The notes below the pieces were generated by a model. It had not been told where the DNA came from, did no database searches, and saw only the letters and a program-made list of their open reading frames with translations. DNA of 56,836 bases, taken from positions 1 to 56,836 of the forward strand of contig JAGOQX010000005.1 in the NCBI GenBank assembly GCA_018063105.1, given 5' to 3'. This document shows, piece by piece, positions 1 through 56,836 of the stretch (the first letter of the stretch is position 1; each line of letters starts with the position of its first letter). Both the position numbers and the translations under genes were made by a program. The DNA comes from Patescibacteria group bacterium. Lineage in GTDB: Bacteria > Patescibacteriota > Patescibacteriia > 2-12-FULL-60-25.

Positions 1-2
1 AT

Positions 3-848
3 GAAGAGGCTGAGTTGCAGAAAGCGAAGGAGACGGATATCAAGCCTGGAGACATGTTCAAGCTCGGACGTCACCGTCTCATTTGCGGCGACGCGTCAGA
101 CCCGAATACGGTGAAAAGTCTCATGGCTGAAATCAGGGCGGATCTCATCGACACGGATTTGCCATACAACATCGGACTTTCATACGACCGCGGAGTCGGC
201 AATAAGAGTAGCTATGGCGGCAAGACCGATGACAGCAAATCGGACGAGGAATACCGGCAGTTCGTAAAAGCGGTCATGCAGAATGCCCTCTCCGTAGCGA
301 AGAAGGACGTCCACATGGCGTGGTGGTGCGACGAGCGCTATGTCTACCTATTCCAAGAGCTCTACAAAGAGCTCGGCGTCGATTCCAAGCGCCTCCTAAT
401 CTGGGTGAAGAACAACCAGTCAGTCACACCTAAAAACGCGTTCAACAAAATCACCGAATTCCTTGTTTACGGCACCCTGGGAAAGCCGTACCTGAACGAC
501 AAGATCAAGAACCTCCACGAGGTACAGAACAAGGAAATCACGACTGGCAACCGCGTCATCGAGGACATTCTCGACCTCATCAACATCTGGCTGGTCAAAA
601 GGTTGCCCGGATCGGAGATGGAGCACCCGACGCAGAAGTCACCGACGATCCACGAGAAGATATTGCGCCGCTGTACACGCCCCGGCGATATCGTCCTCGA
701 CCTGACTGCCGGGTCAGGGAGCATGTTGACGGCGTGCGAACAGATGAAGCGCACGGCCTATCTCTGCGATCACGAACCCATCTTCTGCCAGGTCATGATT
801 AACAGGTTTAAGAACGTCTCCAATGAAAAAATCATCAAGCTCAATTAA
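3..848 (+). CDS. phage-type DNA methyltransferase, 5' end outside the window
   Basis: Beta-class N6-adenine/N4-cytosine DNA methyltransferase. The frame is open from base 3 with no stop, so the gene starts before the window; a TTG at 15 is only the first possible internal start. The visible part begins with 'KPGDMFKLGRHRLICGD', the usual linker that follows an N-terminal ParB-like domain in phage ParB-methyltransferase fusions (family knowledge; that domain is not visible here). The catalytic motif reads DLPYN instead of DPPYN, and the SAM-binding motif 'DLTAGSGSMLTACE' is near the C terminus. It overlaps the next methyltransferase by 26 bases and precedes terminase genes, so it probably modifies phage DNA before packaging. 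The Leu in DLPY is unusual and may reduce or shift activity. Confidence 0.85.
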   Translation, partial: EEAELQKAKETDIKPGDMFKLGRHRLICGDASDPNTVKSLMAEIRADLIDTDLPYNIGLSYDRGVGNKSSYGGKTDDSKSDEEYRQFVKAVMQNALSVAKKDVHMAWWCDERYVYLFQELYKELGVDSKRLLIWVKNNQSVTPKNAFNKITEFLVYGTLGKPYLNDKIKNLHEVQNKEITTGNRVIEDILDLINIWLVKRLPGSEMEHPTQKSPTIHEKILRRCTRPGDIVLDLTAGSGSMLTACEQMKRTAYLCDHEPIFCQVMINRFKNVSNEKIIKLN

Positions 849-1581
849 ATACGGCGACGCGTTCCGTCTGGGATCGCATCTGCTTTTGTGCGCCGATTCC
901 CGGAACAAGGAGATGGTCGCAGGGCTCATCGGCACGCGGAAGATCAAGGCCGTCATCACCGACCCGCCGTATGGCGTGGCGGTCACCGAAAGCAAAGAAG
1001 GCTTCCAGACGCTCGCGAAGAACAAGCCGATCTTAAACGACCATCTGCAAAGTGACGGGGAATATCGGGCGTTCACACGCGACTGGATGGAGGCGATACG
1101 TCCGCACCTTGAGCGCAAGAACTGCTTCTACGTCTTCAACTCGGACAAGATGGTATTCGCCTTGCGCGACGGCATGCACGACGCGGGATTGAAGTTCGGG
1201 CAGCTCCTAATCTGGGTAAAGACGCATGCGGTCATCGGGCGCATGGACTATGCGCCCCAGCACGAGCTTATCGCATACGGCTGGCACGGGACGCACGAGT
1301 TCTTGAAATCCAAAGACAAAAGCGTCCTAGTCTGCCCGAAGCCGCAGAAAAGTGCGATGCATCCTTCCACCAAGCCGATTGATCTGATCAGACGGCTTGT
1401 CTTGAACAGCACACGGATTGACGACGTGGTCTTCGATGGATTCCTTGGATCCGGCACGACGCTCCTCGCGTGTGAACAGACCAAACGCATATGCGTTGGG
1501 GTCGAGATGGACACGGAATACTGCGAGACGATACTTGACCGCTTCGAGAAGCTGACAGGAATAAAGCCGGAGAAGCTATGA
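823..1581 (+). CDS. DNA methyltransferase (DPPYG type)
   Basis: A second beta-class DNA methyltransferase, 252 residues. Motif IV 'ITDPPYGVAV' lies at about residues 45-54 and motif I 'DGFLGSGTTLLACEQ' near residue 205, the beta-class order. The opening 'IKYGDAFRLGSHLLLCADSR' has the same plan as the gene before it, so the two may be an old duplication or a pair of different specificity. It overlaps the upstream gene by 26 bases and the downstream terminase small subunit by 4 bases, indicating one transcript. It has the intact catalytic motif that its neighbour lacks. The target sequence cannot be read from the protein. Confidence 0.9.
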   Translation: MKKSSSSIKYGDAFRLGSHLLLCADSRNKEMVAGLIGTRKIKAVITDPPYGVAVTESKEGFQTLAKNKPILNDHLQSDGEYRAFTRDWMEAIRPHLERKNCFYVFNSDKMVFALRDGMHDAGLKFGQLLIWVKTHAVIGRMDYAPQHELIAYGWHGTHEFLKSKDKSVLVCPKPQKSAMHPSTKPIDLIRRLVLNSTRIDDVVFDGFLGSGTTLLACEQTKRICVGVEMDTEYCETILDRFEKLTGIKPEKL

Positions 1582-2009
1582 GTAGAAAAGATTCGATCCA
1601 AGCGAGACAGGGCAAAATCAAGGATGCCCTTCTCGAACAGCTTAAGCGTACGCCGACCTTGGAAACCGCCTGCCAAAAAGTCGGCGTCGCCAGAGCCACC
1701 GTCTACCGCTGGATCGCGGCAAGCAAAAAGTTTGCCAAGGATATCGATGAAGCCCAGCGGGAAGGAAGGCTCTTCATGTCGGATGTTGCAGAAAACCAGC
1801 TCTTCTCCTTGATCGGCGAGAAGAAGATCGAGGCGATACGGCTCTACCTCACCACCCATAACCCGCGCTACGGCAACAAGCTGGAATTGTCCGGTTCGCT
1901 CACGGCCAAGGACGAACAACTGAGTAGGTCGCAAAAGAAACTCATACGAGAAGCGCTCAGGCTCTCGTCACTCAATATCCATGGAAAAGACCAAAAGAAA
2001 AACGGATAA
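1578..2009 (+). CDS. terminase small subunit-like HTH protein
   Basis: 143-residue protein with a helix-turn-helix near residues 27-50 ('LETACQKVGVARATVYRWI'), the layout of phage terminase small subunits of the phBC6A51/homeodomain-like type that recognise the packaging site. It is followed immediately by the large terminase, which starts 29 bases before this gene's stop, and overlaps the methyltransferase before it by 4 bases. The C-terminal third is charged and probably contacts the large subunit (inference). The call rests on the HTH and on gene order; by itself the protein could be a generic phage DNA-binding protein. Confidence 0.75.
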   Translation: MSRKDSIQARQGKIKDALLEQLKRTPTLETACQKVGVARATVYRWIAASKKFAKDIDEAQREGRLFMSDVAENQLFSLIGEKKIEAIRLYLTTHNPRYGNKLELSGSLTAKDEQLSRSQKKLIREALRLSSLNIHGKDQKKNG

Positions 2010-3441
2010 CGAGGGTCAAATGTTCGAAGATATCCTTTCGGATCAGCTCTTGCGAAAAAGCTTGGTTCAGAAGAGCCTCGAATACTTCTTCCCGATCTAC
2101 CTCCATGAGTACATGGAGTTTGAAAACGCGCCCTTCCACAAAGAGATGATGCGACTATTGCAGGACGAGCGAATCAAATTCCTGACGTTCGTCGCCTTCA
2201 GAGGATCGGCAAAGTCGTCCATCGTCACCGTCGGATACGTCCTCTGGTCGCTCCTCGGCGTACAGCAGAAGAAGTTCATCGTCATCTGCTCGCAGACGGA
2301 ACAGAAAGCGCAGGCGCACCTGGCGAACATCAAAGACCAGCTGAAGCATAACGATCTATTACGGAAAGACCTCGGGCCGTTCGAGGAGGAAAAGAATAAG
2401 TTCGGCACGGCGACCGCCATCATCGTGAAGCGGCTGAATGTGAAGATCATGGCAAGCTCGACCGAGCAGAGCATCAGAGGCGCGCTGCACAACAACCACC
2501 GGCCTGACCTCGTGATCCTCGACGACATCGAGACGACGCAGTCCGTGAAGACGCGGGAAGGCAGGAACAAAACCTTCGAATGGCTTGTGGGCGAGGTGAT
2601 CCCCGCCGGAAGCAAGAAAACCAGGTATGTCAGCGTCGGGAACCTGCTCCATGAGGATTCCGTGCTCAAGCGACTCCAGAAGCGCATGGAAAGCGGTGAC
2701 ATGAAGTATGTCCGAAGTGCCTACCGCGAATACCCCATCGTCGACAGCAAAGGCGATCCGCTCTGGCCCGGAAAGTACCCGACGCGGGAAGACGTCGAAG
2801 AAGAACGTGAGAAGACCATGGATGAAGTGGCGTGGCAGAGGGAGTTCATGCTCAAGATCATCTCCGCTGAAGAGCAGATCATCAAGCCCGAATGGATCGC
2901 TTTCTACGACAAGCACCCTACGGACAAGCTGCGCGGGATCTATATCGGCATCGATCTTGCCGTGAGCGAAAAGGAATCGGCGGACTGCACGGCCATTGTC
3001 GTTGGGTACATATACGGCATCGGAAAGAACATGAAGATCTATATCCAGAGCCATCCGTACAACAGCAGGTCATCGTTTCCCGTCCATGCCGAATACATCA
3101 AGGACAAAATCGCGGCAGAGAAGCTCGTCCACAATCGAGTGAAGGTCTATATCGAGGACGTCGGCTATCAGAAGGCGCTCATCCAGTACTTTGAAAGCCA
3201 AAAGTATGACGTCGAAGGCGTGCCCGTCGGCAGGAGCGACAAGGCCGCACGGCTGCGGCTCGCAACCCCGCTCCTGAAAGAGGCTCGCGTCCTGTTCCCG
3301 GAAGACGGCTGCGAAGAGCTGATCGATCAGCTACTCGGCTTCGGCAAGGAGCGTCACGACGACCTCGCGGATGCGTTCTCAATGCTTGTACTAAAGGCCG
3401 TTGAGAACAATCCGTCGCACAACGGAATCATCTTCGGATGA
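1981..3441 (+). CDS. phage terminase large subunit
   Basis: 486-residue DNA-packaging motor. The N-terminal ATPase has a Walker A-like 'FRGSAKSS' at residues 73-80 and a Walker B 'LVILDDIE' at 177-184. The C-terminal RNase H-like nuclease shows 'YIGIDLAVSEKESAD' near residue 321, 'YIEDVGYQKAL' near 390 and the final acidic motif 'HDDLADAF' near 459. All landmarks are present, so the gene looks intact. In a phage the portal gene normally follows; here the next gene is on the opposite strand and no portal, capsid or tail gene is visible to the right. The packaging module is therefore a remnant, a satellite-like element, or the rest lies to the left. Confidence 0.95.
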   Translation: MEKTKRKTDNEGQMFEDILSDQLLRKSLVQKSLEYFFPIYLHEYMEFENAPFHKEMMRLLQDERIKFLTFVAFRGSAKSSIVTVGYVLWSLLGVQQKKFIVICSQTEQKAQAHLANIKDQLKHNDLLRKDLGPFEEEKNKFGTATAIIVKRLNVKIMASSTEQSIRGALHNNHRPDLVILDDIETTQSVKTREGRNKTFEWLVGEVIPAGSKKTRYVSVGNLLHEDSVLKRLQKRMESGDMKYVRSAYREYPIVDSKGDPLWPGKYPTREDVEEEREKTMDEVAWQREFMLKIISAEEQIIKPEWIAFYDKHPTDKLRGIYIGIDLAVSEKESADCTAIVVGYIYGIGKNMKIYIQSHPYNSRSSFPVHAEYIKDKIAAEKLVHNRVKVYIEDVGYQKALIQYFESQKYDVEGVPVGRSDKAARLRLATPLLKEARVLFPEDGCEELIDQLLGFGKERHDDLADAFSMLVLKAVENNPSHNGIIFG

Positions 3442-3442
3442 G

Positions 3443-4144
3443 CTACTGAGCGATAACCTTGCCGTCGAAAATGATCTTTTCCGCCTTCCAGCTGGCGATA
3501 TTGTCCGGGTCGCCGCCGGTGTAAATCATAACCACTTCCCAGTTTGAACGAACCGTCGCCCCGAAGCCGTTCTGGCTATCCACGCAGGAGGATACTTGGT
3601 ACTTATTCTCTCCGAGGTTGGTAACCGTCGCGCGGCAGAAGTCCGCGCTCGATGGGGACTTGAGTATGCGCGAGATGTACGGCTTGGCATACGCTGTCGC
3701 ATTGCCCTTATAGTCCGCTTCCTTGACCGCTGGCGCTGTCACTGTTGAATGAGAGCCGCCTTGGCTCGCGATCAAACCGATAACGTAAATTCCGAAGAGG
3801 ACGATGAAGACGGTCGCGATCGGGTGCTTCGCAAACCAGATCTTTTTGCTTTCTTCTTTCATAGCTTTTTGGAGTTCTTCTTTAGATGGTTGAGTTTCGA
3901 TATCGAGATAGATAAGGTCGTCTTTTTTGGCGAGGTAGTAGAAGAGATAAATGAAAAACGGAATCGCAAAACATAAAAAGAGCACAGTCGCAATGAGGCA
4001 GCTGAACTGCTTCTTTCGCATGAGCTGTGCCGTGGTATGCGTCTGGCTTATGACCTGGTAACCGTGTTCAACGGCGATCCGAACTTGAGCCTTGAGATCT
4101 CCTGGGGCTTTTTGGATCAGCCAACGCGGGTTGGTTTGAGGCAT
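3443..4144 (-). CDS. membrane protein of unknown function
   Basis: 233 residues with two hydrophobic segments, at about 48-72 ('LIATVLFLCFAIPFFIYLFYYL') and 108-128 ('PIATVFIVLFGIYVIGLIAS'), and a C-terminal soluble domain of about 100 residues. That domain ('YAKPYISRILKSPSSADFC', 'YQVSSCVDSQNGFGA', 'NWEVVMIY') has the pattern of small uncharacterised exported domains in phage and plasmid genes; two Cys could form a disulfide if it is outside the cell. It ends one base after the terminase stop on the other strand and lies 44 bases downstream of the structured RNA terminator. I do not recognise a named family. Confidence 0.7.
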   Translation of the reverse strand: MPQTNPRWLIQKAPGDLKAQVRIAVEHGYQVISQTHTTAQLMRKKQFSCLIATVLFLCFAIPFFIYLFYYLAKKDDLIYLDIETQPSKEELQKAMKEESKKIWFAKHPIATVFIVLFGIYVIGLIASQGGSHSTVTAPAVKEADYKGNATAYAKPYISRILKSPSSADFCRATVTNLGENKYQVSSCVDSQNGFGATVRSNWEVVMIYTGGDPDNIASWKAEKIIFDGKVIAQ

Positions 4145-4188
4145 ATGAATTAATTGATGAGACTAATTAGACCCGCGGGTTTTGTCCT

Positions 4189-4215
4189 AAAACAAAAGGA
4201 CACCCCTGAGGTGTC
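4189..4215 (-). terminator. rho-independent terminator of the structured RNA
   Basis: GACACC / GGUGUC stem with a five-base loop followed by CCUUUUGUUUU. The first three stem bases are also the last three of the long closing helix, so helix and terminator hairpin compete at that point. Confidence 0.7.
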
Positions 4216-4344
4216 TAGGCCCAAGTGTCAGAAACCGGAGTCTCTGGCGCTTGTTTTATCAGGAGTGCCCGTTACGTCGCGTCAACGACTCCTGATATAG
4301 CAAAGTTAGCCCTGCTACTGGGTTTCTAACACTCGAACCTAGAC
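4189..4344 (-). ncRNA. structured non-coding RNA, about 156 nt, unidentified
   Basis: On the - strand the segment starting at 4344 forms a 24-bp uninterrupted helix: bases 4344-4321 pair with 4236-4213. Four of the pairs are G-U on this strand, and all four would be C-A mismatches on the other strand, which fixes the direction of transcription. Inside is a perfect 10-bp hairpin (4257-4266 with 4288-4297) and a smaller AGCA/UGCU hairpin. A promoter places +1 at 4344, the first base of the helix, and a rho-independent terminator closes the unit. The outline (closing stem, open middle, terminal stem) recalls 6S RNA, but no sequence motif confirms that. No reverse transcriptase is nearby, which argues against a retron. 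Confidence 0.75.
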
Positions 4345-4350
4345 GACGAT

Positions 4351-4379
4351 AATGTAGCTTAAAAGCCCTTAAAAGTGAA
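4351..4379 (-). promoter_or_regulatory. promoter of the structured RNA
   Basis: -35 TTCACT (4379-4374), 17-base spacer, -10 TACATT (4356-4351). Six bases later is 4344, the first base of the long closing helix of the RNA. The agreement between promoter geometry and RNA end supports both. Confidence 0.6.
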
Positions 4380-4489
4380 GGGGAAGTTACCTACAGAAGC
4401 ATTGTGGGAATTTTCAATACAGAACCAGTGTTTTAAGGTCTGGAGCATGTCTAATAATCTTATTTTAAAGACACTAGATAAGATATTTT

Positions 4490-4663
4490 CTAGTGTCGAA
4501 ACGAAGCTTGTACTTCTTTTGACATATACGGCCTTGTCGTCTTAAGATCTGAAATTCGGTTAAAGATATTTTCCTGGTTACACTCAGAATACGGACACCG
4601 TGCAACAAAATTCTCGTAATCAACCCTTGTTTCAAAGGCAAGAGAAACGCTATGTTCTTCCAT
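4490..4663 (-). CDS. small Cys-containing ORF (57 aa), tentative
   Basis: A 57-codon ORF beginning 11 bases after the YgjP-like gene on the same strand. It contains 'VARCPYSECNQENIFNR', a CPxxxC pattern as in small zinc-binding or thioredoxin-like knuckles, and a basic C terminus. No good Shine-Dalgarno sequence is visible. Its stop codon lies inside a hairpin (ACACTAGA / TCTAGTGT, about 4471-4497) that may end the restriction operon. Position and composition make it plausible as the last gene of the operon; nothing in the sequence states its function. Confidence 0.35.
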   Translation of the reverse strand: MEEHSVSLAFETRVDYENFVARCPYSECNQENIFNRISDLKTTRPYMSKEVQASFRH

Positions 4664-4674
4664 ACGAGGTGCTT

Positions 4675-5244
4675 TTATAGATAGCTGATCTTATTACGCT
4701 TCAATTCGCTGCGCAGTTCCAAATAGTCCGGCATTACCTTGGCAACTAGATTCCAAAACTTCTGCGAATGATTGAATTCCTTTAGGTGGCAGAGCTCATG
4801 AACAACGATGTAGTCGGCGAGCTTCTCCGGAAGATGGATGATTTTGTAGTTGAAATTCAGGTTTCCTTTTCTAGAGCAACTACCCCAGCGCGTCTTCTGA
4901 TTTTTAATATTGATTTGGTTGAACTTGAATTGATATGTTTGATTGAAGCGTTCAATTTTTTCTTTTGCGAGATTTAACGCAATCTCCTTGCTCGTTAAGT
5001 AGTCACGCTTGGTGCTTCTCGGAAGAATATTTACTGACGCGCCTTTAAAATACTCAATTTTATCAATGACCCACTGGGACTTTCGGATGATGAATTGTTC
5101 AATCAGGTTCGTATCCATTGCGACCGGAGCGGTTACGACAAACGTGCCGTCGCAATAGACAGCTAAACGCATGCGTCGAGCTCGTTTGCTCACCTTGAGG
5201 GTGTATTCGACTTGTTTTTTATGGAGCTCGATGCGTTTTTTCAT
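4675..5244 (-). CDS. YgjP-like metallopeptidase
   Basis: 189-residue protein of the YgjP/SprT-like M48-type metallopeptidase family (DUF45). The zinc site HELCH is at residues 149-153, followed by 'HLKEFNHSQKFW', whose second His is the usual third ligand. The family marker 'TRWGSCSRKGNLNFN' precedes it at 118-132. Members of this family are often encoded directly behind type I restriction hsdR genes, as here, where it starts 4 bases after hsdR. Its role there is unknown; processing or control of the restriction enzyme is an inference. Confidence 0.9.
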   Translation of the reverse strand: MKKRIELHKKQVEYTLKVSKRARRMRLAVYCDGTFVVTAPVAMDTNLIEQFIIRKSQWVIDKIEYFKGASVNILPRSTKRDYLTSKEIALNLAKEKIERFNQTYQFKFNQINIKNQKTRWGSCSRKGNLNFNYKIIHLPEKLADYIVVHELCHLKEFNHSQKFWNLVAKVMPDYLELRSELKRNKISYL

Positions 5245-5248
5245 ATGC

Positions 5249-8158
5249 TTAGAACTTTTTGATCACGACATCCACGAGTCGGTTCAGATATTTGTGGAAG
5301 TCTGTCACTTTTATTTTGTCTTTGTAGTCTTTGAGAATCAATTCCTGCAACGTACGTTTGGCTTCTTTGATGAATTCTTCTCGCTTTGATGAGTCCTGCC
5401 AGTTCGCATCCAGGACATCGGCGAGACGGGCGGACATTTCTTTGATGAATTTCTTTACCGTCTTTTCATCCATTTCCTGCAAAAACTCTTCTGAGATGAC
5501 AAAGAGACCGTATTCTTGGAGCGAATATCCAAGCTCCTTCGCTTCTTCTGCTTTGGTCTTTATATCATTCAAAAGCTCGTAGTATCGCTTGATGCGTTCC
5601 GCGAGATCGATTTGATGCTTCTCGAATTCTTCTCGGATAGCCGAGAGACGTTCGCTAAACTTCTTGAACGCAGGATGGGTATCGATGTTGATAGAGATCT
5701 CACGCTTGAGCATCTTCTCGAGATTGAGTGCCTTCTCGTCATCATTCATCTTGTCCAGCTTGTTCAGCGTAGCAAGATCATGCACATTCAACTCGCGGAA
5801 GTTTTTGGTAATGCCCTCGTAGTCGATCTTGTCCTGAATGAGGCTTTTGATTTTCTCACCGTATTCCGCGAGAGAGAACGCATCAACGCCTTCTGGTTGA
5901 AACTCTTTGCTAAAGGCCAGATAGAAGCTGGTAATCCATTCAAACTTACGAATATATTCCATCAAGAACGGATCCGGTGAGAGGATCTCGAACAACATCT
6001 TCAGGCGGCTATATTTATCTTTGAAGAATTGTTGTTTGTTTGTGTTGTCGATGAAGATCTTGAGGCATCGACGCAGATTGTCGATCGACGGGTCTTCGAT
6101 ATTCACCCCGACAAACAACTCCATCACCTCGTTCAGGACATCAACGAAGTCGCGCTTCAAACGTTCAATATCAATCATCGCGCTATCAACGATGCTTTCG
6201 TCGAAGTTCAGCGCATCGTATAGATTTTTTGTGACGCCGTAGTAGTCGATGATCTTGCCGCAACCCTTGTTTGGATACACGCGATTCGTACGCGCAATAG
6301 CCTGCAAGAGGTTATGGTCGCGTAACGGCTTATCGAGATACATAACCTGCTCAACCGGAGCATCAAAACCCGTAAGCAACATGTCACAAACCAACAAAAG
6401 CTTCAGCGGATGCGACTGATCCTTGAAATTCGCGATAATCTTCTCGCGCTTCTGCTTATTCGTATTGTATTTCTTCAGGTCGTCATCATCACTGTTCGGA
6501 TCGCCTGGCGAGTACACAACCTCCGTCCATTCCGCAGGGACGAGGGCATCAAAGAGCTTCTTGTATTTCGCCGTAGCTTCACGGTCATAGCAAACAACCT
6601 GAGCCTTGAATCCGTTCGGAAGCACATAAAGCTTGTAGTGCTCGACGATATCGCGAGCAACCGCTTCCATGCGGCGATCAAGCTTGATAAGAGCCTCTTT
6701 CTTTCCGTATTTCTTATTCAACAATTCCTTTTGATCTGGCGACAACTGCTTTGTTAATTCATCAAACTGTTTATCAATCTTTCCTTCGTCAATGAAGAAC
6801 TTCGAAAGACGAGCTTCATACGTAACTGGCAGCGTTGCGCCGTCATCAATAGCTTGTTGGATGGAGTAGTAATCGAGATAACGTTCGCCCTCCTCGCCGA
6901 AATTGCGATGCGTATTGAGGGTCAACTTGTCGATCGGCGTGCCCGTAAAACCAAAAAAGAATGCATCCTTAAACGCATTGCGCATCTTAATCGCGGAAAC
7001 GCCCTCGTTGTCACGATGAGCTTCGTCAGAAAGCACAATGACATTCCCGTCGATACTCTCGATATCAGATAATTCATTAAACTTCTGGATCGTCGAGATA
7101 AAGATACCGCGATCAGCTCCCTTGATCTTCTTCTCAAGATCCTTGCGGGATTCGACACGGATGAGGTTTTGACCTCCCCAGGCCTCGAATTCGTCAAAGA
7201 CTTGGTCGTCTAAATCGATGCGATCAATGAGAATGAACACCTTGGGATTCTTTAACTCTGGCGCGTAGCGCAGCTTCCACGCCGTAAAGAACATGGTTAG
7301 CGTCTTGCCGGATCCCTGCGTGTGCCAAATAAGGCCGCGTTTGCGCTCTCCATCAGTAACGCGTTCCACGATTTTGTTCGTTGCGTATACCTGCTGGTAT
7401 CGTGCGACTTTCTTGGTAATGCCATCCTTTTTCTTTTCAAAAACAACAAAGTTCTTGATGAAATCGAGAAGCCGATCCTTTTCAAACAGATAGAAGAGGG
7501 TCGAATCCAGCTCTTCGTCGAACAACTGTTTGCCTCGAGGGTCTTCTTTCCACGTCAAAAAATACTGCTTTGGTGAATACGTGGCTCCATAAACCGTCTT
7601 TAATCCATCCGTAGCGATACTGAAGCAATTCGGCAAGAATAACTTAGGAGCAACCTTCTCGTATCGTTTGATTTGGTCGATCGCATTTTCAAAGCTCACG
7701 CTACTCGAAGCCGTTGGACTCTTGGCTTCAATATCCGAAATCGGAAGCCCATTCAAAAACACGAGGACGTCCGGTCGGATGTTTTCCGTGACACCTTCAA
7801 AGTAAAACTGATTCGTCACGACAAAACGATTATTTTTCGGCACGTCAAAATCAACAATCTTAAAGTCACGGAACATCCCGGTATTCGGATCCTTCAAATT
7901 GATGCCGTTGCGAATAGCCAAGAGGAACGTTTCATTCGTATCAAGCTTTTTCACCTCGCGCACGACGCTTTGTGCAACGGATTCATCAACGTCGTTTATC
8001 TTCATCACGGCCTCAAGAAGATGGGGCGTGATGAGATACTCCGTCTCAAACGAGCGGAGCTTGGAAAACTCCTCAGCAGGAATATATTCGTAGCCGAGTT
8101 TTTCTCGTATAAACTTGATGATGTGGTATTCAATTGTGTATTGCTCGTTGAATTTCAT
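5249..8158 (-). CDS. hsdR: type I restriction enzyme R subunit (HsdR)
   Basis: 969-residue translocase/nuclease subunit of a type I restriction-modification system. The N-terminal nuclease has the PD-(D/E)xK residues D130, E144 and K146 ('RPDVLVFLNGLPISDIEAK'). The SF2 helicase motor has Walker A 'QGSGKT' at 281-286 and the DEAH box at 378-381, with later motifs including 'FFGFTGTPID' and 'QAIARTNRVYP'. The long helical C terminus fits the subunit-contact region. It overlaps the gene upstream by 4 bases and lies downstream of hsdM and hsdS in the same operon. All key residues are present, so it should be active. Confidence 0.97.
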   Translation of the reverse strand: MKFNEQYTIEYHIIKFIREKLGYEYIPAEEFSKLRSFETEYLITPHLLEAVMKINDVDESVAQSVVREVKKLDTNETFLLAIRNGINLKDPNTGMFRDFKIVDFDVPKNNRFVVTNQFYFEGVTENIRPDVLVFLNGLPISDIEAKSPTASSSVSFENAIDQIKRYEKVAPKLFLPNCFSIATDGLKTVYGATYSPKQYFLTWKEDPRGKQLFDEELDSTLFYLFEKDRLLDFIKNFVVFEKKKDGITKKVARYQQVYATNKIVERVTDGERKRGLIWHTQGSGKTLTMFFTAWKLRYAPELKNPKVFILIDRIDLDDQVFDEFEAWGGQNLIRVESRKDLEKKIKGADRGIFISTIQKFNELSDIESIDGNVIVLSDEAHRDNEGVSAIKMRNAFKDAFFFGFTGTPIDKLTLNTHRNFGEEGERYLDYYSIQQAIDDGATLPVTYEARLSKFFIDEGKIDKQFDELTKQLSPDQKELLNKKYGKKEALIKLDRRMEAVARDIVEHYKLYVLPNGFKAQVVCYDREATAKYKKLFDALVPAEWTEVVYSPGDPNSDDDDLKKYNTNKQKREKIIANFKDQSHPLKLLLVCDMLLTGFDAPVEQVMYLDKPLRDHNLLQAIARTNRVYPNKGCGKIIDYYGVTKNLYDALNFDESIVDSAMIDIERLKRDFVDVLNEVMELFVGVNIEDPSIDNLRRCLKIFIDNTNKQQFFKDKYSRLKMLFEILSPDPFLMEYIRKFEWITSFYLAFSKEFQPEGVDAFSLAEYGEKIKSLIQDKIDYEGITKNFRELNVHDLATLNKLDKMNDDEKALNLEKMLKREISINIDTHPAFKKFSERLSAIREEFEKHQIDLAERIKRYYELLNDIKTKAEEAKELGYSLQEYGLFVISEEFLQEMDEKTVKKFIKEMSARLADVLDANWQDSSKREEFIKEAKRTLQELILKDYKDKIKVTDFHKYLNRLVDVVIKKF

Positions 8159-8994
8159 AGCGATTTATCTAGGTATCTCATCAGGACCCCTGTCTGGTAT
8201 ATCAAAAACTCATTTTCGGAATCATCGATATCCCCATCATTATGCTTGCTGTTCTCGTTAAAGTATTGGTCTAAATATCGACATGCCTGCAGGATGATAT
8301 TTCGAACCTGCGGATCCTTTCCACCTGTTTTAAGACGGTTTGTTAAATCTGAAAAATTTGCGTCAAGCCCTTTTGTATTCTGAAGTTTAAAGTGCAAGAA
8401 TTCCTCTAACGACCTACGGAGGCTTTCCGCAGACTTAATATGTTTCTTTACCTGGTAAAACTTAAGACTCTCCACAAAGTGAGCATTACTTTCTTTATTC
8501 AGGAAAGAAAGCGCCTTATCGACAAGGTCAGCGTCTAAAAAAGCCTCTCCTTTAGGATAAAAAATGATCTCTCCGTCTTTAGTGACCGTTGTCTCAAGAT
8601 TCACATCCGAAAGTGCGATCGCAGCGCAAACTTCGCGATACATACTCTCCTTGCTATAGACCATTTCTCCGCTATAACCGCTAAGCCCTGGAATAGGCAA
8701 GGCGAATATGACTTCAATGAGTTTATAGAATTCAATTTCGTTTTCTTCTGATTTCAATCTATCAGTGATGTTCGTGCTCCATTTCCGATCTCCATACATA
8801 TCGTGCTCCCAATGCTCGGAGATGCCAAAAACCTGACAAAAAAGTGCTACGCCCTCTTCGGTAACACGGTAGTCGATTTCCTTAAAGATATTTAAAATTC
8901 TTGTCTTAAATTTCTTAAAACTCACCTCGTAAGGTTCCGAAGTTGTTATGCTCCAACGTTGGTTAAATTTCTGTAGTTTATCTTTCATACTCAT
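8155..8994 (-). CDS. unknown protein between hsdS and hsdR, possible Abi-like
   Basis: 279 residues, overlapping hsdS and hsdR by 4 bases each, so translation is coupled and the protein is part of the restriction operon. No signal peptide or membrane segment. The second half is helical; the end ('ILQACRYLDQYFNENSKHND' and the following EFLIYQTGVLMRYLD) resembles the C-terminal domain of abortive-infection proteins that end in a HEPN-like helical bundle, but a strict HEPN R-x4-6-H motif is not clear. I do not recognise a named family. It may be an accessory toxin or a regulator of restriction (inference). Confidence 0.8.
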   Translation of the reverse strand: MSMKDKLQKFNQRWSITTSEPYEVSFKKFKTRILNIFKEIDYRVTEEGVALFCQVFGISEHWEHDMYGDRKWSTNITDRLKSEENEIEFYKLIEVIFALPIPGLSGYSGEMVYSKESMYREVCAAIALSDVNLETTVTKDGEIIFYPKGEAFLDADLVDKALSFLNKESNAHFVESLKFYQVKKHIKSAESLRRSLEEFLHFKLQNTKGLDANFSDLTNRLKTGGKDPQVRNIILQACRYLDQYFNENSKHNDGDIDDSENEFLIYQTGVLMRYLDKSL

Positions 8995-10196
8995 ACATTT
9001 ATTCTAACTTTTCCGCTTAAAAGATCTTGCATCAAACCCTCTTTTAAGAGGGATAGTTTTTCACGAATTCGTCTAGCATTTGTTATTTTTGCATCAAAGG
9101 ATACAGAGATCTCTACAATTTTCCGCTGTTCTTTCTCTGGAGGAATTGGTAAGAATATGTGCTCAAGACTTCGTATCGGTAATTGTGGTTGCGCCGAACC
9201 CGATGCCATTTCGGCATACTTCTTCTTAAGAAGAGGGCTTTTCATCAGGTGATACAAATAGGCGTGGTTAAGTCTGCCTGAGGCCCTAAGGAGAAGCATC
9301 CCCGAATTAATTCTGATATTCTTAAAAGGTACTTCATCATCATAAAAAGCGACATTGCCCACGGTTCCACGCGTTGTTAAAACGACATCATATTTTTGTA
9401 ACTTACCCTTCCTTAAAGATGCGTCTTTGTCTTCGGAGATAAATTGAGATTCGAGAAATAGAAATTTATCTTCCTTTATATTTTTGTTACTGAGAAATAA
9501 GCAATAACCTTCAGATGAAAAATCCAAAAGTTTTGGGTAATTAACACCTCGATCTCCATCGATAAGCTCGACTGAGGCTTCTTTTATGGTAATTACATCC
9601 CATTCTTCGGGAATTTCGCCGATCCTTGATTTCTTGAATTTTGTATGCCCAATCCCTTTCGTAAAGAGATCCAGCATCAACCTACCTTTAAGTTTCTCCG
9701 TAGCGGTAATAATCTCATCAACTTTTTGAATTTCATTATCGACGGTGGACAAAATTTCGCCAATTTTCTTCTGTTCATATATTGGAGGAAGTATAACTGG
9801 AACCGCTTGCATTATGGGTAGACGTAGAGATTTCACCGTGCTACCCACAGCATTTTTGGCAAAAATACTTCTGTTTGCATGTAGATATTGAAACAAAAAT
9901 CGCGGATCAGTCTTTTCATTTGGAAAAATTGCGTAAGCTCGCTGATGTAAATCAAATTTTCCGCTATAAAAACGCGGAATAAATTCCGCCCCCTCTCCAG
10001 GCAAGATTATCGCAGTTCCATCAAACAAATATTTATTGCTCTTTTTTGTATTAATCGAGCGATCAAAAAGCGGATAAGCGCCATCAACAACTGCGTCCTG
10101 CGCATTCGTTCGTCCATTAGAGATTCGAGATATGTCACCGAGTTTCACGCGTTGCCAATCCTTCGGCGCTGTTTTGTTGATAACGTCTATAGTCAT
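8991..10196 (-). CDS. hsdS: type I restriction enzyme S subunit (HsdS)
   Basis: 401-residue DNA specificity subunit. Two target-recognition domains follow the standard plan: the first opens with 'DWQRVKLGDISRISNGRT' near residue 13, the second with 'EEWDVITIKEASVELIDG' near 196. Each is followed by a conserved helix ('PPIYEQKKIGEILSTVD' near 137, 'PPEKEQRKIVEISVSFD' near 353) that spaces the two half sites. Length is normal. It overlaps the downstream unknown gene by 4 bases. The two half sites recognised cannot be read from the protein. Confidence 0.95.
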   Translation of the reverse strand: MTIDVINKTAPKDWQRVKLGDISRISNGRTNAQDAVVDGAYPLFDRSINTKKSNKYLFDGTAIILPGEGAEFIPRFYSGKFDLHQRAYAIFPNEKTDPRFLFQYLHANRSIFAKNAVGSTVKSLRLPIMQAVPVILPPIYEQKKIGEILSTVDNEIQKVDEIITATEKLKGRLMLDLFTKGIGHTKFKKSRIGEIPEEWDVITIKEASVELIDGDRGVNYPKLLDFSSEGYCLFLSNKNIKEDKFLFLESQFISEDKDASLRKGKLQKYDVVLTTRGTVGNVAFYDDEVPFKNIRINSGMLLLRASGRLNHAYLYHLMKSPLLKKKYAEMASGSAQPQLPIRSLEHIFLPIPPEKEQRKIVEISVSFDAKITNARRIREKLSLLKEGLMQDLLSGKVRINV

Positions 10197-10197
10197 A

Positions 10198-10605
10198 CTA
10201 TCCTCTAAAAATAATCACATACACAATCGCAAGCAAAAGTGGAATATAAAAATATCGTAGCGTTGGTGAAAACATGCAAAAAATAATCGTATTTTGCACC
10301 TTCCCCTTGAACTCGCTTGCATCCATTGAAAAATCGATTTCCTCTTCGTGCATTTTTCGCACTTTGTTATACAGATCCCGATACATTCTTTCCTGTGCGA
10401 GGAAGTATCCGTCATAACACCAGAAGAGGATCGTGATCAAAGCGAGAAACACGAGGGGGAATTTTCGTCCATCAAGTTGGGCAAGTAATACCAGAATGCC
10501 AGCTACCAGTGTAACCACCCAACCCCTAAGATAAAAAAGATTGGCAGCCATTCTGGAAATGGCTCCTTGTACAAATTCGAGATGCTTCATCTTTTTGTCT
10601 TCCAT
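10198..10605 (-). CDS. small three-TM protein, SLATT-like candidate effector
   Basis: About 135 residues from the ATG at 10605 (a TTG at 10614 would overlap the TIR gene stop). Hydrophobic segments lie near the N terminus ('LRGWVVTLVAGILVLLAQL'), just after ('PLVFLALITILFWCYDGYFL') and at the very C terminus ('YFYIPLLLAIVYVIIF'). Between them is a charged helix 'AQERMYRDLYNKVRKMHEEE'. Two close TM helices followed by an amphipathic helix is the plan of SLATT-type pore-forming effectors found next to nucleotide-signal sensors. It is transcribed directly after a ThsB-like TIR gene, so a membrane-damaging partner of the TIR protein is a reasonable inference. Confidence 0.75.
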   Translation of the reverse strand: MEDKKMKHLEFVQGAISRMAANLFYLRGWVVTLVAGILVLLAQLDGRKFPLVFLALITILFWCYDGYFLAQERMYRDLYNKVRKMHEEEIDFSMDASEFKGKVQNTIIFCMFSPTLRYFYIPLLLAIVYVIIFRG

Positions 10606-10610
10606 ATCAT

Positions 10611-11132
10611 TCAACTTTTTGATCGAATATTCACAGCTTCATCTGCAATAGAAGCAATATAATTTGCAATCCAATCATATCGTTCTTTACTGTTCGTTCC
10701 AGCCGGGTTGTAACATTTGACGACCGAAGACAGCATCTTTCCTGAATTACCGTAGGTGATGTGGTCAAATGGGTTATCGCCCTGTAGAGCGATATAACCT
10801 TCTTGGTTTTTTAAACCATGGATATATATGCCGGCGACACCCATTCCTGAATTCCAAGATTCAATAATCTCATGGTTGATCCACTTGCGATTGGCCGTAT
10901 GCTGCCCAATTAAAACCAAAGTGCAAGAACGATATTTCATTTGATCCTTTATCCAATTCTTAATAGCACTATCGCCAGTTCTAGCTATTGTTTCCCAGTC
11001 GTTATCTGGAGCGGGCTTGTTACCTTCGATCGCTCCAATATTACGCACTTGCGAAACTCTCCAGCAATCTGGTTTGTAATGAAAACTATAAAAAACCTGT
11101 CGTTTTGTCGGCATATCAATATTTAAGCTCAT
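10611..11132 (-). CDS. TIR-domain protein, ThsB-like (DUF1863/MTH538)
   Basis: 173 residues from the ATG at 11132, chosen because GAGGGA lies 7 bases upstream; that start overlaps the hsdM stop by 17 bases. A second ATG at 11114 is possible. 'RQVFYSFHYKPDCWRVSQVR', 'DNDWETIARTGDSAIKNWI', 'SCTLVLIGQHTANRKWINHE' are the marks of the ThsB/MTH538 TIR family; E88 in 'KWINHEI' is the expected catalytic Glu. In Thoeris systems such proteins make NAD-derived signals that activate a second protein. No SIR2-SLOG ThsA is present here; the only obvious partner is the small membrane protein encoded next. Confidence 0.92.
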   Translation of the reverse strand: MSLNIDMPTKRQVFYSFHYKPDCWRVSQVRNIGAIEGNKPAPDNDWETIARTGDSAIKNWIKDQMKYRSCTLVLIGQHTANRKWINHEIIESWNSGMGVAGIYIHGLKNQEGYIALQGDNPFDHITYGNSGKMLSSVVKCYNPAGTNSKERYDWIANYIASIADEAVNIRSKS

Positions 11133-12798
11133 GCAAAAATCCCTCGACTGTTTTTTCAATCTCACGACGTTCATTCTCCAGGCTCTGCAATTCTTCCCAT
11201 ACGAGCTTTACGTCGATCTCCTCCTGTAAAGCTGTTGAATCGATGTATTGCCGAACATTTAGATTGAATTCATTATCCTCAATCTCTTTTAAGTCAACAA
11301 CTTGCGCGAATTTTTCGATGTCAGAATATCCATCATACGCTTTCACGATCTTGTCGATATCTTGCCGACGTAGTGAGTTCTGATTTTTCCCTTCAAGATA
11401 TTCCTTCTCGGCTTCGATAAACAAAACCTTATTTTTCCGCGACTCCGGTTTGTTTTTGTTAATGACGAGAATCGCAACCGGAATGCCAACTCCATAAAAC
11501 AACTTTGCTGGCATTGAGATAACAGCTTCGAGCAAATCATTCTTTAAAATCTGTTCACGAATGCGTGCCTCTGCGCCGCCACGGAACAAGACACCGTGCG
11601 GTAACACCACGCCCGCACGACCATTCGCATTCATTGATTTGATGATATGGAGAACAAACGCGAAGTCGGCGTTCTTCTCTGGCGGCATTTCGTAGCCTTC
11701 AATGCGACCGAATTTATTCTTAAACGCTTCGTACTCCCAGTCCTTGATCGAGTAGGGAGGATTCGCGACGACGATATCAAAAGTCTGGAGTCCGCCCTGC
11801 TGTGCTAAGAATTGCGGGTTCGCAAGCGTGTCGCCACGGCGAATGTCGGCGCTATCGAGGCCATGGAGGAACATGTTGATCTTCGCGATGGCAAACGTAC
11901 TTAAATTCAACTCTTGTCCGTAGAGATACAGTGTCTTCGCAATCTTTTCTCCGGATTTCTGTTCCAAGTAGTCGTATGCTTCAAGAAGAAAACCGCCCGA
12001 ACCAACGGTCGGATCGTAAATATGATCCTTCTGGTGAGGTTTCAAGATACCGATGATAACTTTTTCAACTTCACGTGGCGTGTAGAACTCGCCGCCTTTC
12101 TTTCCAGCGTCAGCTGCGAATTGCTTGATGAGATATTCGTAAGCGTCGCCAAGAAGATCGGAGCTAATATAGTTGCTGCCAAAATTGTATTGCGAAAAAT
12201 GATTAATGAGTCGCTGGAGCGTCTCATTTGGGAAACGGTCTTTGTTGGCAAAATCCAAATCATCAAAAATCTTATCAAGCTTGGGACTGTTGGCGTTCGC
12301 AAGCTTCTCAAAAATCTCATTCAACTTCTGGCCGATGTTTTCCGCTTGTTCGGTGATGACCGTCCAACGACATTCTTCTGGAACCTGAAAACGATGGTTG
12401 TAGTCAGCTCTGGCGATTTCTTCGTTATTATATTCATCCATCACTTTCTTAAACTCTTCATCCCAGACGTCGCTGATGCGTTTAAAAAACAGTAGACCGA
12501 AAATATATTTCTTGTAATCCGAGCTATCGATTTTGCCGCGAAGAATATCCGCGCTCTTCCAGAGAAAGGCTTCAAGCTGAGGAAGGGTGAGTTGACTGCC
12601 CATCTTGTCCACGATCGCTTCAATATCCTGGGGGCGGTATTTGCGGTCACCCCTGGAACCCGCGCGAAGCGGGACGAGGATTCCTTCCTTTTCCCAGTTC
12701 CGAAGGGTATCCGGATGGATGTTAAAAATCTCCGCCACTTGGCCGATGGAGAGGAGCTCCGGCAAACCTTTAAGCTTTTCTTGAATATCTTTGCGCAT
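11116..12798 (-). CDS. hsdM: type I methyltransferase M subunit with fused MerR-like HTH
   Basis: 560-residue HsdM. The methyltransferase has SAM motif 'DPTVGSGGFLLEAY' at 262-275 and catalytic 'NPPYS' at 346-350, preceded by the helical N-terminal domain ('LEAFLWKSADILRGKIDSSD'). Unusually, residues 13-66 form an extra MerR-type winged helix: 'LLSIGQVAEIFNIHPDTLRN' followed by 'WEKEGILVP' and 'RKYRPQDIEAIV'. Ordinary HsdM proteins start at the position of residue 70 here. The fused domain may read an operator, possibly the tandem 10-bp repeat just upstream of its own promoter. It is the first gene of the operon; the 5' leader is only about 8 bases. Confidence 0.96.
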   Translation of the reverse strand: MRKDIQEKLKGLPELLSIGQVAEIFNIHPDTLRNWEKEGILVPLRAGSRGDRKYRPQDIEAIVDKMGSQLTLPQLEAFLWKSADILRGKIDSSDYKKYIFGLLFFKRISDVWDEEFKKVMDEYNNEEIARADYNHRFQVPEECRWTVITEQAENIGQKLNEIFEKLANANSPKLDKIFDDLDFANKDRFPNETLQRLINHFSQYNFGSNYISSDLLGDAYEYLIKQFAADAGKKGGEFYTPREVEKVIIGILKPHQKDHIYDPTVGSGGFLLEAYDYLEQKSGEKIAKTLYLYGQELNLSTFAIAKINMFLHGLDSADIRRGDTLANPQFLAQQGGLQTFDIVVANPPYSIKDWEYEAFKNKFGRIEGYEMPPEKNADFAFVLHIIKSMNANGRAGVVLPHGVLFRGGAEARIREQILKNDLLEAVISMPAKLFYGVGIPVAILVINKNKPESRKNKVLFIEAEKEYLEGKNQNSLRRQDIDKIVKAYDGYSDIEKFAQVVDLKEIEDNEFNLNVRQYIDSTALQEEIDVKLVWEELQSLENERREIEKTVEGFLHELKY

Positions 12799-12812
12799 AT
12801 TGCATTAACCGG

Positions 12813-12841
12813 ACTATACACTGCATTTTTTTATTTGTAAA
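12813..12841 (-). promoter_or_regulatory. promoter of the hsdM operon
   Basis: -35 TTTACA (12841-12836), 17-base spacer, -10 TATAGT (12818-12813). Predicted +1 near 12806 leaves about 8 bases before the hsdM ATG at 12798, with no room for a Shine-Dalgarno sequence. Confidence 0.65.
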
Positions 12842-12844
12842 GTG

Positions 12845-12864
12845 TTCATAGGTTTTCATAGGTT
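12845..12864. repeat. tandem 10-bp repeat, candidate operator
   Basis: TTCATAGGTT occurs twice without a gap (12845-12854 and 12855-12864), three bases beyond the hsdM -35 box and between the divergent hsdM operon and serine recombinase gene. Spacing of one helical turn suits side-by-side binding of a regulator; the MerR-like head of HsdM is a candidate. Confidence 0.5.
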
Positions 12865-12956
12865 GGAGGCGTATTTTGAAAGACGAAATATGAGAAAATA
12901 AAGGGTTTCTAGCCACTCTGGACGCCCCACCGCCCTAGCGTCATCCCTTTGGTACT

Positions 12957-14279
12957 ATGCTGACCAAAGAAATAGCGCGAGAAAACCGCACAAAACCCGA
13001 ACAAACACCCCAAAAGGCCAAATATTGTCTCTATGCCCGCAAAAGCACGGAATCAGAAGAAAGACAGGTGCTTTCCATAGACTCCCAGATTAAGGAAATG
13101 CTCCAGCTAGCCGAACGAGACGGGTTGGATGTGGCCGAAATCAGACGGGAAAGCCACTCAGCCAAGGATACAGGACAGCGCCTGGTATACAACGAGCTGC
13201 TCGGAGATATCCGGCAAGGTAAATTCAATGCCATCCTGACCTGGGCTCCGGATCGCTTAAGTAGAAACGCGGGCGACCTTGGTGCACTCGTCGATCTCAT
13301 GGACCAAGGATTGCTGACGGAAATCAGGACGTACGGGCAAAAGTTCACCAACAATCCCAATGAGAAGTTCATGCTCATGATCCTCGGATCAACGGCGAAG
13401 CTGGAGAACGACCATCGAGGCGAAAACGTAAAACGTGGATTACGCACCAGAGCGGAGATGGGATTGTGGCCGGGTGTAGCTCCTTTGGGATACTTGAATC
13501 AGGGTCGAATGGATAAGAAATGCCAAATCGTTATCGATCCGGTTCGTGCGCCAATCATCAAACAGATGTTCGAGAAGATGGCGTACGAACATTGGAGCGG
13601 GAGGAGGATTTACAACTGGCTGAAGCATGACCTCAATTTCAAGACACGCGGTAACAAGTCGCTTACGCTAAGCGGTCTATATCGTATCCTCGATAACCAC
13701 ATGTACTACGGTGAATTCGAGAGACCAAAGAACAGCGGCAATTGGTATCTGGGCAAACACACGCCAATTATCACGAAAGAATTATTCGACCTGGCACAAG
13801 GCCAGCTGAAGCGTGACCAGATCGTCCGCGAAAATAAGGAGTTCGCCTTCACCAAGCTATTCACGTGCGGGTTATGCGGATCCGGAATCAGCGCAGAAGA
13901 AAAATACAAACAGCTCAAAGACGGAACGACTGCAAAATACATTTACTACGGATGTTCGCGTGCACGGGATCGTAATTGCAAAAATCTCTATATCCGGGAA
14001 GAAGAACTTATCGCCGAACTACTCAAAATCATCGACCAGGTGAACGTGAACGAGCTTGGATTACGCAACAAGCTGGACGAGGAAATCCAACGTTTCAACA
14101 GATTCCAAGGCCATGTTCTACAAGTTGTCGGAAAGACAAAAATCGACGCAGCTGAATTAGACATCCGAGCGTATGCAAAATACGTCTTGCGCGAAGGAAG
14201 TGTGACGGAGAAGCGGGAGCTACTAGGGAATTTGAGGAGCAGGTTGGTATATGAAAATAAGGTGGTGAAGTTGCTTTAA
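12957..14279 (+). CDS. large serine recombinase (integrase)
   Basis: 440-residue serine recombinase. The resolvase catalytic domain starts at 'YCLYARKSTESEERQVLSID' with the nucleophile S30, continues with 'ILTWAPDRLSRNAGDLGALV', and is followed by the recombinase domain and a zinc ribbon ('CGLCGSG' and 'YGCSRARDRNC'). A short coiled region ends the protein. Such enzymes insert and excise phages and other elements at attP/attB sites. Lying between the restriction operon and CBASS, it probably mobilises this island, although attachment sites could not be identified because the left end is outside the window. Confidence 0.95.
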   Translation: MLTKEIARENRTKPEQTPQKAKYCLYARKSTESEERQVLSIDSQIKEMLQLAERDGLDVAEIRRESHSAKDTGQRLVYNELLGDIRQGKFNAILTWAPDRLSRNAGDLGALVDLMDQGLLTEIRTYGQKFTNNPNEKFMLMILGSTAKLENDHRGENVKRGLRTRAEMGLWPGVAPLGYLNQGRMDKKCQIVIDPVRAPIIKQMFEKMAYEHWSGRRIYNWLKHDLNFKTRGNKSLTLSGLYRILDNHMYYGEFERPKNSGNWYLGKHTPIITKELFDLAQGQLKRDQIVRENKEFAFTKLFTCGLCGSGISAEEKYKQLKDGTTAKYIYYGCSRARDRNCKNLYIREEELIAELLKIIDQVNVNELGLRNKLDEEIQRFNRFQGHVLQVVGKTKIDAAELDIRAYAKYVLREGSVTEKRELLGNLRSRLVYENKVVKLL

Positions 14280-14307
14280 AAGCCGCATCTTGATGGCCTG
14301 TACCCAG

Positions 14308-15030
14308 CTAAACGATGGCGCTTCTTTTTTTGACAGCCTCATTAATTAGCCGCATTCCCATAATTCGTTTCCGGACTAAACTTTGAATATTTTCAAGATG
14401 AGTTATGGATACGTCTAAAAACTGGTCTGAAAAATGCTTCTGAGCTTCAAGAATTTTTGAATGGCATTTTCTGATTTTATTACGAGATCCGCAGGTACAA
14501 AAATGATGACCTTTATATTTTCTTTTTTTGAGATTGGCTAAATAAGTCGGCAGCTCTACGATTTCGCTCAAACCGAAAATCTCTTGATAGAAATCGAGCC
14601 TTCCGTTCTCACCGTGAGGTCTGTCGCCAAAAGGCCATGTTTTATTTCTTTCAAAGTAAATTTGAGATATGAAGCAAGAACGCAGCGGACCTTCTAAAAA
14701 GGATTGAATGTCCTGCTGTTTTTTAGTTCGCCACAATAAGTAGTCTTCATGCGTCATGAAGCATAGGGTTCCATCTTGCAGATTCACGTGACGTCTCTCC
14801 TCTAACGGAATACGTCCGCCTACCTCTTTAACGGTAGGCCAGACTATTGGAAAAGAGTCGGGAACGAATATTTCAAGGCTGAACTCGTCTAAAATCCCGT
14901 ATTCATCTGTAATTCGATAAAAACCCCGAATAGAAAAACCACCCTCAGCGTCGAATACGGTCAGATCGGGTTGTGAGGAGAGTATCTGCAGCTGTAGATC
15001 GTCTACATGCATGATAGTTACTCTAGCCAC
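14308..15030 (-). CDS. E2-like ubiquitin-conjugating protein of CBASS, with SEC-C-like tail
   Basis: About 240 residues from a GTG at 15030; an ATG at 15012, six codons later, is equally possible. The N-terminal 120 residues have the prokaryotic E2 plan: 'FSLEIFVPDSFPIVWPTV', then 'RHVNLQDGTLCFM' with C90 as the expected catalytic Cys, then the helix around 'SFLEGPLRSCFISQIYFE'. Near residues 174-190 a SEC-C-like zinc knuckle follows ('HHFCTCGSRNKIRKCH'). In CBASS, E2-type Cap2 proteins conjugate or prime the cyclase. No E1 or JAB gene accompanies it, so this matches the short, E2-only type II arrangement. Confidence 0.85.
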   Translation of the reverse strand: MARVTIMHVDDLQLQILSSQPDLTVFDAEGGFSIRGFYRITDEYGILDEFSLEIFVPDSFPIVWPTVKEVGGRIPLEERRHVNLQDGTLCFMTHEDYLLWRTKKQQDIQSFLEGPLRSCFISQIYFERNKTWPFGDRPHGENGRLDFYQEIFGLSEIVELPTYLANLKKRKYKGHHFCTCGSRNKIRKCHSKILEAQKHFSDQFLDVSITHLENIQSLVRKRIMGMRLINEAVKKRSAIV

Positions 15031-15917
15031 AGCTTGCTCGGCTCAGGGACACTCCGAGTGACGTTTTCAATACGCGCAGCGCGATCTGAAGAGAAGGTCT
15101 TAGCCGAGGTGGGAAAAACCGATTCCCATCCGTCATTCTCTACGCTAATAAGCGTGGCTTTCGCTGCCTTTTGTAGAGAGCTACGGATAGATTCACTGAA
15201 CGCTGTCGAAAGATCGTTCCCCGTCGCATTCGCAGGATCTACAATTTTCACGTTATCGATATCATCACGCAATGCCGTCAAAAAGCTCGTCATTTGCTGA
15301 TCCAGAGATGAAGATTTTTTGTCTTTCAGAACTTCAATCACGACCAATTCAAGAACGAATGAACGAATTGTTTCATCGAAACCACGACGATGCCGCCAGT
15401 ACTTGGCAAGCTTGATTGCGTCCGTAAGACCACTCTCTTTTACGTGACTAATGTGTGTGCGCAAGTTGGTCTGGAGACGGTTCTTATCGCCGTCATTCTG
15501 GTACAAGAAGCAATCGGTCTGACTATCATCAACGAAGCGTCCTGGAACTACATCCACATGCAACGGTACGCCGTTGTCGTCTTTCGTGGAAAGAAAAAGG
15601 GCGGCGTTCTTGGGCGTTACGGTGTACTCCTCAGAAAGGAAGTCCTGGATAGTATTATAAATCTCCTCAAGGGTGCCGCCCGCTTCCGTCTCGTTGTTTT
15701 GAAAATAGCATACGACGTCCAAATCGTAATGATCTCGGATCATCGTTCCCTTGGCATAAGACCCTGCAATTTCGATAACCGGTACAGCGGATGTCAGCTT
15801 GCCTCGAATTAGCTTTTCGACATCATTCTTAACAGTTAACACGGCAGCGGCTTCGGAAGAATTTTCATCCAGCTCATGAGCGGCGACTACGCTCTGGAGA
15901 TATTCGTTGTCATTCAT
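15018..15917 (-). CDS. CBASS CD-NTase (cyclic oligonucleotide synthase)
   Basis: 299-residue cGAS/DncV-like nucleotidyltransferase. The active site is visible: 'AGSYAKGTMIRDHYDLDVV' gives the GS helix at 52-53 and acidic D65 and D67, and 'PLHVDVVPG' supplies the third Asp, D122. The C-terminal helical domain contains 'AIKLAKYWRHRRG'. It overlaps the effector upstream by 4 bases and the E2 gene downstream by 13, so the three are co-translated. On phage infection it should make a cyclic di- or trinucleotide read by the SAVED domain of the neighbour; the exact product is not readable from sequence. Confidence 0.95.
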   Translation of the reverse strand: MNDNEYLQSVVAAHELDENSSEAAAVLTVKNDVEKLIRGKLTSAVPVIEIAGSYAKGTMIRDHYDLDVVCYFQNNETEAGGTLEEIYNTIQDFLSEEYTVTPKNAALFLSTKDDNGVPLHVDVVPGRFVDDSQTDCFLYQNDGDKNRLQTNLRTHISHVKESGLTDAIKLAKYWRHRRGFDETIRSFVLELVVIEVLKDKKSSSLDQQMTSFLTALRDDIDNVKIVDPANATGNDLSTAFSESIRSSLQKAAKATLISVENDGWESVFPTSAKTFSSDRAARIENVTRSVPEPSKLWLE

Positions 15918-17074
15918 ACATTTTCTTGACGCGTGACGATTAGTGCTTTGTTAAACCCACCTCTTGTTTTGTCCGCGTCGTAAATAACAAGGTTAGGGTG
16001 TACTTTTGGCAGCAGGTCGAAACCGCAGGATACCGCCACAGGAGCGGGCATGGCTGGATAAATGCTGACCTCTGTCACTCCGGGATGATCTTCGCAGATT
16101 CGGGCGACCAATTGACCGTAGAGCTTCCGAAACTTAGTAAGGTCTCCTTGAGTTTTGAGAAAGAAGTAGTTTGGCCCTTGTTCGCCATCTTTTACTTCGA
16201 TCTCGTAAACCGAGAACTCATCGGAAATCCCTGTGTCAGCAAGATGAATTTTGCCGCTCAAGGAAAAAATGATCGCAACCTGCTTTGGATCAGCTCCATC
16301 TTTTAGCTTCGTGAGAACATACTCCGCTACCCCCTCACCGTCACCCCATTTCCACGTGTCAGTTTCGCGATGTTTCTGATAGAAATCGGTGGGTATCTTA
16401 TTAGTGAGGCTGGCTCCGAATTGAATAAGCAACGGAATCGGTCCGAGCGCGTATACAGAAATGTGCGGTGGGCGTCCTCCCGCCGGTGGCTCACGGTAGA
16501 ACCCATATAGGTGATCGTGGATAGCGTCTTGGCCTGCCGTCTTATACCAGTCTTCGCGATCCGGGATCGTCGAGAAATCGAGAGCGTTCGACCTACATGA
16601 CGGATAGCGGTTCGGGAAAATTGACGTGAATACATCGGAATCGGAAACGCTTACGGGGTCTTTCCCAATATTCGCAATGAAAATGAGCGGCTTGGTTTTT
16701 CGTTCAGGACCAAAGCCCGTGATCAAGAAGACCCGCTCTTCGTGTTCTTTTTTGAACTCTTGCAACAGCTCTACAGGATATTCCTCTTCATGATCGTCAA
16801 TCCTCTTGTGACACGCTTGGCACAACAGCATGAGATTTTCGATCGCGTTAACATCGATGATGGCTTCATTTGCAGGGCGCGGGCCACGGTCGCTGAACGC
16901 GTAAATATGAGCCTTCTCTGCGTAGTTGCCGTCCTGCTGCGTTGGCTCGTGACGAAGCGTGAACTTATTGCAACCACGAAACTCGCATCGACCTGCCGTG
17001 AGGGCGTGTAAGCGATTGGTTGCGTTTGGTGGATACGATCGTTCTTTGGGTTTCGAGCCTTTTGTTTTCGTCAT
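15914..17074 (-). CDS. HNH-SAVED CBASS effector (Cap5-like)
   Basis: 386 residues. The first 95 form an HNH nuclease with zinc Cys pairs 'CEFRGC' and 'CQACH' and catalytic residues in 'AEKAHIYAFSDRGPR', 'ENLMLLCQACHKRIDDHEEE'. The rest (about 140-386) is a SAVED domain: 'AIIFSLSGKIHLAD', 'SVYEIEVKDGEQGPNYFFLK', and a final strand-rich part with 'VSIYPAMPAPVAVSCGFDLL'. Known Cap5 proteins bind a cyclic oligonucleotide with SAVED and then degrade double-stranded DNA. First gene of the CBASS operon; its stop overlaps the cyclase start by 4 bases. Confidence 0.95.
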   Translation of the reverse strand: MTKTKGSKPKERSYPPNATNRLHALTAGRCEFRGCNKFTLRHEPTQQDGNYAEKAHIYAFSDRGPRPANEAIIDVNAIENLMLLCQACHKRIDDHEEEYPVELLQEFKKEHEERVFLITGFGPERKTKPLIFIANIGKDPVSVSDSDVFTSIFPNRYPSCRSNALDFSTIPDREDWYKTAGQDAIHDHLYGFYREPPAGGRPPHISVYALGPIPLLIQFGASLTNKIPTDFYQKHRETDTWKWGDGEGVAEYVLTKLKDGADPKQVAIIFSLSGKIHLADTGISDEFSVYEIEVKDGEQGPNYFFLKTQGDLTKFRKLYGQLVARICEDHPGVTEVSIYPAMPAPVAVSCGFDLLPKVHPNLVIYDADKTRGGFNKALIVTRQENV

Positions 17075-17156
17075 ATCAGTTTAGAGTTGTTTCAAAGATC
17101 GAGGTCGCATCACAGGCGACAAAAAAGCAATGAGTGTCTCGATACATACGGTATAT

Positions 17157-17399
17157 TTAGTGGCGAGCGTCTTTCGGGGGATTGGGGTCATGGCCAGGCG
17201 CGACGGTATCGCTGTCTCGAATCGGTCCGTCTGGTCGATGGATTTTCACTTCGCCGCCCCCACTGTTTTTCGAAAACTCTTTTGCGGCTTTTTCCGCTTC
17301 TGCCTGGGTGTCATAATGCCCCGCAGCGCGATCTGCGCCTTCCCGTTTCGCTTTCCAATCGCCCGTTTCTTTATCTTTCGTAACATGATAATTAGCCAT
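17157..17399 (-). CDS. DUF2188 small protein
   Basis: 80 residues from the ATG at 17399, chosen because the domain begins at 'MANYHVTKDKETGDWKAKRE'; the longer frame to 17477 adds a hydrophobic stretch that does not belong to the family. DUF2188 proteins are small strand-rich proteins in which Ala-rich 'YDTQAEAEKAAKEF' follows the core. Their function is not established. The tail is Pro/Asp-rich and disordered. It is transcribed away from the XRE/ImmA pair from a promoter that overlaps a palindrome. Confidence 0.85.
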   Translation of the reverse strand: MANYHVTKDKETGDWKAKREGADRAAGHYDTQAEAEKAAKEFSKNSGGGEVKIHRPDGPIRDSDTVAPGHDPNPPKDARH

Positions 17400-17495
17400 A
17401 TTTTGTTGGTGCGCCGCATTAATGCACGGGACGCGGTTGATTATCGTGCGAGGCAGTGATAGGATAAAAGTATCCAAAATGTTACCTTATAAACA

Positions 17496-17524
17496 AGTAT
17501 AAAACATATCGTTTTGTATAGCAA
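17496..17524 (-). promoter_or_regulatory. promoter of the DUF2188 gene with palindromic operator
   Basis: -35 TTGCTA (17524-17519), 17-base spacer, -10 TATACT (17501-17496). The interval contains the inverted repeat TATAAAAC-N5-GTTTT(G)TATA at 17498-17520. The XRE gene diverges from here, so XRE/ImmA control of both genes is likely. Confidence 0.55.
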
Positions 17525-17575
17525 CCCTTTCTTGTCAAGGGAGCCTGGTTTGGCAGGCAAGTTAGTCCACTAAGT

Positions 17576-17887
17576 ATGGAAGAAATCAAAAAAGTTATAG
17601 GAGAAAAGATTCGCGAAGCCCGTGAAGAGAAGGGGCTGACGCAAAAAGAGCTAGCAGATTTCTTGGGATACTCGCCTATGGGTATTTCGCATTTTGAAAA
17701 TGGCATCCGTGAAATGAAAATTTCTGATATCCAAAAAATAGCTGGTTACTTTGGTAAAGACCTCTCATATTTTCTCTCTTCAGGACTAACCATGTTTCGC
17801 GCAGAAGGAGGTGCTGGCAGCGATCCAGGGGTGTCCGAGTCTCTTTCTGATTTCAATCAATTTCTTGCAAAGCGTAAAAAGAATTAA
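17576..17887 (+). CDS. XRE-family transcriptional regulator
   Basis: 103 residues with a classic HTH_3 fold: 'IREAREEKGLTQKELADFLG' at about 12-31 and 'YSPMGISHFENGIREMKISD' after it. The C-terminal region is short and probably dimerises. It ends two bases before the ImmA-type protease gene; regulator/protease pairs of this kind control mobile elements and stress genes, with the protease cutting the repressor. It likely acts on the palindrome at 17498-17520. Confidence 0.93.
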   Translation: MEEIKKVIGEKIREAREEKGLTQKELADFLGYSPMGISHFENGIREMKISDIQKIAGYFGKDLSYFLSSGLTMFRAEGGAGSDPGVSESLSDFNQFLAKRKKN

Positions 17888-17889
17888 AC

Positions 17890-18390
17890 ATGGATTCGCA
17901 TATAAAATACATTGAAGAGATCGCTAAGCAGGCGTTAAAAAAAGCTCCCAATGATGAGCTGCCAGTGCCTGTGGAAGAAATTGTTAAAAGCCTCGGACTA
18001 GAGGTAGTCGCTTTCCCTTTTCATCAAAAAATATCGGGTTTATTGAAGAAAGAAGAAGGTATCATCGCTATTAACAAAAATCATCATCCGATACGACAAC
18101 GTTTCACTACGGCGCATGAATTGGGGCACTTCCTTTTAGGGCACGGCATGGAAGAGATGAATGATTCTGGTGTATCCATTTACGAAGATGAGATCGTGGA
18201 TGAGTCCTTTGATAAACCCGACCTCAGGGAACGCGAAGCGAACATCTTTGCATCGGCTCTTTTAATGCCGGCAGATAGAGTAAAAAACGTGGTAAAAAAG
18301 GAAGGCTTAGAGATCGATAAACTCGCCGCTTTGTTTGGAGTAAGTAGACAGGCCATGACAATCAGACTGCTATCGTTAAAATTGATATAG
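17890..18390 (+). CDS. ImmA/IrrE-type metallopeptidase
   Basis: 166-residue M78-type zinc peptidase. HELGH at residues 76-80 in 'RFTTAHELGHFLLGH' is the active site, and 'REREANIFASALLMPADRVK' supplies the third ligand E. A small C-terminal HTH-like segment ('IDKLAALFGVSRQAMTIRL') is usual for the family. It is co-transcribed with the XRE gene, its probable cleavage target. A strong terminator follows directly. Confidence 0.95.
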   Translation: MDSHIKYIEEIAKQALKKAPNDELPVPVEEIVKSLGLEVVAFPFHQKISGLLKKEEGIIAINKNHHPIRQRFTTAHELGHFLLGHGMEEMNDSGVSIYEDEIVDESFDKPDLREREANIFASALLMPADRVKNVVKKEGLEIDKLAALFGVSRQAMTIRLLSLKLI

Positions 18391-18394
18391 ACTA

Positions 18395-18425
18395 AAACAA
18401 ATCCGCCCCAAAGGGCGGATTTGTT
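18395..18425 (+). terminator. terminator after the XRE-ImmA operon
   Basis: A perfect 13-bp stem, AACAAATCCGCCC against GGGCGGATTTGTT with loop CAAA, just after the ImmA stop. The stem is nearly symmetrical, so it could also work in reverse. Confidence 0.8.
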
Positions 18426-18494
18426 GGTCACAATTGATACCGCACAGATTCCGCATATATTGAGGTATATGGGTCTGCCGATACTAAATTGTCA

Positions 18495-18584
18495 TGGCGG
18501 AGAGGGTGAGATTCGAACTCACGGTAACCTTGCGGCTACACTGGATTTCGAGTCCAGCGCATTCGACCACTCTGCCACCTCTCC
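18495..18584 (-). tRNA. tRNA-Ser (CGA)
   Basis: 90-nt cloverleaf with encoded CCA. Acceptor GGAGAGG pairs with CCTCTCC; the anticodon stem CTGGA/TCCAG holds loop CTCGAAA, anticodon CGA. A long variable arm (TAGCCGCAAGGTTA) and T-loop GTTCGAATC are present, as expected for a class II tRNA. Confidence 0.95.
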
Positions 18585-18655
18585 AGATGTTTTGTGTGAC
18601 GAAAAGGTATCGTATTCTGGACGTTTGGTCAATTTTTTTGAGTTAGATGCCATGT

Positions 18656-18690
18656 TTGACGAAGTCGACTTTTTATGGCAGCGGTATATA
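18656..18690 (+). promoter_or_regulatory. composite promoter-like element, copy 1 (PemK-like gene)
   Basis: TTGACG (18656-18661), 23 bases, then TATATA, with CAGCGG directly before it. The same CAGCGG/TAGCGG-TATA block with a TTGACA-like hexamer 22-23 bases upstream recurs at three other gene starts (29520-29553, 37549-37583, 52193-52227). ATG follows one base after the block. Confidence 0.4.
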
Positions 18691-18691
18691 T

Positions 18692-19102
18692 ATGGGGAAA
18701 AATTTTTCTGAGTGGCACGATATGAAGACGAAGGTTGAAGATGAGCAGCGATCGTTTTATTTCCACGAACAAGAGATTTGGTGGTGTTCAATTGGATTAA
18801 ACGTTGGGAGAGAGGAGGACGGAAAAAATGAACTTTTTCATCGTCCCGTGATTATATTGTTGAAGTTTAGCAGTGAATTGTTTTGGGCTTTGCCCGTTTC
18901 TTCTAAACACAAGCAAGGAAAGTATTATTTATCGTTTACGTTTTTTAAAAGGAAGCAGACAGCTTTATTGTCGCAACTTCGTGTATTGAGCAGTAAACGA
19001 CTTATCCGTTGTATTGGAAAATTGAGTGATCCGCAATACGAGTCGCTTTTAGTTGCCGTGCAAACACTATTTACAAAACGGATCCCTCCGCCTAATAACT
19101 AG
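18692..19102 (+). CDS. PemK/MazF-like toxin, first copy
   Basis: About 136 residues from the ATG at 18692; an internal ATG at 18722 is possible. The core 'QEIWWCSIGLNVGREEDGKN' then 'HRPVIILLKFSSELFWALPVS' matches PemK/MazF-fold endoribonucleases (strand 1, variable loop, 'RPVIIL' strand). The end 'RLIRCIGKLSDPQYESLLVA' is the usual dimer helix. A second copy lies at 52229 with the same organisation. No antitoxin gene directly precedes it. Its stop codon lies inside a structured repeat shared with the second copy, which could be an RNA partner (inference). Confidence 0.85.
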   Translation: MGKNFSEWHDMKTKVEDEQRSFYFHEQEIWWCSIGLNVGREEDGKNELFHRPVIILLKFSSELFWALPVSSKHKQGKYYLSFTFFKRKQTALLSQLRVLSSKRLIRCIGKLSDPQYESLLVAVQTLFTKRIPPPNN

Positions 19103-19155
19103 GTAAAGGGATCCTCGGGGGCCTAACGGCCATTGTGATACAATGATAACAGGAT
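19073..19155 (+). repeat. structured RNA element copy R1, 3' end of PemK-like gene
   Basis: ACAAAACGGATCCC, then a 21-base loop region, then GGGATCC, then TCGGGGGCCTAACGGCC and a second small hairpin CATTGT-GAT-ACAATG. GGATCCC (19080-19086) pairs with GGGATCC (19108-19114). The element includes the PemK stop codon. Copies R2 (19187-19260) and R3 (52631-52674) keep the layout while stem bases change in pairs. Confidence 0.65.
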
Positions 19156-19186
19156 TATCTGAAAAAGTCAAAACTAGTTTATATTT

Positions 19187-19260
19187 AAACGGATCTCCTC
19201 ATCTTGGTAACAAATGAGGGGATCCTCGGGGGCCTAACGTCCATTGTATTTTTATACAAC
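19187..19260 (+). repeat. structured RNA element copy R2, intergenic
   Basis: AAACGGATCTCCTCAT pairs over 12 bp with ATGAGGGGATCC (19191-19202 with 19214-19225, one T-G pair), followed by TCGGGGGCCTAACGTCC identical to R1 except one base, then a second hairpin TTGTAT-TTTT-ATACAA. It stands between the PemK-like gene and the NadS-like gene and shows no ORF. Confidence 0.65.
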
Positions 19261-19315
19261 CTTCATCTTCGTTTTGAGTCAAAATTAACAATTATGCTTT
19301 TTGCATTAATTTTAT

Positions 19316-19605
19316 ATGAAAAATGAAGATTTCGATAAACTTCTTGAAAGTGTGAAGGAAATGGGTCAGATCAAGAGGGGCAGATAAAGCCATCTCGAGT
19401 TTTTCGGTACAAGATGCCAAATATCCAAGCCATTCGGACAAAATTGAATGTCTCTCAAAATGAATTTGCTCTCATGCTTGGTGTTAGCCCGCGAACGTTG
19501 CAGAATTGGGAGCAGGGTCGTAGAGAGCCGGAGGGTTCCGCTAGGGCACTTTTAATTGTCGCGCAAAAGAATCCAAAGGCCGTACTCGAAGCATTGCATG
19601 GGTAA
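19316..19605 (+). pseudogene. NadS/HigA-like antitoxin, split by a -1 frameshift
   Basis: The ATG at 19316 gives 'MKNEDFDKLLESVKEMGQIK' and RGR, then TAA at 19385. Re-reading one base (a -1 shift at 19384) continues as 'IKPSRVFRYKMPNIQAIRTK' and then the HTH 'VSQNEFALMLGVSPRTLQNW'. The joined protein, about 96 residues, has the usual NadS length and the family spacing R-G-x3-P-S-R. So one base has been lost, or a -1 shift is programmed; the site has no strong slippery heptamer. A shorter product could start at ATG 19414 (63 residues, HTH intact). No HigB/RelE toxin gene adjoins it. Confidence 0.75.
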
Positions 19606-19618
19606 TGAATTGCAGTTC

Positions 19619-20266
19619 ATGTTTACTTGGTTCACCTATATTCTTCGTTGCCGAGATGGTAGCCTCTACACCGGAATCTCTACGAATGTCGCGGCACGAC
19701 TGAAAACCCATAACGCCGGTCGCGGGGCCGCGTATACTCGGAGTCACGGTCCGGTGGAATTGGTTTGGCAGGAGGTTGCTGCGTCAGAATCAGCGGCACG
19801 GAAACGAGAGGCGGAGATTAAGCGATATTCAAAGAAGCAAAAAGAGTTATTTATTCAAGTTCAACGATATTGTTCTATGGAACTCTCTATTTTACAAAAG
19901 CAGATCCCGAAGATTTTTTCATTGTATCTTGGCCGTCATGGTATCAAGATGGATGACGATTACGTGATGTTGAAAATTGGCGAAGAGTTGGGGGAGTTGA
20001 TTCAAGCGTATCTCATTCACAAGAAACGATGTCGAAAGGTGAAGGTGGTTTCTCCGGCTGAATCTAAAAAAGAGTTGGCGAAAGAACTGTCCGATGTATT
20101 CTGCCTCGCCCTCGTCATCGCCGAGCAGCTTGATATTGATCTTGAGGAAGCAGTAACAAAAAAGTGGATTACGCGCGAGTGGATTGGCGAGGCTCCGACG
20201 CCTGCGAAGGTATTAGAAGTGTCAGCGCCGCGAACATCCAAAAAGCGAACGCAAGATCGTTCTTGA
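19619..20266 (+). CDS. GIY-YIG nuclease fused to a MazG-like domain
   Basis: 215 residues from the ATG at 19619. Residues 1-80 are a small GIY-YIG domain of the YhbQ/UPF0213 type: 'WFTYILRCRDGSLYTGISTN' with 'RLKTHNAGRGAAYTRSHGP'. Residues 85-190 are an all-alpha MazG-like NTP pyrophosphohydrolase: 'KIGEELGELIQAYLIHKKR' provides the E-E pair and 'ELAKELSDVFCLALVIAEQL' the E-x2-D pair that bind Mg2+. I do not know this fusion as a standard family. The last 98 bases overlap the 3' end of the O-antigen ligase gene on the other strand. Confidence 0.85.
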   Translation: MFTWFTYILRCRDGSLYTGISTNVAARLKTHNAGRGAAYTRSHGPVELVWQEVAASESAARKREAEIKRYSKKQKELFIQVQRYCSMELSILQKQIPKIFSLYLGRHGIKMDDDYVMLKIGEELGELIQAYLIHKKRCRKVKVVSPAESKKELAKELSDVFCLALVIAEQLDIDLEEAVTKKWITREWIGEAPTPAKVLEVSAPRTSKKRTQDRS

Positions 20267-21395
20267 AGTAGGGAACGTCAACAAGGCCTTGGATGAGGAT
20301 CGCGACAAGCGGAAGAAGGGTCCAAGCGCAATCTTGAGGAGAGACGCGAGCGCGGAGGGATGACTTGATCCAGATTCCAACGATCCAACAAAAAACGAGG
20401 ACGCCAAGGATTCCAGTTTCACTCCAGAAATTGAATAAGATGTTGTGCGGATATTGAAAAATCTCGATAAACGTTGCTTTGTGGTATGGCTTAATCACCT
20501 CTGGATATGCGCCGAACCCAGCGCCCGTGATCGGATGATCTTTCAGCATGTTCCACGTTTCTTTCCATATAATCGTCCGTACTTTTCCTGACCATTCGTT
20601 AAAAGTGAATGTTCGGACGACGGCAGTGTGAATCGGTGGAGTGAACCATACGAAGAGTGCAAGGAGTGCGCCTGCTACGAGCGTCGGCCATCTGGATTTA
20701 TTGTTTTTAAGGAGGACTAATGTGGTCGCGACACCGATCGCCAGACATCCACCAACGCTTTTCGCTAATATCGTCGCAATGGTCGCAGCAAGAAAACCGA
20801 CGATATACCAAGTACGCATCTCTCGCGTTGGTTTGTCTGCGCGGTTCAATAAGCCTGCGCAAAGCGCTGCGATGGGTGCGCAAAAGAGGGAGACTGCATT
20901 TGGAAACGGAAACGGTCCGGTCGCGCGACGATGCAGAATGTCGACGTTCCATGGATGCGGAATGCCCTGATTTGTCACAAATTGAATAATGGACCAGAAC
21001 GCAATGATGACGGAGATTCCAATAAATGATTTGATGACAATTTCACGATCCGACTGCGTCTTCATGGTTGCTGTGAGGATGACGAAGAAGAGGATCGGTT
21101 CAACAACGTATGCGCGCCACAGACCAAAAGCTGCAAGGTGATTTGGCGCAATGAGAACGGCGAGAGCTGTTGCGATGATCCAAGCGATCACTGGAAGATG
21201 CCAGGTTTTTGTTCGTTGAATCCCTTCGTTCCATATGGAGACGCCACTGTGCCAAGTGACAGTGATACACAGAATAAGCCAGCAGAGCTCAAGGAGTGTT
21301 GTTGGCAATGGTCCAAGATGGAGTCGAACAAGGTAGAGGGGGAGAAGAAGTGGAAATAGGAGAGTTGCCCACTTGGTGTAGTGTGAAATTCTCAT
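20169..21395 (-). CDS. O-antigen ligase/polymerase family membrane protein
   Basis: 408 residues with about ten hydrophobic segments and a large periplasmic loop. 'GPFPFPNAVSLFCAPIAALC' and 'HPITGAGFGAYPEV' followed by 'QYPHNILFNFWSETGILGVL' are typical of Wzy/WaaL-like proteins, where the H-N in the large loop is conserved. It would join surface glycan units or attach them to an acceptor. It starts 3 bases after the flippase, so the two form an operon. The 3' end overlaps the GIY-YIG/MazG gene by 98 bases tail to tail. Confidence 0.9.
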   Translation of the reverse strand: MRISHYTKWATLLFPLLLPLYLVRLHLGPLPTTLLELCWLILCITVTWHSGVSIWNEGIQRTKTWHLPVIAWIIATALAVLIAPNHLAAFGLWRAYVVEPILFFVILTATMKTQSDREIVIKSFIGISVIIAFWSIIQFVTNQGIPHPWNVDILHRRATGPFPFPNAVSLFCAPIAALCAGLLNRADKPTREMRTWYIVGFLAATIATILAKSVGGCLAIGVATTLVLLKNNKSRWPTLVAGALLALFVWFTPPIHTAVVRTFTFNEWSGKVRTIIWKETWNMLKDHPITGAGFGAYPEVIKPYHKATFIEIFQYPHNILFNFWSETGILGVLVFCWIVGIWIKSSLRARVSPQDCAWTLLPLVAILIQGLVDVPYFKNDLAFAFWMFAALTLLIPSQASEPRQSTRA

Positions 21396-21398
21396 AGT

Positions 21399-22856
21399 TT
21401 ATTTCTCAAGACTGGCCGACGTACTGTCTCGTTTGAAATGAAGTACCTCTTTTAGCGTTTCCTTTGAGACAGCTCCAGATACCAGAATCAAACCGATGTA
21501 CACAAGGCTGCCAATGGCAATTGGGATTGGAAGCCATGCATGTTTTACCGCTTGAATACTGAGCGTCATTATCACGGTCACGACAGCGATTTTGAATAAT
21601 GGCATCCACGAAATTTTTGTATCTGATCGACGAATGCTGATAATCGTTGAGGCAAGTGCCACAAGACCTTCAGAAAATACCGTTAACCAGGCAGCGGCCC
21701 ACATGCCATACGTTGGAATAAACGCCACATATCCGATCAGCGTGAGTATCGCGACGATAATGTATACAGGCATCATCTTACGTTGAGCGTCTAGTGCGAC
21801 AATAGCATGGGATGAGACGGTTCCGAGGAAAATGAGCCCAACAGCAATGAGCAGGATGTTCAGGATTGCACTTGATGCTGCGAAATCAGGTCCGGCGATG
21901 AGTGTTAATACGCGAGGTCCTAAAATATAGATACTTCCCATGATCGGTGCAACGAGCAAGAACATGGCGATGTAGGAATTGCTCAGAAGGCTTTGAAAGT
22001 GAGCTTTGTTTTTGTCTGTCCATGCTCGTGCAAGCAATGGAAGCAGAACGCCGGTGTACATAAACGGAAGCGTTGTGAGGATTTCAAGAACGCGATAGGC
22101 AACGCTGTACACGCCAACTTCTTGAAATGGGCGAACGAGGGACAGGATAAGCGTATCTGCTTTGAAGTAAATCAAATTGAACAGAATAGAAACCCCAATT
22201 GGCCAGGACCGTTTGATCAGGATGCGCCAAAATTCCGGATCCCAGTTCCATGCGAATGAGGCGTATCGCTTAGCAACAATGATGTTGATCAAAAAATTGA
22301 TCGTGCTTCCAATGGAGACGATAAGAACGATCGGAATCAGCCCCCAGTGCATTGTGATTGAAAGAAGGAGACCGACGAGAAGGACGATACGGCCTACTAC
22401 TTCAGATATTGCAACGATCTGCATTTTCAAATGTCTTTGCTGAACACCAATGACAATTTGGTTGAGTGCGGTGACGAAAAATGATCCCCAGATGGCGAAG
22501 AGGGCAAGCTTTAATTCGAGAGGATAGGGGAGCGCAAGTCCAATAATCGGTGCGATTCCAAGAAGGACAAGCGCGGAAAGAATGCGCAGGGTGAATGTGG
22601 CGCTAATCGCTCGGTTCTCATAGGCTGTATCGCCAGCTCGCTCGCCAAGCATCTGCACAAGCATCACATTCAATCCAAGGTCGAGCATGATGGCAAAGAT
22701 TTGGAAGAATGCGTTTGCGGTCGAATACATCCCAAATCCAATATCACCAAGATGGCGTGTCATGAGGGAAACGATCACAACGCCGATCGCCGTTGAAACC
22801 GCTTTTCCTAATATTTGAACGCCCGTATTCCAGGCAAGTGCTTTCGTATGGCTCAT
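21399..22856 (-). CDS. polysaccharide flippase (Wzx/MurJ-like, MOP superfamily)
   Basis: 485 residues with about 14 hydrophobic segments across the whole length. The N terminus 'NTGVQILGKAVSTAIGVVIV' and 'SLMTRHLGDIGFGMYSTANA' is the standard start of oligosaccharide flippases. Paired with the ligase gene 3 bases downstream it suggests export and assembly of a surface glycan. No glycosyltransferases are visible in the window, so the pathway is incomplete here. Confidence 0.93.
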   Translation of the reverse strand: MSHTKALAWNTGVQILGKAVSTAIGVVIVSLMTRHLGDIGFGMYSTANAFFQIFAIMLDLGLNVMLVQMLGERAGDTAYENRAISATFTLRILSALVLLGIAPIIGLALPYPLELKLALFAIWGSFFVTALNQIVIGVQQRHLKMQIVAISEVVGRIVLLVGLLLSITMHWGLIPIVLIVSIGSTINFLINIIVAKRYASFAWNWDPEFWRILIKRSWPIGVSILFNLIYFKADTLILSLVRPFQEVGVYSVAYRVLEILTTLPFMYTGVLLPLLARAWTDKNKAHFQSLLSNSYIAMFLLVAPIMGSIYILGPRVLTLIAGPDFAASSAILNILLIAVGLIFLGTVSSHAIVALDAQRKMMPVYIIVAILTLIGYVAFIPTYGMWAAAWLTVFSEGLVALASTIISIRRSDTKISWMPLFKIAVVTVIMTLSIQAVKHAWLPIPIAIGSLVYIGLILVSGAVSKETLKEVLHFKRDSTSASLEK

Positions 22857-22928
22857 GCGCCCATTCTCTCACGAACTGCGGGGAGATGAAAGGATTGAAT
22901 TTTGAGGTATGAATGAAGGTGTGCGCCA

Positions 22929-23059
22929 GATCATAACTCCTCCAACCTCCTCTTTTCTAAAGAGGAGGATTTTCTAGATATTTTTCTTTACATTTCTGCT
23001 TCAGAACAATCAAAACAACCCCCCGCTTTGGATAAAGAGGGGGCTGGGGGAGTTTGATT
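22929..23059. repeat. pair of palindromic repeat elements
   Basis: 22929-22970 holds GATCATAACTCC then CCTCCTCTTT-TCT-AAAGAGGAGG. 23008-23059 holds a second palindrome bounded by AATCAAAAC and GTTTGATT around a C-rich/G-rich stem. The first shares its left half with the complete palindrome at 50928-50983. They behave like small mobile palindromic elements. Confidence 0.65.
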
Positions 23060-23121
23060 CATTGACCTTTTTACTAAAAACTGATACGAAGCATGAACAG
23101 TCACAATATTGGAGGAGAGCA

Positions 23122-23706
23122 ATGTTCCTTGCAACAGATTGGAATGATGAGGGTCGCCCTGGGTACTTTGGTCCAAAACGAGACGAGATCCTCCGGGGGT
23201 GGGACCGTCAGTATGGTCCGGGACGGTGGACACTTGCCTGGAAGATCCCGGTTAGTTCGTTTTTCACGGATTATCTTGGCGCGTGTGCAATCTACGAGGA
23301 CGCATATTTCATGTATCTTATGACCCATCTGAATGTGCTAAACGAGCTCGTATGTCGTGCTTCGAACGTGTATGACGTTGATCCGTCCGATGTTCAGTCC
23401 GGATTGGACTACAGGGCTCAGCAGCATGACAGAACGCACGTGCAGGATATCGCGATTCGACGAGCACTTACGCGTTTAGGGATGTGGTTCTTCGGAAGGG
23501 AATTGATTCAGATTCGGTATCACAAGCAGATCAAGGGTAAGTCTCAGGTGGATCCATTGAGCATCGCACTGAATCCTGGGAGCATTCCTTTCCATCAGCC
23601 GGAGTTGCTCGAGAAGCCGTTCACTCTGATTCACGACAAGTGGTACGACCCCAAATCCGTCGAAGCATTCTATCAGTTCAACAAGCACCTTTTGGTTCGA
23701 GTGTAG
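23122..23706 (+). CDS. unknown soluble protein
   Basis: 194 residues from the ATG at 23122, chosen because a strong Shine-Dalgarno GGAGGAG lies 4 bases upstream; the longer frame to 23062 has none and would overlap the palindromic repeat. The N terminus 'DWNDEGRPGYFGPKRDEILR' and 'GWDRQYGPGRWTLAWKIP' is rich in aromatic residues and Gly. No signal peptide or membrane segment. The pattern is not one I recognise. A rho-independent terminator follows. Confidence 0.75.
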   Translation: MFLATDWNDEGRPGYFGPKRDEILRGWDRQYGPGRWTLAWKIPVSSFFTDYLGACAIYEDAYFMYLMTHLNVLNELVCRASNVYDVDPSDVQSGLDYRAQQHDRTHVQDIAIRRALTRLGMWFFGRELIQIRYHKQIKGKSQVDPLSIALNPGSIPFHQPELLEKPFTLIHDKWYDPKSVEAFYQFNKHLLVRV

Positions 23707-23711
23707 GCCTC

Positions 23712-23755
23712 GTGTCTCGTCTGCAACATTGCGGGCGAGACACTTTTGTTTTTCA
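23712..23755 (+). terminator. rho-independent terminator
   Basis: GTGTCTCG and CGAGACAC flank a 16-base loop and are followed by TTTTGTTTTT. It ends the unknown gene before it; the -35 box of the next promoter begins right behind the T run. Confidence 0.75.
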
Positions 23756-23784
23756 TTGGCAGTCAATCGTTAAAATGGTATCTT
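23756..23784 (+). promoter_or_regulatory. promoter of the SpoIID-like gene, leaderless
   Basis: TTGGCA (23756-23761), 17 bases, TATCTT (23779-23784), six bases, then ATG at 23791. The predicted +1 is the A of the start codon. Confidence 0.6.
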
Positions 23785-23790
23785 TTGAAT

Positions 23791-26205
23791 ATGTTTAGAG
23801 CGACCGGCTCTGTCTTTGGGCCTTTGAATGTGTGGAGGAACCGTTTTGCTGTGAGCATTCGGCGGTTTACGTATCTTTTAGTGCTGGTGTGTTTGAGTGT
23901 TGGGTCTGTGTTGCAAGCGTATGTCCCGGCTGTGTATGCAGCTCTTCCGTATCAAGCTGAAACTGCTGCAGCGGATGTGACGTTGAAGGCAGGGACGGAT
24001 ACGCAGATTACGTTGAAGTTTAAAAATGTTGGGACAGAGCCTTGGATTGCCGGCACAAAAAATGTGGCGGTGTATTTGTATGGAAAAACGTCCGTTCTTG
24101 CGCATCCAACGTGGTTAAAGGATGACATGCCTGGGTTGTTGTTGCAGTCAAAGGTTCTCACAGGTCAAACAGGTGCTGCGGTGTTTACGGTCCATGCCCC
24201 TGCAACGAATGGAACGTATACTGAACGGTTTTTATTATCTTCCGGTCCAAATACATGGGTGAAAGGTTCGGTGAAAACCGTCGTTGTGCATGTGACGGGT
24301 GGTTCATCCGCAGCAACAACTCCCGCCGTGAAGCCTCCAGTTGCGGCAGCGCCAGCTTCTTCTGCGCCCGTCGCTCTCACGCTAGCTGATGCGTCTGCAT
24401 GGAAAGCATCGTTGGTTGATAAAGGAGGAATTGAATGGCAGCTTGATCCTGGGGGGCATACAATTGTGACGCTTGCGTTTCAAAATAAAGGAACATCAAC
24501 GTGGGTGAAAGAGGGGAGTTATCCGTTGTGGCTTATCACACAAAATGCACGAAAGAGTTTATTCAAGGATTTTGCTTGGAAGTCTGATGTGCAGACCGCA
24601 CTTCTTTCAGAGGCGAAGGTTGCACCAGGGGGGATCGGACATTTCACGTTAGAATTGCGTGCGCCAAATCTTCCGGGATCGTTTCAAGAAACATTTCAGC
24701 TTGCCATTGGCGGGAAGCAACAGGTTGTTGGGTCTGCGGTGACGCTCCCGATTCGCGTGTCTACGCCTCCGGAATATGCTGCGAAGGGAATTACGAATGG
24801 CGTTGATGATTCGTTGGCTATTCCATCAACCCCGTCAGCGAATTCGGGAACAACGAATGGTGTCTATAAGGCGTTGTTGTTATTGAAGTCTGCAAATACG
24901 GTCAGCTTGTCTGGAAACGGGCGTTTAGCGTTAACCTATGGGTTTAAGAATATTGGTCAGGCTGATTGGTCACGTGTTTCATTACGTATTTCTGGTGTGA
25001 TGCCAGCGCTTTCCGGAAAGCTTTCCAGTGTTCAGGATGAATCCTGGTATTCCAGTATTGAGCCGGTCGTCACGACAAAGCCAACAAAGGCTGGAGAGAT
25101 TGGGTTTATAGGATTCACGATCAAGGCACCAGTGAAGATGGGCAAGTATGTTGCCAGTTTTCATCTGTATGCTGATGGTCAGCAGGTAGATGATGGCGAG
25201 CTGGATATCCCGATCACAGTGACAGCGGATGGATATATTGAACCAGAAGCTGTAACACCGGTTGCGCAGCCAGCAGCTCCGGGTTCCGTGAGTACGTTAT
25301 TGCCGTTGAGCGGTGACATGGCCTCACTTCCAAATGAACCGATGATTCGTGTGGGTTTATTTGCGACAACAGATGATCAAATGGTTGTCAGATCGAATTC
25401 TGGTGGATTTAGTTTGCAGCAAAATGGCGTGAATGTCTGTCAGTTCAGCGCAGGTGAGATTGTTACCGTTCGTTATGATCGCGCGACAAAAATATCAAAG
25501 GCATCAGGTCCGCGATGCACAAGCCAGTCCTCAGGCATCTACATTGTTGTCGCAGATGATGGTCTCTCGCCACTTGAACTCACAGACTTTTCTCGTCCGG
25601 TGTCATGGTTACCAGGAGCAAATGACAATAAATTCCGTGGAAAGTTAGAGTTGCGATACACGCCAGCAACGGATTTAGTGTGGATCATTAATGAGTTGCC
25701 GATCGAATATTATTTAAAGGGGAGTGGTGAAACATCAAATTCAAGTCCGATGGAATATCAAAAAGCATTGCTCACTGCGGCGCGAACGTATGCGATGTAT
25801 CACGTGAACCGCGGCACAAAGCATGCGAATGAAAATTACATCGTCGATGCGAAATACGATCAGGTCTATCGAGGGTATGGTGCAGAAATTCGTAATCCAG
25901 TCGTGAATCAGGGGATCGATGCCACGCGTGGACAGATTGTGACGTATCAAGGAAAGCTTGCAATCACGCCATACTATTCTCGTTCCGATGGGCGAACGCG
26001 TGGTTGGACCGAGGTTTGGGGTGGTTCTGGATATCCATGGCTTGTTTCCGTCCAGGTGCCATGGGACAATGGTCGAGTTCTTTGGGGCCACGGAGTGGGA
26101 ATGTCTGCCACGGGTGCCATTGGTATGGCAAACGATGGAAAAAACTATCAAGAAATTTTAAAGTGGTTTTATACGGGCACAGAATTACGAGCAGCCTATA
26201 AATAA
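23791..26205 (+). CDS. secreted SpoIID/LytB-domain protein with Ig-like repeats
   Basis: 804 residues from the ATG at 23791. A signal peptide with core 'YLLVLVCLSVGSVLQAYVP' ends near 'VYAA'. Three Ig-like repeats of the NBR1 type follow: 'ITLKFKNVGTEPWIAGTKN', 'VTLAFQNKGTSTWVKEGSY' and 'LTYGFKNIGQADWSRVSLR', each with the conserved N-x-G-x3-W. The C-terminal 280 residues are SpoIID-like: 'VWIINELPIEYYLKG' 'KALLTAARTYAMYH' and 'WGHGVGMSATGA'. In Firmicutes SpoIID cleaves denuded peptidoglycan; here it probably remodels the wall. Promoter geometry predicts a leaderless mRNA. Confidence 0.9.
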   Translation: MFRATGSVFGPLNVWRNRFAVSIRRFTYLLVLVCLSVGSVLQAYVPAVYAALPYQAETAAADVTLKAGTDTQITLKFKNVGTEPWIAGTKNVAVYLYGKTSVLAHPTWLKDDMPGLLLQSKVLTGQTGAAVFTVHAPATNGTYTERFLLSSGPNTWVKGSVKTVVVHVTGGSSAATTPAVKPPVAAAPASSAPVALTLADASAWKASLVDKGGIEWQLDPGGHTIVTLAFQNKGTSTWVKEGSYPLWLITQNARKSLFKDFAWKSDVQTALLSEAKVAPGGIGHFTLELRAPNLPGSFQETFQLAIGGKQQVVGSAVTLPIRVSTPPEYAAKGITNGVDDSLAIPSTPSANSGTTNGVYKALLLLKSANTVSLSGNGRLALTYGFKNIGQADWSRVSLRISGVMPALSGKLSSVQDESWYSSIEPVVTTKPTKAGEIGFIGFTIKAPVKMGKYVASFHLYADGQQVDDGELDIPITVTADGYIEPEAVTPVAQPAAPGSVSTLLPLSGDMASLPNEPMIRVGLFATTDDQMVVRSNSGGFSLQQNGVNVCQFSAGEIVTVRYDRATKISKASGPRCTSQSSGIYIVVADDGLSPLELTDFSRPVSWLPGANDNKFRGKLELRYTPATDLVWIINELPIEYYLKGSGETSNSSPMEYQKALLTAARTYAMYHVNRGTKHANENYIVDAKYDQVYRGYGAEIRNPVVNQGIDATRGQIVTYQGKLAITPYYSRSDGRTRGWTEVWGGSGYPWLVSVQVPWDNGRVLWGHGVGMSATGAIGMANDGKNYQEILKWFYTGTELRAAYK

Positions 26206-26214
26206 TTTTATCTT

Positions 26215-26886
26215 ATGAATTTTGAAGCAACGCAACGATCTCCGGGAAATGAGGCTGCGGGAAAAAAGATGAATGGAAATAAGGCAATGAGGTTTTTTCG
26301 TGATAAAAAAGGCGAGGTTGTTGATGCAAGTAGCCCGGAGGGTCAAAAGCTTCAAGAGGCAAGCAATAGAGAGTGGGGGCAGAGACAGGAGGCGCAGCAA
26401 AAGAAGCAGGAATTCGAAACTGACATTGAAGGTCAGAATGTTGAAGCAACGTTCTTACGAGAAACGGGGATGATTCGAGATAATGTACAGAATAATTTGC
26501 AAGTACAACTTACGGCCCTTGATCAAAGTTTGATGCAGAATAATCAGAATGCGATTCCGAATTTTGATGTAAAGGCCATGATGGAGATGCAAAAGATGAA
26601 TGTACAGCGTCGCGAGGCGATTTTGATGCAAATGCAGGAAGCAAATAAAAATTTTAACATCTTGGCTGGGGGCGTTCAGGCATGGCGCACTGGAAAATAT
26701 CCGTCACCAGAATTTGAACCCCTGCTTGGTAAATTAGTAGGTGATGCAGAAAAGCAGATGGGTCAATATAAAAATCCAAATGACCCAGGATATCGAGATG
26801 CAATGTTGCGTAAAAAGGGGCTGATGTATATCCAAGATCAATTAAAACAAGCGCAGGCGAAAGCAAGACCCCCATCCAACGGATGA
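26215..26886 (+). CDS. unknown Gln-rich soluble protein
   Basis: 223 residues, starting 9 bases after the SpoIID-like gene. It is hydrophilic, with many Gln, Met and Asn residues ('MMEMQKMNVQRREAILMQMQ') and predicted helices; no signal peptide or membrane segment. I see no known domain. The stop codon lies within a terminator hairpin. It may be a lineage-specific protein co-transcribed with the wall enzyme. Confidence 0.7.
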   Translation: MNFEATQRSPGNEAAGKKMNGNKAMRFFRDKKGEVVDASSPEGQKLQEASNREWGQRQEAQQKKQEFETDIEGQNVEATFLRETGMIRDNVQNNLQVQLTALDQSLMQNNQNAIPNFDVKAMMEMQKMNVQRREAILMQMQEANKNFNILAGGVQAWRTGKYPSPEFEPLLGKLVGDAEKQMGQYKNPNDPGYRDAMLRKKGLMYIQDQLKQAQAKARPPSNG

Positions 26887-26896
26887 GGGTCTTTTC
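26866..26896. terminator. bidirectional terminator between convergent genes
   Basis: AGACCC(C)CATCC pairs with GGATG(A)GGGTCT around loop AAC, followed by TTTCTATT on the + strand; the - strand also runs into T-rich sequence. It separates the unknown Gln-rich gene from the bPH2 gene. Confidence 0.65.
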
Positions 26897-27501
26897 TATT
26901 CTTTGATCGTTTTCTTTGCACTCTTCGTCTCTTTGTCCGGCATCCCGAATTCTTCTACGGTTTCTTCTAAGTGTCCTTTTCTGTCCTGTTCTGCGAGTTC
27001 GAGGATCATCTTTGCGACGCGGTTTGGATGTGCGATATCTTGCATGTGGAATCGTTCGACTTCGGCTGCCGTTTGGACGTAGATGTCTCCGTAGTCAAAG
27101 ACCGTGTGCCAGAACCCTCTGATTTCTGAGGTCACGTCTTGCGTTCGATAGAGGCGCAGTTCAGAAACGGTGCGGCTGAAGAGACCACTTTGATCAATGT
27201 CGAGAATACGTTTGTCTGTGATGATCAGAACGTCCAACCAGTACTCAATGAATCGTTGAAACAGGAACATCCAGCCGAACAAAAAGAAGATGCTGGCGCC
27301 TAGGACGTACAGGGTGAGCGTATTTTGACTTTGAAGAAGTTCTGGCTGCACAAACTGCGCAATCACATATGCTGATGGGGGAAGCGCAATGAGAAGCAGG
27401 GTGACGAAGACGAGCGGGAGAAGGGTGATGGGATGTCTTCGAAGGAGGTGAATTTCCTTTTCGTGGAGATCTGATCCTGGAAGATGGTTGAGGTACAGCA
27501 T
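26896..27501 (-). CDS. bacterial PH (bPH2/YdbS-like) membrane protein
   Basis: 201 residues. Two membrane helices near residues 28-52 ('ITLLPLVFVTLLLIALPPSA') and 64-84 ('LTLYVLGASIFFLFGWMFLF') precede a bPH2 domain: 'WLDVLIITDKRILDIDQSGL' then 'LYRTQDVTSEIRGFWHTVFD' and 'YGDIYVQTAAEVERF'. The C-terminal tail is charged. Function of these proteins is poorly known; membrane stress or envelope roles are suggested. It is third in an apparent operon with ruvB and a small membrane protein. Confidence 0.88.
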   Translation of the reverse strand: MLYLNHLPGSDLHEKEIHLLRRHPITLLPLVFVTLLLIALPPSAYVIAQFVQPELLQSQNTLTLYVLGASIFFLFGWMFLFQRFIEYWLDVLIITDKRILDIDQSGLFSRTVSELRLYRTQDVTSEIRGFWHTVFDYGDIYVQTAAEVERFHMQDIAHPNRVAKMILELAEQDRKGHLEETVEEFGMPDKETKSAKKTIKE

Positions 27502-27502
27502 A

Positions 27503-27757
27503 TTAGAAGGTAATCACGGGAGTGGTGGTAAAACCTCCAAGGAGATTGAGGGTCTGCTGCCAGTCAACGGAGATGAAATAGAGGGAGCACCCAAGGATGA
27601 CCAGGAGAGTGACGGATAAAAATGCGCCCGTTGAAACATAGGTACCGAAGCCGGCAACACCGAATCTGAGCATCTGGACAACAGAAATGAAAGCCATGAT
27701 TCCAAAGATGATAAAAAAGATGAACCAGGCGAGAAGGAAATAGGAGAGTGGGATCAT
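27503..27757 (-). CDS. small membrane protein (84 aa)
   Basis: 84 residues with hydrophobic stretches at both ends ('SYFLLAWFIFFIIFGIMAFI' and 'AFLSVTLLVILGCSLYFISV'). It overlaps the ruvB stop by 4 bases and ends one base before the bPH2 gene, which marks it as a translated part of this operon. No family recognised. Confidence 0.75.
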   Translation of the reverse strand: MIPLSYFLLAWFIFFIIFGIMAFISVVQMLRFGVAGFGTYVSTGAFLSVTLLVILGCSLYFISVDWQQTLNLLGGFTTTPVITF

Positions 27758-28782
27758 AGAAGTGATTCTTGTTGTCTGAGTTGTGGAAGGGGAATGTTCA
27801 GATGTGCGTACGCCTCATCCGTTGCCATCCGTCCACGAGGTGTCCGATTCAGCAGGCCTTCTTGGAGGAGAAACGGCTCAATCACGTCTTCGAGAGTGGA
27901 AACCTCCTCGTTCATCGATGCCGCGATCGTGGTGAGTCCTGCGGGCCCGCCGCTGAATTTCTCGATGATCGTTCGCAGCGTTCGACGGTCCGTTTCGTCC
28001 AGTCCGCGTGGATCGATTTCGAGTGCTGTTAAAGCTTGGTCAACGGTCGATGGAGTAAGGATACCATTCCCGCGCACCTGAGCGAAATCACGGACGCGTT
28101 TCACGAGTCTGTTGCCGACACGGGGCGTCCGTCGTGATCGTGAGGCAATGTGTTGCGCTGGCTCCGGATCAATCGGAATATTCAGGAGTTGTGCCGTACG
28201 CTGAACAATCGCGGTCATTTCATCAATGCCGTAAAAGTCGAGATGATAAATGGCACCGAATCGATCACGAAGCGGCGCGGAGAGCAGACTCATCTTGGTT
28301 GTTGCGCCGACGAGGGTGAATCGTTTGAGGTCGAGTCGGAGTGCACGAGCAGTTGGACCTTTGCCGATCATGAGGTCGAGGGCAAAATCCTCCATGGCCG
28401 GGTACAGCACTTCTTCGATGTTGTGATTCATCCGATGGATTTCATCAATAAACAACACGTCGCCATCTTCGAGGTTTGTTAAAATCGCAGCAAGATCACC
28501 AACCTTGTCTAGCGCTGGCCCGCTCGTCACTTTGACGTTCGCATTCATCTCTTTTGCTATGACATGAGCGAGTGTCGTTTTCCCAAGTCCAGGCGGGCCA
28601 TAGAGAAGAACATGCTCACACGGCTCATCACGATGCCGGGCAGCTTCTAAAAAGACGGAGAGATTTTCTTTGAGACGAGGTTGCCCAATAAATTCACTGA
28701 GCGTTTTTGGGCGCAATGATAAATCAAAGCCAATATCTGCAGGAACCGCATCTGGAGCGATTAGCCGTGATTCATCTTCCAT
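27754..28782 (-). CDS. ruvB: Holliday junction helicase RuvB
   Basis: 342-residue RuvB, the AAA+ motor that drives branch migration with RuvA and RuvC. Walker A 'YGPPGLGKTT' is at 61-70, Walker B 'LFIDEIHRM' at 110-118, then sensor 'LVGATTKMSLLSAPLRDRFG' and the C-terminal winged helix ending 'LNRTPRGRMATDEAYAHL'. Length is normal. ruvA and ruvC are not in the window. The start follows a -10-like TAAAAC by six bases, so the mRNA may be leaderless. Confidence 0.98.
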   Translation of the reverse strand: MEDESRLIAPDAVPADIGFDLSLRPKTLSEFIGQPRLKENLSVFLEAARHRDEPCEHVLLYGPPGLGKTTLAHVIAKEMNANVKVTSGPALDKVGDLAAILTNLEDGDVLFIDEIHRMNHNIEEVLYPAMEDFALDLMIGKGPTARALRLDLKRFTLVGATTKMSLLSAPLRDRFGAIYHLDFYGIDEMTAIVQRTAQLLNIPIDPEPAQHIASRSRRTPRVGNRLVKRVRDFAQVRGNGILTPSTVDQALTALEIDPRGLDETDRRTLRTIIEKFSGGPAGLTTIAASMNEEVSTLEDVIEPFLLQEGLLNRTPRGRMATDEAYAHLNIPLPQLRQQESLL

Positions 28783-28799
28783 ACGACAGTTTTATCACA

Positions 28800-29516
28800 T
28801 CAGCGAAGCGGGGCAAATGGCTCCATGCCTTTGATTCGTTTTGCTGATTTCTGATCTATCACCTTGTGATCGGTTAGTTCATCAATGAGGGTAACGAGTT
28901 TATGATCTTCTTTGCGCACAAGTACCACGATGTCGCCTCGTAATTGTCCTAATTTGTCATCTAGATACTCTTTGGTGACCATCTTTGATTCGGTACTCGT
29001 GACGCGCTGCTCTATTCGCGCTGTCTGAACTTCAATTCGCGACGTCCGTCCCTCTAGTCGATCAAACCGTTCGTCTGTATGAGCTGATAATTCTTGTACA
29101 ACCTCAATAATATCGTCGAATCGTTCGTCGATTGTCTTAAACGTAGTATCGACAGTGTTGAATCTAGTATCAATACCGTCAAACTTAGCGTCAACGGTAT
29201 TAAATCTAACATCAATACCGTCAAACTTAGCATCGACAGCGTTGAATCTAGTATCAATACCGTCAAACTTAGCGTCAACGGTGTTGAATCTATCATCAAT
29301 ACCATCAAACTTGGTATCGATAGTGTTGAATCTATCATCAATACCATCAAACTTAGCATCAACGGTGTTGAATCTAACATCAATACCGTCAAACTTAGCA
29401 TCAATGTTATCGAAACGTAGCTCAAAGTTTTTTGAATTTTCTTCTAATCTTTCCGTGCGCTTGCCAACTTCTTGGACAGCGGTAAGTATTTCTCGTAGTG
29501 ATGGTTCGGTTTGCAT
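28800..29516 (-). CDS. coiled-coil protein with 14-residue tandem repeats
   Basis: 238 residues. Residues about 38-124 are six near-perfect repeats of 14 residues (42 bases), consensus 'AKFDGIDxRFNTVD', which are two heptads with Phe and Ile at core positions, a trimeric or parallel coiled coil as in phage fibres and DUF1640-like proteins. The DNA repeats are also highly similar, so copy number could change by slippage. N- and C-terminal parts ('LREILTAVQEVGKRTERLEE', 'KMVTKEYLDDKLGQLRGD') are helical and not repeated. A composite promoter-like element lies directly upstream. Confidence 0.85.
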   Translation of the reverse strand: MQTEPSLREILTAVQEVGKRTERLEENSKNFELRFDNIDAKFDGIDVRFNTVDAKFDGIDDRFNTIDTKFDGIDDRFNTVDAKFDGIDTRFNAVDAKFDGIDVRFNTVDAKFDGIDTRFNTVDTTFKTIDERFDDIIEVVQELSAHTDERFDRLEGRTSRIEVQTARIEQRVTSTESKMVTKEYLDDKLGQLRGDIVVLVRKEDHKLVTLIDELTDHKVIDQKSAKRIKGMEPFAPLR

Positions 29517-29519
29517 ATA

Positions 29520-29553
29520 CTTATACCGCTATCATACCAGATGGATCTGTCAA
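29520..29553 (-). promoter_or_regulatory. composite promoter-like element, copy 2 (coiled-coil gene)
   Basis: TTGACA (29553-29548), 22 bases, TATAAG (29525-29520), with TAGCGG immediately before TATAAG; ATG follows after three bases at 29516. The block GATAGCGGTATA is shared with the element before the second PemK-like gene. Confidence 0.45.
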
Positions 29554-29578
29554 GAGAAGGGGCTGTGTATAGCGTTGA

Positions 29579-30844
29579 TTATAAGACGAAAAGAAGGATG
29601 CTTGCGATCGTTGTAATCGTCAATGTTCCGCCGACGAGGAGGTTCGAAACTTTTCCGTTTACATGTTTCCCCATGATTTTCTTGTTATTCGCGATGAGCA
29701 TCATAATTAGAATAATTGGAGGAGTGATGAGCCCATTCACAACAGCGGTCCAGATAAGTGCTTTGATTGGATTGATCCCGATAAAATTGATGAGGAGGCC
29801 AATTAGCGTTGAGAGCGTAATGATTCCGTAAAAGCCGTGTGCTTCACGGAATTTGCGATAGAGGCCTTCGTGCCAACCAAAACCGTCAGCTAGCGCGTAT
29901 GATGCAGAGGCGGAGAGGACGGGGACGGCGAGGAGCCCGGTTCCGATAATGCCGGCGGTGTAGAGAAGTGCAGCAAACCGTCCAGCAAGCGGTTCAAGTG
30001 CCTGTGCTGCCTGCGCTGTTGTTTGAATATCAAGGAGACCATTCTTGAAGAACATCATGGCAGCCGTTGAGATAATGAAAAACGTAATGCACTGGGAAAA
30101 GGACATGCCGATAATCGTGTCGCGCCGCATATCCGTGATTTCCGCTTTCGTTGCCCCTTTTCTGAGTAACTTGGTAGTTCGTCCTTCAGCGACTTCTTCT
30201 TCAATTTCTTCATGCGCCTGCCAAATGAACAGGTAGGGAGAGATCGTTGTACCAAAAATAGCAACAAGTGCCATGATGAAGTCGCGATTGAACTGAATGG
30301 ATGGGATAACTGCGTGTACGAGGAGTTCGCGCCAATCTGTGATGACGATAAATGCGGTGAGGGCGTAACTGAGCAAGCTCATCGCAAACCACTTGAGGAC
30401 ATTTGCGTAGACTTTGTACGTTAAAAAGATTTCAAGAAAGAGAATGAGAAACGTAAACAGTAGGGCATAGACCGTAAAGGGGACGGACGGAACAAGGAGA
30501 TGCGCGGCATCTGCCATGGCGCCCAAGTCTGCGCCGATGTTGATGGTGTTGGCAACGAGAATCAATGAAACGAAGATCCAGAGTAGCCACTTCGGATATT
30601 TTTTTCGGAGCACAGCGGTGATCCCTTCTCCAGCAACCATGCCAATGCGCGCAGACATTTCCTGAACCGCACTCATGAATGGAAGGATAACGAACGCTGT
30701 CCAAAGTTGCCCAAAGCCAAATTGCGCACCGACCTGGGTATAGGTTGTAATCCCTGATGGATCGTTGTCAGATGATCCGGTAATAAACCCTGGCCCAATT
30801 TTTTGCCAAAGGCTTCGCACGGGCTTTTTTTCAGAGGACTTCAT
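29579..30844 (-). CDS. Nramp-superfamily divalent metal transporter, atypical
   Basis: 421 residues with about eleven hydrophobic segments. The first helix reads 'GPGFITGSSDNDPSGITTYT' and the sixth-helix region 'FGTTISPYLFIWQAHEEIEE'. In classical Nramp proteins these are DPGN and MPH, which bind Mn2+ or Fe2+; here they are DPSG and SPY. The family is therefore clear but the ion is not; Nramp-related proteins with changed sites include Mg2+ transporters. The ATG lies six bases after a -10-like TACACT, suggesting a leaderless mRNA. Confidence 0.9.
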   Translation of the reverse strand: MKSSEKKPVRSLWQKIGPGFITGSSDNDPSGITTYTQVGAQFGFGQLWTAFVILPFMSAVQEMSARIGMVAGEGITAVLRKKYPKWLLWIFVSLILVANTINIGADLGAMADAAHLLVPSVPFTVYALLFTFLILFLEIFLTYKVYANVLKWFAMSLLSYALTAFIVITDWRELLVHAVIPSIQFNRDFIMALVAIFGTTISPYLFIWQAHEEIEEEVAEGRTTKLLRKGATKAEITDMRRDTIIGMSFSQCITFFIISTAAMMFFKNGLLDIQTTAQAAQALEPLAGRFAALLYTAGIIGTGLLAVPVLSASASYALADGFGWHEGLYRKFREAHGFYGIITLSTLIGLLINFIGINPIKALIWTAVVNGLITPPIILIMMLIANNKKIMGKHVNGKVSNLLVGGTLTITTIASILLFVL

Positions 30845-30933
30845 GCGAGCAGTGTAGCATTTTTTACCCGCCTCTCGCCAAAATTTTTTGAATGCGTTAG
30901 GCTATGGGGCGTACGCTGTTCAATCGCGTACTT

Positions 30934-31018
30934 GGGCCCGTGGCGGAATTGGTATACGCAAGGGACTTAAAATCCCTGGTCGCAAGGCATGTGGGTTCGA
31001 CTCCCACCGGGCCCACCA
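30934..31018 (+). tRNA. tRNA-Leu (TAA)
   Basis: 85 nt with encoded CCA. Acceptor GGGCCCG pairs with CGGGCCC; anticodon stem AGGGA/TCCCT with loop CTTAAAA, anticodon TAA; long variable arm and T-loop GTTCGACTC are present. Confidence 0.96.
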
Positions 31019-31019
31019 C

Positions 31020-31060
31020 GTAAAACGCTTAGCAAACGCTAGGCGTTTTGCTTTTGCGTC
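31020..31060 (+). terminator. terminator after tRNA-Leu
   Basis: AAAACGCTTAGC pairs with GCTAGGCGTTTT around a short loop and is followed by GCTTTTGC. It lies directly behind the tRNA CCA end. Confidence 0.6.
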
Positions 31061-31161
31061 ACGTGGCACGGCCATGAGGAGCGTATTTTTTTACTTGCCC
31101 ACCTGAACAGACTGTGTTTCACTGAGTCTACGAGGCTGTAATTTCAAAGAAAAGGGAGCGT

Positions 31162-31671
31162 ATGAAGAATGAACCACGGCTTGCGGTTGCGTTGTGGGGC
31201 CCGATTGTTTGCCCGGATGCTTCGCTGGGTCTACTGGCGCATTCGTACTTGGACCGGCCGGTGACGGATGGTGCATTTGCTGCGTTGGCGCAGTTCCTAC
31301 CTAAGAAGACCTTCAAGCGGGTCTACATCATGTCTCAGGGTTCTGTGGACGTTGAACGGGCCGCGGGTCGGTGGCTGCAGAACCATGGCTTTGCAGATCA
31401 AACCGGTCTTTCGTTGCTCGATGTCTTTCACAATACGAATGACTCAGGAGTGGCGGCCTGCTGTTCTGAGCTCGGTGTCACGCACTACGTGGATTGTCGT
31501 GTTGGTGCGATGACTGAGATGAGGTCGGTCTCGTACTTCTATCTTCTTCGCCCATCCTTCGAGGAATCCCGTTCGCATACAGCTCTGTACTCAACGCTCA
31601 TCTCCGCAGATTGGCCGCGTCTCGCGCGTCGATTGGGCGACGGATTGCCAGTGTGGAGGCACTATGGGTAA
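31162..31671 (+). CDS. unknown soluble protein (169 aa)
   Basis: 169 residues beginning with ATG 31162 behind GGGAG. No membrane segment. 'TFKRVYIMSQGSVDVERAAG' and 'FHNTNDSGVAACCSELGVTHYV' recall the later motifs of HAD-like phosphatases, but the first Asp motif DxD is missing, so this is only a resemblance. A strong terminator follows, showing it is a single-gene unit between two tRNAs. Confidence 0.7.
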   Translation: MKNEPRLAVALWGPIVCPDASLGLLAHSYLDRPVTDGAFAALAQFLPKKTFKRVYIMSQGSVDVERAAGRWLQNHGFADQTGLSLLDVFHNTNDSGVAACCSELGVTHYVDCRVGAMTEMRSVSYFYLLRPSFEESRSHTALYSTLISADWPRLARRLGDGLPVWRHYG

Positions 31672-31679
31672 CCGTCTCG

Positions 31680-31714
31680 CACGCCTGACTTTCTCGGTCA
31701 GGCGTGTTTCTTTT
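31680..31714 (+). terminator. rho-independent terminator
   Basis: CACGCCTGAC and GTCAGGCGTG form a 10-bp perfect stem with a 7-base loop followed by TTTCTTTT. Confidence 0.85.
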
Positions 31715-31800
31715 GGGTATTGATGTTTGCCCGCGCTTATTCGGACTTGCGCGAGAAAATAGAATCTGGTAGTCTCTTCGAGCAAATAGGTGAGACACAT

Positions 31801-31875
31801 GCGGGTATCGTATAGCGGCTATTATGCGTCCTTGCCAAGGACGAAATAGGGGTTCGACTCCCCTTACCCGCTCCA
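31801..31875 (+). tRNA. tRNA-Gly (GCC)
   Basis: 75 nt with encoded CCA. Acceptor GCGGGTA/TACCCGC, anticodon stem CGTCC/GGACG with loop TTGCCAA, anticodon GCC, T-loop GTTCGACTC. Confidence 0.96.
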
Positions 31876-31899
31876 TCACGTTGAACGTGGTCAAATAGA

Positions 31900-31936
31900 G
31901 CACTCCGAGAAATCGGGGTGTTTTGTTTTGGTCGAG
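31900..31936 (+). terminator. terminator after tRNA-Gly
   Basis: CACTCCGA-GAAA-TCGGGGTG stem (one G-T pair) followed by TTTTGTTTTGG. Confidence 0.75.
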
Positions 31937-32002
31937 TTTTGAATATATGAAAAGTCCCCTGCGCAGCGTGCACTGCAGCAGGGGACCGGAGACGGGTTGT
32001 GA

Positions 32003-32731
32003 CTAATTGCGCCTCCAATCGGAGGGCGCATCCCATGATTTGATGACGCGATTCGCGCCCTTGTTCCAGTGCTTCCAGTCGAATGGGTAGGACAGGAAGT
32101 CGTCCGGGATCGGGGCCTGAATGTGGCTGACCTCGGAGCCGTGTGAGAAACGACCTCGTGGGTCGACCGTAGGAAGCTGAACCTTCGTTTGCCACGAGTG
32201 GAGGAGTGGCCCCTGACGAACCATGCAAGGATCTCCTCCGTACTTGTAGTCTCCCACGATTGGATAACCGATTGACCGGAGGTGTTTCCGAATCTGGTGT
32301 TTCCGTCCGTTCTGCAGGAGGTCGCACTTTGCCAGTGCGAAGACCGAACCTCGCTCGAGAATGGTGAATCCGGTCACCGCGGTTTTGTCGTCGATCAGGG
32401 CATCGACTACCGTGGTGTCCCACGTGGGCTTGCGGATCACGGCGAGGTACCACTTCTCCGTAATCCCGTGCCAATTCTCCTGGAGATAGTCGACACGACC
32501 TTCATCCGTACCGACTATGACGATGCCAGAAGCGAATTGATCAACCCGGTTTGCTTCGCGAGCTTCCGGAAGATACATGCGAACCAGCTCTCGAAGCTCG
32601 GGATAGGTGTACCACGGTGGCGGGCCGTTGCTCGTGCTTGTTATCAGGCCCGGGGGCTTGTTCACCCCGAGAAAACCGTTCTGTGAAAACAAGATGTCGA
32701 CTTTCATCCCGACTTGCGTCTTGATGTCCAT
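32003..32731 (-). CDS. RluA-family pseudouridine synthase
   Basis: 242 residues from the ATG at 32731, chosen because AGGA lies 5 bases before it and the family start 'VDILFSQNGFLGVNKPPGLI' follows. The catalytic Asp is D64 in 'NRVDQFASGIVIV' (HRLDxxTSG in most members, so His and Leu are changed here). 'GRKHQIRKHLRSIGYPIVGD' is the second family motif. It should isomerise uridine in rRNA or tRNA; target unknown. There is no S4 domain at the N terminus, unlike RluC/RluD. Confidence 0.88.
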   Translation of the reverse strand: MDIKTQVGMKVDILFSQNGFLGVNKPPGLITSTSNGPPPWYTYPELRELVRMYLPEAREANRVDQFASGIVIVGTDEGRVDYLQENWHGITEKWYLAVIRKPTWDTTVVDALIDDKTAVTGFTILERGSVFALAKCDLLQNGRKHQIRKHLRSIGYPIVGDYKYGGDPCMVRQGPLLHSWQTKVQLPTVDPRGRFSHGSEVSHIQAPIPDDFLSYPFDWKHWNKGANRVIKSWDAPSDWRRN

Positions 32732-32916
32732 CTTAATCCTCACTTTTGAACCGATTGTGTTGCGGCGCTCGATATGAGCAGCGTCTTGGAGGCCCTTCTG
32801 AAATAGGATATTCAAAACGCTGCTTATATCGAAATATGGGAAAAAATGAAAGGAGCGATGGCGAAGATGCTGTAAAACTACATCATTTCTAGTAATCCTA
32901 ATCTATCAGATTTTTG

Positions 32917-35094
32917 CTATTTTGTCAAGGTAGACGCCCGTTGGTTTCGAATGAGTTTTGCTAAACGAATCTCCTCATACGAATACGCCTCACCGAGGTG
33001 TTGTTTTACCGCTCCAATGGAAAATCCAAATTTTTGCAGAGCTGAAATAATGTGTGAAAAGCGTGGTTCCGGAATCGTCAGATGGCTAATATCGGGTGAT
33101 GCATTTGTAGTCAGCAGCTTTTCGATATGTGCAATAATTGTCCCAGGTGCTAATCCGCGCCGTGAGGCGATCTCTTCAACAGATAGTTTTTGCTTCAATA
33201 GGTCATGCGTTTCTTGATACGTTGAGCCTTCACGTTCAACTCGTCGGGTGATTGGTGTTCGGGATGGTGCTTTTGCCGGCATGATCACGGGTGAACGTTC
33301 TTGAATGTTTCGCTCCTCAGCATAATCGCGGATGGCTTGGGTAAACCGTTGTCCGTAGCGTTTGAGCTTCTCTGTTCCAACGCCGGAGATCTGTCCGAAT
33401 GTTTCAAGGGATTGCGGATAGATGCGCGTCATTTCGCGAAGCGTTGTATCGCCAAAAATGACAAAAGAGGGGACGCCTAGGTCGTCGGCAATCTGTTTGC
33501 GAAGTTTGCGGAGAACCTCAAAGAGGTTTTCATCGTAATCTGCCTCACCTTTTGGTGTAGCTTGTTTCGAGGCTCCAAGGGTGACAAAGGCTGGCAAGAG
33601 AATCGAAGTGCGTTGATCCAGCGCAACATGTCCAAGTTTGCCAACAGCGATAGTTGGATATTCGCCCTCATTTTTGATGAGGAGTTTCTTTGAAAGAAGA
33701 CAGTGGACGGCGTGACGCAACTCATCAACGGATTTGTCTTTTGCCTGTCCGAAAATTGGCAGATTGTCATGTCCGCGTTCTTGGATGGTTTGTCTGTGAG
33801 ATCCACGAAGAACGTCAACAACGTATTGAGCACCGAATCGTTCACCAGTCTGTAGAACGGCAGAGAGAATGTTGCGTGAGATTTCCGTTGCATCAGTCTC
33901 AACCAGTTTTTCCGCCAGGCATCGATCGCAGGATCCGCAGGTCGGTTCTTCCCAAGTTTCTCCAAAATAGTTCAAAAGATATTTTCGTCGGCATCCTGAC
34001 TGTTCCGCGTATTCTGCCATGCGACGAAGCTTTTCTCGTGCTTGGCGTTGTTCTGCTTCATCTTCAATTTGGTTGATGAAATATTCCTGTTTCCTTGTGT
34101 CGCCGAATGAATAGAACAGGATGCAATCACTCGGTAATCCATCGCGTCCGGCACGTCCGGTTTCTTGGTAATAGCCTTCGATGGATTTGGGGAGATCGTG
34201 ATGGATAATCAGTCGGACATTTGGTTTATCAATACCCATCCCAAACGCGATCGTTGCGACAATTACTTGGACTTCATCTCGTTGAAATTGTTCTTGCGCT
34301 GCATGCCTCGTCACTACATCAAGTCCAGCGTGATATGCCAACGCAGAGATGCGTTTTGAACGAAGATCCTGTGCGAGTTTTTCGGTATCTTTTCGTGAGA
34401 AGCAGTAGATGATCGTTGATTCACCCGGATGCTTTTTGAGAACCGCGAGCAAGGTCTCAAACGTCTGTTGCTTTGGCCAGGCATGATAGCGTAGATTTGA
34501 ACGATTGAAGCTTGAAACAAAGACATTTGCTTGTTTCAGATCAAGTTGTCGCAAAATATCATCACGAACTTTTTCTGTTGCGGTTGCTGTGAGGGCGATG
34601 GTCGGTGTTCCCGGAAAGTCGTGACGGAATGCCGCAAGGTTGCGATAGTCGGGACGAAAATCATGACCCCATTCAGAAATACAGTGGGCTTCATCAATAG
34701 CAATGAGTTTGACGGGGAGTTGTTTGAGCCATGCGCGGAATTCCGGAATCGCAATACGTTCCGGTGCAAGGTACAGAAGATCGAGACGGCCCATTGCCGC
34801 ATCGCGTTGGACCGCCTCAATCTCTGGTTGTTTTTGTGTGCTGTTTAAATAGTTTGCCCGAATGCCGTTTGCTTTCAGCGTGTCGACCTGATCTTTCATG
34901 AGTGCAATGAGAGGGGAGACCACAATTGTGATGCCTCCCATCAGCAATGCAGGAATTTGGAAACAAAGTGATTTTCCGCTACCGGTCGAGAGAAGGACGA
35001 GCGCATCATTTCCTGCTAACACATGTTTAATGATCTCCTCCTGATGCGGGCGAAATTTGGTATAGCCGAAATGTGTTTTGAGAAGATGAAGCAT
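32917..35094 (-). CDS. recQ: ATP-dependent DNA helicase RecQ
   Basis: 725 residues from the ATG at 35094; the longer frame to 35214 would overlap the lamin-tail gene and lacks similarity. The start 'MLHLLKTHFGYTKFRPHQEE' is typical. Walker A 'LLSTGSGKS', DEAH box in 'AIDEAHCISEWGHDFRPDYR', 'GRAGRDGLPSDC' motif VI, then the RQC zinc site 'CRRKYLLNYFGE' with 'CGSCDRC', an HRDC domain ('LRKLRKQIADDLGVPSFVIF') and a C-terminal helix-turn-helix of the HTH_40 type ('LSVEEIASRRGLAPGTIIAH'). It unwinds DNA in recombination and repair. Confidence 0.97.
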   Translation of the reverse strand: MLHLLKTHFGYTKFRPHQEEIIKHVLAGNDALVLLSTGSGKSLCFQIPALLMGGITIVVSPLIALMKDQVDTLKANGIRANYLNSTQKQPEIEAVQRDAAMGRLDLLYLAPERIAIPEFRAWLKQLPVKLIAIDEAHCISEWGHDFRPDYRNLAAFRHDFPGTPTIALTATATEKVRDDILRQLDLKQANVFVSSFNRSNLRYHAWPKQQTFETLLAVLKKHPGESTIIYCFSRKDTEKLAQDLRSKRISALAYHAGLDVVTRHAAQEQFQRDEVQVIVATIAFGMGIDKPNVRLIIHHDLPKSIEGYYQETGRAGRDGLPSDCILFYSFGDTRKQEYFINQIEDEAEQRQAREKLRRMAEYAEQSGCRRKYLLNYFGETWEEPTCGSCDRCLAEKLVETDATEISRNILSAVLQTGERFGAQYVVDVLRGSHRQTIQERGHDNLPIFGQAKDKSVDELRHAVHCLLSKKLLIKNEGEYPTIAVGKLGHVALDQRTSILLPAFVTLGASKQATPKGEADYDENLFEVLRKLRKQIADDLGVPSFVIFGDTTLREMTRIYPQSLETFGQISGVGTEKLKRYGQRFTQAIRDYAEERNIQERSPVIMPAKAPSRTPITRRVEREGSTYQETHDLLKQKLSVEEIASRRGLAPGTIIAHIEKLLTTNASPDISHLTIPEPRFSHIISALQKFGFSIGAVKQHLGEAYSYEEIRLAKLIRNQRASTLTK

Positions 35095-35144
35095 GGGGAT
35101 GTGGCGACAGTAGCAAGCGTGTGGTTGAGGGGCAATGCGTGCGA

Positions 35145-37514
35145 TTACATGGACGAACTTTGGAGCATGGTGAGCTTGCGTTCGAGCTGTCTCTGCTTCC
35201 GTCTTCGGTGCCATTGTTTCACTCCTTCTGTCGTCGCAATGGCACCGGCAGCAGCACCGATCGGCGCATAGTCTGATAACGGATTTTTTGTGGATGTGGT
35301 TGACGCAACTGTAACTGCTTTATGTCCGATGATGGCGATCTCCGTATTTGAACGAGGAACAAGTCGAGGCAATTCTGTGGTTGTATCGAGCACGCCAGAG
35401 ACGGTTAACTCATCACCGACTGTCAGTCGTTTCACGCGATATCCGATGAGTGGTTTGAATAGGATATCAAGCTCTGCATCACCTAAATCAAGGTGAACAA
35501 CTGATCCATGGATTTCTTGGACTGTCCCGGTCACATGCATGAGGCTCCACGCATCCTCTGACCCGGGTGCGGTCACATCAACCGGTCTGAATGTCGGCGT
35601 ATCCGTTGCGTTTGCACCCGTTACCTTTGTCCATTGATCCTTTGTGCCAAGTTGGAGATAGGGCGTGTTGCGATTGTCAAAATGGAGAGTGCCTGTGACA
35701 ACAACGGAGACTCCTTGTTCCGGTAATTTTGCTGTTGTTGGGAGCTGGATCAGGAGGCCTCGTCCGTCAGGAGATTGAAGGACAAACGCATGTTTGGATA
35801 ATAAGCCTGGCGGCGTCCCAACAAAGCCTTGAAGACGAACGCGGATGGCGGATGATTCTTCTTGGTCGATCATATCGAAAGTGATGGGTAATGGTGCTGA
35901 TGAAGTTGTTGATTTCTTCTTCGATGCTGTAGTTGTTTTTGGTTTTGGAGCAGGCGTTGTCTTCTTCGTCGTTTTTGTTGCAGGTGAAGGTGATATCTCC
36001 GAAGTAGTCGATAGACTGAATTTGGGATTGTTGGTGGATGTTGCATATGAAGGAGGGGAGACGTGAGTAGATATCGTCGATCGCGTAGGGGCGGAGGCGT
36101 CGCCTCGCCCTGTCTCTGTTGTGGTTGTCGCGATATTGAGAATCGTTTGCGCAGTGTTTGTTGCATTTGTTGTGATCATCATGAAACTGGTATTCTCTGT
36201 CCCAGGTGTTGGCGTCTCAGTCTTGCTCCACGTTCCATCACCGCCAGATTTACGAATCCAAACCTCGCCTTTATTTGTTGCTCCGTATGTCATCGCATCA
36301 AGCAATCGTCCATCAGGATCATAGAGCGCCATACTGTCACCGGAATTGTTCAGTTTAGAGCTTGCGAGTTGGATCACAGCGAATGCCGACGTCGTAGGAT
36401 CAATGGTGATATCTGAGATAGTCAGAATTTTTCCACTCGCATCATGAAGCACACAGTTTTTGAGTGAGATCGTTTGGCTTTTATCCAAGCTCGTAATCTC
36501 GACCCATTCTTTTCCTGATGCAGGATAGGGCGCGATCTCATTCAGACGCAACATCCCATACGCCGGCTTTGGTGGTGTGACAATCGTTGTCGCCATCACA
36601 GTCTCCGTAGGGGTAACCCTCGTGGTTACCCTGTCCGGGTCGTCACCCAGGCGTTCGGTCGTCGTTGTCGCTGTCTCTACAATTTGTTCAGTCGATGAAC
36701 TAACAGGGTCCGTAGATGTGCTCATTGCAATAATTTCCGTTGTCGTCGAATCATCCAGTGTTATCGGGTTGTTTTCTTCCGTTGAATCAGCGACTGCGTC
36801 AATGACATCTTCAGTCGTCGTCGCAGAATCTATGACCGGATCTGTCGAGCTCGTCGTTATTTGTTCATCATCAAGTATCACCTCATCCGCTTCAACGATC
36901 GCTGGTGGTTCTTCACAGCCGTCACAAACTCCCGGAGTTCCAAGATCTGTTGTGTCTATTTTAAATCCAACTGATGTGGTTGCACTTATCCATCCGGCTG
37001 GCGCAATTGCATCCGGTGTCAGCGTCCGAATCATCGTCATCTTTGTCGGAAGGCTCGCACCAGCTAGTGGAGTTTTTCCATCACCTGCAGTATCGATCGC
37101 AGAGCCAAAAGAATCGATAAGCGTGAATTGCAACGCAGAGTTTGAAAGTGAGACGGTGCTTGTGACAACATTCGGTGAAATATCAAGAACGCTTTTTGTA
37201 TCTGACGCAGCATAATTTGAAACAAGAAATGTGCCATAGGGCGGAATCAGCGCATCACCGGAAAAGGGGATGACCTTCCCGCTCTCGCCAGCTCCGTGTA
37301 ATGACCACCCTGCAAGCGATGTGGTTGCATCACCCAAATTCCAGAGTTCAATCCACTCATCTGACGTTGAAAACAAAGAGCCTGCCCAGGCAACTTCACC
37401 AATCAGAATTGGTGACGCGGCAGACGCGTTCGGTATTGGAATAAGACGAAATAACATGGCACATAAAACGAGCACATTTAAACCTACCCACATGGATTTC
37501 ATGGGTTCGTACAT
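35145..37514 (-). CDS. secreted lamin-tail domain surface protein
   Basis: About 789 residues from the ATG at 37514 (or 37502); promoter position excludes the 37583 start. A signal peptide 'WVGLNVLVLCAMLFRLIPIP' precedes a lamin-tail domain ('ILIGEVAWAGSLFSTSDEWI'), a long Thr/Ser/Asp-rich linker, a second lamin-tail domain ('LRLNEIAPYPASGKEWVEIT'), a Thr/Lys/Pro-rich stretch and an OB-fold-like C-terminal domain ('VVVTGTLHFDNRNTPYLQLG'). The end has one hydrophobic segment and a basic tail, which would anchor it. Probably an envelope protein binding DNA or nuclease partners (inference). Confidence 0.88.
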   Translation of the reverse strand: MYEPMKSMWVGLNVLVLCAMLFRLIPIPNASAASPILIGEVAWAGSLFSTSDEWIELWNLGDATTSLAGWSLHGAGESGKVIPFSGDALIPPYGTFLVSNYAASDTKSVLDISPNVVTSTVSLSNSALQFTLIDSFGSAIDTAGDGKTPLAGASLPTKMTMIRTLTPDAIAPAGWISATTSVGFKIDTTDLGTPGVCDGCEEPPAIVEADEVILDDEQITTSSTDPVIDSATTTEDVIDAVADSTEENNPITLDDSTTTEIIAMSTSTDPVSSSTEQIVETATTTTERLGDDPDRVTTRVTPTETVMATTIVTPPKPAYGMLRLNEIAPYPASGKEWVEITSLDKSQTISLKNCVLHDASGKILTISDITIDPTTSAFAVIQLASSKLNNSGDSMALYDPDGRLLDAMTYGATNKGEVWIRKSGGDGTWSKTETPTPGTENTSFMMITTNATNTAQTILNIATTTTETGRGDASAPTRSTISTHVSPPSYATSTNNPKFSLSTTSEISPSPATKTTKKTTPAPKPKTTTASKKKSTTSSAPLPITFDMIDQEESSAIRVRLQGFVGTPPGLLSKHAFVLQSPDGRGLLIQLPTTAKLPEQGVSVVVTGTLHFDNRNTPYLQLGTKDQWTKVTGANATDTPTFRPVDVTAPGSEDAWSLMHVTGTVQEIHGSVVHLDLGDAELDILFKPLIGYRVKRLTVGDELTVSGVLDTTTELPRLVPRSNTEIAIIGHKAVTVASTTSTKNPLSDYAPIGAAAGAIATTEGVKQWHRRRKQRQLERKLTMLQSSSM

Positions 37515-37548
37515 AGAGAAAGAAAAATGAATAAATTTTTTGACCTCT

Positions 37549-37583
37549 CTTATACCGCTGCCAGTTTTTTTGAGAGGTGTCAA
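37549..37583 (-). promoter_or_regulatory. composite promoter-like element, copy 3 (lamin-tail gene)
   Basis: TTGACA (37583-37578), 23 bases, TATAAG (37554-37549), with CAGCGG directly before it. The gene starts 35 bases downstream at 37514. Confidence 0.5.
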
Positions 37584-37615
37584 GGTGGGGACATCTTGTG
37601 AGACGCGTAAAGCAA

Positions 37616-37650
37616 AACACCCTCCACAAATGGAGAGTGTTGTAGGTATC
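37616..37650 (-). terminator. terminator of the coiled-coil gene
   Basis: On the - strand ACACTCTCCA-TTTG-TGGAGGGTGT is followed by TTTGCTTT. It ends the gene at 37657-39201. Confidence 0.75.
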
Positions 37651-37656
37651 GATTGA

Positions 37657-39201
37657 TTATTTAGTCATTTCCGCGATAGCTTTTGCTACAGCTTCGACTG
37701 TTTGAGGGCTTGGTTCTGCGCCGAGTATGCGTGCCATATTTCTGCGAATAAAAGAGGGCTTGTTTATCGGATCAAAGTATTTGGCGTCGGGGTGTGATTG
37801 CCATGCTTTTAGAATGGCTATGAGTTTTTCTTGAAAGGCTGGTGGTAGTGTTTCTCCTGCGGCAATTCGTTTATAAACAGCACCCATTGTTGCGGGAAGG
37901 TAGAAGCCGCATGCATTTGCTCCGGGAAGGTAGATCTCGCTTCTATTAGAAGATTCATTTTGATTAAGATTTTCTGCCATCATATCAAGCATGAACTCAT
38001 GAAATCCATCAGCCATTTTTGGATCAGCTCTTTCCAATGCAAATCCTATGCTCATGTCTGTGGCGCTAGTTCTTGTGAAGTCTTTCAGTGCACCTCCCGT
38101 GTTTTTGAGTTCATTAATATATCTTGGCCCAAGTGTCTTATATATGTCATTTTGAGTTGCTTGATCTAAATGCTGTGTTCTACCAATAAGTTGAGCAAGT
38201 TTCCTTGATCGTTTTCCTGTGGGCAGTTCTTCATCTTTTAAAGCCGCAAGAGCCTCATTGATACTTTGACGTTGTTTGCTTGGTAATCTAAGTTCAGCGA
38301 CGACAAATTGTCTGTGGAGTGCATTCTTTAAATCTTGAATACTGAGTCCATTGTATTTTTCTTTGCATTGAGTTTGGAGTTCTTCATTCTTTTCTGCTTC
38401 ATTGAGCGCTTCGTTAATAGCCTCGAGCCCAGACATGCTGGTTACTCCAAGGGTCATGTTGTTAATGCGACCAGATAATTTAGCAACGGCATCGGCTGTA
38501 TTGAGCGGATTTTTGTCCAGGAATCCTTTTATAACTTCTGCCGTGACATGGTGTTCTTTATCTGCATCAGCTGGATCGATTTCGGCTACTTCTTTTGCTT
38601 CCGTATTCGTATCGGCCGACATTTCTGTAGTGACTTGTGGAGCTTCTGTCATGGCTGCTGCCGGTGTATCGATTGTAGTTTCTGGTGTTTTTACCGGTGT
38701 TGCTTCTGCAGGAGTTGGTGTCGACTCTTCCCATCCAGCATCTATGGTTGTTGCTAATTCTTCGGCTGCTGGTTGTTGCACAGGGGTTATAACGGTTTCC
38801 TGTGTAGCCTCAGCTATTACTGCTGGTTCCCCGATGTCAATAATTTTTTGTTCTGCCACGGCTTCAGTTGCCGGTGCAACTTCTTCGCTCTCTGGTAATG
38901 CATCAAGTTCAGCCTGTGCTGCAGCTAGTTCGCTTTGAGCTTGTGCTAGTTCCGCTTGTTTTGTGGTGAGTTGCGACTTGATGATTTCTAATGCAGCCGA
39001 AAGATGGGGAATATCTTTTACGGCAGCTTCTGTGGCTTCAACGGATTTTGTTAATTGCTCTGCTTCACCATACACGGCTCGCAATTGCGCAGCTTTTTCT
39101 TCAAGTTTATTGTTCAGCTCCTCTTTTCCTCCTGGGGCTGTTGTTTCAACTGGAGCGGATTCGGCCGCTGGTTTTTTTATTTCTTCAAGATTTGGAGACA
39201 T
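37657..39201 (-). CDS. unknown coiled-coil and Ala/Glu/Thr-rich protein
   Basis: 514 residues. Residues about 25-110 are a coiled coil ('LNNKLEEKAAQLRAVYGEAE', 'SQLTTKQAELAQAQSELAAA'). Residues 110-225 are a low-complexity linker of Ala, Glu, Pro and Thr. The last 290 residues are a globular helical domain ('DLKNALHRQFVVAELRLPSK', 'NACGFYLPATMGAVYKRIAA') that I do not recognise. No signal peptide. It lies directly behind a small coiled-coil gene, and both lie left of lexA. Confidence 0.8.
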   Translation of the reverse strand: MSPNLEEIKKPAAESAPVETTAPGGKEELNNKLEEKAAQLRAVYGEAEQLTKSVEATEAAVKDIPHLSAALEIIKSQLTTKQAELAQAQSELAAAQAELDALPESEEVAPATEAVAEQKIIDIGEPAVIAEATQETVITPVQQPAAEELATTIDAGWEESTPTPAEATPVKTPETTIDTPAAAMTEAPQVTTEMSADTNTEAKEVAEIDPADADKEHHVTAEVIKGFLDKNPLNTADAVAKLSGRINNMTLGVTSMSGLEAINEALNEAEKNEELQTQCKEKYNGLSIQDLKNALHRQFVVAELRLPSKQRQSINEALAALKDEELPTGKRSRKLAQLIGRTQHLDQATQNDIYKTLGPRYINELKNTGGALKDFTRTSATDMSIGFALERADPKMADGFHEFMLDMMAENLNQNESSNRSEIYLPGANACGFYLPATMGAVYKRIAAGETLPPAFQEKLIAILKAWQSHPDAKYFDPINKPSFIRRNMARILGAEPSPQTVEAVAKAIAEMTK

Positions 39202-39210
39202 ATGGTGTCA

Positions 39211-39408
39211 TTATGAGTTACCTTGGATCTTGTTTCTTAGTTTCTGGATCTCAGCTTCATTAAGATGCTCGTCTGCTTCAGTTGCAACTTTCTTTGTTTT
39301 CTTTTGTAATTCCGTGAAATCTTTTTTTAATCCAACGATCTTTGTTCCGAGTGCAGAAATTTTTGCTGATAGCGTTGATCTGCGTGATGCGAGTGAGGGA
39401 GTGCTCAT
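39211..39408 (-). CDS. small coiled-coil protein (65 aa)
   Basis: 65 residues from the ATG at 39408. Basic helices throughout ('SRRSTLSAKISALGTKIVGL', 'LNEAEIQKLRNKIQ'). It has its own promoter TTGTCA-N18-TATACT (39450-39421) whose -35 box overlaps that of lexA on the other strand. It ends 9 bases before the larger coiled-coil gene, so the two form an operon. Function unknown. Confidence 0.6.
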   Translation of the reverse strand: MSTPSLASRRSTLSAKISALGTKIVGLKKDFTELQKKTKKVATEADEHLNEAEIQKLRNKIQGNS

Positions 39409-39443
39409 AATATAGTAACGAGTATAGGCTGTTATCAAAGCAT

Positions 39444-39477
39444 TTGACAAACGCTTTCCCGTGTTCTATTTTTGTTC
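39444..39477 (+). promoter_or_regulatory. lexA promoter with GTTC-N7-GTTC box
   Basis: TTGACA (39444-39449), 17 bases, TATTTT (39467-39472). The -10 lies inside GTTCTAT-TTTT-GTTCTAT, i.e. GTTC-N7-GTTC at 39463-39477, the same layout as the LexA box of alphaproteobacteria. Binding here would block lexA transcription, the expected autoregulation. Confidence 0.6.
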
Positions 39478-39500
39478 TATACCCTTATTTATTTCTTCGT

Positions 39501-40121
39501 ATGCCCCTTCCTCTCACGCCAAAACAAAAAGAGGTGCTCGACTTCATCGTTGCGTTCATTCATGAGCGAGGTTATCCGCCATCGTTTCGTGAGATTGCGA
39601 CCGGTTTGCATTTGGCTTCGCCCTCGACCGTGCATGTGCATATTCATGCGTTGCGCGAGCGTGGATATTTGCGTGGGGGTGGGGGAGAAGGGATGCGGAA
39701 TTTGGAACCAACGGATAAGGCGATTATGTGGGGGAAGAGTGTGATCTTGCCGTTGATGGGATTGATCACCGCTGGGCTGCCAATTGAGGCCATTGAGGAG
39801 CACGAGACATTCGCCGTACCGGTCGAGCTTGCGCCAGACTCTGCAAACTCATACGTCCTTCGCGTGAAAGGTGATTCAATGATCGAAGATGGAATATTTG
39901 ATGGAGACTATGTGATCGTTGAACGGAATCCGTCTCCGAAGAATGGTGATGTCGTTGTTGCGCTTCTCGATAACGCCTATGCCACGTTAAAACGATTCTA
40001 CCGCGAACGAGATCGCATTCGTCTGCAGCCAGCCAACTCAACGATGAAGCCGATCTACTGCTACGACCCGTTGATTCAAGGTGTGGTGCGAGCGGTGATT
40101 CGAAATTTTCATCGAATGTAA
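39501..40121 (+). CDS. lexA: LexA repressor
   Basis: 206 residues from the ATG at 39501. The N-terminal winged helix ('LTPKQKEVLDFIVAFIHERG', 'PSFREIATGLHLASPSTVHV') is followed by the self-cleavage site A91-G92 in 'LITAGLPIEA' and the catalytic pair S126 ('KGDSMIEDG') and K164 ('ATLKRF'). All residues for RecA-stimulated self-cleavage are present. A box resembling the alphaproteobacterial LexA site overlaps its own -10. A Y-family polymerase gene follows, typical for an SOS cluster. Confidence 0.97.
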   Translation: MPLPLTPKQKEVLDFIVAFIHERGYPPSFREIATGLHLASPSTVHVHIHALRERGYLRGGGGEGMRNLEPTDKAIMWGKSVILPLMGLITAGLPIEAIEEHETFAVPVELAPDSANSYVLRVKGDSMIEDGIFDGDYVIVERNPSPKNGDVVVALLDNAYATLKRFYRERDRIRLQPANSTMKPIYCYDPLIQGVVRAVIRNFHRM

Positions 40122-40142
40122 ATCATATAAAACCTCAATGAT

Positions 40143-40388
40143 ATGTACGAAAAAGTAGCAGAACCTATTGAGGTGTTGGTCGCTTTTCGTCATCAGCGTG
40201 TTGAGCCGATGACGTTTAAGTGGGGAACCAGATATTACCAAATTCAAAAAATCAGCCTGGTACACTCCGAGCGCCAGGGACGCGAGAAACTAACGTATTT
40301 TTCCGTATCAGATGGTTCAAACGCCTATCGTTTGTCGTTTTCGTCCGAGTCGATGAAGTGGCGGTTAGAGGAAATGGCGACATTATAA
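40143..40388 (+). CDS. small protein between lexA and the Y-family polymerase
   Basis: 81 residues, 21 bases after lexA and 27 before the polymerase. Strand-rich and basic ('PIEVLVAFRHQRVEPMTFKW', 'YQIQKISLVHSERQGREKL'), resembling the small DUF6504-type proteins that are encoded next to DinB-like polymerases in other bacteria. That resemblance is weak evidence; position in an SOS gene cluster suggests a role in translesion synthesis. Confidence 0.75.
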   Translation: MYEKVAEPIEVLVAFRHQRVEPMTFKWGTRYYQIQKISLVHSERQGREKLTYFSVSDGSNAYRLSFSSESMKWRLEEMATL

Positions 40389-40415
40389 TTTCTTATTCTA
40401 TGTACGTAGGTCGAT

Positions 40416-41702
40416 ATGATGCCCATCATCGCTCACATCGACATGAACTCATACTTTGCCTCTGTCGAGCAACAGGCAAATCCCTTCCTGCGTGGCCGTG
40501 CGGTTGGGGTGTGTGCGTATGCGCATGAGTATGGATGTGTGATTGCTGCATCTGTTGAGGCGAAGAAAATGGGGATGAAAGTTGGGATGACGGTGCACGA
40601 AGCGCGAAAGATTGTTCCGGGCGCGGTGTTTGTTCAAAATGATCCAGCAAAATATCGCGTTGTCACCTCACGTATTTTTGCGCTCTTTGATCAGATCACA
40701 GATCGAGTTGAGCATTATTCCATCGACGAAGCATTTTTAGATTTAACCGGTTGGTATCGCGACGAGGCAGAGGCGGCGTGGGCGCTGACGAAGGTTCGTC
40801 GCAAAATTCGGGATGAAATTGGCGACTGGTTGCGCTGTTCAATCGGTATCGCGCCAACTCGATTTTTGGCAAAGACCGCGTCAGATATGGAGAAGCCGAA
40901 TGGGCTGGTAATTATCAATGAACACAACCTTGATGAAGTCCTCGGACGCCTGGATTTAGAGGATGTTTGTGGGATTGGCCGAAAGATTCGTCGTCGATTG
41001 GAGCGATTGGGTATTCATTCATTGCTCGAATTGAAAAGCTATCCTGTTGAAAATCTCATCCGCGCATTTGGCATCAACGGTCTGTTTCTTTCCCACAAAG
41101 TTCGTGGAATTGAATTTGAACGGGTTCAGACAAATGACGATGCTCCAAAATCGATTGGTCATTCGTATTGCGTACCCGATCGAGTGAACAAAGAAGGTCG
41201 TGTCGTGTCCGTTCTCACGAAGCTAACAGAGCGTGCGGGGCGAAGATTGCGAAAATTAGATTTGTTGGCCGGCACGGTCTCGGTGATGGTCGGATTTCGC
41301 ACAGGACCAGATACGAAACCAAGCGGACCATTCTGGCAGCCGGCGATCGCGTCCGGCGGGGGCGATTATATCCACCTCGGCGAGCCCGTAAGTGATTCGA
41401 TGACGTTGGTTTCGACGGCGTGCGATCTGCTTCGCGATGTGTGGAAGAATCAATCTGTGAATTTTCTAGCCGTCACACTCTCTGATCTTTCCGAGCCAAC
41501 CGCACAAGCTCGATTAGATGACAGTGTTAGCTCGTGGGATCGTCGAGGTGATCGGAGAGTGTCTGTTTCTCGTGCCATCGACGCCATCCGCGATCGCTAC
41601 GGCGATGAATCTGTTGTTCTTGGCTCCATGTTCGGCACCCACGAAGAAGCGCCGGATCGAATTGGGTTTCGGAAGGTGGATGGGGTGGAGTGCTCTCAGT
41701 GA
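40416..41702 (+). CDS. dinB: Y-family DNA polymerase (DinB/Pol IV-like)
   Basis: 428-residue translesion polymerase. D9 in 'AHIDMNSYFASVEQQ' and D104-E105 in 'YSIDEAFLDLTGW' are the metal-binding catalytic residues. The helix-hairpin-helix ('LDLEDVCGIGRKIRRRLERL') and little-finger domain follow. The extended C-terminal part ('RVSVSRAIDAIRDRYGDESV') is also seen in ImuB-like and Pol IV homologues; no beta-clamp QxxLF motif is obvious at the end. It lies behind lexA and is probably SOS induced, but no separate LexA box is visible upstream. Confidence 0.96.
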   Translation: MMPIIAHIDMNSYFASVEQQANPFLRGRAVGVCAYAHEYGCVIAASVEAKKMGMKVGMTVHEARKIVPGAVFVQNDPAKYRVVTSRIFALFDQITDRVEHYSIDEAFLDLTGWYRDEAEAAWALTKVRRKIRDEIGDWLRCSIGIAPTRFLAKTASDMEKPNGLVIINEHNLDEVLGRLDLEDVCGIGRKIRRRLERLGIHSLLELKSYPVENLIRAFGINGLFLSHKVRGIEFERVQTNDDAPKSIGHSYCVPDRVNKEGRVVSVLTKLTERAGRRLRKLDLLAGTVSVMVGFRTGPDTKPSGPFWQPAIASGGGDYIHLGEPVSDSMTLVSTACDLLRDVWKNQSVNFLAVTLSDLSEPTAQARLDDSVSSWDRRGDRRVSVSRAIDAIRDRYGDESVVLGSMFGTHEEAPDRIGFRKVDGVECSQ

Positions 41703-41790
41703 TGAATCAGGTGTTGCCTTGTGTGTACAGACAATATATTAAACCTGTATAATTGCATTACAAATATATTATTCATGTAATTTCAGATAT

Positions 41791-42399
41791 ATGCCTGGTT
41801 ATAAGGAAATCCCTGGTTCCGCGGATGCAAAAAGTTCTATGGAATCGGAAATGGTTAGATTGAATGAACAGAGTAATGAAGATGAGGCACGTGCAAACGA
41901 CATTGTTTCGGAGTACGGTGATGTCCTTCGAGGTGTTGATGCGTTGTTGCGTGAGTTAAAAGGATGGGCCGTTGTTGAGAATCTTTCTGAGGATGAAAAA
42001 GAAAAAATGAAGCAGCGTGGTGGAGATGTATTACTCTGCGCAGTGACCTTGTATGATGAAGATAGTGGATCAGAACTTAATAAGCGGAGAATGTTTACAG
42101 ACTTGGATTCTGCTGCCGCTGCAAAATTAAAAAAATTTTTCGAGCTGGTTCAGGAGGGGTCCGGTCTTGCGCATGAAGTTGTTCATTTGATGAACACGGA
42201 GAACCCAAAGCATCCGCTTTCAAAGGTGCTTTCAGAGATTATTTCGAATCGTGCATATGTTCCAGATATGTTTGATAGGTTGCCAGAATCTATTAACATG
42301 GGTGATGGGTTTAATACTCAGGATCTTCAGTCCGATGCGAATAATACGATTACGAAGCTGACGGTAGAGCCTATCGCAACGGTATTGGAGAGTGAATAG
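41791..42399 (+). CDS. unknown acidic soluble protein
   Basis: 202 residues, acidic, mainly helical ('LLRELKGWAVVENLSEDEKE', 'DLDSAAAAKLKKFFELVQEG'). No membrane segment, no recognised domain. An AT-rich segment with possible -10 elements precedes it and a clear terminator follows, so it is a single-gene unit. Similar small acidic proteins without family are common in this window. Confidence 0.65.
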   Translation: MPGYKEIPGSADAKSSMESEMVRLNEQSNEDEARANDIVSEYGDVLRGVDALLRELKGWAVVENLSEDEKEKMKQRGGDVLLCAVTLYDEDSGSELNKRRMFTDLDSAAAAKLKKFFELVQEGSGLAHEVVHLMNTENPKHPLSKVLSEIISNRAYVPDMFDRLPESINMGDGFNTQDLQSDANNTITKLTVEPIATVLESE

Positions 42400-42416
42400 T
42401 GAAGGCGTGCCAGCGT

Positions 42417-42452
42417 TGTAACCATCAGATTCATATCTGATGGTTTTGTTTC
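42417..42452 (+). terminator. rho-independent terminator
   Basis: AACCATCAGAT-TCAT-ATCTGATGGTT, an 11-bp perfect stem, then TTGTTTCTG. Confidence 0.85.
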
Positions 42453-42534
42453 TGCAAAGTATTGATCAAATGTTTTAATTATGATTAGGTAAAATTACGG
42501 TTCGTATTACCGAACGTAGAAGATAAGAGGTCCC

Positions 42535-43554
42535 ATGATAACTCAGTCTTCAGCGCTTGATGCTCGACTACGAATCGTTTGTCTCGGTGGGGGCACCGGC
42601 ACGTATTGCGTGCTTCGTGGCCTCCGGGAACATCCGGTCGACCTCTCCGCCGTCGTTTCCATTGCTGACAATGGCGGATCGTCCGGCATGTTGCGTGATC
42701 AGTATGGTGTGTTGCCTCCTGGCGATCTTCGGAACGCTATGAGTGCTCTTGCGCCGGATCCTGACATTCAAGAGATGCTCCGATTCCGGTTTACGACCGG
42801 CGGAATGAAGGGGCATACGCTGGGGAACGTCCTTCTCACTGGTCTTGAGCAGATAACCGGCGATCCGCTGCGTGGATTGCGGATGGCGCACAAGTTGTTT
42901 CAACTGAAGGGACGTGTGATCCCGGTTGCGACTCGTGCAGCGAATCTGCTTGCGGAGTTGATGGATGGGAAGATCTTGGACAGCGAGACGGTTATTGATC
43001 AGCCAACGAGTGATCGATCACCGATTCGTCGGTGCTACCTTGATCCGCCCGTCCAGGCAAATCCCGAAGCGCTTGAGGCAATCTCTGAGGCAGACATCAT
43101 CGTCATCGGTCCTGGTGATCTGTACACCAGTCTGGTTCCGGTTCTTCTTGTCGGTGGAGTTGCGAGTGCAATTCGCGACAGCAAAGCGATGTGCATGTAC
43201 GTCTTGAACTTGGCTACGCGCCGTGGTCAAACAACGGGATACTCGGGCAGAAATTTCTGCGATACGCTCGCAGCGTACATCGCTCCGGGTCGAATCGATC
43301 GAGTGCTGATCAATGACGCAAAGCCGTCACCCGAGGTCGTTGCGCGATACGTTGAGGCTGGTGAAGGCCTGGTAATCAATGACCTTTCGTCCGCTCCATA
43401 CACTGTGTGGTCTGGTCCGCTGATTTCGGATGAGATCGCTCGCCCAGAAGCCGGTGATCCTCTCGTCCGCAGTCTCTTTCGTCACGATTCCGCCAAGCTG
43501 GCTTCTGCAATCCTTGAGACCTATGCGGTCTGGAATGAGGGGCATGTGCTATGA
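42535..43554 (+). CDS. yvcK: YvcK/CofD-like protein (gluconeogenesis factor family)
   Basis: 339 residues. The Rossmann-like start 'RIVCLGGGTGTYCVLRGLRE' and 'IADNGGSSGMLRDQYGVLPP' followed by 'GDLRNAM' is diagnostic for the YvcK/UPF0052 branch of the CofD superfamily. YvcK binds UDP-sugars and influences cell-wall synthesis in Firmicutes. It shares a 4-base overlap with the HAD gene. The region just upstream has an inverted repeat GTTCG-N6-CGAAC (about 42500-42516), a possible operator. whiA and rapZ, often linked to yvcK, are not in the window. Confidence 0.95.
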   Translation: MITQSSALDARLRIVCLGGGTGTYCVLRGLREHPVDLSAVVSIADNGGSSGMLRDQYGVLPPGDLRNAMSALAPDPDIQEMLRFRFTTGGMKGHTLGNVLLTGLEQITGDPLRGLRMAHKLFQLKGRVIPVATRAANLLAELMDGKILDSETVIDQPTSDRSPIRRCYLDPPVQANPEALEAISEADIIVIGPGDLYTSLVPVLLVGGVASAIRDSKAMCMYVLNLATRRGQTTGYSGRNFCDTLAAYIAPGRIDRVLINDAKPSPEVVARYVEAGEGLVINDLSSAPYTVWSGPLISDEIARPEAGDPLVRSLFRHDSAKLASAILETYAVWNEGHVL

Positions 43555-44165
43555 AGCGCTGTCGATGGTTCTTTGACTTCGATCACACGCTCTACAACAC
43601 GAGCATCCTCAGCGTCATGATCCATCAGTATCTCATGGCGCTAGGCAGCTCGAAGCAGGAGATTGTTCAGACGGAAAGAACGTTGAATAAGACCGGGTAT
43701 TCATTCGCTCGTCACCTCGAGATGCTTGGATATCCTCTCGACGTTGTGCGACGTGAAGAGACTTCGATGTCTCATCTGTTGGATGCTGGAAATCAGATTC
43801 TCTTTCCTGATGCGCGTCATGTTCTTCAGGCCTTGTGTCGAACGGACGAATGCAACTTGCTGACATTCGGTGATCCTACATTCCAGATGAGGAAATACGC
43901 CGGTGCAACAGAGATTCATCGTTTCATCACGAATACTCATTTCGTCTGGCACGATCGATCAAAGGGGCGGGTCGTGGCTGAGTACGGATCAGACTGCCAG
44001 ACCCGTTTCGTCGATGATTCGCCAGAGCAGCTCCTGAGCGTTGCCAAGCACGCTCCTCAGGCAGAGCTCTTTCGGATGATGTGGCCACAAAACACGCGCA
44101 CGCCCCATCCGCTCGACAACGTCCGTTGGCGTGTTGTTCATTCTATCGAGGCTCTTCTCACTTGA
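43551..44165 (+). CDS. HAD-superfamily hydrolase
   Basis: 204 residues. Motif I is 'WFFDFDHTLYNTS' with D9 as nucleophile and D11 as general acid; motif IV is 'TRFVDDSPEQLL'. The cap between them is helical. Substrate is not predictable. Start overlaps the yvcK stop by 4 bases (ATGA), so the two are translationally coupled. Confidence 0.88.
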   Translation: MKRCRWFFDFDHTLYNTSILSVMIHQYLMALGSSKQEIVQTERTLNKTGYSFARHLEMLGYPLDVVRREETSMSHLLDAGNQILFPDARHVLQALCRTDECNLLTFGDPTFQMRKYAGATEIHRFITNTHFVWHDRSKGRVVAEYGSDCQTRFVDDSPEQLLSVAKHAPQAELFRMMWPQNTRTPHPLDNVRWRVVHSIEALLT

Positions 44166-44175
44166 TGCATCTACA

Positions 44176-44213
44176 AACGCCCTGGAACCTTCTAAGTTCT
44201 CAGGGCGTTTTTC
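44176..44213 (+). terminator. rho-independent terminator of the yvcK operon
   Basis: AACGCCCTG and CAGGGCGTT flank a 16-base loop and are followed by TTTCTG. Confidence 0.8.
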
Positions 44214-44238
44214 TGATCTATAGTGTGTTTCGTTGTGC

Positions 44239-45795
44239 CTAGAATCCGTATGTCTCATTCAACGTTCTAACGCGTTTGGCGATGTAGTCAAAATACGCCT
44301 GTCGTCGTTGCTCTTCATTCATCTGTTCCGCATGATGCGCCTGGACTGCGCCTAGTAATTGTCGGACGTGCATTCGAGCCCATTGAATTTGTCGCGGGTT
44401 TTCTTCGTAGCTGAGCCCTTCATCCACATGTTTGGTCCATCCTGCTTCTTGGCGGCATGCGATGTCGTGTTCACGCCAATTTCGAAGAAGCTTTTCTGAA
44501 AAATAGAGCTCGCGGTCTTCTTCTGATGAGAATTTGTCGAAGAGGGCGTCCATTTCAATGCCCAATTTTCCGTAATCAAGACCTCTTTGAATAGTTGTTT
44601 CTGATCGGAAATAGCGATACAGGTCATTCATGAGCGTTTCCCATTCGAGGTATTGGTAGTCCGGTTCCTTTTCAGGCGGCAATTGAACCTGTCGAATTTT
44701 TTCCGGGACATGCACGGCAATCGGTTCTCGTGTTCCTCGCTCCTCTGTTGGTGTTGTTCGAGGATCGTGAATTTCTTTTGGAATGTGTCCTTTTGGTGGC
44801 TCCGGCGCTTCGCGGACGGGATTGAGTACGGAGAGGGACAGTCCAAGGTGAATGATCGGTGCAGGGATCGTCACATCAATTGGCTTTCCAGCTTCGTATT
44901 CAATGGTTACCTGTACGCCGCGTTTGCTTTTTACGATCTTATCTAGTGCAGCCTTGTCTGCTTTTTTTGTAATTCGTCCGGTGTTGTATCGTTCGATTAA
45001 TTCGGCAGCGTCATGGTAGATGCTCGGTGTCACAATGCCGTATGTTCGCGCAAGCTTTCCAAGCTCAGCGATTTCATCTGCAGAAAATTGAATTTCTTCG
45101 CCCGTAATATGTTGTGAGGCTTGTTCCAGAAGTTCGTTTGAGACGTTGACCCCGCTTGATCGAAGGTTTTTGATCGCGTTTTCGCGACCTAAACGTTCAG
45201 CCACCTCTCTTGCACGTTTTTCTGCGAGTGTGACGTTTGGTTGATCAATCACGCCGGGTTTCACTGATTCGTGCGATGCGGATTCATGTTTGTATGCTTC
45301 AGGTGATGAAGATCCGGTGATCGATATTTTTGTGATACGCGTGTCACTCAGACCCAACGGTGCTTCTCCCGTTGTATTCATCCGTGATAGGTTCGATGCA
45401 AGCTCGTGTTCAATTTCTTGTGTGACAAACGTTCCCCATTTCGCATACGCGTCTTTGCTCTCAGAGCGGGCAGTATCAAATCCACGAGCGTAGGTCATTG
45501 GAATGCCTGAATTGAGCCCAACCGTAATGGCACCGTGATGCTCGATACGATCTTTTCCCATGACCATGTCTTTATTCAGCAGTTCAATTTTTCGAGGTTC
45601 ACCTGCAGAAGCTCCTTGTGTTATCCCATCCGGTCGATCATGAGCCTCGGCCTCTTTTCGAGGAACCATAGAAAGAACAAAACTGAGGAGTATCATCATC
45701 GCGATCTCTCGTTCTCGTCGTTTAAGCCGGCTTTCTGTTCCGCCTAGTTCTGCAGGTTTTGTAATTTTTGATCCCTCAAATAGATTTTTCGGCAT
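44239..45795 (-). CDS. unknown envelope protein with OmpA-like region
   Basis: 518 residues. A hydrophobic segment near residues 30-45 ('EIAMMILLSFVLSMVP') follows a basic N terminus, so the rest is probably outside or membrane-tethered. Residues about 150-215 have the OmpA-domain pattern: 'ITKISITGSSSPEAYKH', then 'VTLAEKRAREVAERLGRENA', the N-x2-L-x3-RA-x3-V layout that binds peptidoglycan. The C-terminal half is acidic and helical without a known domain. Peptidoglycan attachment is an inference from the pattern. Confidence 0.75.
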   Translation of the reverse strand: MPKNLFEGSKITKPAELGGTESRLKRREREIAMMILLSFVLSMVPRKEAEAHDRPDGITQGASAGEPRKIELLNKDMVMGKDRIEHHGAITVGLNSGIPMTYARGFDTARSESKDAYAKWGTFVTQEIEHELASNLSRMNTTGEAPLGLSDTRITKISITGSSSPEAYKHESASHESVKPGVIDQPNVTLAEKRAREVAERLGRENAIKNLRSSGVNVSNELLEQASQHITGEEIQFSADEIAELGKLARTYGIVTPSIYHDAAELIERYNTGRITKKADKAALDKIVKSKRGVQVTIEYEAGKPIDVTIPAPIIHLGLSLSVLNPVREAPEPPKGHIPKEIHDPRTTPTEERGTREPIAVHVPEKIRQVQLPPEKEPDYQYLEWETLMNDLYRYFRSETTIQRGLDYGKLGIEMDALFDKFSSEEDRELYFSEKLLRNWREHDIACRQEAGWTKHVDEGLSYEENPRQIQWARMHVRQLLGAVQAHHAEQMNEEQRRQAYFDYIAKRVRTLNETYGF

Positions 45796-45898
45796 AGATC
45801 TTCGTGTAAGTGAAATGAATGGAATAAGACTAGTATAGGTCAGTTGAATATAAAAAGGTACCTAGCGTAATAGGGTGGGGTAGTAATGTTATGTTTTT

Positions 45899-48166
45899 CT
45901 ACTTTTTTCCTTTTTGCTTGTTTTTTCCGCCTTGTCCACCAAATAGCTTACTCATGTCGAATGCTGATACATCAGCTGGTTTTGATGGAGCTTCCGGTGG
46001 TTTTTCTTCAACGGGCTTTGTTTCTTCTGCTGGTTTTGGCGTTGGCTTTTTGGTGATAGTCGGAGTAGTTTCTTTCTGAAGAGTAGAGAGTGCGTATGCC
46101 AAAGCACTATCGAATACAGCTGCTTTACTTAATCCGAATAGCTCATTGAGTGCTGAAACTTCTCCGGACCCGATTGTCTCTGAAAGTGCTGCCTGGCGTC
46201 GAGCGCGACCGTATGGCGCCTCATATTCGTTTTGTATTGTTCTGATCGCAAGGTCTAGGCCTAAGACTGACTTCGCACGTTCGGCGAGCGCAGCTCCAAG
46301 GGTTTCAGACTGCGTTAGTTCTTTTTCTTGTTTATATTCTGCTTTTTTGTTGCGCGCGTCTTCGGCATATGAAATGACCGGAACCGGAATCGTCTCATCT
46401 GTTGCTACTTCGGTTCGCGGAGCGTCTAATAGAGCTTCGACCTCATGAAGCAGTTCTTCTGTATTTGTATTCCAATGATTGTATTGATTGACCTTCCATT
46501 TTGATGGTTCTAAGTTCGTGCTGGCTGCCTCACGAACCTTTCTTGAAATGTCACGAGGAAGATGTCGAAAATTTGGGTGGTTTTGCAGTGCTGCGATAGC
46601 TATTTTGAGCTCTTCGGCCTTAGATTGTGCGATAGCTTTAGATTCGAAATAGGCCTTTTTATTCGCCCGAGCTTCGGCGATTTTTTGTTGAAATTCTGCA
46701 AGAGTTTTTTCAATTTCCAGTAATTTCGAAGAAACGCCTAAGTGGTTTTTTGCTTTTTTAGCCTCATTCGCTTTTTTGAGTAATGCAAATACCGCATAAC
46801 GACTTTCGTTTAATGGAAGAAATCGTTCTAATTGTTCTTGTTCGGCTGCTTCGTTTAGCGTTGTATATGTTTGTTCGTATTCAGGTAAGATTGCTGACCT
46901 TGTTTCTGCTGCTGCTGGGTCTGTTCGTTCCAGACCTAGCATGGCCGCAGCTCTAGCTTCTTCCATGCGCGCGTTCAGCGTGTCTAGAATTGTTTCGGTT
47001 TTTTTTCTGGCGGCTACCTCGTCTGGGTTAATGCCTTTTTCATTAAAATCCCCATAGATCGCTGGATCTGGCACGCCATAATATGAAAGATTGACCGCTT
47101 CAATCTTCGCCTTGTATTCCTCCATCTTTTTTTCCATCTCTCTCATTTCTAGTATGAGGTATGCTCGAGCCACCACATCTGCGGTATTAGAGAATGCGCC
47201 TCCAATAATGCCCTTATGTTCCGGCAAATACACATCAACACCATCACAAACTAGATAGCGCGCTGTGCGTGTTATGTTTGTGTACTGACCGGTTCCCCAT
47301 CGTTCATCTCCATAATGTCCCGTAACCTCTTCGCTCGCAGTATGGCTAATGGTTTTTAGGGTAATAGATTGTGCTAATCCGACAGTTTGTATGGTTTTAG
47401 GAATTTCATCTAGTACATGATCTATCAGTGCCTGTTCTGCAATTTTGAGTTTTCGTTCCGCGTTATGTACTGGGAGCTCTTTGAGTGAGGGCTTTAGTAG
47501 CGCGACTACTTTTTCTTGGTCTGAGGCATGTGAGCGAGATCCGACTTTCGTGAGTTGTGCTGGGGAAATAGAATATTCAGTGGAGTATTCGCCTCGGCCA
47601 AGTGTATTGAATTTACATGTAACAAGATCTTTAAATTCTATGTCTCCGTTCACTTCTATTGGATGGTCGGACGATATAACCCGTGAAGAAATGTTCTTAA
47701 CTTCAAATGGGATATCCGCTTCTATCAATTTCTCTGGGCGAACAGTTGCTTTTAGCTCATCTGCACCTTTTTTCCAAATCACAATGGCATGATCGAAATT
47801 GGCCTCCATGGAAAGGGGTTGTCCGAGGTCTTGAATTGCTTGCTTCCAGCTTGTTACCGAGATGCTGTGTGGACTTTCGGCGCTTAAACCCGTTGAAACA
47901 GGTGTTTCGGCTTTAAAGGCCGGAACGTACGAATAGCATTCCCATTTTCGTACAAGTGGATTGCCGCTAAGGCGCCCTACGAGATCAATTTTTAATCCAG
48001 CAGGTGTTGCGTTGAAACGAACTTCGGCTGCAAGACTGCCCGTAGCGGATTCTATTAAACGATGCAATTCGCTGTGTTTCTTTATGTCTGTTCCAGCACC
48101 TGGTTCTTTTTTAGGAGGTCCATTTTGGAATGGATTACTTGGTGTTCCGGGTTTAAATTTTTCCAT
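45899..48166 (-). CDS. large unknown soluble protein with coiled-coil centre
   Basis: 755 residues from the ATG at 48166; a TATACT lies 12 bases upstream, so the leader is very short. The N-terminal half is strand-rich ('AEVRFNATPAGLKIDLVGRL'); the middle is helical coiled coil ('ILEMREMEKKMEEYKAKIEA', 'LEIEKTLAEFQQKIAEARAN'). The C terminus is Pro/Lys/Glu-rich and ends 'GGQGGKNKQKGKK'. No signal peptide, no recognised family. Together with the 44239 gene it may be lineage specific. Confidence 0.75.
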   Translation of the reverse strand: MEKFKPGTPSNPFQNGPPKKEPGAGTDIKKHSELHRLIESATGSLAAEVRFNATPAGLKIDLVGRLSGNPLVRKWECYSYVPAFKAETPVSTGLSAESPHSISVTSWKQAIQDLGQPLSMEANFDHAIVIWKKGADELKATVRPEKLIEADIPFEVKNISSRVISSDHPIEVNGDIEFKDLVTCKFNTLGRGEYSTEYSISPAQLTKVGSRSHASDQEKVVALLKPSLKELPVHNAERKLKIAEQALIDHVLDEIPKTIQTVGLAQSITLKTISHTASEEVTGHYGDERWGTGQYTNITRTARYLVCDGVDVYLPEHKGIIGGAFSNTADVVARAYLILEMREMEKKMEEYKAKIEAVNLSYYGVPDPAIYGDFNEKGINPDEVAARKKTETILDTLNARMEEARAAAMLGLERTDPAAAETRSAILPEYEQTYTTLNEAAEQEQLERFLPLNESRYAVFALLKKANEAKKAKNHLGVSSKLLEIEKTLAEFQQKIAEARANKKAYFESKAIAQSKAEELKIAIAALQNHPNFRHLPRDISRKVREAASTNLEPSKWKVNQYNHWNTNTEELLHEVEALLDAPRTEVATDETIPVPVISYAEDARNKKAEYKQEKELTQSETLGAALAERAKSVLGLDLAIRTIQNEYEAPYGRARRQAALSETIGSGEVSALNELFGLSKAAVFDSALAYALSTLQKETTPTITKKPTPKPAEETKPVEEKPPEAPSKPADVSAFDMSKLFGGQGGKNKQKGKK

Positions 48167-48269
48167 AAGAATTTTATTCAGTATAGCATGCATGCTGATG
48201 TATTTTTTACATCAATAAGCTAGGCGATGTTGCGTCTTCCTTCCAAAATTGATAGCGTTGTCTGGCTGT

Positions 48270-50906
48270 ATGTCCAACTATCAACCGCATGAAATCGAGA
48301 AAAAATGGCAGGATGCCTGGGAACGGGATGGGGTGTATCACGCCAAAGACCTGCTAGCTTCTGAAAAAGAGAATAAATTTTTCGGCTTGGTTGAATTTCC
48401 ATACCCGTCCGGTGATGGGTTGCACGTTGGTCACCCGCGTTCCTATACCGCGATTGATATTGTGACGCGAAAGAAGCGAATGGACGGAAAAAACGTGATG
48501 TATCCGATCGGTTGGGATGCGTTTGGGCTTCCGACGGAAAATTATGCAATCAAAAACAAGGTGAAGCCGGCAGACGCGACGGCGAAGAATGCGGCGAATT
48601 TTAAACGTCAGATTCAGTCTCTTGGCATTGGTTTTGACTGGTCACGCGAAATCAACACGACGGACCCGAAATACTACAAATGGACGCAATGGATGTTTTT
48701 GAAATTTTTCTCCAGCTATTTTGACGAGATCGAAGGTCGCGCATTGCCGATCGAAGACTTGGCAATTCCAGAATCTGTTTCGGCACAGGGCGAGATGGCT
48801 GTTCGCGAGTATATTGATGCGCATCGGATGGCGTACAAGGCAGAGTCGACGATTAACTGGTGTCCAAAAGATAAGATTGGGTTGGCGAATGAAGAGGCGC
48901 AGGGTGGAATTTGCGAACGATGTGGAACACCGGTGGAGCAGCGCATCAAATCGCAATGGATGATTCGTATTACAAAGTATGCCGATCGATTGATCGATGA
49001 TTTGAAGAACGTTGATTACCTCGAAAAGATCCGCGCACAACAAATTAATTGGATCGGACGCAATCAGGGGGCAGGTGTGGATTTTCAGATTGAGAGAACC
49101 TCCCCTAACCCCTCCTTCGTAAGGAGGGGGATCGAAGAAAAGATCACTGTCTTTACAACGCGACCGGATACATTATTCGGTGCATCATTTATTGTAATCT
49201 CACCGGAGATGGCAAAGAAATGGATGGATGCAGGTTGGCAAGCGACGGAAGAGGTTCGTGCGTATGTGACGCAGGCGATGGCAAAGGAAGAATTGGAACG
49301 AACGGCAGGAAGTGGAAAAGAAAAGACGGGCGTCGACTCCAGTATCTTTGCGATCAATCCAGCAAATCAAGAAAAAATCCCAGTCTGGATCGCGGACTAC
49401 GTTTTGGGAAACTACGGAACAGGCGCCATCATGGCAGTCCCGGCGCACGATGAGCGAGATTTTGAATTTGCCACGAAGTTCGGATTGAAGATTGTGAAGG
49501 TCGTTCAACCGTCAGCGCTTCAAATAGTTCCTCAACCCGTGAATAACGTTGCAGCTGGTGCGCAAACAGAAGTTCGAGTACAAGCTGATTGTTGGACGGA
49601 AGAAGGTATTGCAATCAATTCCGATTTCCTCAACGGTCTCCCAACATGGAAAGCGAAAGATGACATGATTAGTTGGTTGGAGGAGAAGGGGATTGGTCAA
49701 CGCAAAACGACATATCGATTGCGCGACTGGGTATTTTCTCGTCAGCGCTATTGGGGTGAGCCGATCCCGATCGTGCACTGCAAGACGTGTGGATTTGTCC
49801 CAGTTCCAGAAGAGCAACTACCGGTCACGCTCCCTGATATCGGAACGTACGAACCGACGGATACTGGCGAGTCGCCGCTTGCGTTGGTTCAATCGTGGGT
49901 TGAAGTTTCATGTCCAAAGTGTGGCGAGAAAGCAGAACGCGAAACAGACACGATGCCGAACTGGGCTGGTTCATCTTGGTACTTCTTGCGCTATTGCGAT
50001 CCGCACAATGATTCTGCGTTTGCTAATCCGGAAAAGATGAAATTCTGGTTGCCCGTTGATTTGTATAACGGCGGGATGGAGCACACGACGTTGCATTTGC
50101 TGTATTCCCGTTTTTGGTACAAGTTTTTGTACGACTTAGATTTGATTCCACATGAATGTGGAAACGAGCCATATCTCAAACGTCGATCACACGCGTTAAT
50201 TATGGGTGCTGGCGGCATCAAGATGTCGAAGTCCAAAGGAAATGTTGTGAATCCGGATGAATGTGTTTCTGAGTATGGCGCTGATGTATTCCGCATGTAC
50301 GAAATGTTTATCGGTCCATACGATCAAGATGCGCCATGGGACACGCAGGGGATTGAGGGGATTAAGCGATTTTTGGAAAAAGTCTGGAGTCTCTTTGAGC
50401 CTGGAAGTGTTCAGGAAGGTGCGACATTACCAGCAGAAGTTGAGACGCTCTACAATCAAACAATAAAAAAAGTTGGAGAAGATATTGAGCAGCTACACTT
50501 CAACACAGCGATTTCTGCAACGATGATCTTGGTGAATGCGCTAAAGACGATTTTGAACGAAGGTGGGAAGATCTCACCAGCCGTCGCCGGTGACGTCTTA
50601 AAGTTGATCGCGCCATACGCGCCGCACATGACGGAAGAACTATGGTACGGAATGGGAAACACAGCCTCGATTCATCACGCCTCATGGCCAATATTCGATT
50701 CATCAAAACTGACGAACGCGACATTTGAGTTAGTCATCCAAGTGAACGGAAAAGTCCGAGATCGCGTGACGGTTGACGCAGAGATTACAGAAGAGCAGGC
50801 AAAAGAGATCGCGCTGAAATCAGAAAAAGCGCAAGCGTTTATCGAAGGGAAGACGTCCGTGAAGGTGATTTACGTGAAGGGGAAGTTGGTTAGTGTATCG
50901 GTTTGA
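48270..50906 (+). CDS. leuS: leucyl-tRNA synthetase with in-frame palindromic insertion
   Basis: 878 residues from the ATG at 48270. Class I signatures: 'HVGHP' (HIGH) in 'GDGLHVGHPRSYTAIDIVTR' and 'KMSKSKGN' near residue 653. Zinc site 'CPKDK...CERCG', editing domain with 'TVFTTRPDTLFGASF', and the anticodon-binding end are all present. At about residues 277-288 the segment 'ERTSPNPSFVRRGIEEK' is encoded by a short palindrome (49109-49129), an in-frame mobile repeat inserted just before the editing domain. The frame is kept and all catalytic motifs remain, so the enzyme should work. Confidence 0.98.
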   Translation: MSNYQPHEIEKKWQDAWERDGVYHAKDLLASEKENKFFGLVEFPYPSGDGLHVGHPRSYTAIDIVTRKKRMDGKNVMYPIGWDAFGLPTENYAIKNKVKPADATAKNAANFKRQIQSLGIGFDWSREINTTDPKYYKWTQWMFLKFFSSYFDEIEGRALPIEDLAIPESVSAQGEMAVREYIDAHRMAYKAESTINWCPKDKIGLANEEAQGGICERCGTPVEQRIKSQWMIRITKYADRLIDDLKNVDYLEKIRAQQINWIGRNQGAGVDFQIERTSPNPSFVRRGIEEKITVFTTRPDTLFGASFIVISPEMAKKWMDAGWQATEEVRAYVTQAMAKEELERTAGSGKEKTGVDSSIFAINPANQEKIPVWIADYVLGNYGTGAIMAVPAHDERDFEFATKFGLKIVKVVQPSALQIVPQPVNNVAAGAQTEVRVQADCWTEEGIAINSDFLNGLPTWKAKDDMISWLEEKGIGQRKTTYRLRDWVFSRQRYWGEPIPIVHCKTCGFVPVPEEQLPVTLPDIGTYEPTDTGESPLALVQSWVEVSCPKCGEKAERETDTMPNWAGSSWYFLRYCDPHNDSAFANPEKMKFWLPVDLYNGGMEHTTLHLLYSRFWYKFLYDLDLIPHECGNEPYLKRRSHALIMGAGGIKMSKSKGNVVNPDECVSEYGADVFRMYEMFIGPYDQDAPWDTQGIEGIKRFLEKVWSLFEPGSVQEGATLPAEVETLYNQTIKKVGEDIEQLHFNTAISATMILVNALKTILNEGGKISPAVAGDVLKLIAPYAPHMTEELWYGMGNTASIHHASWPIFDSSKLTNATFELVIQVNGKVRDRVTVDAEITEEQAKEIALKSEKAQAFIEGKTSVKVIYVKGKLVSVSV
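49099..49132. repeat. palindromic element inside leuS
   Basis: CCCCTCCTT-CGT-AAGGAGGGG (49109-49129) within AACCTCCCCTAA...GGGGGATC. It encodes SPNPSFVRRG in the LeuS frame. The same peptide-coding palindrome type occurs in many bacterial genomes as a mobile repeat (established pattern). Confidence 0.8.
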
Positions 50907-50927
50907 AATACAAGAATACACGCAGGA

Positions 50928-50983
50928 GATCATAACTCCTCCAGCCTCCTCTTTTCTAAAGAGGAGGCTGGAGGAGTTTGATC
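50928..50983. repeat. complete palindromic element behind leuS
   Basis: A 20-bp perfect arm, ACTCCTCCAGCCTCCTCTTT, repeated inverted around TCT, with outer ends GATCATA and TTGATC. It lies 21 bases after the leuS stop and may also terminate transcription. Its left half matches the element at 22929. Confidence 0.8.
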
Positions 50984-50991
50984 TGGATTCT

Positions 50992-51276
50992 TTATTTCAC
51001 CCGACCTTCAACATTTGTATAAATCACAGAACGATGCAGAATCGCCAAAATCAGAACGACTTTTTTTTCTATTCGAAATACAACAAGGTAATTACCGACG
51101 CGTAATTTTCGATGTCCTTTGAGTGATTGGCGAAGCGGGATTCCAAAAATTTCTGGCTTTGAAGTGAGCTTCTGTTCAATCGCTAAGCGAATTCGTGTTT
51201 TCATCCCAACATCGAGTGACGGGATGTCGTCATGTACGACGATCGAGAGGTAGCGAATCTCGTAGCTCATTTCCAT
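50992..51276 (-). CDS. RelE/ParE-family toxin
   Basis: 94 residues with the RelE fold order: 'YEIRYLSIVVHDDIPSLDVG', helix 'MKTRIRLAIEQKLTSKPEIF', then 'LRQSLKGHRKLRVGNYLVVF' and 'RIEKKVVLILAILHRSVIYT'. 'GHRKLRVGNYLVVFRI' carries the basic and aromatic residues of ribosome-dependent RNases. It overlaps the upstream antitoxin by 10 bases, the usual toxin-antitoxin coupling. Confidence 0.92.
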   Translation of the reverse strand: MEMSYEIRYLSIVVHDDIPSLDVGMKTRIRLAIEQKLTSKPEIFGIPLRQSLKGHRKLRVGNYLVVFRIEKKVVLILAILHRSVIYTNVEGRVK

Positions 51277-51488
51277 GCCTGGGCGTGCGAGATTGTTTTT
51301 GCCCTCTTTGATTCTCGTCGTTCCGCGATCGTGAGGAGCGCCGCATCTTCCTCGATTTCAAGTGCTCGACGAATCAACTCAAGCGCCGTCGTGGCGACAG
51401 ACGTGTCATCACGTTTCGCAAAACGAATCAATGTTTGTTCGATATCCGCCGGGACGGTGAGGTTAATGCGATTTTTGGTGCTTGGCAT
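51267..51488 (-). CDS. ribbon-helix-helix antitoxin
   Basis: 73 residues: 'NRINLTVPADIEQTLIRFAK' then 'SVATTALELIRRALEIEEDA' is the strand-helix-helix pattern of CopG/RHH proteins. The C-terminal tail would wrap the RelE-like toxin. Together they form an autoregulated toxin-antitoxin unit. Confidence 0.9.
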   Translation of the reverse strand: MPSTKNRINLTVPADIEQTLIRFAKRDDTSVATTALELIRRALEIEEDAALLTIAERRESKRAKTISHAQAWK

Positions 51489-51624
51489 AGATTATAGATG
51501 AAGAGTAACGAAAGAGTAACGTTCTGTCAATTTTTAAAAAAAGTTCAGAATGTATTCAGTCTTGCACATAGCCGTGCGGGGGGGGGTAAACTTGTAATTA
51601 GTCTATTCATTAAAAGCTTTTTGT

Positions 51625-52116
51625 ATGTCTGAACAGTATAAAGGGGAAGTTGAAGTAGATGCTAAACTGAAACTAGGTCCTGCCGCGGTTACTCACCCGG
51701 GTGAAGAGGGGAAGATTTATGACAATAATGCGGATATAGATAATGATAGGGTCTATTTTTGGTCAAATCTGTCATTACAGGATATTGTAGAGAGACGTAA
51801 AAAGAGTTACGAAAATGGAGTAGAAGGAGGCTATCTGGATGGAGGAGAGTGTTGGAAGGGGTATATGTTTGCTGGAATTCTGGGTGAACTCAAACTTATA
51901 GATCAGCTAGCTAAAAAAGGGGCCACAGTTGAAGAGCTTCTTGCCGAGATAGAAAGGCTTCAAAACAAAAATACCGAGCTTATAGTTAAAATTGGTGAAC
52001 CTCGCCAATCAACAGCAGCGACGTACTATACTTGCTTAAAAATTCAGAAAGCATTAATTGATCTTAAAATAGATTTTGAACAAAAAATGAAATACGGCAA
52101 AATAAATAATAAATAA
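51625..52116 (+). CDS. unknown soluble protein (163 aa)
   Basis: 163 residues, charged, with helical segments ('QLAKKGATVEELLAEIERLQ', 'KIQKALIDLKIDFEQKMKYG') and a Trp/Gly-rich middle ('GGECWKGYMFAGILGELKLI'). No membrane segment or known domain. A strong terminator follows. AT-rich codon use differs slightly from neighbours. Confidence 0.65.
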   Translation: MSEQYKGEVEVDAKLKLGPAAVTHPGEEGKIYDNNADIDNDRVYFWSNLSLQDIVERRKKSYENGVEGGYLDGGECWKGYMFAGILGELKLIDQLAKKGATVEELLAEIERLQNKNTELIVKIGEPRQSTAATYYTCLKIQKALIDLKIDFEQKMKYGKINNK

Positions 52117-52149
52117 AAGTGCATTGATCGTTGATTAATAGATTGAGTA

Positions 52150-52182
52150 AAAACCAACCGGAGTTTGTCGGTTGGTTTTTTG
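52150..52182 (+). terminator. rho-independent terminator
   Basis: AAAACCAACCG-GAGTTTGT-CGGTTGGTTTT, an 11-bp stem, then TTTTGTG. Confidence 0.85.
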
Positions 52183-52192
52183 TGTTTATCTC

Positions 52193-52227
52193 TAGACAAA
52201 AATCGAAAAATGCGATAGCGGTATATG
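52193..52227 (+). promoter_or_regulatory. composite promoter-like element, copy 4 (second PemK-like gene)
   Basis: TAGACA (52193-52198), 23 bases, TATATG (52222-52227) with TAGCGG before it; ATG follows after one base at 52229, as in copy 1. Confidence 0.4.
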
Positions 52228-52228
52228 T

Positions 52229-52651
52229 ATGGATCAAATCGACCTACATACGCTCGAACTTTTTCTGGATTGGATGAAGCGAAAAATTAGGCTTCAAGTT
52301 TTGACTCGGGTTATCTATTTTTATGAACGAGAAATCTGGTGGGCGAGCTTAGGAGAAAATATAGGATCAGAAGAAAATGGAAAGCATGCTCAATTCGAGC
52401 GGCCAGTCATTGTACTCAAGAGGGTTAGTGCGGATTTACTATTTGTAATTCCTATCAGCACAGTTATAAAAAGTGGGAGTTGGTATGTTACGTTCGATTT
52501 TCATGGCGGACAGAGATCAGCACTACTTGTGCAGACGCGATCGATAAGTAGCCAAAGGCTCATTCGCAAGATGGGTACGATTGAGAGAAAAGTGTTTCTG
52601 GTGATTCAGAAAACTTTTATTTCATATATACAAAACGGAACCCTCGGTTGA
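52229..52651 (+). CDS. PemK/MazF-like toxin, second copy
   Basis: 140 residues. 'YEREIWWASLGENIGSEENG' and 'QFERPVIVLKRVSADLLFVI' match the first copy at 18692 over the whole PemK/MazF core; the last 20 residues are helical. No antitoxin gene is adjacent. Its stop codon lies in the RNA element R3, matching the position of R1 in the first copy. The short N-terminal extension differs from that copy. Confidence 0.85.
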   Translation: MDQIDLHTLELFLDWMKRKIRLQVLTRVIYFYEREIWWASLGENIGSEENGKHAQFERPVIVLKRVSADLLFVIPISTVIKSGSWYVTFDFHGGQRSALLVQTRSISSQRLIRKMGTIERKVFLVIQKTFISYIQNGTLG

Positions 52652-52674
52652 AGCCGTGGGTTCCTCGGAGCCCC
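52631..52674 (+). repeat. structured RNA element copy R3, 3' end of second PemK-like gene
   Basis: CAAAACGGAACCC, then CGG-TTGAAG-CCG, then GGGTTCC and TCGGAGCCCC. GGAACCC (52637-52643) pairs with GGGTTCC (52658-52664). Relative to R1 the third and fourth stem positions changed together (AT/AT to AA/TT), so pairing is kept. Confidence 0.65.
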
Positions 52675-52734
52675 AGTGTGGAGCAATGTACTTATAGATT
52701 AGCAGAAATTATTTTAATTGTCAACGTATTTTCT

Positions 52735-53964
52735 ATGCGCATCTCTATCCCTTCAAGTGTTGGTGAGCTTTCTGGTTGGATGATGATTTCGGCGTGTGTC
52801 GGCATCGGTCTCCGCGAAATTTTCCCGTGGTTGTCCCTCGCATCATCGGAGTGGATGATCTTATTGATCGGTTTCAGCATCCTCGTTGTCTTGATGTGGG
52901 AGTATTCGAGATTTACTCGTTCCCTTGCCTTGATCGTCCTCGCATTTTTTCTCGGCGTCTGGCGTGTTGATATCGCGCCGCCTCCGCGGGTCTATGTTTC
53001 AAATGGATCATTGATGCGAGTTACGTCTCATTCGCCGGGTGTGTGGCCGTGGTCTTGGTTGCAGCAGTATCGATCATATCTCACAAGTCGGATTAATCGG
53101 GCGCTTCCAGAGCGAGAGGCGACGCTGGTGAGTGGAATTTTGTATGGTGATGGAATATTTTCAAAACAGGACAAAGAGCTGTTTCGATCTGCGGGCATCA
53201 TGCATATCGTCGCCGTTTCCGGATCAAACGTCACCGTTGTCGTGGAATTCATCATTCTCGCAATGCTCACGTTGAATGCTCGTCGTCGCGTGACGTTCTG
53301 TGTTACTTCATTCGCGTTGCTTCTCTTTACTGGTTTCGTCGGGTTTTCCGCATCTGTCGTCCGTGCTGCTCTCATGGCTTGGTTGGTCCTTGTTGCTCGT
53401 GAGGTTGGTCGGATTCCATCTTCATTTCGTTCGTTGCTCGTCGTCGGCGTATTCCTGTTGCTCATCGACCCGTGGGCATTACGATATGACATTGGTTTTG
53501 CCTTATCATTTTTGGCGATGTGGGGGATTCTTGCTTGGGTTCCACTTTTTCAGCTGTATCTCCGTTGGCTGCCCGAACGATTTTTCATCAGGACCTCTGT
53601 GGCGATGACGTTGGCCGCGACCTTGATGACGGCGCCATACATTGCCTGGATATTCCATCGCGTTTCCCTGGCAGGTTTATTTACCAATGTTCTGATTCTT
53701 CCACTTGTCCCATTTATTATGTTGTGGGGAGCGGGTGTGATGGTTCTGGGTCAAGGACCGTTTGGTCTGTTTGCCATTCCAGTTATTGGTCTCACGCGTC
53801 TAGTTTTTTGGTTCGCAGAATTATCCAATATCGTGCCGTGGCTCGAAATACAAAGCGTGTCCGTTTCAGGCGTGGTGATTTGTTCTGTCTACGTCATTCT
53901 TCTGTATTTGTGGCTAATTCTTCGGAAGAAACTGACTTATCAACAAGGAGAAGGTGCTGTTTGA
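52735..53964 (+). CDS. comEC: ComEC/Rec2-like competence membrane protein, short form
   Basis: 409 residues from the ATG at 52735; the longer frame to 52648 would run through the RNA element. About ten membrane helices, and the ComEC core 'LFRSAGIMHIVAVSGSNVTV' with 'LFTGFVGFSASVVRAALMAW'. The metallo-beta-lactamase nuclease domain present at the C terminus of full-length ComEC is absent, as in many CPR genomes. It would form the DNA uptake channel, with the nuclease supplied separately or missing. Confidence 0.92.
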   Translation: MRISIPSSVGELSGWMMISACVGIGLREIFPWLSLASSEWMILLIGFSILVVLMWEYSRFTRSLALIVLAFFLGVWRVDIAPPPRVYVSNGSLMRVTSHSPGVWPWSWLQQYRSYLTSRINRALPEREATLVSGILYGDGIFSKQDKELFRSAGIMHIVAVSGSNVTVVVEFIILAMLTLNARRRVTFCVTSFALLLFTGFVGFSASVVRAALMAWLVLVAREVGRIPSSFRSLLVVGVFLLLIDPWALRYDIGFALSFLAMWGILAWVPLFQLYLRWLPERFFIRTSVAMTLAATLMTAPYIAWIFHRVSLAGLFTNVLILPLVPFIMLWGAGVMVLGQGPFGLFAIPVIGLTRLVFWFAELSNIVPWLEIQSVSVSGVVICSVYVILLYLWLILRKKLTYQQGEGAV

Positions 53965-54072
53965 CTAGTATGGATGAACAAAATGCTGTTTGTCAGAATG
54001 CGCGAACATCCTATTTTCGAGCAATTTGTTTTCTATTTCGCCTCGTATGTTTATATTCGCTAACACTTTATT

Positions 54073-54101
54073 TTGACCCATATCCTGAAGCGCCTTAGTC
54101 T
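54073..54101 (+). promoter_or_regulatory. promoter of the long structured RNA
   Basis: TTGACC (54073-54078), 17 bases, TAGTCT (54096-54101). Predicted +1 at 54108 is the first base of a hairpin, GTGGGTC-GTT-GACCC. Confidence 0.5.
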
Positions 54102-54107
54102 ATGAAT

Positions 54108-54440
54108 GTGGGTCGTTGACCCCGCACCTCGACAACGCAGAGGCTGGAAGGAGATCACGATGTGATGGTTCGTACTATCGGGAGCAGGTAGGAAGATAGA
54201 AGCGGTCCTAGGTTTGTTCCCCGCTATGGCGTGGTTCGCTGAAGTGGAGATGATGGGAAGAGGAATACGAAACATTGATTGTGATGAGGAGAGAGATTTG
54301 ATACGCGTACCATGTGAGCCATTCATGGGCATACGATTGCTTCGGCATCGCATCGCGTCACCAGACATCGTGATTCCCGAATTTAGCGGGATGAACCGTG
54401 ACTGCGCACACCAGCCTCTGCGAAGTCGTCAACGTGCGAC
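54108..54440 (+). ncRNA. structured RNA candidate, about 330 nt, unidentified
   Basis: A non-coding stretch between comEC and the next gene. A long closing helix joins its ends: 54136-54147 (CGCAGAGGCTGG) pairs perfectly with 54411-54422, extended past an AA/AA internal loop by CGAC/GTCG (54130-54133 with 54425-54428). Inside are ATCAC/GTGAT, CTATC/GATAG, AGCGG/CCGCT, CCATG/CATGG, a UGC-UUCG-GCA tetraloop hairpin and CCCG/CGGG. A promoter puts +1 at the first hairpin. RNase P (GAGGAAAGTC), tmRNA and SRP signatures are absent. It could be a stand-alone RNA or the leader of the gene at 54462; no clear terminator is visible. Confidence 0.55.
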
Positions 54441-54461
54441 ATTTCAGCTATTATTCACCGT

Positions 54462-55031
54462 ATGTCTTCCACTTTTTTCACCCCACAACGCATTCTCATT
54501 TCTATCGCTTGTCTTGGTTTGGTTGCTGCCATGTCACTTCGATTCACTCGAGTCGTCCTTGAGCAAAAAACCGGAGCCTCAACAGTTGCAGTCGCAACAT
54601 CAACAATTCCAGCGTTTACGAGCGCAACTGTTCATGGAGGCGATGTATTTTCTGGACTTGGACCAGAGTGGACCTATCTGTTGCAGGATGATTTGAAGCC
54701 AATTGAAGGACAGTGGCTTGCAGGAACTGTTCCGGTTCGTAATGCCGTTGTGAAAGTCTCTGGAAAAGAGACGCAGATGATGTTGATTGAAATGCGGATT
54801 ACCAATGAAGCGGCGTTACGGACCGCTTTGAAAAATTCCACAGCACATCCGGCAAAAGTTGGAGAGAAAAACGGCTATGTGATTCCAATGAATGACAGTG
54901 CAGGCGGAACGGGTTTTGCTTTGATCGGGAATAATCGTGTGTTGTTGATTCAAAACGGGTCTTCCTATCAATGGCCGGCCGTTGTTCAACCAGAAATTCA
55001 AGCATTTATTTCTAGCGTGTTAGTGCCGTAG
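54462..55031 (+). CDS. unknown membrane-anchored protein
   Basis: 189 residues. One hydrophobic segment at about 10-28 ('RILISIACLGLVAAMSLRF') serves as anchor; the rest is a small strand/helix domain outside the membrane ('VVKVSGKETQMMLIEMRITN', 'GTGFALIGNNRVLLIQNGSS'). No known domain. It directly follows the long structured RNA, which may be its leader. Confidence 0.75.
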   Translation: MSSTFFTPQRILISIACLGLVAAMSLRFTRVVLEQKTGASTVAVATSTIPAFTSATVHGGDVFSGLGPEWTYLLQDDLKPIEGQWLAGTVPVRNAVVKVSGKETQMMLIEMRITNEAALRTALKNSTAHPAKVGEKNGYVIPMNDSAGGTGFALIGNNRVLLIQNGSSYQWPAVVQPEIQAFISSVLVP

Positions 55032-55110
55032 TTAGCTCTTGTCCCGTCCGGGATGCATCGCGGGCGGAAGGTGGGGCAGGGTTCTTTCACAACTGAAGAG
55101 GAGTACGGTC

Positions 55111-56836
55111 ATGGGCAACACGAACCGTTGGTTTACGCTTGGCTTCCTGTCCGCGGTGTTTGCTGCGGTCTTGGTGAACTGTGCGCCGATCAATACGATT
55201 CCGGAACCTGGAGCGAGTGAGAATGAGTTGACGCTCGATCCGCAGACTGGGATTCCATACGCACACACGTTTCAATTTCCGGTCAGCGGATTCGATCAAA
55301 GCGATTTCGGTTTCGGATTCGCTAGTGAGAATTCGAGATTCTGTCTGCAGTCCAAAAACGGTCAGTGCACGGCATACGGGTATCATCTCGGTCGCGACAC
55401 GATCGTCAAGAAGACGCCGGTGAATACCGAGGTCGTGGCGCCAGCGGATGGGATCGTTCGTCTCACAACGGATGTGACGTACGGCGGATACGGTTCCGAT
55501 GCGCAGGCGAATCCGGCATATCGCGGATGTTTGGTGGTGTTGGAGCACGAATTCCAAGGTGGACAGCGTGTGACGACGCTACTTGGTCATCTGAAGTGCG
55601 AGTCTGAAACGGTGTATGACGCGTTGCAGAAAAAGGGCAATCCGTCTGTCGGCGCATTGGTGAAGCGTGGTCAGTATCTGGGTCATGTTGGCCACTACTG
55701 GGCTGGTTCAGATCAGTCGCTCGACTGGCATCACGTGCACTGGGGAATGCGCAATGGCGCGTTTGATGGCACGAACGTGAATGCGTTCGTCCGAGGCTAT
55801 GCGCCCAAGAGCGAGTTCACGATCGATCCGGAAACGGGGATCTGGACGCATCCGCAGTGGGTGGATCCGTTCGTGATCATCGCAGCTCACGCTGATCCGG
55901 TTCAGTCCGTGCTCGCCGATGTTCGTCATCATCCGTCCGGTTCGTTGCTCGAGGATTCGTATGGATCGTTCTGGCTCGTTACGAAGGACGATACGATCGC
56001 TCCGATTTCGCCAGACGTTCTGTTGGCGGATCGATACGATGGTTCACGTTCCGTGCTCGTTTCGGACGATGAGTTGAACTGCTATCAGATCGGTGCGTCG
56101 CAGAAGTCGCTCGGTCCGGTGACGCTGTATCAGCGCCCGAATTCGTCCACGGTGGTGATGGCATATTCCAATACGAAGGAGCGCTACGACGTGATTCGTT
56201 GGGAAGCGCTGATTTCGTGGGGGTATGACGCATCCTCGTTGACCGCAGATGGGCAGGTGATCGCTACGATTGAGTCGTGGTATGCAGCGAAGGGATACCG
56301 ATTGCTGCGACCCGGGACGCTCGTGAAAGCAGACGAGTCATCGGAGGTCTCGATCATCACGACGCAACAGACGAGGCGAGCAATTGCGTCGGGCGATGTG
56401 TTCGAGGCCATGGGGTTTTCCTGGGCCAAGGTCGTTTCGATTCCGCAGTCCGTGATCGACGTCGTTGCTGGTCCGCGTGAGAACGAGCTGATCGATTTCG
56501 CATCGATTCATGCCTGTGCCAGTCAGCCGGTTTGTCCGGGTGGTGGAAATTGCGGTGGTGGGGGAAATCCTCCTCCGCCGGTCGAGATCTGTAACGGTCT
56601 CGATGACGACGGAAATGGCAAGATCGATGAGATCTTTCAGTGCAAGGTGGGGTCCAAGGGTGGCGGGTGCATTACCAAGTGCAACACCGCTGGCTCGCTC
56701 GTGTGCGTGGCACCGGCGTGCGCGTGGGGTTCGTGTGAACCGTATCCGGAAAACTGTTCCAATACGATCGATGACGATTGCAACGGTCTGACGGATTGTG
56801 ATGATGCGGCGTGTAAGGGGACTCCGGCGTGTATGC
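55111..56836 (+). CDS. exported M23-type peptidase with MopE-like repeats, 3' end outside window
   Basis: Open from ATG 55111 (GAGGAG 8 bases upstream) to the window edge, 575 codons without a stop. The N terminus is hydrophobic ('WFTLGFLSAVFAAVLVNCAP'), a signal peptide that may be a lipoprotein type, although Asn before the Cys is unusual. An M23 (LytM) domain follows: H92 and D96 in 'GYHLGRDTIV', H160 in 'TLLGHL' and H208-x-H210 in 'DWHHVHWGM', the complete zinc-site pattern. After a middle region come Cys/Asp-rich MopE-type repeats, 'EICNGLDDDGNGKIDE' and 'NCSNTIDDDCNGLTDCDD'. It probably cuts peptidoglycan or a protein outside the cell. Confidence 0.9.
   Translation, partial: MGNTNRWFTLGFLSAVFAAVLVNCAPINTIPEPGASENELTLDPQTGIPYAHTFQFPVSGFDQSDFGFGFASENSRFCLQSKNGQCTAYGYHLGRDTIVKKTPVNTEVVAPADGIVRLTTDVTYGGYGSDAQANPAYRGCLVVLEHEFQGGQRVTTLLGHLKCESETVYDALQKKGNPSVGALVKRGQYLGHVGHYWAGSDQSLDWHHVHWGMRNGAFDGTNVNAFVRGYAPKSEFTIDPETGIWTHPQWVDPFVIIAAHADPVQSVLADVRHHPSGSLLEDSYGSFWLVTKDDTIAPISPDVLLADRYDGSRSVLVSDDELNCYQIGASQKSLGPVTLYQRPNSSTVVMAYSNTKERYDVIRWEALISWGYDASSLTADGQVIATIESWYAAKGYRLLRPGTLVKADESSEVSIITTQQTRRAIASGDVFEAMGFSWAKVVSIPQSVIDVVAGPRENELIDFASIHACASQPVCPGGGNCGGGGNPPPPVEICNGLDDDGNGKIDEIFQCKVGSKGGGCITKCNTAGSLVCVAPACAWGSCEPYPENCSNTIDDDCNGLTDCDDAACKGTPACM

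Follow-up and report, generated by a model that had tools for sequence, protein, structure and literature searches.

A candidate leader-RNA family that may attenuate transcription of mobile-element cargo genes in Patescibacteria

Attenuating riboswitches and leaders place mutually exclusive helices and an intrinsic terminator in a 5′ leader, ahead of a start codon. The RNA described here lies in the window (the whole stretch of DNA that was analysed, 56,836 nucleotides of a Patescibacteria group bacterium, contig JAGOQX010000005.1) and resembles them, as a same-strand 5′ leader whose intrinsic terminator has a conserved, exclusive alternative (Y:T3′ versus T5′:T3′ and X:Y versus X:Z, segments as in Table 1). 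Unlike them, it has no Rfam 15 match and no identified conserved ligand-binding core, precedes unrelated cargo genes of mobile elements, has a predicted start site of its own at the first base of its closing helix, and appears to hold a six-segment chain of competing pairings.

Three further systems invite comparison. Mobile attenuators (Naville and Gautheret 2010, PMC2965389) are insertion-sequence and prophage terminators that spread recently, keep high sequence identity and were exapted; they too are related terminator elements of mobile DNA ahead of unrelated genes, whereas the RNA here appears ancient and strongly diverged and retains its own putative promoter and a covarying switch. The put RNA of phage HK022 (PMC9378689) folds into two stem-loops within about 70 nt and exerts its effect through binding to RNA polymerase. 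Both are phage RNAs near a promoter that may govern downstream termination, but the architectures differ and the pairing described here would compete directly with the adjacent terminator. In AbiF and type III toxin-antitoxin modules (PMC12373285, PMC5086642), which are often found on prophages, the order is promoter, structured RNA, terminator and ORF, and the same order is found here, in contrast without antitoxin repeats in the RNA and with unrelated cargo proteins.

Finally, 6S RNA, to which the original prediction loosely likened the shape of the hairpin, also has a long closing helix and a length of about 150 nt. This likeness did not survive comparison: the RNA has no Rfam 6S match, is sporadic (16 of 381 class genomes) and mobile rather than present once per genome, and has a co-oriented gene behind it and a putatively bistable interior. 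A host 6S RNA accompanied by a phage copy was likewise ruled out, by the lack of a second copy in the window's genome and by the sporadic occurrence.

The hairpin and its relatives

All 24 positions of 4344-4321 find a partner in 4236-4213 on the − strand, 20 in Watson-Crick and four in G-U pairs, just as had been predicted; compared as DNA, the two arms are 83% complementary. The minimum free energy of the window fold is −74.9 kcal/mol against −48.0 ± 4.2 kcal/mol in 200 shuffles (z −6.4), none of which was as good. The prediction that the terminator begins within the last three helix bases also held, since a terminator scan picked up 4215-4199 together with the U-tract, and GAC at 4215-4213 makes up both the first three terminator bases and the last three bases of the helix. 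An inverted repeat listed in the window, with arms 4251-4266 and 4288-4303, supports segment Y. A hairpin, CCCCTTYACTTYAAGGGG, is common to the window (4360-4385) and to genome G331, where it lies upstream of locus L032; it sits just upstream of the −10, overlaps the −35 and resembles a terminator of upstream transcription.

Table 1. Predicted parts of the leader and the gene behind it, in window coordinates
Feature	Position	Strand	Basis
−35-like TTCACT	4374..4379	−	Sequence; 4/6 consensus; weak
−10-like TACATT, 6 nt ahead of first helix base	4351..4356	−	Sequence; position kept in 53/59 homologues
P1 5′ strand, begins GUC	4321..4344	−	Fold and covariation
P2, small hairpin; variable in sequence and size, missing from some homologues	4297..4318	−	Fold
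Segment X, partner Y or Z	4279..4297	−	
Segment Y (GGGCACUCCUGA), complementary to X and T3′	4259..4270	−	
A-rich linker with AAACA motif; unpaired in either modelled state	4250..4258	−	Conservation
Segment Z, partner X	4237..4250	−	
P1 3′ strand; final GAC common to terminator	4213..4236	−	Fold and covariation
T5′, terminator 5′ arm GACACC	4210..4215	−	Terminator scan; inner pairs covary
T3′, terminator loop and 3′ arm (UCAGGGGUGUCC); partner T5′ or Y	4198..4209	−	Terminator scan
U-tract (UUUUGUUUU)	4189..4197	−	Sequence
Downstream ORF, 233 aa, two hydrophobic segments; presumed controlled gene	3443..4144	−	

The original prediction recognised no RNA family in the hairpin, and indeed the Rfam 15 covariance models at the gathering score gave no match in the region, either in the window or at 20 diverse homologous loci. 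One sub-threshold candidate, the sR1 snoRNA on the + strand (17.2 bits against a gathering score of 45), was set aside. Homologues carrying compensatory changes, which the prediction had called for, were found in Patescibacteria by covariance-model searches. A BLAST search within the order gave two relatives in other genera and one more in another family, all with compensatory changes, and a model built from four sequences matched 12 of 381 class genomes. Three more loci came from scanning genome contigs for a pattern (among the titles are Candidatus Uhrbacteria, Parcubacteria group and Patescibacteria group). A model of 16 sequences matched 16 of 380 genomes of the phylum and, within the single family f106, 43 of 198; a third model, of 55 sequences, matched 16 of 381 class genomes (about 4% of those sampled). 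The window's genome holds a single copy. One homologue (L055, 7321-7463) lies on a contig labelled Lentisphaerae GWF2_44_16; because the 55-sequence model, applied as an outgroup control to 148 other sampled genomes of that class, found the RNA in none, the contig probably represents a Patescibacteria element that was binned wrongly. Several candidates were discarded: phage and plasmid records yielded only chance matches by BLAST, the six matches to a 17-base pattern in viral contigs were all due to chance and in coding DNA, and two weak BLAST matches were dropped, one (in G008) that looked like chance in coding DNA and one (in G227) with an E value of 0.009.

Strand asymmetry, promoter and competing pairings

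In the lowest 13 positions of P1, counted without fitting to the structure in 31 non-redundant sequences, we found 359 Watson-Crick pairs, 38 G-U, no A-C and six others. The absence of A-C means that selection acts on the − strand RNA and not on a DNA repeat, which extends to the whole family (403 closing-helix positions) the strand argument first made from the window. A long inverted repeat inside mobile DNA, with large serine recombinases nearby, might otherwise be taken for the inverted repeats at the ends of a small transposable element, or for a hairpin-like recombination site, yet this reading is already contradicted by the strand asymmetry; with compensatory changes throughout the helix, a conserved promoter and terminator and a single copy in the window's genome also against it, we regard it as scarcely credible.

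The promoter proposed for the window (TTCACT-N17-TACATT) proved weak by itself, having eight of 12 consensus bases and going unlisted by the promoter scan, while its position fared better. Among 59 homologues a TATAAT-like −10 precedes the first helix base by 6 nt in 44 and by 7 nt in nine, and the match to TATAAT is at least five of six bases in 51. Comparison thereby shows the position of the putative promoter, and the family supports a window site that would be weak on its own.

Across 55 aligned sequences, 95% of the cells of the P1 and X:Z helix are paired, with a covariation score of 0.595 versus 0.047-0.080 with a slid partner and 0.155 when shuffled (none of 500 shuffles was as high); the alignment was fitted to the tested structure and is hence biased toward it, and the margin is very large. 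The conserved unpaired motifs are all short, namely the A's before a conserved GGCA, and AAACA. Segment Y starts at this GGCA, and its sequence complements the loop and 3′ arm of the terminator (T3′). Of the 319 Y:T3′ cells in 29 non-redundant sequences, 302 are paired, against 225 ± 7 in 2000 shuffles (maximum 248). At position −1, which lies beyond the terminator stem, the pair is G-C in 17 sequences and C-G in 10, and agreement extends to positions within the terminator loop, so that terminator pairing cannot explain the match at these positions. The same holds in a held-out set in which a few sequences resemble training sequences: 175 of 187 cells are paired, against 130 ± 6, in the 17 of 24 with standard GUC/GAC/GUC ends, and the remaining seven keep 10-12 of the 13 pairs when the best position is searched for, a procedure that inflates the count.

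Segment X is matched to both of its partners. The X:Y duplex has an energy of −18.0 kcal/mol versus −11.1 kcal/mol when the segments are swapped between species, and X:Z has −17.2 versus −10.8 kcal/mol, the native duplexes being better by about 6.5 kcal/mol. In all 31 sequences the footprints of Y and Z on X overlap, and a simple pseudoknot holding both helices at once was rejected as a general rule. The inner pairs of T5′:T3′ covary, and most members have an ordinary terminator hairpin here (mean −9.9 kcal/mol); T5′ may pair either with T3′ or, through its GAC, with the GUC at the 5′ end of P1.

Comparison thus shows P1, X:Y, X:Z, Y:T3′ and T5′:T3′ as predicted helices and, through the nucleotides they have in common, the predicted mutual exclusion of these pairings. 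The six segments form a putative chain, P1 5′ end–T5′–T3′–Y–X–Z, in which neighbouring pairings would exclude each other and every link is backed by covariation or swap controls. It can be followed in triplets, GUC (P1 5′)–GAC (T5′)–GUC (T3′)–GGC (Y)–GCC (X)–GGC (Z, in many members). Since each link excludes the next, the chain resolves into two whole states, X:Y with the terminator versus X:Z with Y:T3′ and complete P1, which lie within a few kcal/mol of each other by a rough estimate that leaves out the pseudoknot cost.

Genes behind the terminator

The RNA had been described as stand-alone, a description that fails in all 58 homologues with downstream sequence: in each, an ORF on the same strand begins 2-121 nt (in most cases 20-65 nt) past the terminator, and 24 of 24 further sequences have one just past it (ORF calling was permissive, with ATG, GTG and TTG starts). 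Many f106 members have a Shine-Dalgarno sequence between terminator and ORF, and upstream genes have no fixed orientation; gene order too is thus shown by comparison of predicted ORFs. In the window the ORF starts about 50 nt past the terminator, on the same strand, and its putative membrane-protein product has no Pfam or PADLOC family. The downstream ORFs fall into 35 protein clusters, mostly unrelated, with a hydrophobic segment in 42 of 59, and the Pfam names behind the RNA include DUF4352, DUF4190, trypsin-like peptidase, GmrSD, DNA methylases, T4SS pilin and NHL repeats. At two loci, L126 and L127, the ORF directly behind the RNA is a large serine recombinase, as judged from its N-terminal sequence.

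This variety bears on whether the RNA could instead be a trans-acting structured RNA made in excess, acting on the gene product or elsewhere, with leaky readthrough accounting for expression of the downstream gene, on the pattern of type III toxin-antitoxin or AbiF-type modules. The layout is that of those modules (PMC12373285, PMC5086642), and pairing of the A-tract with the U-tract could protect the 3′ end. However, ORFs of 35 clusters and unrelated folds provide no common protein partner, the RNA has no direct repeats, and conserved competing pairings favour a switch over a fixed shape; Pfam matches among 40 downstream ORFs included no ToxN-family endoribonuclease. We consider a trans-acting RNA improbable.

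A large serine recombinase lies within 10 kb of 23 of 32 loci, against a background of 53 matches to the domain in 25 genomes, or about two per megabase, which gives an expectation of about 0.04 for a 20-kb stretch. Seven loci have small terminase genes, and methylase genes likewise recur in seven. Of the role first suggested, in a mobile element or in anti-phage control, the link to mobile elements was upheld; a specific anti-phage role is unsupported, the genes behind the RNA coding mostly for membrane proteins or secreted ones, with restriction genes among them only in some cases. The window itself carries a CBASS-type operon recognised by PADLOC (14308-17074 on the − strand and 17890-18390 on the + strand; E2-like protein, CD-NTase cyclase and HNH-SAVED endonuclease effector) with a capP-like peptidase nearby. 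A Thoeris ThsB-like TIR protein (10611-11174, − strand) lies within a type I restriction operon (HsdM, HsdS, HsdR), and no ThsA was recognised among the ten proteins scanned.

A possible attenuation switch

These comparisons are best read as a new family of leader RNAs that would attenuate the transcription of cargo genes in mobile elements. We think it probable that the RNA acts in cis as an attenuator of the cargo gene directly behind it; we infer regulated termination, the assignment of the ON state and a signal (ligand, protein, RNA or polymerase speed) that would choose between the states. Transcription would start at the GUC with which the long helix P1 begins, and X and Y, emerging earliest, would form a hairpin. 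As Z and the P1 3′ strand follow, P1 would zip and Z could displace Y from X. Should X:Y persist, T5′ would pair with T3′ to form the intrinsic terminator and the gene would be off. Should X:Z win, Y would be freed for T3′ while the P1 5′ GUC holds the GAC of T5′, no terminator hairpin would form and the gene would be read. Because Y in this ON state sits in a loop far from T3′, Y:T3′ with P1 closed would be a pseudoknot and would need a bent three-way junction, a geometry that is one of the two chief objections to this reading.

The other is that the Y:T3′ helix abuts the U-tract and might itself be a terminator. The same leader and helices could then work with the opposite polarity, Y:T3′ serving as the effective terminator stem and X:Y freeing T3′ for readthrough when P1 holds T5′. 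Y:T3′ reaches exactly to the U-tract through the covarying −1 pairs (G-C or C-G), plus −2 in one subgroup, and the conserved A's ahead of Y could pair with the U-tract; at L126 and L127, moreover, the local T5′:T3′ stem is weak and Y:T3′ is kept, a combination that would reverse the polarity. Against this stands the normal, covarying T5′:T3′ terminator hairpin of most members, and we judge the reversed arrangement unlikely, if somewhat less so than a trans-acting RNA.

A further point against the attenuating leader, still the preferred reading, is that the controlled genes are unrelated, so that they give no hint of the signal. More tentatively, and with greater doubt than we attach to attenuation in cis, the RNA could be a phylum-wide switch of phages and serine-recombinase elements, in which one common cue would drive a six-segment strand-exchange cascade that gates any cargo gene; in two cases (L126 and L127) that gene is the recombinase itself.

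We found no description of any leader RNA from the Candidate Phyla Radiation in the open-access literature, and the regulatory RNAs of these bacteria are almost unstudied. If true, the reading proposed here would add a large family of RNAs whose pairing rules can be put to the test. The RNA would mark the cargo genes of mobile elements in host-dependent bacteria and so offer a way to list them, and one switch ahead of so many unrelated genes raises the question of which common cue the elements read.
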